DNA of 35,188 bases. Origin: a virus. The DNA is taken from positions 1 through 35,188 of the IMG/VR virus record IMGVR_UViG_3300042308_000496; one strand, 5' to 3'. The position numbers were made by a program, and so were the translations under genes. Below are positions 1 through 35,188 of this stretch, piece by piece (the stretch's first letter is position 1; the number at the start of each line of letters is the position of its first letter). The notes under the pieces are model-generated. The model was not told the origin of the DNA and did not search any database. It saw only the letters and a list, made by a program, of their open reading frames with translations.

Positions 1-57
1 CTTTGCAACCAACCTTTATTTTAAAAGAGCCTTAGAAAATAAAGGTTGGTTGCAAAG
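1..57. repeat. Terminal fold-back inverted repeat
   Basis: Bases 1-22 are the exact reverse complement of bases 36-57, leaving a 13-base loop. The matching sequence at the right end of the window (35063 onward) is preceded by normal coding sequence of the zinc-ribbon gene, so bases 1-21 do not continue the genome. The simplest reading is an amplification or assembly chimera. A hairpin at a real linear end is the less likely alternative. Confidence 0.8.
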
Positions 58-147
58 GATTGAAGGGAAGTTTATCTTCGTGAATGCAACAAGAAAAGAA
101 ATATTAATAAATTTTTGGTTTAAAAAATGAAAGCGAAAGAAAAAGCA
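22..147. repeat. Terminal direct repeat, left copy (circular closure)
   Basis: These 126 bases are identical to 35063-35188. Such an overlap arises when a circular or circularly permuted genome is assembled as a line. Real direct terminal repeats would look the same. Joining the copies gives a circle of about 35,041 bp once the 21-base fold-back is dropped, and makes the zinc-ribbon gene and the 75-residue gene continuous. Confidence 0.95.
23..130 (+). CDS. 3' fragment of zinc-ribbon protein gene (duplicate of 34938-35171)
   Basis: This is the 5'-truncated second copy of the last 35 codons of the gene complete at 34938-35171, reading in frame from base 23 to the TGA at 128-130. It is present only because the contig ends overlap, and should be counted once with the full copy. 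Its stop overlaps the ATG of the next gene at 127, the ATGA coupling seen at many gene joins in this genome. Confidence 0.85.
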   Translation, partial: KRALENKGWLQRIEGKFIFVNATRKEILINFWFKK

Positions 148-354
148 AAAGAGTTGTTTAATAAATATTGTTATGCAATAAGAACAGAAGAAACCGATAG
201 TGGTTATTTTACAAATGTAATATATGCTAAACAATGCGCAGTAATTGCAGTTGATGAGATAATAGATTCAAGCCCTATGTATTATACTGGTTTTGAATAC
301 GAAAGCAATTTAGAATATTGGCAAGAAGTGAAACAAGAAATAGAAAAATTATGA
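127..354 (+). CDS. Small conserved phage protein, function unknown
   Basis: This 75-residue protein is acidic and lysine-rich. Its N-terminus is a charged helix (MKAKEKAKELFNKY). A central stretch with the motif AKQCAVIAVDEI is followed by a tyrosine-rich part and a final EYWQEVKQEIEKL helix. I recognise this layout from small proteins common in Bacteroidetes phages, but none has a function known to me. No signal peptide or membrane segment is visible. Its start overlaps the stop of the zinc-ribbon gene and its stop overlaps the next ATG (351-354), so it sits in a translationally coupled early operon that crosses the circular junction. Confidence 0.8.
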   Translation: MKAKEKAKELFNKYCYAIRTEETDSGYFTNVIYAKQCAVIAVDEIIDSSPMYYTGFEYESNLEYWQEVKQEIEKL

Positions 355-596
355 AAGCGAACGAACTACAAAAAGTATATCAAATACATTTATTGCTAAA
401 TCAAGCGATGTTTTTATTTGAGGAACTATCAGAGGATAACAAGTTCCTAACTGATAACAATGAGTTATACGAAAAGATAACTTTATTATGTGAGGACTTA
501 ACAAATGAACTTCACAAGAAACAAGATAACAACTATGCTTATACTTTGAGCAAGTTAAAAAAAGCGATTGAAAAAGTAAGAATACCAACAATTTAA
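351..596 (+). CDS. Small helical protein, function unknown
   Basis: An 81-residue protein beginning MKANELQKVYQIHLLLNQ. It is almost entirely predicted helix, with acidic and leucine-rich segments that could form a coiled coil (FLFEELSEDNKFLTDNNELY). The reading frame stays open upstream to a TTG at 318, but the ATG at 351 is preferred because it overlaps the preceding stop as ATGA, the usual junction here. No enzymatic motif or membrane segment is visible. It is probably an early accessory protein, judging only from position. Confidence 0.65.
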   Translation: MKANELQKVYQIHLLLNQAMFLFEELSEDNKFLTDNNELYEKITLLCEDLTNELHKKQDNNYAYTLSKLKKAIEKVRIPTI

Positions 597-607
597 AATA
601 AAATAAG

Positions 608-775
608 ATGAAAGGAACAACATGGAAAAATGCAACCCGTAACGAATGGGTAAAGGTTATTAGTGTAGAAGGAAGCTACTTAACATACGAAGTATTGCAA
701 AACGATTGCGATAATCCTAAAAAAGAGTTTACAAACACAATAGCAAGATTTAAACGTAACTACATAAAAAAATAA
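608..775 (+). CDS. Small protein, function unknown
   Basis: A 55-residue protein starting MKGTTWKNATRNEWVKV and ending KRNYIKK. The alternating hydrophobic pattern (WVKVISVEGSYLTYEVL) suggests a small beta-rich fold. The basic C-terminus could contact nucleic acid. It begins 11 bases after the preceding stop and ends 5 bases before the next start, in the same direction as all neighbours, which supports it as a real gene despite its size. I do not recognise the family. Confidence 0.6.
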   Translation: MKGTTWKNATRNEWVKVISVEGSYLTYEVLQNDCDNPKKEFTNTIARFKRNYIKK

Positions 776-780
776 ATACT

Positions 781-921
781 ATGAATGATGCAATAAATGA
801 AGTAATTGATAAAATGATTGAACATCAAAATAAGGTTATAAGTGGTGAATGTGATAACGAGCCAGAATTAGTAATAGTAGCATTAACATGTATTAAATCA
901 CTATTAAACAAAAGTAAATAA
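781..921 (+). CDS. Small protein, function unknown
   Basis: A 46-residue acidic protein starting MNDAINEVIDKMIEHQNK. It appears wholly helical, with a C-terminal hydrophobic helix (LVIVALTCIKSLL) too short and mixed for a confident membrane segment. It fills the gap between the 55-residue gene and the SSB-like gene with intergenic spacers of 5 and 16 bases. Tight spacing and shared direction support it. No function can be assigned. Confidence 0.5.
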   Translation: MNDAINEVIDKMIEHQNKVISGECDNEPELVIVALTCIKSLLNKSK

Positions 922-937
922 CAATTAAAAAATAAAT

Positions 938-1291
938 ATGAAAATAACAGGTGAATTAATCGAGAAGTTCGATGCAGTACAAGTATCAGAGAAGTATTTG
1001 AAAAGAGAATTTGTACTAAAAGTAAAAGAGGGTAATTACTTTCAAGAGTTATTAATCCAATTAGGTCAAGACAATTGCTACTTAATTGATTCGATTAAAG
1101 TAGGTGAGCAAATTGAGTGTAACATAAACCTAAAAGGTAGACCTTGGACGAATCCACAAGGAGTAAAAAAGTGGTTTAATACGCTTGAATGTTGGTCAAT
1201 TGCAGTACAACAAGGAAGCACACCAGCACCACAACAAGTGCAACAAGGTACACCGCAAGTTCAAGAAAACGATAGTGATTTACCATTCTGA
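938..1291 (+). CDS. DUF3127-type single-stranded DNA-binding protein
   Basis: A 117-residue protein matching the DUF3127 family, an OB-fold group common in Bacteroidetes and their phages: KREFVLKV near residues 23-30, then VGEQIECNINLKGRPWTNPQG near 55-75, then the LECWSI strand. A glutamine/proline-rich linker (about residues 90-110) leads to the acidic tip DSDLPF, the classical SSB C-terminus that recruits partner proteins. It probably coats single-stranded DNA during replication and Erf-mediated recombination. Its stop overlaps the next ATG at 1291. Family assignment is firm from the motifs; partners are inferred. Confidence 0.85.
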   Translation: MKITGELIEKFDAVQVSEKYLKREFVLKVKEGNYFQELLIQLGQDNCYLIDSIKVGEQIECNINLKGRPWTNPQGVKKWFNTLECWSIAVQQGSTPAPQQVQQGTPQVQENDSDLPF

Positions 1292-1458
1292 TGAATTTAG
1301 CAAGGTTAACAAAGAATAGACTTACAATAGTTTGGAGTGGTACGAGTAAAATCAAACCACTTTCAAACGAAGTGTTAAAGTATTCAAGAGATAAGAAACG
1401 AGAAAATAGAAAGAATGTGTTTAACAATAAAAAGTATATAAATGATGAAATCGATTAA
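1291..1458 (+). CDS. Small basic protein, function unknown
   Basis: A 55-residue, strongly basic protein starting MNLARLTKNRLTIVW and carrying the lysine/arginine stretch KYSRDKKRENRKNV. Its ATG shares a base with the SSB-like gene's stop, and its last 17 bases overlap the MazG gene that starts at 1442. Overlaps at both ends make a chance open frame less likely. The charge suggests nucleic-acid binding, but no known motif is visible. Confidence 0.5.
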   Translation: MNLARLTKNRLTIVWSGTSKIKPLSNEVLKYSRDKKRENRKNVFNNKKYINDEID

Positions 1459-2110
1459 AGTAGGTGATAAAGTTAAATTAGTTACAGGATTACCACATTT
1501 AACAATAGGAAAAATATACAGAGTTAATAACGTATTTAAATCAAATTTAAAAGGGTTAATTATTGATATTATTGATGATAAACACAGAAATAATTCATTT
1601 TATTTTACTAAGCAATTTGAATTAGTAGAAGAAAAAACAGATCCAATAGTTGAAAGCGTAGTAAACAAGTTCCTTAAAAGGTCAAAAGTAGGAATAGAGA
1701 AATACGGCACGACTTTACACGAAAATAATACGGATTGTTTTTTAGAGCATACACAATTGGAATTAATGGACGCTGTTAATTATATCGAAAAGCTAAAGAG
1801 CCAACGAGAAGTAAATGTACAATCAAAAGTTATTGAATGGGCAAAGGAAAGACAAATAGTATCTGTAAATAACGCACCTAAACAAATCATTAAACTTACA
1901 GAAGAAGTAGGAGAATTGGCTGCTGCTTTTTTGAAGTCAAAAGATAGCGAGGTTAAAGATGCAATAGGTGATATCATGATAGTATTGACTATTTTATGTA
2001 AACAACTATCTATTGATATGAATCAATGTTACGCAGATGCATACGAGGTTATAAAAGATAGAACCGGAAAAACTATTGACGGAACTTTTATTCGAGATGA
2101 AAGTAATTGA
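1442..2110 (+). CDS. MazG-like nucleotide pyrophosphohydrolase with N-terminal extension
   Basis: A 222-residue protein in three parts. Residues 1-62 look like a small SH3/KOW-type beta barrel (VGDKVKLVTGLPHLTIGKIYRV). Residues 68-120 resemble the phage nucleoside-triphosphate diphosphohydrolase type (KVGIEKYGTTLHENN then LELMDAVNYIEKL). Residues 123-222 carry the MazG signature: KLTEEVGELAAAF followed by DAIGDIMIVL, supplying the acidic residues that bind Mg2+. MazG-family enzymes hydrolyse NTPs or dNTPs to monophosphate and pyrophosphate, so pool adjustment or countering (p)ppGpp signalling is plausible. The start could be ATG 1442 or 1445. The last 14 bases overlap the next gene. Confidence 0.8.
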   Translation: MMKSIKVGDKVKLVTGLPHLTIGKIYRVNNVFKSNLKGLIIDIIDDKHRNNSFYFTKQFELVEEKTDPIVESVVNKFLKRSKVGIEKYGTTLHENNTDCFLEHTQLELMDAVNYIEKLKSQREVNVQSKVIEWAKERQIVSVNNAPKQIIKLTEEVGELAAAFLKSKDSEVKDAIGDIMIVLTILCKQLSIDMNQCYADAYEVIKDRTGKTIDGTFIRDESN

Positions 2111-2297
2111 AAACGTATCTAACTCTCAACTATCAATAGCACGATACTACGGAGGAGTAAACCTAAACGGCATAGAATACATATACGAAGCTAAAACAGA
2201 TAGATTGATACGTAATGATTATTTGAAAGAATACAACAAACAAAACAAAGCTATTAAGGTCAAACAAGAAAATAATCAATTAAATATCTTTGATTAG
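2097..2297 (+). CDS. Small protein with C-terminal sliding-clamp-binding-like motif
   Basis: A 66-residue protein starting MKVIENVSNSQLSIARYYGG. The open frame extends upstream to 2076, but ATG 2097 gives the short overlap usual here (14 bases with the MazG gene). The middle is beta-like; the C-terminal third is a lysine/asparagine-rich tail ending NNQLNIFD. QLNIF resembles the bacterial beta-clamp binding consensus QL(S/D)LF, and its position at the extreme C-terminus fits such a peptide. Clamp binding is inference. A promoter-like site overlaps its 3' end. Confidence 0.6.
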   Translation: MKVIENVSNSQLSIARYYGGVNLNGIEYIYEAKTDRLIRNDYLKEYNKQNKAIKVKQENNQLNIFD

Positions 2298-2316
2298 AAT
2301 ATAATCATTATATTTG
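2289..2316 (+). promoter_or_regulatory. Bacteroidetes-type promoter candidate
   Basis: TATATTTG at 2309-2316 matches the Bacteroidetes -7 consensus TAnnTTTG. TTTG at 2289-2292 could be the -33 element, though the 16-base spacing is shorter than the usual 19-21. A transcript from about 2322 would run into the terminator at 2349-2378 after some 55 bases. Confidence 0.45.
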
Positions 2317-2348
2317 AACGCTTTTCTAACCTTTCCTTTTCGCCAAAG

Positions 2349-2378
2349 AACCCTTGCATTAATTTGTAAGGGTTTTTT
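2349..2378 (+). terminator. Rho-independent terminator
   Basis: A stem pairs 2349-2358 with 2365-2374 (10 bp with one G-U) around a six-base loop, and runs directly into six Ts at 2373-2378. It closes the early gene block that ends at 2297 and precedes the membrane-protein gene at 2393. Confidence 0.85.
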
Positions 2379-2392
2379 ATTATATTTACAAT

Positions 2393-2641
2393 ATGGAAAA
2401 AGAAATAATAATATACTCTTTCATAGTTATACTATTACACCAGGAGTTAAATATAGGTTACTACATAAGAAAGGCAACAGGACAACGAATATCAAAACCT
2501 ATTAAGATATTAGATTGCCTTCCGTGTTTTTCCTTTTGGATTACATTAATAGGCACATTATTAACCACACAAGACTTCTATATTCCTATGGGAGTTTTTT
2601 TAATTTTTAAAGTATATGATTCTATCAAAGGAAGCTTTTAG
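2393..2641 (+). CDS. Small membrane protein with Cys-x-x-Cys-type motif
   Basis: An 82-residue protein with hydrophobic segments at about residues 5-16 and 42-58 and another near 66-74, so probably two or three membrane spans. Between them lies the motif DCLPCFSFW, which I recognise from short membrane proteins of Bacteroidetes phages, function unknown to me. It follows the terminator at 2349-2378. A TATATTTA box just upstream (about 2381-2388) is one base off the -7 consensus and may drive it. Its 3' end overlaps the next gene by 26 bases. A second holin is a possibility but is not supported by context. Confidence 0.65.
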   Translation: MEKEIIIYSFIVILLHQELNIGYYIRKATGQRISKPIKILDCLPCFSFWITLIGTLLTTQDFYIPMGVFLIFKVYDSIKGSF

Positions 2642-2879
2642 CTCATTCGAGAAAGTAAAGCAAACGATAATAGACCGCAAGGCTAAGACAACAGATAGCG
2701 AAATGCTACTTCTAAACGAAGTCTATGCAGAAATAACAGGTAAACCGATAAACAAAGGATGTACAGGGTGTATGATTACAGTGTACCAAATCCTTAACAA
2801 TTGGTATGAACAATTCTACGAGAAACAACCGAAAGAAGTATCAGTAAAGAAAACACGAGTACGTAAACCAAAGGTATGA
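2616..2879 (+). CDS. Conserved small phage protein, function unknown
   Basis: An 87-residue protein beginning MILSKEAFSSFEKVKQ. The middle contains NKGCTGCMITVYQIL, a CxxC embedded in a helix, and the C-terminus is a basic tail (VKKTRVRKPKV). This arrangement recurs in small proteins near the terminase of Bacteroidetes phages, with no function known to me. It overlaps the previous gene by 26 bases and its stop overlaps the next ATG (2876-2879), so it is probably translated together with the ParB-like protein. Confidence 0.65.
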   Translation: MILSKEAFSSFEKVKQTIIDRKAKTTDSEMLLLNEVYAEITGKPINKGCTGCMITVYQILNNWYEQFYEKQPKEVSVKKTRVRKPKV

Positions 2880-3478
2880 TAGTAGATATTAAACAAGTCA
2901 AAACCAACCCTAAAAATCCAAGGGTTATAAAAGACGATAAATTCAAGAAGCTAGTAAATAGCATTCAAGAGTTTCCAGACATGCTAAATAAACGTCCCTT
3001 AGTGTGTTTTACTGATACAGATGGTAAATATGTTGTATTAGGTGGTAATATGCGATTAAAAGCGTGTAATGAGTTAGGCATAAAAGAAATTCCTATTATA
3101 GTAGCAGACGAATGGAATGAAGAACAAAAAAACGAATTCTTAATTAAAGACAACGTAGGCTTTGGTGAATGGGATTGGGATGATTTAGCGAATGAATGGG
3201 ATAGTGAGTTATTAAATGAATGGGGTTTAGATTTACCCGGCTTTGATTTAAACGCTGATGAATTAGGAACTGACTTTAGTTTGCCTGAAGGCGATAAAGC
3301 ACCATTTCAACAAATGACTTTTACTTTAGCAGATGAACAAGCGGAGCAAATTAAAAACGCAATAGCAGATATAAAAGAAACTGAAGAATATAAATATTGC
3401 GAAACAATGGGTAACGAAAACAGCAACGGTAACGCACTTTATTTAATAGTCATGCAATGGGCAGAGCAAAGGAAATAA
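2876..3478 (+). CDS. ParB-like N-terminal domain protein
   Basis: A 200-residue protein whose first 80 residues form a ParB/sulfiredoxin-type domain: NPKNPR at 11-16, and GGNMRLKACNELG with the following KEIPI at 56-74, the conserved ParB box I/II pattern. The rest is acidic and tryptophan-rich (WDWDDLANEWDSELLNEW) with no ParB HTH or dimer domain. Phage genes of this form often sit beside DNA-modification enzymes and terminase, as here: the 3' end overlaps the Mom-like gene by 22 bases. Roles proposed for the fold include DNA binding, CTP binding and nuclease activity. None can be chosen from the sequence. Confidence 0.8.
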   Translation: MIVDIKQVKTNPKNPRVIKDDKFKKLVNSIQEFPDMLNKRPLVCFTDTDGKYVVLGGNMRLKACNELGIKEIPIIVADEWNEEQKNEFLIKDNVGFGEWDWDDLANEWDSELLNEWGLDLPGFDLNADELGTDFSLPEGDKAPFQQMTFTLADEQAEQIKNAIADIKETEEYKYCETMGNENSNGNALYLIVMQWAEQRK

Positions 3479-4215
3479 TATTAAAGGTTATACCTGCCAA
3501 AATTGCTAATGAGTTTATTAAAAAGAATCATTATAGCGGTAAGGTAGTTTCAAACAGTTCTTTACATTTCGGTTGTTTTCTTGACAAGAGATTACATGGT
3601 GTTTTAAGTTATGGTAGCCCTTTGGACAAATCAAAAGTTTTGCCATTAGTTCAACCGAGTTTATGGAATGAAATGTTAGAACTAAATCGAATGGCTTTTG
3701 ATGAATATTTACCAAAGTATAGTGAAAGTCGATGTATTGCAATTTCGATTAAATTAATCAAAAAAAACGCACCACATATAAAGTGGATTTTAAGTTTTAG
3801 CGATGGCACACAGTGCGGTGATGGTACGATTTATAGAGCAAGTGGGTTTGTTTTGACTAATGTAGTTACTAATAAAAACACCTGTAAATTACCTAATGGT
3901 GATGTTATCCATAAAATGACATTAGAAAGTTCCCCACTACAAAAAAGACCCGAACTTAACAATGTTTCATATTATGAATTAACAGATGGTAAATATAATT
4001 TCGACAAATACGTAAAAACCGTTAGAGGAGAGATATTAATTGGCTATCAACTCCGTTACATTTATTTAATCGACAAAACTTGTAAAATAACCGTTCCAAT
4101 ATTACCATTTAGCGAAATAGATAAACAAGGTGCTGGAATGTATAAAGGAAAAAAAATAAGCCTCACTGAACGCAAGGCTTTGAGCGATGTGGTAGATTCG
4201 AACTCCAACTCCTAA
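3457..4215 (+). CDS. Mom-like DNA adenine modification protein
   Basis: A 252-residue protein whose first 140 residues match the phage Mu Mom family, a GNAT-like enzyme that converts adenine to a carbamoylmethyl derivative and blocks restriction. Visible hallmarks: FIKKNHYSG near 20-28 (His25, Tyr26), the LNRMAFDEY segment, SESRCIAISIKLI near 89-101, and SFSDGTQCGDGTIYRASGF with Asp116 and Tyr126. The 10-residue D-to-Y spacing equals that of the essential Asp139/Tyr149 in Mu Mom as I recall it. Residues 170-252 are not typical of Mom. The last codons and stop lie inside an antisense tRNA-like gene and its terminator, so the C-terminus may be a read-through extension. Confidence 0.85.
   Translation: MGRAKEIILKVIPAKIANEFIKKNHYSGKVVSNSSLHFGCFLDKRLHGVLSYGSPLDKSKVLPLVQPSLWNEMLELNRMAFDEYLPKYSESRCIAISIKLIKKNAPHIKWILSFSDGTQCGDGTIYRASGFVLTNVVTNKNTCKLPNGDVIHKMTLESSPLQKRPELNNVSYYELTDGKYNFDKYVKTVRGEILIGYQLRYIYLIDKTCKITVPILPFSEIDKQGAGMYKGKKISLTERKALSDVVDSNSNS
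4149..4180 (-). terminator. Terminator of the antisense tRNA-like unit
   Basis: On the - strand, a 6-bp stem (4180-4175 with 4163-4158) around an 11-base loop is followed by one A and a run of eight Ts (4156-4149). It begins only three bases beyond the tRNA 3' end. It lies inside the mom reading frame, where the complementary A-run encodes lysines. Confidence 0.8.
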
Positions 4216-4253
4216 CTGGAATGTTAAGCGTGTAACCATTACACTAACATCGC
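4183..4253 (-). tRNA. tRNA-like RNA, probably tRNA-Gly(UCC), with 8-base anticodon loop
   Basis: Read on the - strand from 4253: a 7-bp acceptor stem (4253-4247 with 4190-4184, perfect), a 4-bp D stem with loop AATGGTT, a 5-bp anticodon stem (4228-4224 with 4215-4211, one G-U), and T loop TTCGAAT. The anticodon loop is CATTCCAG, eight bases, one more than normal. Taking the second T as U33 gives anticodon UCC (Gly). G1-C72, C2-G71, C35, C36 and U73 match known E. coli glycine identity elements. The T stem needs a bulge or has two mismatches. CCA is not encoded. It could read a four-base codon or be a tRNA mimic. Confidence 0.75.
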
Positions 4254-4257
4254 AATA

Positions 4258-4287
4258 CAAATATAATAAAAAACAACGAGAAAACAA
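4258..4287 (-). promoter_or_regulatory. Promoter of the tRNA-like gene
   Basis: On the - strand, TATATTTG (4265-4258) lies 19 bases after TTG (4287-4285), the exact Bacteroidetes -33/-7 layout. The tRNA 5' end is only five bases beyond the -7 box, so transcription would start at or next to the mature end and leave little or no leader for RNase P. Confidence 0.75.
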
Positions 4288-4294
4288 CAATTTA

Positions 4295-4648
4295 ATGGCA
4301 AATAAAGATATAGAACCAAGATGGAAAAAAGGTGAAAGCGGAAACCCTAATGGAAGACCTCGCAAATATGTATCTTTATTAGTTGAGCAAGGTTATAAAC
4401 GTTCAGAAATTAATGATACAATACAAGCAATGCTATCAATGACCGTTGAGGAATTGAAAGAAGTTTACACGAACCCAAAAGCAACTATATTAGAGAAAAC
4501 GATAGCAAATGCTATGCGAAAGAGCTTAGAGAAAGGAACTCTTTACTCACTTGAAACATTATTAAGCAGAGTATTCGGTTTGCCTAAACAGGAAAACAAT
4601 ACGGTTATGACAGTTATTGATAAGTTTGATTTTAATGGCAACGATTAA
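4295..4648 (+). CDS. terS: Terminase small subunit (DUF5681-type)
   Basis: A 117-residue protein whose N-terminus has the DUF5681 hallmark RWKKGESGNPNGRPRK (residues 9-24), found in phage proteins encoded directly upstream of large terminases. The remainder is helical. It should recognise the packaging site and feed DNA to the ATPase subunit. Its 3' end overlaps the large subunit gene by 14 bases, the classical terS/terL arrangement. Its start lies just beyond the divergent tRNA promoter, so the two transcription units face away from each other here. Assignment rests on the motif and the adjacent terL. Confidence 0.8.
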   Translation: MANKDIEPRWKKGESGNPNGRPRKYVSLLVEQGYKRSEINDTIQAMLSMTVEELKEVYTNPKATILEKTIANAMRKSLEKGTLYSLETLLSRVFGLPKQENNTVMTVIDKFDFNGND

Positions 4649-5834
4649 AGGATATACACCTCACGAAAAGCAGAAGCAAATACACTACTCAATCAACAAA
4701 GAGAGTTACAAATACTATATCCTAAACATAGGTAGGCAGTTTGGCAAAACAATGTTGGGTATTAATCAAATGCTTTACTGGGCTATAAATCATAAAGGTT
4801 GCTCTATTGCGTGGGTAACACCTATCTACAAGCAAGGAAAGAAGGTATTTGATGAGTTGGAAGCGGTTACCAAAAATAGTGGCTTATTTGAGTACAATAG
4901 AAGTGATCTAACGATTAGTGGTTTTGGCTCAAAGATTCAGTTTTTTAGCGGTGAACGTCCTGACAACATTCGAGGTAATACATTCGATTACTTAATAATA
5001 GATGAAACAGCATTTACACGTTCGGAACTATGGTCCGAAGTATTAAGTGCAACGGTCCTGGTGAAAGGTAAAAAGGTAATATTTATCTCAACTCCAAAAG
5101 GTAAAAATCATTTTTACCAATTATCAATGCAACATAACTACGATGAAAGATATAAGTACTTTCAGTTTACGAGTTATGATAATCCTATGATTGATAAAGC
5201 GGATTTGGACGAAAGAAAGCGTAGTTTACCGGACCATATATTCAGACAAGAATACTTAGCAGAGTTCATAGACAACGCAAGTGGTTTATTTAAACACGTT
5301 GACCAAGCTATCAAACAACCTACCGAGAATAACACTCAATTATACGCTGGTTTAGACATAGGACGAGCAGACGATTACACGGTACTATCAATAGTCAACA
5401 AATATAATCAAATGGTTTACGTTGAACGTTGGAGGCATGACGAATGGAACACTATCATAGACAAAGTAGCAAATAAGATTAAAGAGTATAGAGCACAAAC
5501 ATTTGTTGAGGTAAACAACCAGGGAGATGTATTCTTTGAGATGCTACAAAATAAGTGTTACGAATATGTACACCCATTTGTAACAAGTGTATCAACTAAG
5601 CCTATAATGATTGAAGATTTAGCTGTATTATTTGAGAGTAAAGAAATAAGTATATTAAACGAGAATTGGTTAGTAGATGAATTAAATGCATTTACTTATA
5701 TTTACAATGAGAAAACTCGTAGGGTACAATATGGGGCACCACAAGGTGTACATGATGATGGAGTGATGAGTTTAGCATTAGCAATACAATCAGTTAAAAA
5801 AAATAGTAGAAATGGATACTTCGAAGTATATTAA
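4635..5834 (+). CDS. terL: Terminase large subunit
   Basis: A 399-residue packaging motor with both expected domains. ATPase: Walker A GRQFGKT at 33-39, Walker B YLIIDE at 119-124, and coupling motif STPKG at 152-156. Nuclease, RNase H fold: GLDIGRADDYTVL with Asp241, and the C-terminal HDDGVMSLALA, both supplying metal-binding acids. The start is ATG 4635. The frame extends slightly upstream to 4617, but 4635 gives the shorter overlap with terS and the natural N-terminus MATIKGYTPHEKQ. Length is typical for compact siphovirus terminases. Its stop overlaps the following gene's start by 23 bases. Confidence 0.95.
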   Translation: MATIKGYTPHEKQKQIHYSINKESYKYYILNIGRQFGKTMLGINQMLYWAINHKGCSIAWVTPIYKQGKKVFDELEAVTKNSGLFEYNRSDLTISGFGSKIQFFSGERPDNIRGNTFDYLIIDETAFTRSELWSEVLSATVLVKGKKVIFISTPKGKNHFYQLSMQHNYDERYKYFQFTSYDNPMIDKADLDERKRSLPDHIFRQEYLAEFIDNASGLFKHVDQAIKQPTENNTQLYAGLDIGRADDYTVLSIVNKYNQMVYVERWRHDEWNTIIDKVANKIKEYRAQTFVEVNNQGDVFFEMLQNKCYEYVHPFVTSVSTKPIMIEDLAVLFESKEISILNENWLVDELNAFTYIYNEKTRRVQYGAPQGVHDDGVMSLALAIQSVKKNSRNGYFEVY

Positions 5835-6420
5835 TATTAAAGCACCAAAGACAATCAATGATCTAAGAATTAAACATCTTAGCGCGTTGACTAATCCAAG
5901 GTTTCAAAAGGAACTTACATTAGAGCTAATGATTGACTTCGTTTCAATCCTTACAGACGCAAATAGAACGGATTTAAGAAACGTTTACGCGGATAAGATA
6001 AAAGAAGTGTTTACGCATTGCGTTGATTTGTTTAGAGGGTTTAAAATAGCTAAACCAAAAGAGCAGATAGTTATTGAAGGTCAGTTATTCGACTTAGTAG
6101 ACCCTAAAAAAGTTGGTGTTGGTTGGCATATAGATGTGAGTAACTCAGATTTCACGGCGCAACCAAGTAGATTAGTAGCTTTAATGTACATTGAACACGG
6201 TACGACTTATGGTGAGTTAGACGAAAATATGAACATGAAGTACCCAGCAAGTAAGCGAATGGAGTTGTTTGATAAGCATTTACCACTACCAACGTACCTT
6301 AATTGCGTAGATTTTTTTTTGCGACAATCACTGAGGTTAATGAGCAGTTATATGGAAAACAAGATGCTGAGAGTGGGGATAAAAAAGACAGCAAAAAGAC
6401 TTATGTTTGGGAGCAACTGA
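5812..6420 (+). CDS. Probable tail assembly chaperone, short (0-frame) form
   Basis: A 202-residue protein starting MDTSKYINIKAPKTIND. I do not recognise a named domain. A helical N-terminal half (LTLELMIDFVSILT) is followed by a segment with GVGWHIDVSNSDF and a helical end rich in hydrophobics. At 6312-6320 the gene contains nine consecutive Ts that place a T-TTT-TTT slippery heptamer in phase. A second open frame (-1) continues beyond it to 6563. This short-plus-frameshifted-long pair is what gpG/gpGT-type tail chaperones do in siphoviruses. The chaperone role is inferred from that architecture and from the tail genes that follow. Confidence 0.65.
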   Translation: MDTSKYINIKAPKTINDLRIKHLSALTNPRFQKELTLELMIDFVSILTDANRTDLRNVYADKIKEVFTHCVDLFRGFKIAKPKEQIVIEGQLFDLVDPKKVGVGWHIDVSNSDFTAQPSRLVALMYIEHGTTYGELDENMNMKYPASKRMELFDKHLPLPTYLNCVDFFLRQSLRLMSSYMENKMLRVGIKKTAKRLMFGSN

Positions 6421-6563
6421 TTCACTACTTATCGGATGAGTTCAAAGTTAGTTGGGAGGAGGTGTTAAAATGGAATGTATATACTTTCAATCATAGGCTA
6501 AAATTCATTAACTTTACTAAGCAACAAGAAACAAAGATAATTCAACGTGGGAATAGAAGCTGA
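6318..6563 (+). CDS. -1 frameshift extension of the tail chaperone-like gene
   Basis: This open frame lies in the -1 frame relative to 5812-6420 and has no good start of its own. It becomes reachable if ribosomes slip back one base on the T run at 6312-6320. The fused product would have about 250 residues and read DFFFATITEVNEQLYG across the join, then a helical domain with VWEQLIHYLSDEFKVSWEEV. The alternative is a single gene broken by a T-count error in the sequence. Both readings imply that 5812-6563 is one functional locus. Its end overlaps the next gene by 17 bases. Confidence 0.65.
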   Translation, partial: FATITEVNEQLYGKQDAESGDKKDSKKTYVWEQLIHYLSDEFKVSWEEVLKWNVYTFNHRLKFINFTKQQETKIIQRGNRS

Positions 6564-7092
6564 TTTAGTTAATAGTATTGATTTCGCAAGGTCTGAACAG
6601 ATTTTAGCGAATAAGTCAGACAATCCGTTAACTGAATTATTATTAAGGCTTACAAACGATATTATCAAAGACTTACGATTAGAGTTAGATAAGTCGAGAG
6701 CGAGTGGTAATTTACAACAATCTATTATTCCTCAACCTAAATCATATAACTTAATTGAAGTTGAAGCTCCTTTCTATTGGAAGTATATAAACTATGGTGT
6801 AAATGGTATTCAAGTTCAACGTGGTGCGCCTTATCATGGTAAAGCTCCAAAAACAGGATTATCATTTTACGACTCAATATATAAATGGATAGGGGATAAA
6901 GGCATAGTTGGTGATGGAGTTACACGTGATCAGTTAGCTGGAATGATAGTAAATAGTGTACGAATGAAAGGTGTTGAAGCAACTCACTTCTATGATAAAG
7001 TAGTAACACAAGAAAGAAAAAAAGAGATGTCCGCAAGTATATCAAACTTAATAGGTCAATCAATAAAACTAATAATTAAAAAACCTAAATAA
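6547..7092 (+). CDS. Tail completion / HK97 gp10-like protein
   Basis: A 181-residue protein starting at GTG 6547 (MGIEADLVNS), overlapping the preceding stop by 17 bases. The pattern of an N-terminal helix, LRLELDKSRASGNLQQSI, then a beta segment and PFYWKYINYGVNG, resembles the HK97 gp10 family of tail completion proteins that cap the tail tube for head joining. The C-terminal half is basic and helical. No upstream ATG gives a better start. The assignment rests on motif resemblance and position between terminase and tail genes. A structural comparison would be needed to fix it. Confidence 0.55.
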   Translation: MGIEADLVNSIDFARSEQILANKSDNPLTELLLRLTNDIIKDLRLELDKSRASGNLQQSIIPQPKSYNLIEVEAPFYWKYINYGVNGIQVQRGAPYHGKAPKTGLSFYDSIYKWIGDKGIVGDGVTRDQLAGMIVNSVRMKGVEATHFYDKVVTQERKKEMSASISNLIGQSIKLIIKKPK

Positions 7093-8274
7093 ATGGGAGT
7101 TACATTTAATCAGATTCCACAAGCTTACACACCTAGCGATAATCCTATTGTGTATGCATTCAGCTACGACAATTACACGTTTGAATACAACCACGTGTTT
7201 AAGATAAGTGTTACCTTAGATAGTGTTTTAATCGGTGTATTTGACTATTTTCCTATTGTGAATGATTTAAATTATTACACAGGCTATATAGACGTAAGCA
7301 ACATAGTTAAAACGTACCTTAACAAAGCAAATACAAATCAAACAGGTATAAAGAGTGATGCGGCTAATTATGGCTTACTATCCGTGAATGTAAATTGTTG
7401 GTTTTCCTTATCACCAAACGATGCAGCAACCGACCAATTAGAACAATCAACAGCGGGTAATGTGTACCCATTTAAAGCGTGTTTAAGCAACAAAGAGTTC
7501 ATGAATTTTAGTTACGCAAACTATTCAATAGGTAGTGTAAATGTTAAGTTCTTAACAGATAATACCAACATAGTTGAGCTTCGAGAAACAGACGAAACAT
7601 ATCTACAAATAATAACCGATACAAGCAGCACGAATATAGAGACTAAACTATATGATTCAACAGGCACTCTAATAGCTACCAATAGCACTGCAATGAGTGG
7701 TTATCGTATTTCACAGCTTAAGTATTCAACAACTATATTATCAACTATTTTCACACCTACGCAAGTTCTAAACGCTTCATATTTTACTATACAAATAAAG
7801 TCACCAGGAGGAACAATTTACTCTGAATTAAAAAGAATTAACATAAATAGAGATACTTGTTTTAATGGTAAAAACTTAGTTTGGTTAAACAAGTTTGGAG
7901 CTTATGACACGTTCCTATTTACTTATAATAATATTTTAAAGTCAGATATTCAAAGTAAATCATATGGTAAAAGATTCGGTTCATTTAACGGAACTACATA
8001 CGATTTCAACACAAAAGATACGGGAAGTTTAACATACTTGAAAACAATAACGGATAAGATACAAATCGTTTCAGATTGGTTAAGCCAAGTGGAACAAAAT
8101 TTTGTAGTGCAAGTTTACGAAAGCCCATTAGTTTACATAAACGAAGGTACACTATACGAGAATATAGAAATAGAAAATTCAAGTTATGCAATCAAACAGA
8201 GCGAACACGAAGAATTGTTTAACGAAATATTAGATGCTAAATTTACTCACACTCGTAAATCAATTAATATATGA
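7093..8274 (+). CDS. Tail/baseplate-associated structural protein
   Basis: A 393-residue, beta-rich, asparagine/serine/threonine-rich protein starting MGVTFNQIPQAYTPSDNPIVYAF. The opening (a short Pro-containing leader before a beta sandwich) recurs in Bacteroidetes phage tail proteins encoded just before a large hub-like protein. A distal-tail (Dit)-like role is possible but cannot be shown from sequence alone. It begins immediately after the previous stop, and its stop overlaps the start of the 729-residue gene by four bases, so the two are coupled and probably form a complex. No enzyme motif or signal peptide is present. Confidence 0.6.
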   Translation: MGVTFNQIPQAYTPSDNPIVYAFSYDNYTFEYNHVFKISVTLDSVLIGVFDYFPIVNDLNYYTGYIDVSNIVKTYLNKANTNQTGIKSDAANYGLLSVNVNCWFSLSPNDAATDQLEQSTAGNVYPFKACLSNKEFMNFSYANYSIGSVNVKFLTDNTNIVELRETDETYLQIITDTSSTNIETKLYDSTGTLIATNSTAMSGYRISQLKYSTTILSTIFTPTQVLNASYFTIQIKSPGGTIYSELKRININRDTCFNGKNLVWLNKFGAYDTFLFTYNNILKSDIQSKSYGKRFGSFNGTTYDFNTKDTGSLTYLKTITDKIQIVSDWLSQVEQNFVVQVYESPLVYINEGTLYENIEIENSSYAIKQSEHEELFNEILDAKFTHTRKSINI

Positions 8275-10460
8275 ACGCTCAATTAATTGTTAATGACTTT
8301 GAACTCGACTTGAGTAGTAGTGTCGCAGTACCTTTAAATTTTGCGATTGCGGATATTAAAGAACCGCAGAAACGTAGGAGGTCATTTAGTAAATCTATTA
8401 CCTTAGAAGGTACGCAAAACAACCTTAATTACTTTGTGAGTGCCTACGCTTTACCTATGAATTTAGAAGAAAGTACTACAATTTCATTCAGACCAAACGA
8501 AAAACAAAATTGCAAGTATTTTAAAGATGGTTTATTAGTTTTTAGTGGTAAGTTCAAGCTAAACGAGGTTACGATTAACAATGGTTTGTACACGTTTGAT
8601 TGTACTTTGTATAGTGATACCGTTGATTATTTCGCTAAGTTAAAAGATAAGAAGTTGAGCGAACTTGATTGGTCGGAATACACGCATGATTTAACACGTG
8701 ATAACATTGCAAATAGTTGGACGACATCGATAAAAAAGAATAGTGTAAGTGTGCGTAACTTCGGAGCTGATGCGTTAGGATATCAACCTAAAGGATATGG
8801 TTATATTTATCCATTAGTAGACTATGGTTATCAAAGAATAAACGATCGTACGTTTAGAGTAACTGATTTAGCACCTTTTGTATATGTTAAAGAATGTGTT
8901 GCTAAGATATTTGACTACGCTTTAGAAAATACAGGCTTTTCAATTGACTTAACATCTGGTGTTTTTGCAAGTGATAATTTTACTAAACTTATTTATGGTT
9001 TTGGTGGGGGAGATAAGTTAAAACTTCCAGCAAGTGAAATAGCTAAAATGAGAATGTACTCACAAGGTAGCTATCCAAGCAAGATTCTATGGGGGGTATT
9101 TAATAAAACATTCAACGGGGGCTTCTATACTTTCGGTGAAGAAAGAGATATGATTAAAGGGCAAACATTTACTTCTATTTTAGAAACAAATAATACTATT
9201 TCAGATGTGTTTGGAAGGATAAATATTAATGCAGGTGGTAGTTATAAGCTTGAATTTTCAATGGATTTTGTAAATAGTATGCCTTTTGCGGGTAATTACG
9301 TTACAGGTTCTAAAATTACAATAGTTATTTATATTGATGGTACGCAAACGCAAACGCAAGATATTAAAGTCACATCTACAGGTACAACAGCTATTAATTT
9401 TTCCACTATATTAGCTTTAAAACCTGGTAATAAAATCACTATTAAAACAATGGTAGGGTTAAAGTATATACCATCTTCACCTGTATCATCAATGTCAACG
9501 ACTTATAGCTTTCAAAATATAGCAATAGATTTAACAGCAGATAGTAATTCAGCACCTGTAGATGGTTCAAATATAGATATTTCAACATACGTCCCTGATA
9601 TTAAATGTTCTGAATTTCTTACAGGTATAATGAATATGTTTTATTTGTACGTAAGTGATCCAATAGAGAACGTTATTACGATAGGTACTTTACAAGATTT
9701 TTATCAAGATGAAAGTTTATCAGAAGATTGGAGCGACAAAGTAGATGAAAAAAGAGATATAAAGATTCAATCGAACGCATTTGTAGAGGGGAGTAATTAC
9801 ATTTTCAGATACAATGAGGAGAAAGACTATTTTAATAATGAATACAGAAATATCACGGGAAATCACTACGGACGTTACGATTTACACGTTGACACGTGGC
9901 AAACAGGCGATAGAGAATGGGTGTTACCTTTCTCTCAGTATGTTCCTGTAAGCATTCCTAATTCACCAATTAAGATTGTAAAGGTAATAGAGCAACAGAA
10001 CGGAGTTGTAAAACCTTACAAGGGTAAAGGAATGATTATGTATTATAATGGTTTGCGAAATGGTTCGTTTAGAATAATGAATAATGACAACGATATAAAC
10101 ACTTCCTTCGGTGGCTACCCATTTACGCATCATTTTAGATTTTACAATCAAGATTCATACGATTACCCTCAATTTGATTTACATTTTAGTTCACGTTCAT
10201 ACACTTTTGATAATATTACAGCTTATCCAAGCATTAACCTATTTACAAAATATCATGAAAAATTTGTTAATGAGTTGACATCAATTGATTCTAAGTTAGT
10301 AAATTTATATATGCACTTAAAATCAAAAGATATTTATTCATTAGACTTCTCAACACTTAAAAAAATAGACGGTGTGTTATATCGTTTAAATTTAATTAAA
10401 GACTTCGATAGTGATGCGTTTGAAAGTACGGAAGTTGAACTATTAAAATATCTTAGATAA
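8271..10460 (+). CDS. Large tail hub-like protein
   Basis: A 729-residue protein, among the largest in the genome. The first 130 residues (starting MNAQLIVNDFELDLSSSVAVPLNFAIADI and containing PQKRRRSFSKSI) form a pattern I recognise from Bacteroidetes phage tail proteins. The rest is beta-rich with a long aromatic stretch near 590-670. Position after a possible Dit and before receptor-binding candidates fits a baseplate hub or tail-associated protein of the gp27/Tal type. No muralytic motif is visible. Its stop shares one base with the next ATG (10460). Hub identity is inference from size and place. Confidence 0.6.
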   Translation: MNAQLIVNDFELDLSSSVAVPLNFAIADIKEPQKRRRSFSKSITLEGTQNNLNYFVSAYALPMNLEESTTISFRPNEKQNCKYFKDGLLVFSGKFKLNEVTINNGLYTFDCTLYSDTVDYFAKLKDKKLSELDWSEYTHDLTRDNIANSWTTSIKKNSVSVRNFGADALGYQPKGYGYIYPLVDYGYQRINDRTFRVTDLAPFVYVKECVAKIFDYALENTGFSIDLTSGVFASDNFTKLIYGFGGGDKLKLPASEIAKMRMYSQGSYPSKILWGVFNKTFNGGFYTFGEERDMIKGQTFTSILETNNTISDVFGRININAGGSYKLEFSMDFVNSMPFAGNYVTGSKITIVIYIDGTQTQTQDIKVTSTGTTAINFSTILALKPGNKITIKTMVGLKYIPSSPVSSMSTTYSFQNIAIDLTADSNSAPVDGSNIDISTYVPDIKCSEFLTGIMNMFYLYVSDPIENVITIGTLQDFYQDESLSEDWSDKVDEKRDIKIQSNAFVEGSNYIFRYNEEKDYFNNEYRNITGNHYGRYDLHVDTWQTGDREWVLPFSQYVPVSIPNSPIKIVKVIEQQNGVVKPYKGKGMIMYYNGLRNGSFRIMNNDNDINTSFGGYPFTHHFRFYNQDSYDYPQFDLHFSSRSYTFDNITAYPSINLFTKYHEKFVNELTSIDSKLVNLYMHLKSKDIYSLDFSTLKKIDGVLYRLNLIKDFDSDAFESTEVELLKYLR

Positions 10461-11029
10461 TGGCAACTATCAATATAAAATCAACGGATGATTATACGTT
10501 ACAGATATGGAGTATCTTTTGGTATGCTTCAACGTGGTACAATGGTAGCTATGTTTTAACAAGTGCAATTGATAGTTCAACAGGTGAGTATAACACGGAA
10601 AACATAGTAGACTTACAAGGGGCTGGAACGTATGCTGCAAGTCTTAACGCTTCGTCAACTTACGGAGGTTTTACAGATTGGTATTTACCAAGTATTGAGG
10701 AGTTAGAAGATATGTTTTTGTTGGGTGGTGGCTCAATAGGTACAACAGATATATATTGGTCCTCAACAGAGATTGACTTAAACAATGCTTACGCTTTCGA
10801 TACAACAACAGGAACGCGTATAAGTGCAAATAAGAATGTTAGTTACCTGTCTATACCTACGAGAAAGAATGCAATAAATAACACTATCGTAGTAAATAGA
10901 ATGAGTGACGCGTCAAAGAATGCACCTATTATTAGTGGTGGTGTAAACAATGAAGATGAAGACGTATATAAATTGATAGGTGGAATAAATGGTATTAGTA
11001 AAAATTCTAAAATAATAATCAATGAGTGA
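10460..11029 (+). CDS. Lcl/DUF1566 lectin-fold protein, receptor-binding candidate
   Basis: A 189-residue protein whose residues 50-135 carry the DUF1566 (Lcl C-terminal) signature: GGFTDWYLPSIEELEDMF, then IYWSSTE, then AYAFDTTTG, ending in SYLSIPTRKN. The family has a C-type-lectin-like fold used in adhesion and in some phage receptor-binding proteins. Related domains are targets of diversity-generating retroelements, but no reverse transcriptase or template repeat was seen here. It overlaps the next gene by eight bases. It is probably displayed on the tail tip. Confidence 0.7.
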   Translation: MATINIKSTDDYTLQIWSIFWYASTWYNGSYVLTSAIDSSTGEYNTENIVDLQGAGTYAASLNASSTYGGFTDWYLPSIEELEDMFLLGGGSIGTTDIYWSSTEIDLNNAYAFDTTTGTRISANKNVSYLSIPTRKNAINNTIVVNRMSDASKNAPIISGGVNNEDEDVYKLIGGINGISKNSKIIINE

Positions 11030-12371
11030 TTTAACAGCACGAATAATAATTAAAAAAGGTGAGGGTACACCCACTATTCCTGTAAGTGCAGACCATAGAG
11101 ATGGAAGCTGGTTAGCAACGGATATCTATGAAGGTGAGTTGTATTTAGACACAACAAACGGACTTAACTATACACGTTACGATAATACAATTGTAGATTT
11201 ATTTCCAAGTTCAACAGGTTTAGCAGGGAATGAATTTGTATTTGTATTTTCAAAATTAGACTTACCAACTGCCGTAAGTGGTGTTATTACATTGGTAGAT
11301 AACTATACTTACTTTATAACAAAAACTATTGACTTAACAGGTGATAGGTTAGTAGGAGGTGTTAATACAACTATTATTGGTGGTTCATCTGAAAATTGTA
11401 TATTAAAATCAACAGGTTTAAGTAGTTCAACCGCTCTAATTACTTCGGTATATTCTTTACCAATTAGAAATATCACAATCACTCACGGAACAGCATTGAA
11501 TTTAGATGGTGACGGAACTACAACAGCACTCGATTGGTTTGGTGTTAACTTCAAAGATTGTGCAATAGTAGGAACAATTAAAGATTATTCAAACTTCGTG
11601 ATGTCAGATGGAGCATTCTTAAATAGTGGTAACCTAACATTTGATGGTACGATAGGAACAATAGGAATGAGTAACTGCCTTTTTGATTGTACAACAGGGG
11701 CGACAGCATTAATATTACCAAGTACATTAAATGTAACACGTAGATTTAGAGTTATCTACTCTTCATTTGTTGTGTTGAGTGGTGAAACAGGTATAAGCGT
11801 TGATGCTTCAGCAACTATCTCAAGTGAACGTTACATTTTAGATACTTGCAATTTTAGTGGAGGTGGAACATATACAAGCGGTGTAGCTTATACGGATAAC
11901 AAGGCTTTATTTGTGAATTGCGTAGGTATTTCAAATACGTCAACAAAAGGCTTTATGTATATGCTTAACAATACAACAGATACAGCAATAGGAGTTGCTA
12001 ACGTGAACACATGGGTAAAAGCTACAGGAACAACAACAAGCGGAACAAATTCTAAATTTACACACACAACAAATAGACTTACGTATAACGGAGCGTTTAC
12101 AAATTCATTCTTAGTTACCTTAAATGCAACTGTTAGAAGTGCTGGTTCAAATCAAAGTATAAGTATTGGAGTAGCAAAAAATGGAACAATAATAACTGAA
12201 AGTGAGGGGATAGTTAGAACAGCAACGGCAAACGTAGAACATGGAGGAAGTACTCAAGCGGTACTTGAAATGGTCGCGAATGATTATATAGAATTGTTTG
12301 TTAGAAATACAAGTTCAACAGATATTCGAGTAACAGATTTTAATTTTAACGTTGTAAAAATACCGGTGTAA
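11022..12371 (+). CDS. Tail fibre / beta-helix-like protein
   Basis: A 449-residue protein beginning MSDLTARIIIKKGEGTPTIP and then a segment typical of phage fibre N-termini (GELYLDTTNGLNYTRYDN). Residues 90-310 alternate short hydrophobic strands with Gly/Thr/Ser turns (NTTIIGGSSENCILKSTG, SNCLFDCTTGA), suggesting a right-handed beta-helix as in pectate-lyase-like fibres. The last 130 residues form a separate beta domain (SIGVAKNGTIITE) resembling a C1q/TNF-like head. No catalytic residues are identified, so binding rather than depolymerisation is the cautious call. It is immediately followed by the tape-measure gene. Confidence 0.65.
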   Translation: MSDLTARIIIKKGEGTPTIPVSADHRDGSWLATDIYEGELYLDTTNGLNYTRYDNTIVDLFPSSTGLAGNEFVFVFSKLDLPTAVSGVITLVDNYTYFITKTIDLTGDRLVGGVNTTIIGGSSENCILKSTGLSSSTALITSVYSLPIRNITITHGTALNLDGDGTTTALDWFGVNFKDCAIVGTIKDYSNFVMSDGAFLNSGNLTFDGTIGTIGMSNCLFDCTTGATALILPSTLNVTRRFRVIYSSFVVLSGETGISVDASATISSERYILDTCNFSGGGTYTSGVAYTDNKALFVNCVGISNTSTKGFMYMLNNTTDTAIGVANVNTWVKATGTTTSGTNSKFTHTTNRLTYNGAFTNSFLVTLNATVRSAGSNQSISIGVAKNGTIITESEGIVRTATANVEHGGSTQAVLEMVANDYIELFVRNTSSTDIRVTDFNFNVVKIPV

Positions 12372-14458
12372 TGGCAGAAGAGATAATTTTTAAAGTAGGA
12401 GTTGATACAGGGGATTCAGTTCAAGACGTTAACAAGGTAGGGGATGCTATTGAGGGTGTAGATAAAGAGGCTAAGAAAACAAGCGGAAGTTTCGTAAACC
12501 TAAAAAAGGAACTTAGACAACTTACTATTCAACTTCAAGGACTTGATCCAGCGAGCAAAGAATTTGAACAAGTAGCAAAAAGAGCAGGTTCGATTAAGGA
12601 ACAATTAAGAGGTGTTGCAGATGCTATTAATGACGCTGACCCCGAAAAGTTTGGAGGTAAGTTTCAACGTACAGCCGAAGGAATAGCAGGTGCTTTCTCA
12701 GCAGTTACAGGAGCACAAGCGTTGTTCGGTAAAAATAGTGAGGAAATAGAAAAACAGATGCTTAAAGTTCAAGGTGCTATTGCCTTAACTCAAGGTATTA
12801 GCGCTATGAAAGAACTAAAAAATGATAGTTTAGAACTTGCAAACTCGATTAAAGGTAAAGTATTAGGTGCTTTCGCTTCATTGACAACAGCAGAAATAGC
12901 CAATGCACAAGCAACAGGCACAATGACAGGCTTACAAAAGGCTTATGCTTTCGCAGTTGGAACGTCTACAGGTGCAATGAAAGCGTTTAGATTAGCATTA
13001 GTTGCCACAGGAATAGGTGCTTTAATTGTGTTAATTGGTTTCTTAGTTGAAAAAATGATGTCTTATGCAAGTTCAACAGCACAAGCAGAAAAGGCACAAA
13101 ATAAATTGAACGCTGAAATAGATAGGCAAAATGCTGCGTTTGATAGGCAACGTACAAGGTTAACAGATGCTATTAACTTTCAAGTAGAATATGCACAAGC
13201 TATTGGTAAATCTGAGAAAGAAATACTAAAAATAAAACAAAAAGGTATTGATGACGAAGATAATATTCGTAAACAACAAATAAAGAAAAACCAAGAGTAC
13301 TTAGAAAAATTATCTTTATTGAGAGGTGAAGCAATAGCGAATGAAGATTTTGAAGTAGCTAAAAATTATGGTGAAAAAATAAAAGCGCTTGAAAAAAATA
13401 ACCAAGATTTATTATATCAAAAAACAACTCTTAGGCAACAAGAAGTTTTGTTAGATGTAAATTTCAATAAAGAACAAAAAGAGAAACAGGATAAAGCAAA
13501 TGAGGATGCAAAGAAAAAGAGGGATGAAGAGTATAAAAGACAATTAGAAGAAATACGTGCAAATAACCTTAAAAAGATAGAACTTGAAAATGCTCGAATA
13601 TTAGAACAAGAAAATTTAGAGAATGAGTATTATGATAGTTTAAAAACTCAACAAGATTTAGAGGTTCAAGCTGTAAGGGATAAGTATAATAAAATTATTG
13701 AAACCACTACAGACAATGAAGTACTACTTTTAGCACGACAAAAAGAATTAGATGCCGTTAATTTAAAGTATAAAGAGGAAGCAGATAAATTAGAAAGCGA
13801 ACGTTTAAACAATATTGCTAATCAATATGAAGAATTTGTAACTCAATATACAGAAGCAACAAATACAGCGCAACAGAATGAGAAAAACGCAGTAGATGAA
13901 AAGTATAATTATCTTATTGAGAAAGCAAAAGAATATGGATTTAGTACAATTGAATTAGAGCGTAAAAGAGCAGAGGAATTAAAAGCTATCGATACTACAT
14001 TATTAGATGCTAAGAAAAAGTTTGTTGATGAGATTTCTAATTTATTAGGTGCTTTGGCTAATTCAGCTAAACAAGGTAGTGCAGTTCAAAAGGCATTTGC
14101 AGTAGCACAAGTTGCAGTAGATACGGCTAAGTCTATATCAAGTGTTATAGCAGGAGCAACAGCAGCAGCGGCGGCAGGAGGACCAGCAGCACCATTTTTG
14201 ATAGGTGGTTATATTGCGTCAGGTTTAGCAAGTGTTACAAAAGCATTCTCAAGCGTAAATCAAATACTTAAACAACCTTTACCAAGCGTTAACCCTCCAA
14301 GCATGAATAGAAATGATAACAACTTTAATGCTAACGGAACTCAACAAAACACACAACAAGTTCAAGCACAAAGCACATATAAAGTAGTGGTTGTAGATTC
14401 AGATATTACGAATATGCAGAATAAAACAAAAAAAGTACAAGCTATTAGTACTATTTAA
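12371..14458 (+). CDS. Tail tape measure protein
   Basis: A 695-residue protein. The N-terminus (MAEEIIFKVGVDTGDSVQDVNKV) and following helices up to residue 100 are typical tape-measure starts. A hydrophobic segment near 207-227 (ALVATGIGALIVLIGFLV) is a probable membrane-insertion element. Residues 240-540 are long charged coiled coil. A second alanine/glycine-rich hydrophobic region spans about 555-630. At roughly 0.15 nm per residue it would set a tail near 100 nm, supporting siphovirus morphology. It starts on the last base of the preceding stop. The following 38 bases are AT-rich with no clear site. Confidence 0.85.
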   Translation: MAEEIIFKVGVDTGDSVQDVNKVGDAIEGVDKEAKKTSGSFVNLKKELRQLTIQLQGLDPASKEFEQVAKRAGSIKEQLRGVADAINDADPEKFGGKFQRTAEGIAGAFSAVTGAQALFGKNSEEIEKQMLKVQGAIALTQGISAMKELKNDSLELANSIKGKVLGAFASLTTAEIANAQATGTMTGLQKAYAFAVGTSTGAMKAFRLALVATGIGALIVLIGFLVEKMMSYASSTAQAEKAQNKLNAEIDRQNAAFDRQRTRLTDAINFQVEYAQAIGKSEKEILKIKQKGIDDEDNIRKQQIKKNQEYLEKLSLLRGEAIANEDFEVAKNYGEKIKALEKNNQDLLYQKTTLRQQEVLLDVNFNKEQKEKQDKANEDAKKKRDEEYKRQLEEIRANNLKKIELENARILEQENLENEYYDSLKTQQDLEVQAVRDKYNKIIETTTDNEVLLLARQKELDAVNLKYKEEADKLESERLNNIANQYEEFVTQYTEATNTAQQNEKNAVDEKYNYLIEKAKEYGFSTIELERKRAEELKAIDTTLLDAKKKFVDEISNLLGALANSAKQGSAVQKAFAVAQVAVDTAKSISSVIAGATAAAAAGGPAAPFLIGGYIASGLASVTKAFSSVNQILKQPLPSVNPPSMNRNDNNFNANGTQQNTQQVQAQSTYKVVVVDSDITNMQNKTKKVQAISTI

Positions 14459-14496
14459 CATAATAATTATTATCTTTAATTAACAAAGTTCTTTAA

Positions 14497-15027
14497 ATGC
14501 TACCATTTTACGAATTAACAGTTGACGAAAGTCAAGATACAGGAGTTGATTTTAACGCTTTCGTGCTACGTCCAGCACATGGAAAGCCATATTTTGCGTT
14601 TAATAAAGAGAACACAATCAAATATCATTTTAACGAAGAAAAGCGAATTGTTACAGGTGTAATGATTAGCGCAAACACACCTATTTATCGTAGTAATCCT
14701 GACAGATTTGTACTATTTAAACCTAAAACAATCCATTTAATTAGATCTAAATTCCACGCGAATAAGTTTAGCGACAACGTGAATGTAGAACACAACTCAG
14801 ATATGGTGTTGAGTGGTGTTAAAATGGTATCTTCTTATATTATTTCTGATACACGACAATTACCAATTCATTTTAGAAATCAAAACTTACAAGCAGGTAC
14901 TTGGATAGCTTCATACAAAATTAATAATCCTTCATTATGGGGAAAGATTAAAAAAGGTGAGTTCGGTGGGTTTTCTGTTGAGGGCTATTTTGACAATAAA
15001 GAAATTAAACTAAAAACAAATAAATAA
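14497..15027 (+). CDS. XkdF-like prohead protease
   Basis: A 176-residue protein starting MLPFYELTVDESQDTGVDFNA. The middle has GVMISANTPIYRS and HIRSKFHANKFSDN-like text with NVEHNSDMVLSG, and the C-terminus reads KKGEFGGFSVEGYF, the ending typical of the PBSX XkdF-type head maturation protease family. His783-like and Ser residues expected of the herpes-type fold (for example the His in NVEHNSD and the Ser in GGFSVEG) are present, but I cannot prove the catalytic set. Such proteases cleave scaffold and capsid N-termini. The location directly before scaffold and major capsid genes supports the call. It ends on the first base of the next ATG. Confidence 0.8.
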   Translation: MLPFYELTVDESQDTGVDFNAFVLRPAHGKPYFAFNKENTIKYHFNEEKRIVTGVMISANTPIYRSNPDRFVLFKPKTIHLIRSKFHANKFSDNVNVEHNSDMVLSGVKMVSSYIISDTRQLPIHFRNQNLQAGTWIASYKINNPSLWGKIKKGEFGGFSVEGYFDNKEIKLKTNK

Positions 15028-15527
15028 TGAGTAAACCAAACAAATCAATCTTTGATTTCTTCAAAAAAGAAGGAGAAGTTAAAGTAACATTTGCAGAAGT
15101 AACTACTATTGATGGTATCGTTTTACAATACGAAGGCGAACTTGCAGTAGATACACCTGTATTTGTTTTAGATGAATCAGGTGAGCAATTGCCAGCACCA
15201 GAAGGTCAATACCAAGTTGATGTTGATGGAGTGATTACAATCATTTCTGTTGATGCACAAGGTATTGTTAACGCTGTTGAACTTCCAAGTGAAGAAGAAG
15301 AAACAATGAAAAATGAAGTGATGTCGAAAGAAGAATTTTCTTTAATCATTGAGAAACTTGTTAATGATACAGATGCACGTATCACAGCATTAGAAGAAAT
15401 GTTTAGTGCTAAGTTGGAAGAATTAGCAAATGTAAAAGAGTCTAAATTTAAAGACAATCGTCAAAAAGTAGAACCAAGTAAAGAAGCAATGAGTGTTGCT
15501 GACATTTTAAAATCAATTAAAAAATAA
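15027..15527 (+). CDS. Capsid scaffold-like protein
   Basis: A 166-residue acidic protein. Residues 15-90 form a small beta barrel (TTIDGIVLQYEGE, then GEQLPAPEGQYQVDVDG), followed by an acidic turn (PSEEEETMK) and a coiled-coil helix (ALEEMFSAKLEELANVKES), then a basic C-terminus ending VADILKSIKK. This barrel-plus-coil layout sits between the protease and major capsid genes of many Bacteroidetes phages and fits a scaffolding protein. The basic tail is where scaffolds usually contact capsid. Whether the protease removes it cannot be seen. It overlaps the preceding stop by one base. Confidence 0.65.
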   Translation: MSKPNKSIFDFFKKEGEVKVTFAEVTTIDGIVLQYEGELAVDTPVFVLDESGEQLPAPEGQYQVDVDGVITIISVDAQGIVNAVELPSEEEETMKNEVMSKEEFSLIIEKLVNDTDARITALEEMFSAKLEELANVKESKFKDNRQKVEPSKEAMSVADILKSIKK

Positions 15528-15532
15528 AAACA

Positions 15533-16501
15533 ATGAGTATTAAAAAAACATTAAAAGACAAATTCGGATACGATGTATCAGGTTTAGCAGCATGGAAAGA
15601 TAACAACCTTCCAAACATTACAGCTGATTTAGTAGCAACTTCTACTTTCTTAGAAAAATTGATGTTAGAAGAAGGGGTTAAAGGTTCAAGAGAAATTGCA
15701 CTTTTATCTTCTTCCGTTGCGTTACAAGCTAAGGCAGCATGTACACCATCACCAGATGGTTCTGTAGTTTTCACTGAAAAAGTTTTAACAACTAAGCCAT
15801 TATATATGGGTGTTGAGTTTTGTAATGAAACTTTAAACACTAAAATGACTCAAGTGTTAAATGCTTTGGGAATGAAGTCGCAAGAAGGTCAGTTACCAGC
15901 TCCATTAGAAACTATCTTAATGGCTTACTTAACTAAGCAATTACAGAAAAAAGCTGAGCGCATTGTTTGGTTAGGTGATACAACGTCTTTGGATGCTGAG
16001 TTAGTACACTTTGACGGATTGAAAAAACTTTTAGAAGCAGATTCAGCGGTATTGAAAACAACAACTACTTATGCTTCTTTGACAACTTCAAACGCATATA
16101 GTGCGGCTTACGAAGTTTTTACTAAGATTCCAGCTGAATTGTTTGATAACCAAGTTGCGGTTGAATTACGCACAGGACGTACAGAAGCCTTAGCTATCAT
16201 TTCTCAATGGAATACAGCAAACGCATACGATCGTATTGTTTACACAGCGGAAGGCGGATCTATTCGCTTTATGTTACCTCAAACTAACATTGAGGTTGTA
16301 ACAGACCCAGCATTAGACGGTAAAGGTGATATTTTTGCAATTCCTACTTCATTGGTATTCTTAGGTACTGATTCAAGAGATGACGAAAATTTCGATATTA
16401 AATACGATTCTTACAACGAGAAATTAAAAGTAGATACTTCTTTCCGTTTAGGTGTACAATATGTATTCCCTCAGTACTTCGTAAGATTGAAAAAAGCGTA
16501 A
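15533..16501 (+). CDS. Major capsid protein
   Basis: A 322-residue protein starting MSIKKTLKDKFGYDVSGL. Expected features of a HK97-fold capsid subunit are present: a helical N-terminus, a long stretch (LATSTFLEKLMLEEGVKGSR region, then KPLYMGVEFCNETL) and a C-terminal beta part ending VFPQYFVRLKKA. The reading uses cleaner, more G/C-rich third positions than the early genes (GCG, GGT, CGT), as expected for high expression. It follows protease and scaffold genes and is followed by a strong hairpin at 16515-16537. Fold assignment is by context and general pattern. A role other than capsid is unlikely. Confidence 0.85.
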   Translation: MSIKKTLKDKFGYDVSGLAAWKDNNLPNITADLVATSTFLEKLMLEEGVKGSREIALLSSSVALQAKAACTPSPDGSVVFTEKVLTTKPLYMGVEFCNETLNTKMTQVLNALGMKSQEGQLPAPLETILMAYLTKQLQKKAERIVWLGDTTSLDAELVHFDGLKKLLEADSAVLKTTTTYASLTTSNAYSAAYEVFTKIPAELFDNQVAVELRTGRTEALAIISQWNTANAYDRIVYTAEGGSIRFMLPQTNIEVVTDPALDGKGDIFAIPTSLVFLGTDSRDDENFDIKYDSYNEKLKVDTSFRLGVQYVFPQYFVRLKKA

Positions 16502-16514
16502 TTAATTAACTTAT

Positions 16515-16537
16515 AAGGGTAGTTAATAGCTACCCTT
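16515..16537 (+). terminator. Hairpin after the major capsid gene
   Basis: An 8-bp perfect stem (16515-16522 with 16530-16537) closes a seven-base loop. Only three Ts follow, so it may slow or stabilise the transcript 3' end rather than terminate fully. It is nearly identical to the hairpin at 17101-17124. Confidence 0.55.
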
Positions 16538-16555
16538 TATAAAACTTTAAAAAAT

Positions 16556-17080
16556 ATGTGTGAATTATCAGCAGGCTTTAATGCCTTGAATTGCGATAGT
16601 GTGGCTGGTGTATCTACTTGGAAAATCGGTTCGTTACGTGACGAAGCAACAGGAGCAGCTAACTACACTTACAGCCGTACAGATGGAACCGTTACAGCAA
16701 TGGCGAATGTATCAACAAAATTATTTTATACTATCACTGTAGATGCTGAAATGAGTGATTTTATCGTTAAATCTATTGGTACACGTGAAAATGCTTCAAG
16801 TGGTTTTGAGATTACAGGAAACATTAAATTGGCTGGTAATACAGCTACAATGATTCAACAATTAGAAGACCTTTCAAAAGATAGACTTTGTTTAATTGCT
16901 ACCTTGAATGATGGTACAAATGAAGTTTTGGGACTTGATAACGGATTGAAATTTAATTTTGAACGTGCTTCAGGCTCCAAGATGGAGGATATGAACGGAG
17001 TAACTTTGACTTTCGCAGGAAAAGAGAAAAAGAACGCTCCTAAAATTTCAGATGCTATCGTAGCAACTTTAATTGTATAA
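16556..17080 (+). CDS. Major tail (tube) protein
   Basis: A 174-residue, beta-rich protein starting MCELSAGFNALNCDSVAGVSTW. The first third is threonine/alanine-rich with aromatic strands (YTYSRTDGTV). A later conserved-looking segment (LCLIATLNDGTNEVLGLDNGLKF) and the final strand (VTLTFAGKEKKNAPK) match the general pattern of siphovirus tail tube subunits. It sits alone between two near-identical hairpins. Clean codon use like the capsid gene suggests abundant expression. Alternatives are a head decoration or minor tail protein. Tail tube is preferred because no other tube candidate is present. Confidence 0.65.
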   Translation: MCELSAGFNALNCDSVAGVSTWKIGSLRDEATGAANYTYSRTDGTVTAMANVSTKLFYTITVDAEMSDFIVKSIGTRENASSGFEITGNIKLAGNTATMIQQLEDLSKDRLCLIATLNDGTNEVLGLDNGLKFNFERASGSKMEDMNGVTLTFAGKEKKNAPKISDAIVATLIV

Positions 17081-17100
17081 TTTGATTAGATTATTAATTT

Positions 17101-17128
17101 AAGGGTAGTATAATAGCTACCCTTTTTT
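17101..17128 (+). terminator. Rho-independent terminator after the tail tube gene
   Basis: An 8-bp perfect stem (17101-17108 with 17117-17124) with an eight-base loop runs directly into six Ts (17123-17128). The stem sequence equals that of the hairpin after the capsid gene. Confidence 0.8.
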
Positions 17129-17131
17129 ATT

Positions 17132-17356
17132 ATGTTAAATATGGAATATAAGAAAGAATTTGAAAATACTAATGTATATATAGACAAATTGAAATGTTTT
17201 ATGGTTGCGAACAACGAAAATAAAGAAATTTTAGCTAAATTTATACCTATAATCTTTGAAAATGATGTTAATACTACGGCAATCGAGCCTAAATCAGATA
17301 GCACTAACGCTAAGCGAAAAACAAAACGAAGCAAACCCACTGATTTGGCTGTTTAG
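17132..17356 (+). CDS. Small protein with basic tail, function unknown
   Basis: A 74-residue protein. ATGs at 17132 and 17141 are both possible; the second gives MEYKKEFENTNVYIDKLK. The N-terminal 45 residues are helical with aromatic and lysine residues. The C-terminus is a low-complexity basic tail (AKRKTKRSKPTDLAV). I recognise the acidic/basic layout from small genes next to structural genes in Bacteroidetes phages, function unknown. It follows a terminator by only four bases, so its expression must rely on read-through or an unrecognised promoter. It overlaps the next frame by about 95 bases. Confidence 0.6.
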   Translation: MLNMEYKKEFENTNVYIDKLKCFMVANNENKEILAKFIPIIFENDVNTTAIEPKSDSTNAKRKTKRSKPTDLAV

Positions 17357-17636
17357 ATTTGTTAACGAACAATCAAAAAAAGATTATTTCTGCAATTTAA
17401 CAGACCTTTCTACTTCAAAAGATAGGTTTAACCTATTCCATTTATTCGAAGGTACGGATATTGATTTACCTTTTGGAGATTACACCTACGAAGTGTATCA
17501 AATGGACGCTACAAACGATGAAAACTACGCTAATGGGTTACTTTGTGAACGTGGTAAAGCACGTGTAATTAATCCAGCTACTTCAACTATACCAACTTAT
17601 TATAACACACCTACAACACGCAACATTTATGAGTGA
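17262..17636 (+). CDS. Structural protein, beta-rich, function unknown
   Basis: A protein of up to 124 residues whose recognisable part begins near LIWLFRFVNEQSKKDYF and continues DLPFGDYTYEVYQMD and GLLCERGKARVI. The pattern of a short strand-rich domain with a GxYTYEVY core and a LxERGKxRV strand recurs in Bacteroidetes phage structural operons; the role is unknown. The start is uncertain. ATG 17262 lies deep inside the preceding gene and the first 25 residues look unnatural, so a later non-ATG start or a frameshift from the previous frame is possible. The stop overlaps the portal ATG (17629). Confidence 0.6.
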   Translation: MMLILRQSSLNQIALTLSEKQNEANPLIWLFRFVNEQSKKDYFCNLTDLSTSKDRFNLFHLFEGTDIDLPFGDYTYEVYQMDATNDENYANGLLCERGKARVINPATSTIPTYYNTPTTRNIYE

Positions 17637-19389
17637 AAATTATATATTTCGTGAAGCGAAAATTCCTTTGCCATTTGAAAAGCAGAAAGCTGGTCAGTCG
17701 TGGATAAGTTGGGGTGAAGATAATCTTTATCCTCAGTTCTTAGTTGGTTTATACTATCAATCTTCTATTCACCAAGGAATTATCAATAGTAAGGTTAAAT
17801 ACATTTCTTCAAATGGTTTAGATGCTAAGACTACGGATGTATCAAAATGGGAATTGATTAAAAAGAATGGTAACGCTCCATTTAGCCTGGATGAGATCTC
17901 ACAAATGATATGCAAAGATTTTGAGATATTAGATAGTTTTGCAATATTATTTAAAAAAAACCCTATATCGAAGTTTTGGGATATGCACCACGTATCTACA
18001 GAACTAATTAGAAAAACCGATAGTTCTGAATACTTTGAATATTCCGAGAATTGGAAAGAAAGAAATCAAACTGAAGAAAAAACAGGTTTCAAGAAGATAA
18101 AAAATATTGAAGACGTTACGGACCAAGATAATGAATGTTTGTTATATGTAAGTAGTAGGAGTAAACAACATATAGTAGATACAAAAACAGGTTTGCTAAC
18201 TAAGTCTGTTTATCCTATTCCTTCATATAGTGGATGTATAAATAGTATTATGGCTTCAATTGAAATGAACTACTTCCGTTATTCAGAGGTTGTAAATTCT
18301 TTCAAAGGTGGTACAATGATTAACATACCAACTGGCGCGCCTGAAAACGAACACGACAAAAGAAAATTAGTTAACCAATTAAAAGGAGAAAGTACCGATA
18401 GGGATAAGCAAGGCGGTATTATAGTTACCTTTTCAAGAGGTCAAGAAAACGCACCAACAGTTACACAAATAGGTGGAAATAATTTAGATCAAAGATACTT
18501 ATTAACGCAAGAAAGTATCATTGATGACATAATGGTTGGTCATAGTGTTATAAGCCCTTCTTTATTTTCAATTAAAACAGCTGGTCAATTAGGTGGCTCA
18601 CAAGAATTAGAGACGGCTTACGCTTTGTTTATGTCTAATTATGCAAGTGAAAGACAAAAGATAATTACAGATGCTATTGCATACGCAGAATACACGTTGA
18701 ATAACTTTGTAGGTGAAGTATTTTTTATAGACAAAGGATTCTTTTTAACTAAAAAACCTGAAGTTGCACAACCTGTTCAAATGAGTAGTGAGGTTTCAGA
18801 TTTAGATGTTTTAAATTGGTTTAACGAAGTCGGAAGAACGGAATATAAAGAAGTATTCTCTCGTGAATTAAACGACTTTACAAGCCTTGAAACGATGGAA
18901 AAGGAATTACTTTCTAAACATCAATTCGCTACTAACTTAACCGATGTACAAACTAACATCTTAAATATGGTTAAAAGTGGTGAAAGCTATGGAGCAATTG
19001 TTAAGGCAATAGGTCAAGGTGCAACTTTTGTAACACGTCAATTGATTGAATTGGAAAAGTTGGGAATGCTTAAAGGTTTTGAACTTACACCAAAAGGTGA
19101 AACTAATATACAAGGTAGTAGCTTTGAGGTTGTTTACCAATATAGAGAAAGAACGGATGCGCCACCACTTGTTGAAGGTGGTAAAAGTAGACCATTTTGC
19201 ACGGCTTTGATTGACTTAAAAAAGGTATTTACACGTCAAGAAATTGACGGAATAACGGCTAAGTTGAGAAGTGCTGGTATTGATAGGGATGTTTGGCAAT
19301 ATAAAGGTGGTTGGTACACAAATCCAAATACAAAAGTACATACACCAAGCTGTCGACACACTTTTTTCCAAATTTTAATCGAGAAATAA
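17629..19389 (+). CDS. Portal protein fused to wHTH-like and minor-head-like C-terminal domains
   Basis: A 586-residue protein. Residues 1-400 are a phage portal of the Bacteroidetes type: QSWISWGEDNLYPQFLVGLY near 23-42, SIHQGIINSKVKYISSNGL near 45-63, ICKDFEILDSFAILFKK, and a stem region near 270-320. Residues 434-475 look like a winged helix (ILNMVKSGESYGAIVKAIG). Residues 503-586 carry GGKSRPFCTALI and the ending PSCRHTFFQ, the Cys/CRH pattern of MuF-like minor head domains. Fusion of portal with a minor head domain saves a gene and places that domain inside the capsid at the vertex. The wHTH could touch packaged DNA (inference). Confidence 0.85.
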   Translation: MSENYIFREAKIPLPFEKQKAGQSWISWGEDNLYPQFLVGLYYQSSIHQGIINSKVKYISSNGLDAKTTDVSKWELIKKNGNAPFSLDEISQMICKDFEILDSFAILFKKNPISKFWDMHHVSTELIRKTDSSEYFEYSENWKERNQTEEKTGFKKIKNIEDVTDQDNECLLYVSSRSKQHIVDTKTGLLTKSVYPIPSYSGCINSIMASIEMNYFRYSEVVNSFKGGTMINIPTGAPENEHDKRKLVNQLKGESTDRDKQGGIIVTFSRGQENAPTVTQIGGNNLDQRYLLTQESIIDDIMVGHSVISPSLFSIKTAGQLGGSQELETAYALFMSNYASERQKIITDAIAYAEYTLNNFVGEVFFIDKGFFLTKKPEVAQPVQMSSEVSDLDVLNWFNEVGRTEYKEVFSRELNDFTSLETMEKELLSKHQFATNLTDVQTNILNMVKSGESYGAIVKAIGQGATFVTRQLIELEKLGMLKGFELTPKGETNIQGSSFEVVYQYRERTDAPPLVEGGKSRPFCTALIDLKKVFTRQEIDGITAKLRSAGIDRDVWQYKGGWYTNPNTKVHTPSCRHTFFQILIEK

Positions 19390-19390
19390 T

Positions 19391-19915
19391 ATGGCACATT
19401 TAATATCTACGACAAATTTAAAAGCACTTTCTTACATTTCTTCAAATGTGGATGACTTGCTTTTGACTACTTTAATCACGAGAGTACAAGATACTATTCT
19501 CGAAAGTATTTTAGGTTCTTCTTTATTTAACAGACTTTTAGAAGGTGTTGATGCAAGTGATTTAAACGCAAACGAAACGGAACTTTTAAACACGTATATC
19601 ACACCTACTTTGGTGGCTTCTGTTGAGGTTAGAGCAACTGATATGACTACGTTAGAGCTAAGACAAATTGGGGTTTCTAAGGTTAGTTCTGAGGGTGTAC
19701 AAAACGCAAATGAAAGTGAGTTAAATAGGGTTTCTAATTCTTTAAAAAAAGATTACAACTTTTATAGAGAGCGTTTGATTAGGTTCTTAAAATTGAATAA
19801 TGAGTTGTTCCCTGAGTACACTTCGTATTATAACTATTTATATCCGTGTGATAATTCGCTAAATCAAATCAATCCGGACCAAGGTAAAACAGATGTAAAT
19901 ATTACGTTCGCATGA
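19391..19915 (+). CDS. Head-tail connector, DUF6712-like
   Basis: A 174-residue, mostly helical protein starting MAHLISTTNLKALSYISSNVD. The helices LLTTLITRVQDTILESILGSSLFNRL and the final EYTSYYNYLYP match the head-completion proteins (DUF6712-like) of Bacteroidetes phages, which bind under the portal as a ring adaptor. It starts one base after the portal stop and overlaps the next gene by four bases, exactly the place for the first connector. No enzymatic motif is visible. Confidence 0.75.
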   Translation: MAHLISTTNLKALSYISSNVDDLLLTTLITRVQDTILESILGSSLFNRLLEGVDASDLNANETELLNTYITPTLVASVEVRATDMTTLELRQIGVSKVSSEGVQNANESELNRVSNSLKKDYNFYRERLIRFLKLNNELFPEYTSYYNYLYPCDNSLNQINPDQGKTDVNITFA

Positions 19916-20532
19916 TTACAAGTGTTAACCGACTTTCAGCAGAATTAGAAGCTATACAAGAAGCTCACTACCAATTAAACTCATTTTACTTTGGTGAGTT
20001 CAATTTAGCTTTGCAAAAAAGGGATTTAGAATACCCTTTATTGATATGTGATTATAATAGCGGTGCAATTAACATTTCAAACACTTCTATTCAACTTTTC
20101 ATAACGATATGTGATAAAGTCTACAAAGACAATTCAAACCTGTTAGAGACGAAATCTGACACTTTACAAATATGTAGGGATGTATTTAATGTGATGAAGA
20201 AGTCACAACGTTGGAACGAAATAGGACGTGTAACACAAGGGAGTGTTAATGCGTTTGTTGAGCGTGGTAAAGACGAGGTTGCAGGACACGTAATGAATGT
20301 AACTATTGAACTAAGGGATTCAAACGGAATTTGTAACCTTCCTTTAAATGGTTATGATTTTGGCGGTGGTGCTTCTTATGGATGTGATCCAGCATTAATC
20401 GTTAATAGTAACGGAACTTACACGCATTCGATTGCAAGTGGTGACACATTTACACTTCCTAACATGGATTTTGAAGTTTATGTAGGTGGAATTTACAAAG
20501 AATTAGTAACTTTAATAACCTTAGATAACTAA
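19912..20532 (+). CDS. Head-tail joining / tail terminator-like protein
   Basis: A 206-residue protein starting MITSVNRLSAELEAIQEAHYQLNSF. Residues 1-140 have a mixed alpha/beta pattern (YPLLICDYNSGAI, NTSIQLFITICDKVY, then helix DTLQICRDVFNVMKK) seen in stopper and terminator-type neck proteins. Residues 145-206 form a glycine-rich beta extension (YDFGGGASYG). It follows the connector with an ATGA overlap and precedes the fibre gene. Neck location is well supported; the precise role as stopper or terminator is inference. Confidence 0.6.
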   Translation: MITSVNRLSAELEAIQEAHYQLNSFYFGEFNLALQKRDLEYPLLICDYNSGAINISNTSIQLFITICDKVYKDNSNLLETKSDTLQICRDVFNVMKKSQRWNEIGRVTQGSVNAFVERGKDEVAGHVMNVTIELRDSNGICNLPLNGYDFGGGASYGCDPALIVNSNGTYTHSIASGDTFTLPNMDFEVYVGGIYKELVTLITLDN

Positions 20533-20535
20533 AAG

Positions 20536-21846
20536 ATGGCAAATACAATAAATATAAACGTAAATAAGACCGATTTAGGTTTAAATTTGGTCGACAATAC
20601 AAGCGATTTAAACAAGCCAATTTCAACAGCTACGCAAACAGCTTTGAATGGTAAAGAAGATGTATCTAACAAGTCAACAAACACAAGTTTAGGAACTTCG
20701 GACACTCTTTATCCTTCGCAAAATGCTGTTAAAACTTATGTTGATACAAACATGGGTGCGTTTGATACTATTTCAACACCGCAAACAGCAACCTTAGATT
20801 TTAGGTTTGATAAGAAACATATACACGCAACGACAGGAATAGGTGGTGCTTTAGCTCCATTAACAGGTAACATTACATTATTTGCTGGTGCGAATATAGT
20901 TAACGTTACTTCGATAATGTTGCATAATGACAGTGTTGAGCCTACGTTTTCAAGTGAGTTTGAAAGAAGTGCGGATAGTTTGCCTTATGTAACAGGTCAA
21001 GACAACGTAATTGTAGCTACAATGGTTAATCAATATCCTACGAAAGTAATTTACAAGATACTAAGAAGTGGTACAAATATTTACGGAACGTTTTTAACAA
21101 CATCTTTAAAAGGTGCGGTTAATGGTTTAGCTGAATTAGATGGCTCAGGAAAGGTGCCAAGTGGTCAACTACCTTCTTATGTTGATGACGTTGTTGAGGT
21201 GGCTAATTTCGCTGCATTACCTGTTACAGGTGAAAGTGGGAAAATTTACATAACCTTAAACGACAACCTAACATTTCGCTGGAGCGGCTCGGCTTATGTT
21301 GAGATAAGCTCAAGCCTTGCATTAGGTGAACTAAGTACGACAGCTTATAGAGGGGATAGAGGAAAGATTGCATACGACCATTCACAATTAACAACAGGCA
21401 ACCCTCACAACGTTACTAAAACAGATGTAGGTTTGTCAAATGTTGCTAATAGTGATACAACTACAACTGCAAATATTACGGATAGTTCTAATAAGAGATT
21501 TGTTACAGATGCACAATTAACAGCGATTGATAATGCAGCAGCTAAAAATGTTGTGTTGGACCGCAAAACAGCTTCTTACACGCTTGTAGTAGGCGATAAC
21601 AACAAGTTAATAGAAATGAATGTCGCGAGTGCTAACACGTTAACTATTGACGCTAGTATATTCTCAGCAGGTAATCAAATTTTAATATCTCAATACGGAG
21701 CAGGTCAAACGACTATAACAGCGGGCGCAGGTGTAACGTTAAGAAGTAGCGGAGGAAAATTAAAAACTTCAGCACAAAATGCTTTGGTTACGATAATAGC
21801 AATTAGTTCAACAGAATTTTACATAGCAGGTGATTTAACAGCATAA
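20536..21846 (+). CDS. Tail fibre protein
   Basis: A 436-residue, Ser/Thr/Asn/Ala-rich protein. Short repeat-like units typical of fibre shafts occur at the N-terminus (KTDLGLNLVDNTSDLNKPIS) and again near 300 (TKTDVGLSNVANSDTT). Between them is a beta domain and the linker segment LAELDGSGKVPSGQLPSYVDDVVEV, a pattern common to long fibres before a C-terminal domain. The last 90 residues repeat small strands (NTLTIDASIFSAGNQILISQ) as in trimeric beta prisms. It is located three bases after the neck gene and three before a lectin-fold gene, so the two may form one receptor-binding apparatus. Confidence 0.75.
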   Translation: MANTININVNKTDLGLNLVDNTSDLNKPISTATQTALNGKEDVSNKSTNTSLGTSDTLYPSQNAVKTYVDTNMGAFDTISTPQTATLDFRFDKKHIHATTGIGGALAPLTGNITLFAGANIVNVTSIMLHNDSVEPTFSSEFERSADSLPYVTGQDNVIVATMVNQYPTKVIYKILRSGTNIYGTFLTTSLKGAVNGLAELDGSGKVPSGQLPSYVDDVVEVANFAALPVTGESGKIYITLNDNLTFRWSGSAYVEISSSLALGELSTTAYRGDRGKIAYDHSQLTTGNPHNVTKTDVGLSNVANSDTTTTANITDSSNKRFVTDAQLTAIDNAAAKNVVLDRKTASYTLVVGDNNKLIEMNVASANTLTIDASIFSAGNQILISQYGAGQTTITAGAGVTLRSSGGKLKTSAQNALVTIIAISSTEFYIAGDLTA

Positions 21847-21848
21847 TT

Positions 21849-22583
21849 ATGATACTAAGTTTAAACGGAATAATAGCAGGTAAAGGAGCCAGTCCATTAA
21901 TGAATGGGCTGATTTCTATGTACAAAGCACAGAGTAATGAATTAGATTCCTACGGAACTAATAATGGCTCACCATTCGGAGGTTTATTATACGTGCCGGG
22001 AAAACAAGGTAATGGGTTTAGATTTAATGGTTCAAATTCTTATGTGCAACTTCCTAACAACGCATTTTCTATTCAAGATTTTTCTATCTCTTTATGGTTT
22101 AACGCAGCCTCTTTTTCAGCAGATAGGACTATTTTCTCGAATGTAAATGGAGATGGTAATAATGTTAATACAGGTTATTGGTTAAGCACAACGTCAACTG
22201 GTATTATTGATTTTTGGATGTACGGAGGAACATCTTCATTTGTAGCAACTGGTTATAGATACAATGCACTGTCAATAAATACATGGTATAATATCACATT
22301 AACAAAAACGCAAAACAACCAGCCTATAATGCATGTGAATGGTAGTATTGTAACTCCTACGATAACTAATTATGGTGGTGGGACTATTAACCCTGTTTAT
22401 TCATTTGGTGCCTATACGTACAGCACACCATGTATAGGTGCTTATATATATAATAATGCCTCTTCAAAAGCCTTATATGGTAGTTCAACAACCGATGAGA
22501 TAGGCATATGGAATAGGCAATTAACCTCTACAGAAATAACAGAATTATATAACAGCGGAAGCGGTAAATTTTATCCTTATTAA
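21849..22583 (+). CDS. LamG / concanavalin-like receptor-binding protein
   Basis: A 244-residue protein with a single LamG-type (concanavalin A-like) domain over residues 25-235: LISMYKAQSNELDSYGTNNG, then GNGFRFNGSNSYVQLP, SISLWFNAASFSADRTIF, WYNITLTKTQNN and the closing TDEIGIWNRQLTSTEITELYN. These are the classical strands of LamG jelly rolls, which bind glycans or protein receptors. There is no signal peptide, as expected for a virion protein. Adjacency to the fibre gene suggests it forms the fibre tip that contacts the host surface polysaccharide. Ligand unknown. Confidence 0.85.
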   Translation: MILSLNGIIAGKGASPLMNGLISMYKAQSNELDSYGTNNGSPFGGLLYVPGKQGNGFRFNGSNSYVQLPNNAFSIQDFSISLWFNAASFSADRTIFSNVNGDGNNVNTGYWLSTTSTGIIDFWMYGGTSSFVATGYRYNALSINTWYNITLTKTQNNQPIMHVNGSIVTPTITNYGGGTINPVYSFGAYTYSTPCIGAYIYNNASSKALYGSSTTDEIGIWNRQLTSTEITELYNSGSGKFYPY

Positions 22584-22584
22584 T

Positions 22585-22797
22585 ATGAATGTAAGAAAAT
22601 TAACAATAGAACAAAAAAACCTTTTGATAGGTCAAACATGGGATGGAGTTACTTTCTTTAATCCAACAATTGATGCTGAAAATCAATGGTTTGTATCTCA
22701 AGAAGAAGTAAACGGATGTGATAAACCTGAATTTCAATGGTTAAAAAGTTGTGAATTGATTGAACATAACCCTATAATATCTAATTTCCCATTTTAA
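22585..22797 (+). CDS. Small conserved fibre-adjacent protein
   Basis: A 70-residue protein starting MNVRKLTIEQKNLLIGQTWDG. The pattern FFNPTIDAENQWFVSQEEVNG, with a later PEFQWLK, recurs in tiny genes at the end of structural operons of Bacteroidetes phages, as far as I recall. Function is unknown; a fibre-associated chaperone or cap is a guess. It starts one base after the LamG gene and its stop shares a base with the ATG at 22797. Confidence 0.65.
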   Translation: MNVRKLTIEQKNLLIGQTWDGVTFFNPTIDAENQWFVSQEEVNGCDKPEFQWLKSCELIEHNPIISNFPF

Positions 22798-23408
22798 TGA
22801 ACGAGATAAAATATATACTTGAGCAACTGAGAAAAGCGAAAACAATACTTTTAATACTTCTATTTGTTAGTTTTATTTTGTTTTATTACAAGTCATTAAT
22901 AACGGAAGTAGTTGAAAGTAAGGTTAAGAAAGACGAGATTAAGCACGATATAAAGAATAGTATTTTAATACACCAAATGTTAAATGATTTGATGCTAAGA
23001 TACAAAGCTGATCGTGGTTACATATTCAGATTTCACAACGGAATTATGTATTATGATGGAACTCATAAAAATCATCAAAGTTTAGCTTATGAAGTTTGTA
23101 ACAGGGGTATAAGTAGCGAAGCTATGCAACTGCAAAATTTACCTACTTCTTTATTCCCAAGATTTTTACAAGAAATAATGCTTAATAGAATGTGTTATAG
23201 TGACATTAACGACATCAAAGAAAATGCCACACGTATAGCATTACACGAGCAAGGTATTAAAAGTTTAGTGGCTTGCCCTGTTTTTAAAGATGGTAAATTT
23301 ACAGCTTATATAGGCTTAGACTTTGTTAAAGATACTATAAGCGAAGACTTTAATTATCATGAATTCAAACAAAATACAAACGAAATCGGAAGGATGCTAT
23401 CAGAATAA
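22797..23408 (+). CDS. Membrane-anchored GAF-like domain protein
   Basis: A 203-residue protein. One membrane segment lies at about 17-31 (ILLILLFVSFILFYY) with a short basic N-terminus, so the bulk could face either side. Residues 55-200 resemble a GAF domain: MLRYKADRGYIFRFHNG, QLQNLPTSLFPRFLQ, IALHEQGIKSLVACPVFKDGK and AYIGLDFV. GAF domains bind small ligands such as cyclic nucleotides or form dimers. Similar anchored GAF proteins are encoded beside lysis genes in Bacteroidetes phages. A sensor or lysis-timing role is inference. It is followed by a holin candidate 26 bases later. Confidence 0.75.
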   Translation: MNEIKYILEQLRKAKTILLILLFVSFILFYYKSLITEVVESKVKKDEIKHDIKNSILIHQMLNDLMLRYKADRGYIFRFHNGIMYYDGTHKNHQSLAYEVCNRGISSEAMQLQNLPTSLFPRFLQEIMLNRMCYSDINDIKENATRIALHEQGIKSLVACPVFKDGKFTAYIGLDFVKDTISEDFNYHEFKQNTNEIGRMLSE

Positions 23409-23434
23409 TATCAAAACAAACTAAAAGAAATAAT

Positions 23435-23641
23435 ATGAAAATAATAGAAAGATTTAAAGCACCTACACCAAAATTCTGGAAACGTATCAAAAGAGTAGGT
23501 ATAACAATAGGAGGTTTAGGAGCTATACTAATTGCACCACCAATAGGGCTTAGTTTAGTTGGTGGGTACTTAATAACCGCAGGAAGTGTAATAGGTGTAT
23601 TATCTCAATTAACAATAGAAGATGGACAAGCTAACGATTGA
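23435..23641 (+). CDS. Holin-like membrane protein
   Basis: A 68-residue protein with a basic N-terminus (MKIIERFKAPTPKFWKRIKR) and two hydrophobic segments at about 21-37 and 40-58 (ILIAPPIGLSLVGGYLITAG), giving two membrane spans, and a short polar tail. Small size, charge pattern and position directly upstream of, and overlapping, the endolysin gene fit a class II-type holin that opens the inner membrane for the lysin. No sequence family is certain, so the call rests on topology and location. Confidence 0.65.
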   Translation: MKIIERFKAPTPKFWKRIKRVGITIGGLGAILIAPPIGLSLVGGYLITAGSVIGVLSQLTIEDGQAND

Positions 23642-24101
23642 GCGCATTAAATTGGCTCACCCAAAGATTCGTAAAGAATTAAACGATTTGTATATCGAGA
23701 TCAACAACAAATTGCCAAAAGGTGTACGATTGAGATTTTCGAGCGTGTTTAGAACACCAATTGAGCAAACAGCGTTGTATAATCAAAAGCCTAAAGTAAC
23801 AAACGCAAAAGCTTGGCAGTCAATACATAACTACGGCTTAGCATTCGATTATGTTATATTGTTAGATAAGGACAATAACGGCACGTTTGAGAGTATTGAA
23901 TGGAATATTGATAACGTACATCACAAACAAGTAATAGCATTCTTTAAATCGAAAGGTTACGAATGGGGCGGAGATTGGAAAAACTTCAAAGACTACCCAC
24001 ATTTTCAGAAATCATTCGGCTTATCATGGCAAATGTTAAAAAATCGCGTTGATATTGGTATGATTGTTAGAGATAGCAACATTATTTATCCAACAATTTA
24101 G
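23622..24101 (+). CDS. Endolysin, M15-family peptidase
   Basis: A 159-residue enzyme of the peptidase M15 (VanY / L-alanyl-D-glutamate peptidase) family. Zinc ligands are visible: SIHNYGLAFDYV gives His69 and Asp76, and DYPHFQ gives His127; Glu114 in KGYEWGGDW is the likely catalytic acid. FSSVFRTPIEQTALYNQ near 39-55 is the usual substrate-cleft segment. It cuts stem peptides of the host peptidoglycan. There is no signal peptide, so a holin is required, and the holin-like gene overlaps its start by 20 bases. A terminator follows immediately at 24108. Confidence 0.9.
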   Translation: MDKLTIERIKLAHPKIRKELNDLYIEINNKLPKGVRLRFSSVFRTPIEQTALYNQKPKVTNAKAWQSIHNYGLAFDYVILLDKDNNGTFESIEWNIDNVHHKQVIAFFKSKGYEWGGDWKNFKDYPHFQKSFGLSWQMLKNRVDIGMIVRDSNIIYPTI

Positions 24102-24107
24102 ATTTCT

Positions 24108-24135
24108 AACCTATTCATAATGAGTAGGTTTTTTT
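24108..24135 (+). terminator. Strong terminator at the end of the late operon
   Basis: A stem pairs about 24108-24117 with 24121-24130 (one G-U), with a tiny loop, ending in a seven-T run at 24129-24135. It separates lysis genes from the replication block. Confidence 0.85.
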
Positions 24136-24184
24136 ACCTCCTAAATTATTTTATTATTTTTTTATTATTTTCTGTTTAAAACTA

Positions 24185-24214
24185 TTGTTAATTAAAAAAG
24201 AGTGTGTATATTTG
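24185..24214 (+). promoter_or_regulatory. Bacteroidetes-type early promoter
   Basis: TTG at 24185-24187, a 19-base spacer, then TATATTTG at 24207-24214: the best full match to the Bacteroidetes -33/-7 consensus on the + strand. It follows an AT-rich stretch (24136-24200) and would start the replication operon about 15 bases before the ATG at 24235. Confidence 0.8.
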
Positions 24215-24234
24215 TAAAACAAAAGCGAAAGAAA

Positions 24235-24441
24235 ATGGAAGAAAGCAACGAAGAAAGAATTAAACGTAAACTAAGAGTGTTAGAGTATTACGTATCTGAG
24301 TTAGGTTATTCAGATGAAGAATTAGATTTAATTGATAGGGTTTTAACCTTAGTGATTATGAAAAAAGATCACCCTAAAGATATGGTGAACACAGCAAAAA
24401 AAATGTTGATTAGAACAGTTGAGAGTTATGAAAACAAGTAA
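24235..24441 (+). CDS. Small acidic protein, first gene of early operon
   Basis: A 68-residue protein starting MEESNEERIKRKLRVLEYYV. Highly charged and helical throughout. The frame extends upstream to a TTG at 24202, but this lies inside the promoter, so ATG 24235 is the start. Being first after the strongest promoter suggests early, abundant expression, as is common for phage proteins that interfere with host functions. That role is inference; I do not recognise the family. Its 3' end overlaps the next gene by 14 bases. Confidence 0.65.
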   Translation: MEESNEERIKRKLRVLEYYVSELGYSDEELDLIDRVLTLVIMKKDHPKDMVNTAKKMLIRTVESYENK

Positions 24442-24793
24442 TTTATTCTTAAAAATATTTGGTTATTTTCCAGAGGATTTATACCAATTAGATGTACACT
24501 TTGAAGGCAAAGGAGATACTATGATAGTTAGTTATTTTGGAAGCGCGCGAACATTATTCGTTGATGAAAACCAAGTAACAAACCAAGAAGGAGAGTTTTT
24601 ATTCTTTACCGAAGATTTAGAGAAATTTCAAAACTTCATTGATTTTAACGAATGTAAAGAATGCAACGGTAATGGAGAGTATTACTCGGAGCAATTAAAA
24701 GAATGTGGTTTTTCTGCTTCTATGTGTTGTGGATCATGTTACGAGATTGTACAAGTAGATTGTGAGTGCGAAGATGTACCTTTTAAATATTAG
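24428..24793 (+). CDS. Zinc-finger-like small protein
   Basis: A 121-residue protein starting MKTSNLFLKIFGYFPEDLYQ. The N-terminal 75 residues are beta/alpha with no known motif. The C-terminus holds eight or more cysteines: NECKECNGNGEYY, then SMCCGSCYEIV, then DCECED. CxxCxGxG followed by a second Cys cluster resembles half a DnaJ-type zinc finger, so one or two zinc ions are likely. It may be a DNA- or protein-binding regulator. Early operon position and overlap with the preceding gene support a real gene; function unknown. Confidence 0.7.
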   Translation: MKTSNLFLKIFGYFPEDLYQLDVHFEGKGDTMIVSYFGSARTLFVDENQVTNQEGEFLFFTEDLEKFQNFIDFNECKECNGNGEYYSEQLKECGFSASMCCGSCYEIVQVDCECEDVPFKY

Positions 24794-24796
24794 ATT

Positions 24797-25210
24797 ATGA
24801 AGCCTATAAGCTATTTAGAATTGATTGAAAAAAAGTTAGGGTATCAACGTAAGCAAGTCAATGCATTTTGGTTTGTATGCCCTTTAAACGAAGCAGAGTT
24901 AAAGAAAAACTCACGCGATAAACAGCGTGTTTATTGGAGACATGTTGCAATGGTTTGGTTTCGTCTATGCGGTGAAACTTGTCAAGAAGTAGGCAACTAC
25001 TTTGAGAAAGACCATAGTACTGTCGTATATGCTGAAAAGGTTATCTATAACGCTTTATGTGGCTACAATAAAGAGCTTAAAGACATCTTTGATAGTATGA
25101 TAAAATTAGATAACTCACAAGCTATCGTGTTAAATGACATCGAACATAACCACATTAATTGTTTGGTATCACTTGAAAATTTTAAATTTTTAAACTCTCC
25201 ACGATGTTAA
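24797..25210 (+). CDS. DnaA C-terminal-domain-like protein
   Basis: A 137-residue protein starting MKPISYLELIEKK. Residues 45-85 match DnaA domain IV: a helix, then GETCQEVGNYFEKDHSTVVYAEK (DHSTVVYAEK at 72-81 equals the DnaA signature DHSTVL-A-K), the part that reads the DnaA box. No AAA+ ATPase domain is present. Such DnaA-C proteins may bind the phage origin, or block or borrow host DnaA. An AT-rich stretch at 24136-24200 upstream would be a natural melting region, but no clear DnaA box was seen. The first base of the next ATG lies inside its coding end. Confidence 0.8.
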   Translation: MKPISYLELIEKKLGYQRKQVNAFWFVCPLNEAELKKNSRDKQRVYWRHVAMVWFRLCGETCQEVGNYFEKDHSTVVYAEKVIYNALCGYNKELKDIFDSMIKLDNSQAIVLNDIEHNHINCLVSLENFKFLNSPRC

Positions 25211-25572
25211 AGGGATTTGAAGAACACACAAACAAAATGACCGAAGGTGAAATAAACTTAGCTCATAGGTTAATTGAAGCATTCAAAAAACGTACCTCAT
25301 CTAATCCGATTTTAGCACACGAAATATGTTCAAAGGTAAATAGTACCATGGACATAGAATTTAAGCTAACAGAAGTAAGGTTAAGACGTATTATCAACTA
25401 TTACCGAGTAAATAGCATACTTCCTGTTGTATCAACTAAGAAAGGGTATTACGTAAGTTACGATGCTAACGAAATAAGAAGCTGTATAGATAGCCTTACG
25501 CAACGAATAAATAGTATGTTAGAGTGTACCTATGGTTTAGAAAGAATAATTAAAAACGAAATAGAAAAGTAA
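25204..25572 (+). CDS. Predicted winged-helix protein, function unknown
   Basis: A 122-residue protein starting MLKGFEEHTNKMTEGEINL. The order helix, helix, LTEVRLRRIINYYRVNS (recognition-type helix), then ILPVVSTKKGYYVSY (beta wing) and a C-terminal helix (CIDSLTQRINSMLE) is that of a winged-helix domain. Similar proteins occur in early regions of Bacteroidetes phages and may bind the origin or regulate transcription. It overlaps the preceding gene by seven bases and shares its last base with the next ATG, so the genes are coupled. Confidence 0.65.
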   Translation: MLKGFEEHTNKMTEGEINLAHRLIEAFKKRTSSNPILAHEICSKVNSTMDIEFKLTEVRLRRIINYYRVNSILPVVSTKKGYYVSYDANEIRSCIDSLTQRINSMLECTYGLERIIKNEIEK

Positions 25573-25835
25573 TGGAAGAATGGAAAAAAGTATACGACAT
25601 CTATTCCGTAAGCACACACGGACGTGTTAAGAATAGAACTACAAGGCGCATTTTAAAGCCATTTGTTAAGGGTAGAAAGTTAGTCGTAGGTATTTATTTG
25701 CCGAACTCAAAACAAAAGCAAATAAGCATAGCTACGCTGGTGGCAAAAACGTTTATCAATCCAAACGTAAAAAAAGTAGTAAGGATTGATGGGAATATTT
25801 GGAATAACAATTTAGAAAACTTAAAAGTTTATTAG
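25572..25835 (+). CDS. NUMOD4 protein with degenerate HNH end
   Basis: An 87-residue protein. EEWKKVYDIYSVSTHGRVKN is a NUMOD4 motif, the DNA-binding module of HNH homing endonucleases. It ends with KTFINPNVKKVVRIDGNIWN and NLENLKVY, matching the beginning of the HNH core (AxxFIxNPxxKxxVNHIDGNKxNNxxxNL). Here the conserved N-H before IDGN is V-R, so the first metal-binding His is missing and the rest of the nuclease is absent. It is therefore probably a catalytically inactive remnant or a DNA-binding-only protein. It sits between the HTH gene and the helicase. Confidence 0.75.
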   Translation: MEEWKKVYDIYSVSTHGRVKNRTTRRILKPFVKGRKLVVGIYLPNSKQKQISIATLVAKTFINPNVKKVVRIDGNIWNNNLENLKVY

Positions 25836-25873
25836 AAATTAACAGAAAATTATTTTTTAATTACTTTTATTAT

Positions 25874-25881
25874 TACATTTG
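25874..25881 (+). promoter_or_regulatory. Promoter -7 box upstream of helicase gene
   Basis: TACATTTG matches TAnnTTTG and lies 15 bases before the helicase ATG, in the only sizeable gap (25836-25896) of the block. The -33 element is not clear. A T-rich run about 20 bases upstream could serve. Confidence 0.5.
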
Positions 25882-25896
25882 ATAAAAATATAAATT

Positions 25897-27264
25897 ATGG
25901 AGTATAAGGATTTTTTAGAAAGCAAAAGACACTCAATAGGTAACTTTGGGTTTAAAGCTAATTACATTCCTGATATAGCCTTTGATTTTCAAAAATATGT
26001 TGTTGAAAAAGCAATTTTGAAAGGTAGAAGCGCTGTATTTTTGGATACAGGATTAGGAAAAACATTAGTACAATTATCATTAGCAAAAAACATTGTTAAT
26101 CATACTAATAAAAAAGTATTAATACTTACACCTTTAGCGGTTGCGTTTCAGTTTATTTTAGAAGCTGAAAAATTAGGTATAGAAGACGTTGAATACTCAA
26201 AAGATGGTAAGCATACTAAGAAAATTATAGTATGTAATTATGAGCGTTTGCATTATTTTAATTCAAATGATTTTGAAGGTGTAATATTAGATGAAAGTTC
26301 TATATTAAAAAATTTCGATGGTAAAATAAAACAAGAAGTAACAGCATTTGTTAAAAAAATACCTTATAGATTTTTATCTACAGCTACACCAAGTCCGAAC
26401 GATTTCATAGAATTAGGAACCTCATCCGAAGCTTTGGGATATATGGGATATATGGATATGTTAGGGAAGTTTTTTAAACAAAATAACAATGCTGTAGACT
26501 CAACTAATCGTAATATAGGTGAAAAGTTTTATTTAAAACCACACGCGGAAAAAGATTTTTTTGCATGGGTTAATCAATGGTCAATTATGGCAAAGATGCC
26601 AAGTGATTTAGGCTTTTCTAATGATCGTTATAATTTACCTGAATTGATTATTAATAAACATATAGTAGAAAATATGGAAATGTTTGATATAAATGGTCAG
26701 GTATCTATGTTTACACCTATTGCTAAATCAATGACTGAAGTTAGATTAGAACAAAAGCAAACAGAACAAAGTAGATGCGAAAAAGCTATAGAATTAGCAA
26801 GCGGTAAAACTTCGGTGTATTGGTGTAATACAAATAATGAAAGTTCTATTTTAAAATCAATGGATAAAGACGCTGTAGAAATAATAGGGAGTCAATCAAT
26901 TGATAAAAAAGAAGAAATACTTTTAGCGTTTGCAAATGGTGAAATAAAAAGACTAATTACTAAAGCAAAAATGACTTCAATGGGATTAAATTGGCAACAC
27001 TGTAATCATTCTGTATTTTTTCCTACATGGTCTTACGAGCAATATTACCAAGCGATAAGACGTTTTTGGAGGTTTGGTCAAACAAAAGACGTAACTATTG
27101 ATATGGTTATATCCGATGGTCAAACAAGGGTATTAGAAGCATTACAACAAAAAACACAAAAAGCAATTCAGTTACATAAAAACTTAACTGAAAATGTAAA
27201 TCGTTCATTTGAACACAAAACAAAAGAATTTAACAAAGAATTAATTAAACCTAAATTTTTATAA
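25897..27264 (+). CDS. SF2 (SNF2-like) helicase / DNA translocase
   Basis: A 455-residue superfamily 2 ATPase. Motif I TGLGKT at 51-56, motif II DES at 132-134, motif III STATPSPND at about 161-169 and motif VI QAIRRFWRFGQ near 386-396 are all visible; the last is typical of SNF2-like translocases. No nuclease or methylase domain is fused. It begins after its own promoter-like site, and the adjoining methyltransferase starts two bases after its stop. The pair is common in phages, possibly for anti-restriction or replication. Its exact role is not shown by sequence. Confidence 0.85.
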   Translation: MEYKDFLESKRHSIGNFGFKANYIPDIAFDFQKYVVEKAILKGRSAVFLDTGLGKTLVQLSLAKNIVNHTNKKVLILTPLAVAFQFILEAEKLGIEDVEYSKDGKHTKKIIVCNYERLHYFNSNDFEGVILDESSILKNFDGKIKQEVTAFVKKIPYRFLSTATPSPNDFIELGTSSEALGYMGYMDMLGKFFKQNNNAVDSTNRNIGEKFYLKPHAEKDFFAWVNQWSIMAKMPSDLGFSNDRYNLPELIINKHIVENMEMFDINGQVSMFTPIAKSMTEVRLEQKQTEQSRCEKAIELASGKTSVYWCNTNNESSILKSMDKDAVEIIGSQSIDKKEEILLAFANGEIKRLITKAKMTSMGLNWQHCNHSVFFPTWSYEQYYQAIRRFWRFGQTKDVTIDMVISDGQTRVLEALQQKTQKAIQLHKNLTENVNRSFEHKTKEFNKELIKPKFL

Positions 27265-27266
27265 TC

Positions 27267-28280
27267 ATGGAAAACAAAGTAAAAGATCAATTAGTAACAG
27301 AAAATTACGCAATCTATAACTCAGATTGTATGTTAGTAATGCCTACATTAGAAAGTGAAAGCATTGATTTATCTGTTTATAGTCCACCATTTGCAGGATT
27401 ATACAATTATTCAAGTAGTGAAAATGATTTTTCTAATTGTGAAAGTAAAGAACAATTTTTAGAACAATATGAATTTTTAATTAAAGAAATTTCAAGAGTT
27501 ACAAAACCAGGACGTATAACCGCAGTACACTGTACAGATGTATTTGACAATACATGTAGACTATGGGACTTCCCTAATGAGATTGTTAGACTTCATCAAA
27601 AATATGGCTTTGAATATCGTAATCGTATTACAATTTGGAAAGAACCTTTAAAGGTTAGAATGAGAACAATGGTACAATCTTTAATGCATAAATTTATAGT
27701 TGAAGATAGTACAAAATGTTTTACTGCTATGCCTGACTATGTTTTAGTGTTTACTAAAAAAGGTGAAAACAAAGTGCCTGTTACTCACGAGTTTGGTATT
27801 AATCATTATGCTGGTGAAGTTCCAATTTTACCAAATATTTTAAGAGCTTGGAATAATGCTAATAATACAGATTTTAACGAAGTAGAATTATGGGAACATT
27901 TAAACTCAATAAATGAAGATAATAAAATAACTAAGTTGAATCATTATATTTGGCAACGTTACGCGTCTTCTGTATGGGATGATATTAGAATTGATAATGT
28001 ATTACCATTTAGAGATAGTAAAGAGGAGGACGATGAAAAACACGTACACCCTTTACAATTAGATGTAATTGATCGTATTGTTGAACTTTATTCTAATCCT
28101 AACGAAGTTGTATTAACTCCTTTTATGGGTGTAGGTAGTGAGGTTTATAGTCCTGTATCAATGGGTCGTAAAGCAATTGGTATAGAGTTAAAAGATAGTT
28201 ATTTTAAACAAGCTACAATAAATTTATCACTAGCCGATAAACGATTTAATAAAGTTGCTAAACAAGAAACTTTATTCTAA
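27267..28280 (+). CDS. DNA methyltransferase, beta-class (N4-cytosine or N6-adenine)
   Basis: A 337-residue enzyme. Catalytic motif IV SPPF lies at 39-42 after NSDCMLVMPTLESESIDL. The AdoMet-binding motif I, FMGVGSE followed by GRKAIGIELKDSYF, comes near residues 286-310. Motif IV before motif I is the beta-class order. SPPF/Y points to N4-cytosine or N6-adenine methylation; the target cannot be read from sequence. It is likely paired with the helicase upstream and may protect phage DNA from host restriction, alongside the Mom-like enzyme. No restriction gene is adjacent, so a solitary (orphan) enzyme is likely. Confidence 0.9.
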   Translation: MENKVKDQLVTENYAIYNSDCMLVMPTLESESIDLSVYSPPFAGLYNYSSSENDFSNCESKEQFLEQYEFLIKEISRVTKPGRITAVHCTDVFDNTCRLWDFPNEIVRLHQKYGFEYRNRITIWKEPLKVRMRTMVQSLMHKFIVEDSTKCFTAMPDYVLVFTKKGENKVPVTHEFGINHYAGEVPILPNILRAWNNANNTDFNEVELWEHLNSINEDNKITKLNHYIWQRYASSVWDDIRIDNVLPFRDSKEEDDEKHVHPLQLDVIDRIVELYSNPNEVVLTPFMGVGSEVYSPVSMGRKAIGIELKDSYFKQATINLSLADKRFNKVAKQETLF

Positions 28281-28303
28281 TTAAAAAAGATTTATTATAT
28301 TTG
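28271..28303 (+). promoter_or_regulatory. Promoter of the structured RNA
   Basis: TATATTTG at 28296-28303 is a perfect -7 element. TTTA at 28271-28274 stands 21 bases upstream as a -33-like element, inside the 3' end of the methyltransferase gene. The first stem of the RNA starts about five bases later, at 28308. Confidence 0.7.
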
Positions 28304-28307
28304 TAAA

Positions 28308-28399
28308 AGTTCGGATCTCAAACATAGTGAACTAAAAGAAATTGAAAACCCTATCAATGACGTAGACGTGAGATCCCTACAGATTTGATGGGGTTTTTT
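28308..28399 (+). ncRNA. Candidate structured RNA with loop-loop (kissing) pairing
   Basis: About 90 bases with three nested pairings. Hairpin 1: 28308-28312 with 28329-28333 (5 bp). Hairpin 2, the terminator stem: 28345-28357 with 28385-28397 (13 bp, one G-U), ending in the T run 28394-28399. The loop of hairpin 1 (28313-28320, GGATCTCA) is perfectly complementary to TGAGATCC in the loop of hairpin 2 (28369-28376). That is eight pairs forming a kissing complex or pseudoknot. It has its own promoter and begins at the first stem, so it looks like an independent small RNA rather than a leader. No family I know matches. Base 28400 onward is ordinary spacer until the ATG at 28426. Confidence 0.7.
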
Positions 28400-28425
28400 C
28401 GTTTAATTAAATTATTATCATTATT

Positions 28426-28635
28426 ATGAAAAATGAATTTTATCAAATTCAAGAACTTAATTTAAACATTAAGTTGAGAGACATTTCGAGTTATAGGCTT
28501 GATGGAGGCATAAAAAACGCTCCAATAGAATTAATCAAATGTTGTATTGTTGTAAAGCCTAATAGTATATATTGGTGTGATAAATCACATTATTATAATC
28601 TTAACAAAATCTTCTATAGCAATGAACGGGTATAA
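28426..28635 (+). CDS. Small protein, function unknown
   Basis: A 69-residue protein starting MKNEFYQIQELNLNIKLRD. Beta-rich with several Cys and aromatic residues (IKCCIVVKPNSIYWCDKSHYY). It lies between the structured RNA and the replication initiator gene, whose start overlaps its last 14 bases. Read-through of the RNA terminator, or a separate promoter, would be needed to express it. I do not recognise a family. Confidence 0.6.
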   Translation: MKNEFYQIQELNLNIKLRDISSYRLDGGIKNAPIELIKCCIVVKPNSIYWCDKSHYYNLNKIFYSNERV

Positions 28636-29329
28636 TTTAATAAGGGATTGGTACAACTATAAGTTTGATAATCCAAGTAAAGTTAAAGCGATTCATTCTG
28701 ATTTCTATTGTTATTTAATAGATTTATGGAATAGATTAGGTCAAAAGAATGAATTTGGACTTCCTACCACTGTAACTATGGAAGCATTAGGTATAGGCTC
28801 TTACAATACATACAAAAAAACTTTATCTGATATAATTGAATTTGGTTTTGTTAATATTATAACTGAAAGTAAAAATCAACATCAATCTAAAGTTATAGCC
28901 CTATCAAAAAATGACAAAGCAACTGACAAACCACTTGATAAAGCAACTATAAAAGCAACTGATGAATCACTTGATACCATAGATAAACAAATAAACAATA
29001 TAACAAATAAACAAAAAACAATATCATTTGCTGAACGCAAAAAACTTTTTTTAGATTGGTTTAATCATAGAATATTAATTCATACAGGAAAAATAGGAAG
29101 GTTTAAAGTATTAGACAAAGCAACCGAAAACAATTTAAAAAAGGTATTAGATGTAAAGTATAATAATCACGAGTTAGAATATGCTTTTAAGAATATGTAT
29201 AGCAATCAATGGGTAAAAGATAATAATGCTTTGAATCCTACTCATTTTTTAAGAATTGCGAATTTAGAAAAGTATATGAATATGGTTGATAATTCAAATA
29301 CTTATACACCAACTATTGAACTTAATTAA
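28622..29329 (+). CDS. Phage replication initiator / helicase-loader-like protein
   Basis: A 235-residue protein starting MNGYNLIRDWYNYKFDNPSK. Residues 20-85 form a winged-helix replication-initiator domain well known in Bacteroidetes phages (FYCYLIDLWNRLGQKNEFGLP then MEALGIGSYNTYKKTLSD). A Lys/Asp-rich linker with short repeats (DKATDKPLDKATIKATDESL) leads to a C-terminal helical domain (KNMYSNQWVKDNNALNPTHFL) like DnaD-type loaders. It probably opens the origin and delivers the RecA-fold helicase encoded two bases downstream. The ATG at 28622 is preferred over the upstream in-frame start at 28577. Confidence 0.75.
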   Translation: MNGYNLIRDWYNYKFDNPSKVKAIHSDFYCYLIDLWNRLGQKNEFGLPTTVTMEALGIGSYNTYKKTLSDIIEFGFVNIITESKNQHQSKVIALSKNDKATDKPLDKATIKATDESLDTIDKQINNITNKQKTISFAERKKLFLDWFNHRILIHTGKIGRFKVLDKATENNLKKVLDVKYNNHELEYAFKNMYSNQWVKDNNALNPTHFLRIANLEKYMNMVDNSNTYTPTIELN

Positions 29330-29331
29330 TT

Positions 29332-30375
29332 ATGTGGAAGAAATTAAGTCAAGTAGAAAAACAGATGGACGAGCTACGAGATGTAGGTGTTCAGAAAGGT
29401 AATTTTGTCGGTTGGGACTTCAATTTATTACCATTTACAGTTATGTTAGGTAGAACAACTTACATAGGCGCAGCTCCTGCAAGTGGTAAAACTGAATGGT
29501 GGTTTGAATTACTTATAAATTTAAGTTGTAAGTATGAATGGAATCATATTATTTATTCACCTGAAACAGGAAGTGCAGAGGAAATATATGCTGAATTATG
29601 TTACAAGTATATAGGCAAGCCTTTTTATAAATCAAATGGTTTTGAAATGAGCGAAAAGGAAAAAATTAAGGCAATGTATTTTATTGATAAACATTTTATA
29701 GTAATAGACCCAATTGATGAAGACCTAACTATTGAAAGTTTTTATGATTTATGTGATAAAATTTCAGTAGAAACAAATAAAACTATTCACACAACTACAA
29801 TTGATCCATGGAATGAACTTACAGAAAACTATTTACCGAATGATTTAGGACGTGAGGATAAGTATTTAAGTAGAATATTAGGGCAAGTTAGAAAGAATGC
29901 GCGAAAAACAAATAGGCATAATTGTGTAATTACTCATGTTAGAGACCAAACTCCAATAACTAATAAAGATGGTAAAACTTTTTTTCCTATGCCTACAGCA
30001 CGTGAGTTCGCAGGTGGTCAAGTATGGTTTAGAAAGGGTTTAAATATGGTTATGATATGGAGACCACCTTACGGACTTGTAGATGAAAACGGACGTATGT
30101 ATGAAGACAATGAAGTTCATATAAACATCGCAAAAGCTAAACCAAAAGGAACTGCAAAGAAAGGTATTTATAAAATGTTTTTAGATTTGCAAAGATATCA
30201 ATATTATATGTTAGACCATAGAGGAGAAAAAATATATGCAGAGCGAAATAAACATATTTTTGAAAATAACATTCATTTTGAAGAAATAAAACCACCTGTT
30301 GACTTTACAAAAATTGGTAGGGAAGTAAATGAAAATAAATTAACACCTGATGATGAAGGTTTTTTTCCTTTTTAA
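29332..30375 (+). CDS. RecA-fold replicative helicase (DnaB/RepA-like)
   Basis: A 347-residue P-loop ATPase. Walker A is GAAPASGKT at 46-54, followed by a helix (EWWFELLINL). A Walker B-like strand is TTTIDPWNEL near 155-164. Later HNCVITHVRD is the sensor strand. The family fits AAA_25/RepA or DnaB C-terminal-domain-like helicases that unwind the fork as hexamers. There is no DnaB N-terminal domain, so loading probably depends on the preceding initiator. Position in the replication operon agrees. The polypeptide ends PDDEGFFPF, a mixed acidic tail. Confidence 0.8.
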   Translation: MWKKLSQVEKQMDELRDVGVQKGNFVGWDFNLLPFTVMLGRTTYIGAAPASGKTEWWFELLINLSCKYEWNHIIYSPETGSAEEIYAELCYKYIGKPFYKSNGFEMSEKEKIKAMYFIDKHFIVIDPIDEDLTIESFYDLCDKISVETNKTIHTTTIDPWNELTENYLPNDLGREDKYLSRILGQVRKNARKTNRHNCVITHVRDQTPITNKDGKTFFPMPTAREFAGGQVWFRKGLNMVMIWRPPYGLVDENGRMYEDNEVHINIAKAKPKGTAKKGIYKMFLDLQRYQYYMLDHRGEKIYAERNKHIFENNIHFEEIKPPVDFTKIGREVNENKLTPDDEGFFPF

Positions 30376-30378
30376 AAT

Positions 30379-30744
30379 ATGAATGATTTAGATTTAATGG
30401 TAGCAAAGTATAATATTGTACGAACGAAGACTAAGATTGAGGCTTCTGTTATCGAAATAAAGCAAAATAACCCACACAGGATTGATTTAATTAACTCAAT
30501 GAATGAAAGTATTGATGAGCTACAAGAAAGTCTTTTAAAATGGGTTTATTTAGAAAAACAATGTAGAGCTTATTCGATGTTAAATAATTCACTAACACAT
30601 ACCAATTTGATGTTGTTACAAGAAAATAAAGAATTGAGATTGAAGTTAGGTAATGTAAACGAAAATGAAAGTTACATTCGCAATTTAGAAATGGAAAACG
30701 AAGCGTTAAAAGATAAAGTAAGTAAACTAATTGAAAGTATATGA
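30379..30744 (+). CDS. Coiled-coil protein, function unknown
   Basis: A 121-residue, lysine/glutamate-rich helical protein starting MNDLDLMVAKYNIVRTKTK. The C-terminal half (LLQENKELRLKLGN, then YIRNLEMENEALKDKV) has heptads of a coiled coil and suggests a dimer. It follows the helicase gene by three bases and ends in an ATGA overlap with the next gene. It could be a replication accessory protein, by place only. Confidence 0.6.
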   Translation: MNDLDLMVAKYNIVRTKTKIEASVIEIKQNNPHRIDLINSMNESIDELQESLLKWVYLEKQCRAYSMLNNSLTHTNLMLLQENKELRLKLGNVNENESYIRNLEMENEALKDKVSKLIESI

Positions 30745-30908
30745 AAGAAGAAATAACATATGTATGCGTTCCTTGTGGAAAGCAGTATTTAACTGATAAG
30801 CAACTTGAAAAAGGAATAATTTGCACCTTTCACATAGGTAAATGTGAATTATGTAAGTCGTACGAAATGGTAACACATATTAAACATTATAACTATTTAA
30901 AAAAATGA
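30741..30908 (+). CDS. Small zinc-ribbon-like protein
   Basis: A 55-residue protein starting MKEEITYVCVPCGKQYLT. Two cysteine pairs, CVPC and CELC, with a His in between (CTFHIGKC), fit a zinc ribbon. The rest is basic (HIKHYNYLKK). The ATG shares bases with the preceding stop and the stop overlaps the next ATG (30905), so it sits in a coupled chain. Likely nucleic-acid or protein binding; function unknown. Confidence 0.65.
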   Translation: MKEEITYVCVPCGKQYLTDKQLEKGIICTFHIGKCELCKSYEMVTHIKHYNYLKK

Positions 30909-31027
30909 TTGACAACGAAGAACAAAAAGAATTTGAGAATAAAATAAAGTTGCTTATATACTTTGTTTTTTACGCGATATGTTTAATTGTAGCCTTATTA
31001 GGTTGTGTAATTGGTTTGATGTTATGA
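30905..31027 (+). CDS. Tiny membrane protein
   Basis: A 40-residue protein: an acidic start (MIDNEEQKEFENK), then one long hydrophobic segment (LLIYFVFYAICLIVALLGCV) spanning residues 16-38, so a single-pass membrane peptide. ATGA overlaps at both ends support it as a gene. Function unknown. Confidence 0.6.
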   Translation: MIDNEEQKEFENKIKLLIYFVFYAICLIVALLGCVIGLML

Positions 31028-31236
31028 CTAAACGAATTAAATTCATTAGAGGGGTATTATACCCAAAAGTAGCTAAGGCATATGAAGTAGATGTCCTCGA
31101 TATTGATTGGTCCGTTAAAAGCACTTTTTTATTTCAATCCTACAAAGATTTAGATAGTGAAAGATTAGATGAGGTAATCAATTTTTTAGACCAAATGTTA
31201 CTCGAAAAAAATGTTGATATAAATGAAGGTTATTAA
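31024..31236 (+). CDS. Small protein, function unknown
   Basis: A 70-residue protein starting MTKRIKFIRGVLYPKVAKAY. Basic N-terminus, then acidic helical C-terminus (DSERLDEVINFLDQMLLEKN). The ATG at 31024 overlaps the stop of the membrane peptide and is chosen over an upstream in-frame start at 30979 that lies inside that gene. The stop overlaps the NinG gene by 14 bases. No family recognised. Confidence 0.6.
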   Translation: MTKRIKFIRGVLYPKVAKAYEVDVLDIDWSVKSTFLFQSYKDLDSERLDEVINFLDQMLLEKNVDINEGY

Positions 31237-31780
31237 ACAAAAAAAATGCAAGGTGTGTATGATACTATATACACCTTTAAGACCATTACAGAGCTGTTGC
31301 GGATGGGAGTGCGCGAATATCTACGCTAAGGAACTAAACGAAAAGAAAACGCAAAAAGAATGGAAGGAAAGGAAAGCTAAATTAAAAAGTGAATTGATGA
31401 CGTTGAGTGATTATATTAAAATTGCTCAATCTCATTTCAACGAATACATAAGACTACGAGATAAAGACCAACTATGTATAAGCTGTCAAAAGCCACCATT
31501 AAAAAAGAACGCAGGACATTTTTACAACGCAAATAATCACTATAATGTAAGGTTTGACGAACGAAATACGCATTTACAATGTGAACACTGTAATACTTTT
31601 TTGAGTGGTTCGTTAATTAATTATAGGGAAAACTTAATTAATAAGATAGGTGTTAAAGAATTTGAGCAATTATCTTCAATAGCTAATATTACTCGAAAGT
31701 TTACCATTGATGAGGTTAAAGAGATTGCAGAAGTTTACAAAGAGAAAGTACGAAATATTAGAAAATCATTAGAAAAATAA
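31223..31780 (+). CDS. ninG: NinG/Rap-type Holliday junction endonuclease
   Basis: A 185-residue protein of the lambda NinG (Rap) family. The N-terminal zinc cluster has Cys9, Cys12, Cys25/26 and Cys30 (KCKVCMI then SCCGWEC). A basic helical linker follows. The core (LRDKDQLCISCQKPP then AGHFYNANNHYNVRF and LQCEHCNTFLSG) is an HNH-like nuclease with further metal-binding Cys/His. It resolves branched recombination and replication intermediates, working with Erf downstream. The gene overlaps the preceding frame by 14 bases. Family assignment is strong. Confidence 0.9.
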   Translation: MKVIKQKKCKVCMILYTPLRPLQSCCGWECANIYAKELNEKKTQKEWKERKAKLKSELMTLSDYIKIAQSHFNEYIRLRDKDQLCISCQKPPLKKNAGHFYNANNHYNVRFDERNTHLQCEHCNTFLSGSLINYRENLINKIGVKEFEQLSSIANITRKFTIDEVKEIAEVYKEKVRNIRKSLEK

Positions 31781-31810
31781 TAAGAAAGTAATTTTAATGT
31801 AATTTGTTTG

Positions 31811-31818
31811 TATCTTTG
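31811..31818 (+). promoter_or_regulatory. Promoter -7 box for the recombination operon
   Basis: TATCTTTG matches TAnnTTTG and lies in the 60-base gap between ninG and the next ATG (31841). No clear -33 box is visible. A TTTG stands immediately upstream, too close to serve as one. Confidence 0.55.
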
Positions 31819-31840
31819 TAGAAACAAAAACGAAAAGCAA

Positions 31841-32104
31841 ATGAATTTAGAAAGCGTTCAAGACTACTTCAAAGAGCAAATTGCTAAAGGTAGTTATGTT
31901 GTGGTAAGAAAAGATGTTACCACATTTCACGAGCATAAGTTATGGATAGATTTATTAGTTGATGATAGACCTTTTGTTATTGTAATTACCGAAAGAGGTA
32001 AGGTAAGACAAGACGGGCAGATTGAAGAAAACTATTTAAATATCGGTGAGTTTAACGAAAATCAAAAACAGCAAATATATGACAGATACAAAGAGTATTT
32101 TTAG
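31841..32104 (+). CDS. Small protein, function unknown
   Basis: An 87-residue protein starting MNLESVQDYFKEQIAKGSYV. Alternating strands and a helix (HEHKLWIDLLVDDRPFVIVI) suggest a small alpha/beta fold. The frame continues upstream to 31808, but that region contains the promoter, so ATG 31841 is taken. It overlaps the next gene by 26 bases. It is the first gene after the promoter; no known domain. Confidence 0.65.
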   Translation: MNLESVQDYFKEQIAKGSYVVVRKDVTTFHEHKLWIDLLVDDRPFVIVITERGKVRQDGQIEENYLNIGEFNENQKQQIYDRYKEYF

Positions 32105-32279
32105 AGGTATAACTTTTAAGTTAACACCAGAAGCAAACGAACAAATCAAACGCTTCAAAAAAATCGCGAATTACGTAAAGGACTATTCAGAACAAAAGCC
32201 TTTTTATGTAAACAAAATGTTAGAATCATTCCAGCATTTTAGTGATGAAGAAATAATACAAATATTAAAATCAAAGTAA
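32079..32279 (+). CDS. Small basic protein, function unknown
   Basis: A 66-residue, lysine-rich protein starting MTDTKSIFRGITFKLTPEAN. Helices (EQIKRFKKIANYVKDY, then HFSDEEIIQILKSK) make a small helical fold, possibly DNA-binding because of its charge. ATG 32079 gives an overlap with the preceding gene of 26 bases; an upstream in-frame start at 32046 would overlap more. It ends one base before the erf start. Confidence 0.6.
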   Translation: MTDTKSIFRGITFKLTPEANEQIKRFKKIANYVKDYSEQKPFYVNKMLESFQHFSDEEIIQILKSK

Positions 32280-32280
32280 A

Positions 32281-32799
32281 ATGAAAATATACGGAAAGTT
32301 GTTAGAAGCAAAAAAGCAAATAGGTAAGGTATCTAAAAAAAGTACTAATCCTCACTTCAAAAATACTTATGCTGATATTAATGCATTAATTGAAGCGGTT
32401 GAGCCTATCTTATTAGAATGTGGTTTAGTGTTGTTACAACCTATTGAAAGTGGCAAAGTGATTACAAAGGTAATAGATATTGATACAGGAGAAGCAATCG
32501 AAAGCACAATGGAGTTACCAACGTTATCAAACCCACAACAAATGGGTAGTGCTATTACTTATTATAGACGTTACACGTTACAATCTTTACTTTCATTACA
32601 AGCAGAAGACGACGACGGAAACAAAGCAAGTCAACCACAACCAAAGGTTAAACCAACTTTATCAACTCAACAATTTGAAAAAGCAATCGAGCGTATGATT
32701 AATGGAGAGGTTGAATTATATAGTAAGTTGAAAGAATCATTTGTATTCACACCATCACAAGAGTTAGAATTTAACGAGGTATTAGATGTCAAGAACTAA
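32281..32799 (+). CDS. erf: Erf-family single-strand annealing protein
   Basis: A 172-residue protein of the ERF superfamily: KLLEAKKQIGKVSKKSTNPHFKN-type start, TYADINALIEAVEPILLECGLV near 30-51, then MGSAITYYRRYTLQSLLSL near 92-110, followed by an acidic turn (QAEDDDGNKA) and a C-terminal helix pair. ERF proteins anneal complementary single strands and promote phage recombination, working with SSB (938-1291), NinG and Gp157-like genes. Its length is shorter than P22 Erf but usual for this group. Assignment is strong. Confidence 0.9.
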   Translation: MKIYGKLLEAKKQIGKVSKKSTNPHFKNTYADINALIEAVEPILLECGLVLLQPIESGKVITKVIDIDTGEAIESTMELPTLSNPQQMGSAITYYRRYTLQSLLSLQAEDDDGNKASQPQPKVKPTLSTQQFEKAIERMINGEVELYSKLKESFVFTPSQELEFNEVLDVKN

Positions 32800-32920
32800 A
32801 ACAGAAAGCTGGGAATACTTAGAGGAGGAAGCCCAACAACAAGAAGAACAAAAATGTAGAGAGTATTTAGAATGGTATAATAATAGTAAAGAAAATGGAA
32901 AAGAGCTTATACAAAATTGA
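32786..32920 (+). CDS. Short acidic protein, function unknown
   Basis: A 44-residue protein starting MSRTKTESWEYLEEEAQQQ. It is very rich in Glu and Gln, helical, with no known motif. It overlaps the end of erf by 14 bases and the start of the next gene by 26 bases. Overlaps on both sides fit the coupled gene chain, but at this size an unused frame cannot be excluded. Confidence 0.45.
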   Translation: MSRTKTESWEYLEEEAQQQEEQKCREYLEWYNNSKENGKELIQN

Positions 32921-33386
32921 ACAAGAATACTTGGATATAATCAACCAAGTACAAGAAATGGAAGGTGAGTTAACGCAAGAGTTAGAAAGTGCCTTAGAGA
33001 TAACTAAAAACGAATTAGAGGTTAAATCTATTGCTTATGTAGAGTATATAAAAGCAAAAGAAAGTTTTAATACACGAATTGACGAAGAAATCAAAAGACT
33101 TCAATCCATGAAGAAATCAAATGATAAGTTAGTTGATCGATTAAAAAACAACCTACTAAATGCGGTTAACCTATTCGGTAATTTTGAAGCTGGTTTCTTG
33201 AAGTTTTCAACGCGTAAAAGCACGAGCGTTGAGGTAACAATTGAAGCGAACGACTTACCAAAGGAATATAAAACGATTAAAGTAACAGAAGCACCTGACA
33301 AAGTAGCAATTAAAAAAGCTATCGAACAAGGTCAAGAAATTGAGGGTTGTGTATTAGTAACGAAATTAAATCTACAAATAAAATGA
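32895..33386 (+). CDS. Siphovirus Gp157-like protein
   Basis: A 163-residue protein resembling the Siphovirus Gp157 family of phage recombination operons: an N-terminal coiled-coil domain (LYKIEQEYLDIINQVQEMEG), a helix with DEEIKRLQSMKKSNDKLVDRLK near 62-83, then GNFEAGFLKFSTRKSTSVEV, LPKEYKTIKV and PDKVAIKKAIEQGQEIEGC. The last segments are the family signature. Gp157 is thought to act beside single-strand annealing proteins, and its function is unproven. It overlaps the next ATG as ATGA at 33383-33386. Confidence 0.8.
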   Translation: MEKSLYKIEQEYLDIINQVQEMEGELTQELESALEITKNELEVKSIAYVEYIKAKESFNTRIDEEIKRLQSMKKSNDKLVDRLKNNLLNAVNLFGNFEAGFLKFSTRKSTSVEVTIEANDLPKEYKTIKVTEAPDKVAIKKAIEQGQEIEGCVLVTKLNLQIK

Positions 33387-33727
33387 GAGTAATAATTATT
33401 AGTTTAGTGTGGTTAGCTTTTAGCAGCCACACTTCATTCAAATCAATGTTGAAGCACCATAGAGTAAAACACGTTGATATAGTTTACAACCAAGCAAGAT
33501 TAGAAAGTGCAAACTTTACGTCGAGAGGTTACAAAGAACTTAACAATCCTTTTGGATTTACATATAAAGGACGTTTAATGAAGTTCGATAGTATGAATCA
33601 TAGTATCGCTTACTTAAAGTCTTTTCAAGTGCGTAAAATGAAGCCTAACGAGAATTACTACGACTTCTTAAAACGTGTTCGCTGGGCTACTGACAAATTC
33701 TACATTCAAAAACTAAAACAATTCTAA
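33383..33727 (+). CDS. Secreted glucosaminidase-like protein
   Basis: A 114-residue protein. MRVIIISLVWLAFSSHTSF is a hydrophobic N-terminal signal or anchor. The following VDIVYNQARLESANFTSRGY with Glu41, then ELNNPFGF and SIAYLKSF, matches the compact glucosaminidase (FlgJ/LytG-like lysozyme) fold, in which the Glu of the ARLES motif is the acid catalyst. Unlike the cytoplasmic M15 endolysin, it has an export signal and sits in the early recombination block, so it may remodel the cell wall early or act like a SAR-type lysin. Its family call rests on the catalytic segment and length. Confidence 0.65.
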   Translation: MRVIIISLVWLAFSSHTSFKSMLKHHRVKHVDIVYNQARLESANFTSRGYKELNNPFGFTYKGRLMKFDSMNHSIAYLKSFQVRKMKPNENYYDFLKRVRWATDKFYIQKLKQF

Positions 33728-33729
33728 TT

Positions 33730-33912
33730 ATGATTTTAACAATAACCGCAGTAGTAATAGGTAATTTTATTTATACTTTTTGTTTTAGTTGGGTAGCTAA
33801 AAGAATAATGAGAGATAACGTAGTGAATGTATCTATTGATTCAAAAACTAAATCTAAAACATTTAAGGAACGTTTAGAAGATAAAAAAAACGAAACATTA
33901 GAAAACTATTAG
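33730..33912 (+). CDS. Small membrane protein
   Basis: A 60-residue protein with one hydrophobic segment at about 2-22 (ILTITAVVIGNFIYTFCFSWV) and a basic/acidic soluble tail (KSKTFKERLEDKKNETLE). Single membrane span with the tail probably in the cytoplasm. It begins two bases after the glucosaminidase gene and is the last gene before the attC-like cassette. Function unknown. Confidence 0.65.
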   Translation: MILTITAVVIGNFIYTFCFSWVAKRIMRDNVVNVSIDSKTKSKTFKERLEDKKNETLENY

Positions 33913-33960
33913 AATACTATAATAGACTAAGTAAAGAAAGTAATTAAGGTTAAATTTGCT

Positions 33961-34055
33961 TATAACGTTTTCGGGCTTGGCGTTAGTGCCACCTTGCACG
34001 AACTTTAATTTTAGCACTAAACTATCTTGTGGCATTACGCCAAACCCGTGTTATA
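33961..34055. repeat. attC-like imperfect palindrome 1
   Basis: Outer boxes TATAAC (33961-33966) and GTTATA (34050-34055) are inverted complements. Inside, a long imperfect stem pairs 33973-33991 with 34030-34047 (GGGCTTGGCG / CGCCAAACCC-type) with one extra base on one arm, around a 38-base centre. Outer boxes, inner boxes and an extrahelical base are the layout of integron attC sites. The boxes differ from the consensus GTTRRRY at the fifth position. It is notably richer in G/C than its surroundings. Confidence 0.65.
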
Positions 34056-34100
34056 GGATAGTTTTATTTTTTGTGGGTTGGCTTAAACAAATTTAAAAAT

Positions 34101-34328
34101 ATGACAAGTAGAGATTTTGCCTTTTGGCTACAAGGATTTTTTGAAGTAAGCAATGCTGAAACAATTACCAAAGAACAAACACAAGTAATTAAGAACCATT
34201 TGAATTTGGTTTTCAAGCACGAAATTGACCCAAGTATGGGGGATGACAAACATCAAGCTGAATTAAATGCTATTCACAAACCAAATTCAATATTTCCAAA
34301 TAATAACGATGGCTTACTTCGATGTTAG
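34101..34328 (+). CDS. Cassette gene: small conserved phage protein
   Basis: A 75-residue protein starting MTSRDFAFWLQGFFEVSNAE. The text FAFWLQGFFEVSNAETIT and QTQVIKNHLNLVFKHEID is a family I recognise from many phages of Gram-negative bacteria; its function is unknown to me. An upstream in-frame start at 34071 would add ten residues, but ATG 34101 gives the natural N-terminus. It is bracketed by attC-like palindromes, with no coupling to neighbours, unlike every other gene here, so it looks like an inserted mobile cassette. Its composition is also less AT-rich than the neighbours. Confidence 0.75.
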   Translation: MTSRDFAFWLQGFFEVSNAETITKEQTQVIKNHLNLVFKHEIDPSMGDDKHQAELNAIHKPNSIFPNNNDGLLRC

Positions 34329-34355
34329 CGGTGCGGTGGGAAAAATAAAATTTCC

Positions 34356-34405
34356 TATAACGAAGAAATAAGCAATCGTTTTAATGGTGCTTATGGAATG
34401 TTATA
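34356..34405. repeat. attC-like palindrome 2
   Basis: TATAAC (34356-34361), six bases, ATAAGCA (34368-34374), a 13-base centre, TGCTTAT (34388-34394), five bases, GTTATA (34400-34405). All four boxes pair perfectly in the order R'', L'', L', R' with 5-6 base spacers, the attC plan. It carries the same outer boxes as the site at 33961-34055 though the interior is unrelated. Confidence 0.65.
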
Positions 34406-34433
34406 AGTGTTTAAAAAAAAAATTAAAAGAAAT

Positions 34434-34817
34434 ATGAAAAGCAAAGAAATGATAACATATACGCATAAGATACACAACAAAGTATTATCTTATAGTAAGT
34501 CAAAAGAAGAAATAAGAAAATCTTATAATCATTATGTTGATAGTTGCAAGGTTAAAAAAATAGTTCCAACATCTTTAATTACATTGGTTAGAAAAATGTT
34601 TTTAAGTCAAGTTCAATTATACTTTTTGAAGTTAAATGAAGAAATAGAAACGAATGAAGCTATACGAAATGATAAAGATAATTTGAGTGATACCAAATTT
34701 AAGATGTTATTACAAGCTATTTCAGAGGGTGATTATGGTATGTATGACTATTACAAAAAAAGGTTTAATATATTACCTTACCATGAAGTAATAATAAACA
34801 AAATGTTAGAAAAGTAA
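34434..34817 (+). CDS. Helical protein, function unknown
   Basis: A 127-residue basic, helical protein starting MKSKEMITYTHKIHNKVLSY. It has conserved-looking aromatic and lysine clusters (YSKSKEEIRKSYNHYVDSC; QVQLYFLKLNEEI). A GTG at 34407 would add nine residues but lies beside the attC-like site, so the ATG at 34434 is preferred. It is the first gene after the cassette. Its stop shares a base with the next ATG. Confidence 0.6.
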   Translation: MKSKEMITYTHKIHNKVLSYSKSKEEIRKSYNHYVDSCKVKKIVPTSLITLVRKMFLSQVQLYFLKLNEEIETNEAIRNDKDNLSDTKFKMLLQAISEGDYGMYDYYKKRFNILPYHEVIINKMLEK

Positions 34818-34960
34818 TGCACGAAAAAAAAGAAATAATAATAGCTATTAATTACGTGTTAATGCACTTACAGGAGTTAAACGCACAAGCTATTAAAGAG
34901 ATAACAACAGTAGGTGAATTGTATTATAAAATGAAGTATGAAGATAAAAAAATGCTTTAA
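34817..34960 (+). CDS. Small helical protein, function unknown
   Basis: A 47-residue protein starting MHEKKEIIIAINYVLMHLQE, mostly helical, ending EDKKML. It shares one base with the preceding stop and overlaps the zinc-ribbon gene by 23 bases. These overlaps support it, though it is short. No known motif. Confidence 0.5.
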   Translation: MHEKKEIIIAINYVLMHLQELNAQAIKEITTVGELYYKMKYEDKKML

Positions 34961-35171
34961 ATGTCAACGAAAATATCCTTTGTTTATGTATCACATTAAT
35001 AAATCAACATATCAAAGACCTGCGGATAAAGGTGTATGTATAGAGTGCAGAATTTGTAGTTATAAAAGAGCCTTAGAAAATAAAGGTTGGTTGCAAAGGA
35101 TTGAAGGGAAGTTTATCTTCGTGAATGCAACAAGAAAAGAAATATTAATAAATTTTTGGTTTAAAAAATGA
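34938..35171 (+). CDS. Zinc-ribbon protein spanning the circular join
   Basis: A 77-residue protein starting MKIKKCFKCQRKYPLFMY. Two Cys pairs, CFKC and CIECRIC, are spaced as in a zinc ribbon; the C-terminus is basic and aromatic (ENKGWLQRIEGKFIF, NFWFKK). Similar short zinc proteins occur in early operons of Bacteroidetes phages, probably binding nucleic acid. On the circle its stop overlaps the gene at 127-354, so it is the first visible part of the small early operon that continues at the left end of the window. Confidence 0.7.
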   Translation: MKIKKCFKCQRKYPLFMYHINKSTYQRPADKGVCIECRICSYKRALENKGWLQRIEGKFIFVNATRKEILINFWFKK

Positions 35172-35188
35172 AAGCGAAAGAAAAAGCA
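35063..35188. repeat. Terminal direct repeat, right copy
   Basis: This is the exact copy of 22-147. It contains the 3' end of the zinc-ribbon gene (stop at 35169-35171) and the first codons of the gene that is complete at 127-354. It marks the join of the circular map. Confidence 0.95.

Follow-up and report, generated by a model that had tools for sequence, protein, structure and literature searches.

In phage lambda the late leader, which consists of the promoter pR', the 6S RNA and the terminator tR', is subject to Q-dependent antitermination. The rep leaders of pT181 and pIP501 are antisense-RNA attenuators of replication genes. In the phage c4 antisense RNA (RF01695) and the P4 CI RNA, both leader RNAs, complementary loop segments control the same transcript. 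Type III toxin-antitoxin systems (ToxIN) follow the order promoter, pseudoknotted RNA, terminator and ORF, and the HK022 put and EAR antitermination RNAs modify the polymerase for downstream terminators. Here we compare with these systems a structured RNA encoded in a 35,188-bp IMG/VR virus record from a tailed phage, the whole of which we call the window.

Like the lambda late leader, the window RNA combines a promoter and a short terminated RNA with candidate read-through into genes that have no promoter of their own. It differs from it in that it belongs to small units of the early/replication region with a conserved kissing fold, for which neither a Q gene nor a qut site was identified. 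With pT181 and pIP501 it shares a leader terminator upstream of replication genes and hairpin loops able to kiss. Here, however, the loop partner lies in the same RNA, neither an antisense promoter nor a counter-transcript was found, and no pre-emptor helix is conserved. In contrast to c4 and P4 CI, the window RNA has no Rfam match and its complementarity is located inside the fold instead of being directed to a separate target site. The order of elements is that of ToxIN, but each element is a single unit without tandem repeats, and no match to a ToxN-like endoribonuclease was found among the downstream genes (helicases, initiators, HNH, orphans). As for HK022 put and EAR, the nascent RNA is structured and promoter-proximal; here the fold includes the terminator itself.

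The structured RNA comprises about 92 bases on the plus strand (28308-28399). Upstream of it the sequence TATATTTG at 28296-28303 (+) reads as a promoter -7 box of the TAnnTTTG type, and relatives carry the same box at the same position. Since the Bacteroidota sigma-A -7 box in Flavobacterium spans -12 to -5 (PMC9723704), transcription is predicted to start at 28308, the first base of P1. Based on the fold and on covariation, this hairpin (28308-28333, +) pairs AGTTC at 28308-28312 with GAACT at 28329-28333, and its loop holds the 5' kissing strand GGATCTCA (28313-28320, +). An A-rich linker follows (28334-28343, +), the subfamily consensus of which is about TTAAAGAAATT; the linker motif AAA[AG]{2}.[AG]?.TT is present in 44 of 88 elements compared to 7.5 in shuffles. 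The remaining part (28344-28399, +) is an intrinsic terminator, again supported by fold and covariation, with the P2 stem formed by 28344-28357 and 28385-28398 and a T run at 28394-28399. Enclosed by P2 (within 28358-28384, +) are an internal loop of the tandem G.A type, TGAC at 28358-28361 opposite AGAT at 28381-28384, and the covarying hairpin P3, GTAG at 28362-28365 paired with CTAC at 28377-28380. P3 displays the 3' kissing strand TGAGATCC (28369-28376, +) in an apical loop of 3+8 nt, i.e. in the terminator loop and outside the terminator stem. The strands GGATCTCA and TGAGATCC are exactly complementary and join the P1 loop to the P3 loop in a kissing helix of 8 bp, for which both sequence and covariation provide evidence. 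An earlier note made from the sequence alone had listed the promoter-like sequence, a 5-bp hairpin close to it, the terminator hairpin, the 8-base complementarity between the loops and the lack of a reading frame within the RNA. All of these were found again, and the inner hairpin P3 is an addition to the structure given there.

Computed without the pseudoknot, the minimum free energy is -24.2 kcal/mol (z = -2.9 versus dinucleotide shuffles). For 44 relatives the mean estimated energy of the kiss is -11.2 kcal/mol, compared to -4.3 kcal/mol for the P1 region and -16.8 kcal/mol for the terminator, such that the kiss should be energetically strong enough to matter. Two other candidate features were set aside. 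A sigma-70-like site on the minus strand within the RNA misfits Bacteroidota promoters and faces away from the element. A DNA cruciform is unlikely, as G-U pairs are tolerated (frequently in P2) and the feature occurs in a fixed relation to the promoter and to the direction of the gene.

The nearest annotated-phage counterparts of the window helicase and methyltransferase genes are those of the Flavobacterium phages hattifnatt and snusmum. Downstream of the RNA, an ORF of 69 aa (28426-28635, +) starts 27 nt past the terminator, with no promoter in the gap. It is an orphan, being devoid of Pfam or PHROG matches, and no relatives were obtained when it was used as search query. This ORF separates the RNA from a gene of 235 aa (28622-29329, +), which the earlier note named replication initiator; it matches no Pfam or PHROG family, so the name stays putative. 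The window helicase gene is preceded by a bare promoter without a kissing element. The promoter region 28278-28308 recurs as a near-copy of 31 nt (87%) at 24189-24219, just past a terminator at 24108-24130, where it stands as a bare promoter before a gene.

Loci that were retrieved through the methyltransferase hold relatives elsewhere in their genomes, which differ in sequence and share the fold. In an alignment of ten of these relatives (A3), 84% of the cells of the whole structure are paired and 53 are two-sided, compared to 20.7 in shuffles, none of which (0/500) reached 53; the signal is lost when the pairing partners are slid. Pairing in the kissing helix amounts to 96%, 6 of 8 pairs showing two-sided changes, and RNAalifold, which is restricted to nested pairs, selects this helix itself. 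A covariance model built with the kiss left unpaired (E up to 1, the E-values being rough due to short calibration) provided 14 new plus-strand matches. In 13 of them the loops match perfectly over 6-9 bp, and the 14th (E 0.3) appears to fall within a gene. A DNA pattern fixed on the 5' side only (TCTCAC) retrieved 58 contigs with 44 distinct elements, and the terminator loop contains GTGAGA in all of these (44/44). At the unconstrained position beside this core all 44 elements are paired and each of the four Watson-Crick pairs occurs; at the next position 35/44 are paired.

A larger alignment of 54 distinct sequences from other phage contigs (A5) is 96% paired overall, with at least 94% for each helix. 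It contains 378 two-sided cells compared to 105 in shuffles and at most 60 in slid controls. Two-sided changes occur in all pairs of P1 (5/5), P2 (10/10) and P3 (4/4, 94% paired) and in 6 of 8 pairs of the kissing helix (96% paired); many rows were selected for the 5' TCTCAC, so that the kissing core varies less than in a free sample, while P1, P2, P3 and the kissing positions beside the core are unaffected by this selection. Ranked by covariation, the first of all column pairs belongs to the kissing helix, and the first 18 fall without exception into P1, the kiss, P2 and P3; no alternative (antiterminator or pre-emptor) helix covaries among these 18. Thus the compensatory change in relatives that had been proposed as a check was found for all four helices, including the loop-loop pairs. 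An example is provided by one locus of hattifnatt and snusmum, where GTGAGACG/CGTCTCAC in one and GTGGAACG/CGTTCCAC in the other differ by two compensatory changes in otherwise similar RNAs. A T run of at least 5 is present in 43 of 44 relatives, compared to 6 of 40 gene-upstream windows. Diversifying selection on the kissing strands was considered and found unsupported: in close pairs these strands change no faster (0.061 vs 0.074 per site).

To scan for further elements we required an exact TAnnTTTG box, a 5' segment and a terminator with a loop matching that segment. With thresholds tuned on the same data and dinucleotide shuffles as control, 113 places were found in 164 loci (1.68 Mb), compared to 3 in shuffles. 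This enrichment and the strong compensatory change in relatives indicate that the window structure does not arise by chance, and the comparative sequence analysis confirms the window RNA as real and strongly conserved. P1 is absent in some elements (L045, L011), so that the constant feature is the pairing of the RNA 5' region with the terminator loop; the kissing and loop sequences themselves differ widely. Elements are carried by the isolates 11b (33621), hattifnatt and snusmum, by FCV-1 of F. columnare (40344) and by Polaribacter phage P12002L (34477, minus strand), in the latter upstream of a primosomal gene. In hattifnatt9-1, which infects Flavobacterium sp. LMO9, elements are located at about 9,360, 13,299 and 14,334 (MN812207). 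Since these are isolated phages with known hosts, the RNA class is open to testing. Scans of phages 6H and phi12:1 gave no element, and Bacteroides phage B40-8 gave a weak match only. In the genomes examined the elements lie on the early, replication side. Among 299 genomes of one host family the window-type model matched once, on a small contig, suggesting that the element is essentially phage-borne.

Rfam 15 gave no match for the window at E up to 1 (including the pistol ribozyme, guanidine-II, c4, Flavo-1 and Bacteroidales-1), in line with the earlier statement of no known family with this layout. For the ten loci with relatives it provided only DUF805b, which adjoins one element and lies outside it; this DUF805b RNA (RF02914; L026:1012-1044) lies immediately past the kissing element, within the leader of the gene that follows. 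The exact pattern of the window RNA has no match in viral contigs, and BLASTN provided none for the relative L118 in phage records or for the window RNA in plasmid records. A published description of this RNA class was not found in the open-licence literature, which is no proof of absence. The elements thus appear to represent a large RNA class in viruses of Flavobacterium-type bacteria, apparently undescribed so far.

A co-directional ORF starts within 150 nt past the terminator in 110 of 113 elements (median 22 nt), and a promoter box between element and downstream gene was found in none (0/113). The same loci contain 62 other terminators with a co-directional gene behind them, of which 28 have a promoter in the gap, the gaps being longer (median 85 nt). 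The scanner cases without an ORF turned out to be false positives or to possess an ORF of 49 aa. Related phages carry, at the same place upstream of the helicase gene, either a bare promoter or a promoter with an element. Relatives of the 235-aa gene (L085-L090) all have an RNA with pairing between a 5' segment and the terminator loop upstream, with differing RNAs and small ORFs; in L089 and L090 the flanks are common to both and RNA and ORF are different. The downstream genes belong to the families DUF6291, Lin1244_N, BT4734/PriCT, DUF3987, KilA-N and HNH, or to none. A role in replication control, which had been suggested earlier, agrees with the initiators and helicases that are common downstream, but the link is weak, as HNH nucleases, KilA-N proteins and many orphans are found there as well. 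A family of 70-80 aa orphan proteins with an end like TAIKLSRELKKQIAL recurs behind elements (L079, L086, L090, L122, L106), often with an extra leader of about 25 nt of the type AGTTATCGGTAATCTTTAAACCGTTAT.

The arrangement thus consists of a promoter, a terminator and a co-directional gene without its own promoter in between, as for an attenuator or leader. The earlier note had considered the RNA as independently transcribed; the adjoining promoter and terminator agree with this, but the surroundings, i.e. the co-directional promoterless gene, indicate a 5' leader. Most likely the RNA controls the output of the following gene. We consider it rather probable that it is a 5' leader acting as a transcription attenuator, which was among the roles suggested before and is the best supported of these; direct support for the decoy RNA or the ligand sensor, also suggested, is absent. 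The best reading is a conditional or leaky attenuator in the 5' leaders of replication and accessory genes. It builds on what was observed, namely a conserved structure with a T run, the promoter box and the gene order. RNA polymerase would start at 28308 and form P1 at the extreme 5' end. When the terminator hairpin emerges, the apical loop of P3 would kiss the P1 loop over 8 bp, providing a compact RNA of about 92 nt that ends at the T run. A constant or regulated fraction of the transcripts would escape termination and extend over the 69-aa ORF, the putative initiator of 235 aa and further genes downstream. Termination would be partial or conditional, the kiss may stabilise or gate the terminator, and a trans factor or the cell state may set the read-through. 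As no alternative antiterminator helix is conserved, a classical two-state switch in cis is probably excluded, and regulation, if any, would act via the kiss or a trans factor.

It speaks against an attenuator that the same RNA can precede unrelated small ORFs, which a gene-specific regulator would not account for: the near-identical RNAs of L118, L132, L148 and L149 stand before such ORFs. Furthermore, in compact phage genomes a nearby co-directional gene is expected for many intergenic RNAs anyway, the short gaps leave scant space for a promoter, and no ligand, protein or trans RNA that controls read-through was found. The near-identical RNAs before unrelated ORFs would rather fit an independent small RNA, in which the terminated RNA of about 92 nt is the product, stabilised by its paired 5' and 3' ends and acting in trans on phage or host targets, with the gene behind being incidental. 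Its own promoter, P1 at +1, the strong terminator and the compact fold agree with such a role. We regard it as possible but unlikely, since a promoterless co-directional gene is nearly always close behind, the position upstream of helicase and initiator genes is kept across very different RNA sequences, and the variable kissing and loop sequences offer no fixed target seed. Gene context and the specific T run favour the leader attenuator. The T run also speaks against a 5' mRNA stabiliser or insulator, in which the folded leader blocks decay or upstream transcription and the T run is of minor importance: protection from decay does not need it. Such a function is therefore improbable, although the hairpin at the predicted start and the strong stem that closely precedes the start-codon region would suit it.

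As each RNA holds both complementary strands, the loops of a released RNA could also pair with nascent leaders of the same type, as for the phage immunity RNAs c4 and P4 CI. This trans self-regulation would set termination and make it sensitive to dose or superinfection. Elements of one locus never share a kissing 6-mer (0/16 pairs), and 18 viral contigs that were searched whole carry one window-type element each. However, the expected sharing is only about 4%, such that the orthogonality is not significant, and the kissing strands of close pairs change no faster. Trans self-regulation thus appears highly doubtful. The covariation would fit kissing within one molecule and between copies alike. 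A tentative extension of the attenuator reading is a new widespread class of Bacteroidota-phage RNAs in which the terminator would be controlled by a kiss with its own 5' end or between copies (dimers), with each leader answering only to its own loop code.

The elements represent a recurrent, strongly conserved RNA architecture, which probably acts in the control of replication and accessory genes and was apparently overlooked in aquatic phages. Should termination be gated by the kiss, the attenuator logic would be new and its loop pairs could easily be re-coded, which would benefit the design of synthetic regulators as well as the study of early gene control in phages of Bacteroidota.

Some further observations were made along these loci. 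By eye, additional leaders with pairing between a 5' segment and the terminator loop were seen outside the tests, in L072, L076 and L079 upstream of the helicase as well as in L077, L091 and L095. Their pairs are CCGCCAAG/CTTGGCGG, GTAGAG/CTCTAC, TGCGACACT/AGTGTCGCA and TTGCGC/GCGCAA, and some of these leaders lack P1. A second match in the window, at 33951, does not belong to the kissing class, being one long nested hairpin of -39 kcal/mol. At 33951-34065 a large inverted structure of very high stability (TATAACG..GGGCTTGGCGT / ACGCCAAACCC..GTTATA) comes after TAAATTTG; it overlaps AAACTATC/GATAGTTT and is weakly and partially matched in hattifnatt. The same phage helicase is also present, at 67-72% identity, on MAG contigs labelled Campylobacteraceae, Gallionellaceae, Dependentiae and Proteobacteria (L093, L096, L097, L098), which may be of phage origin and assigned to the wrong organism during binning.
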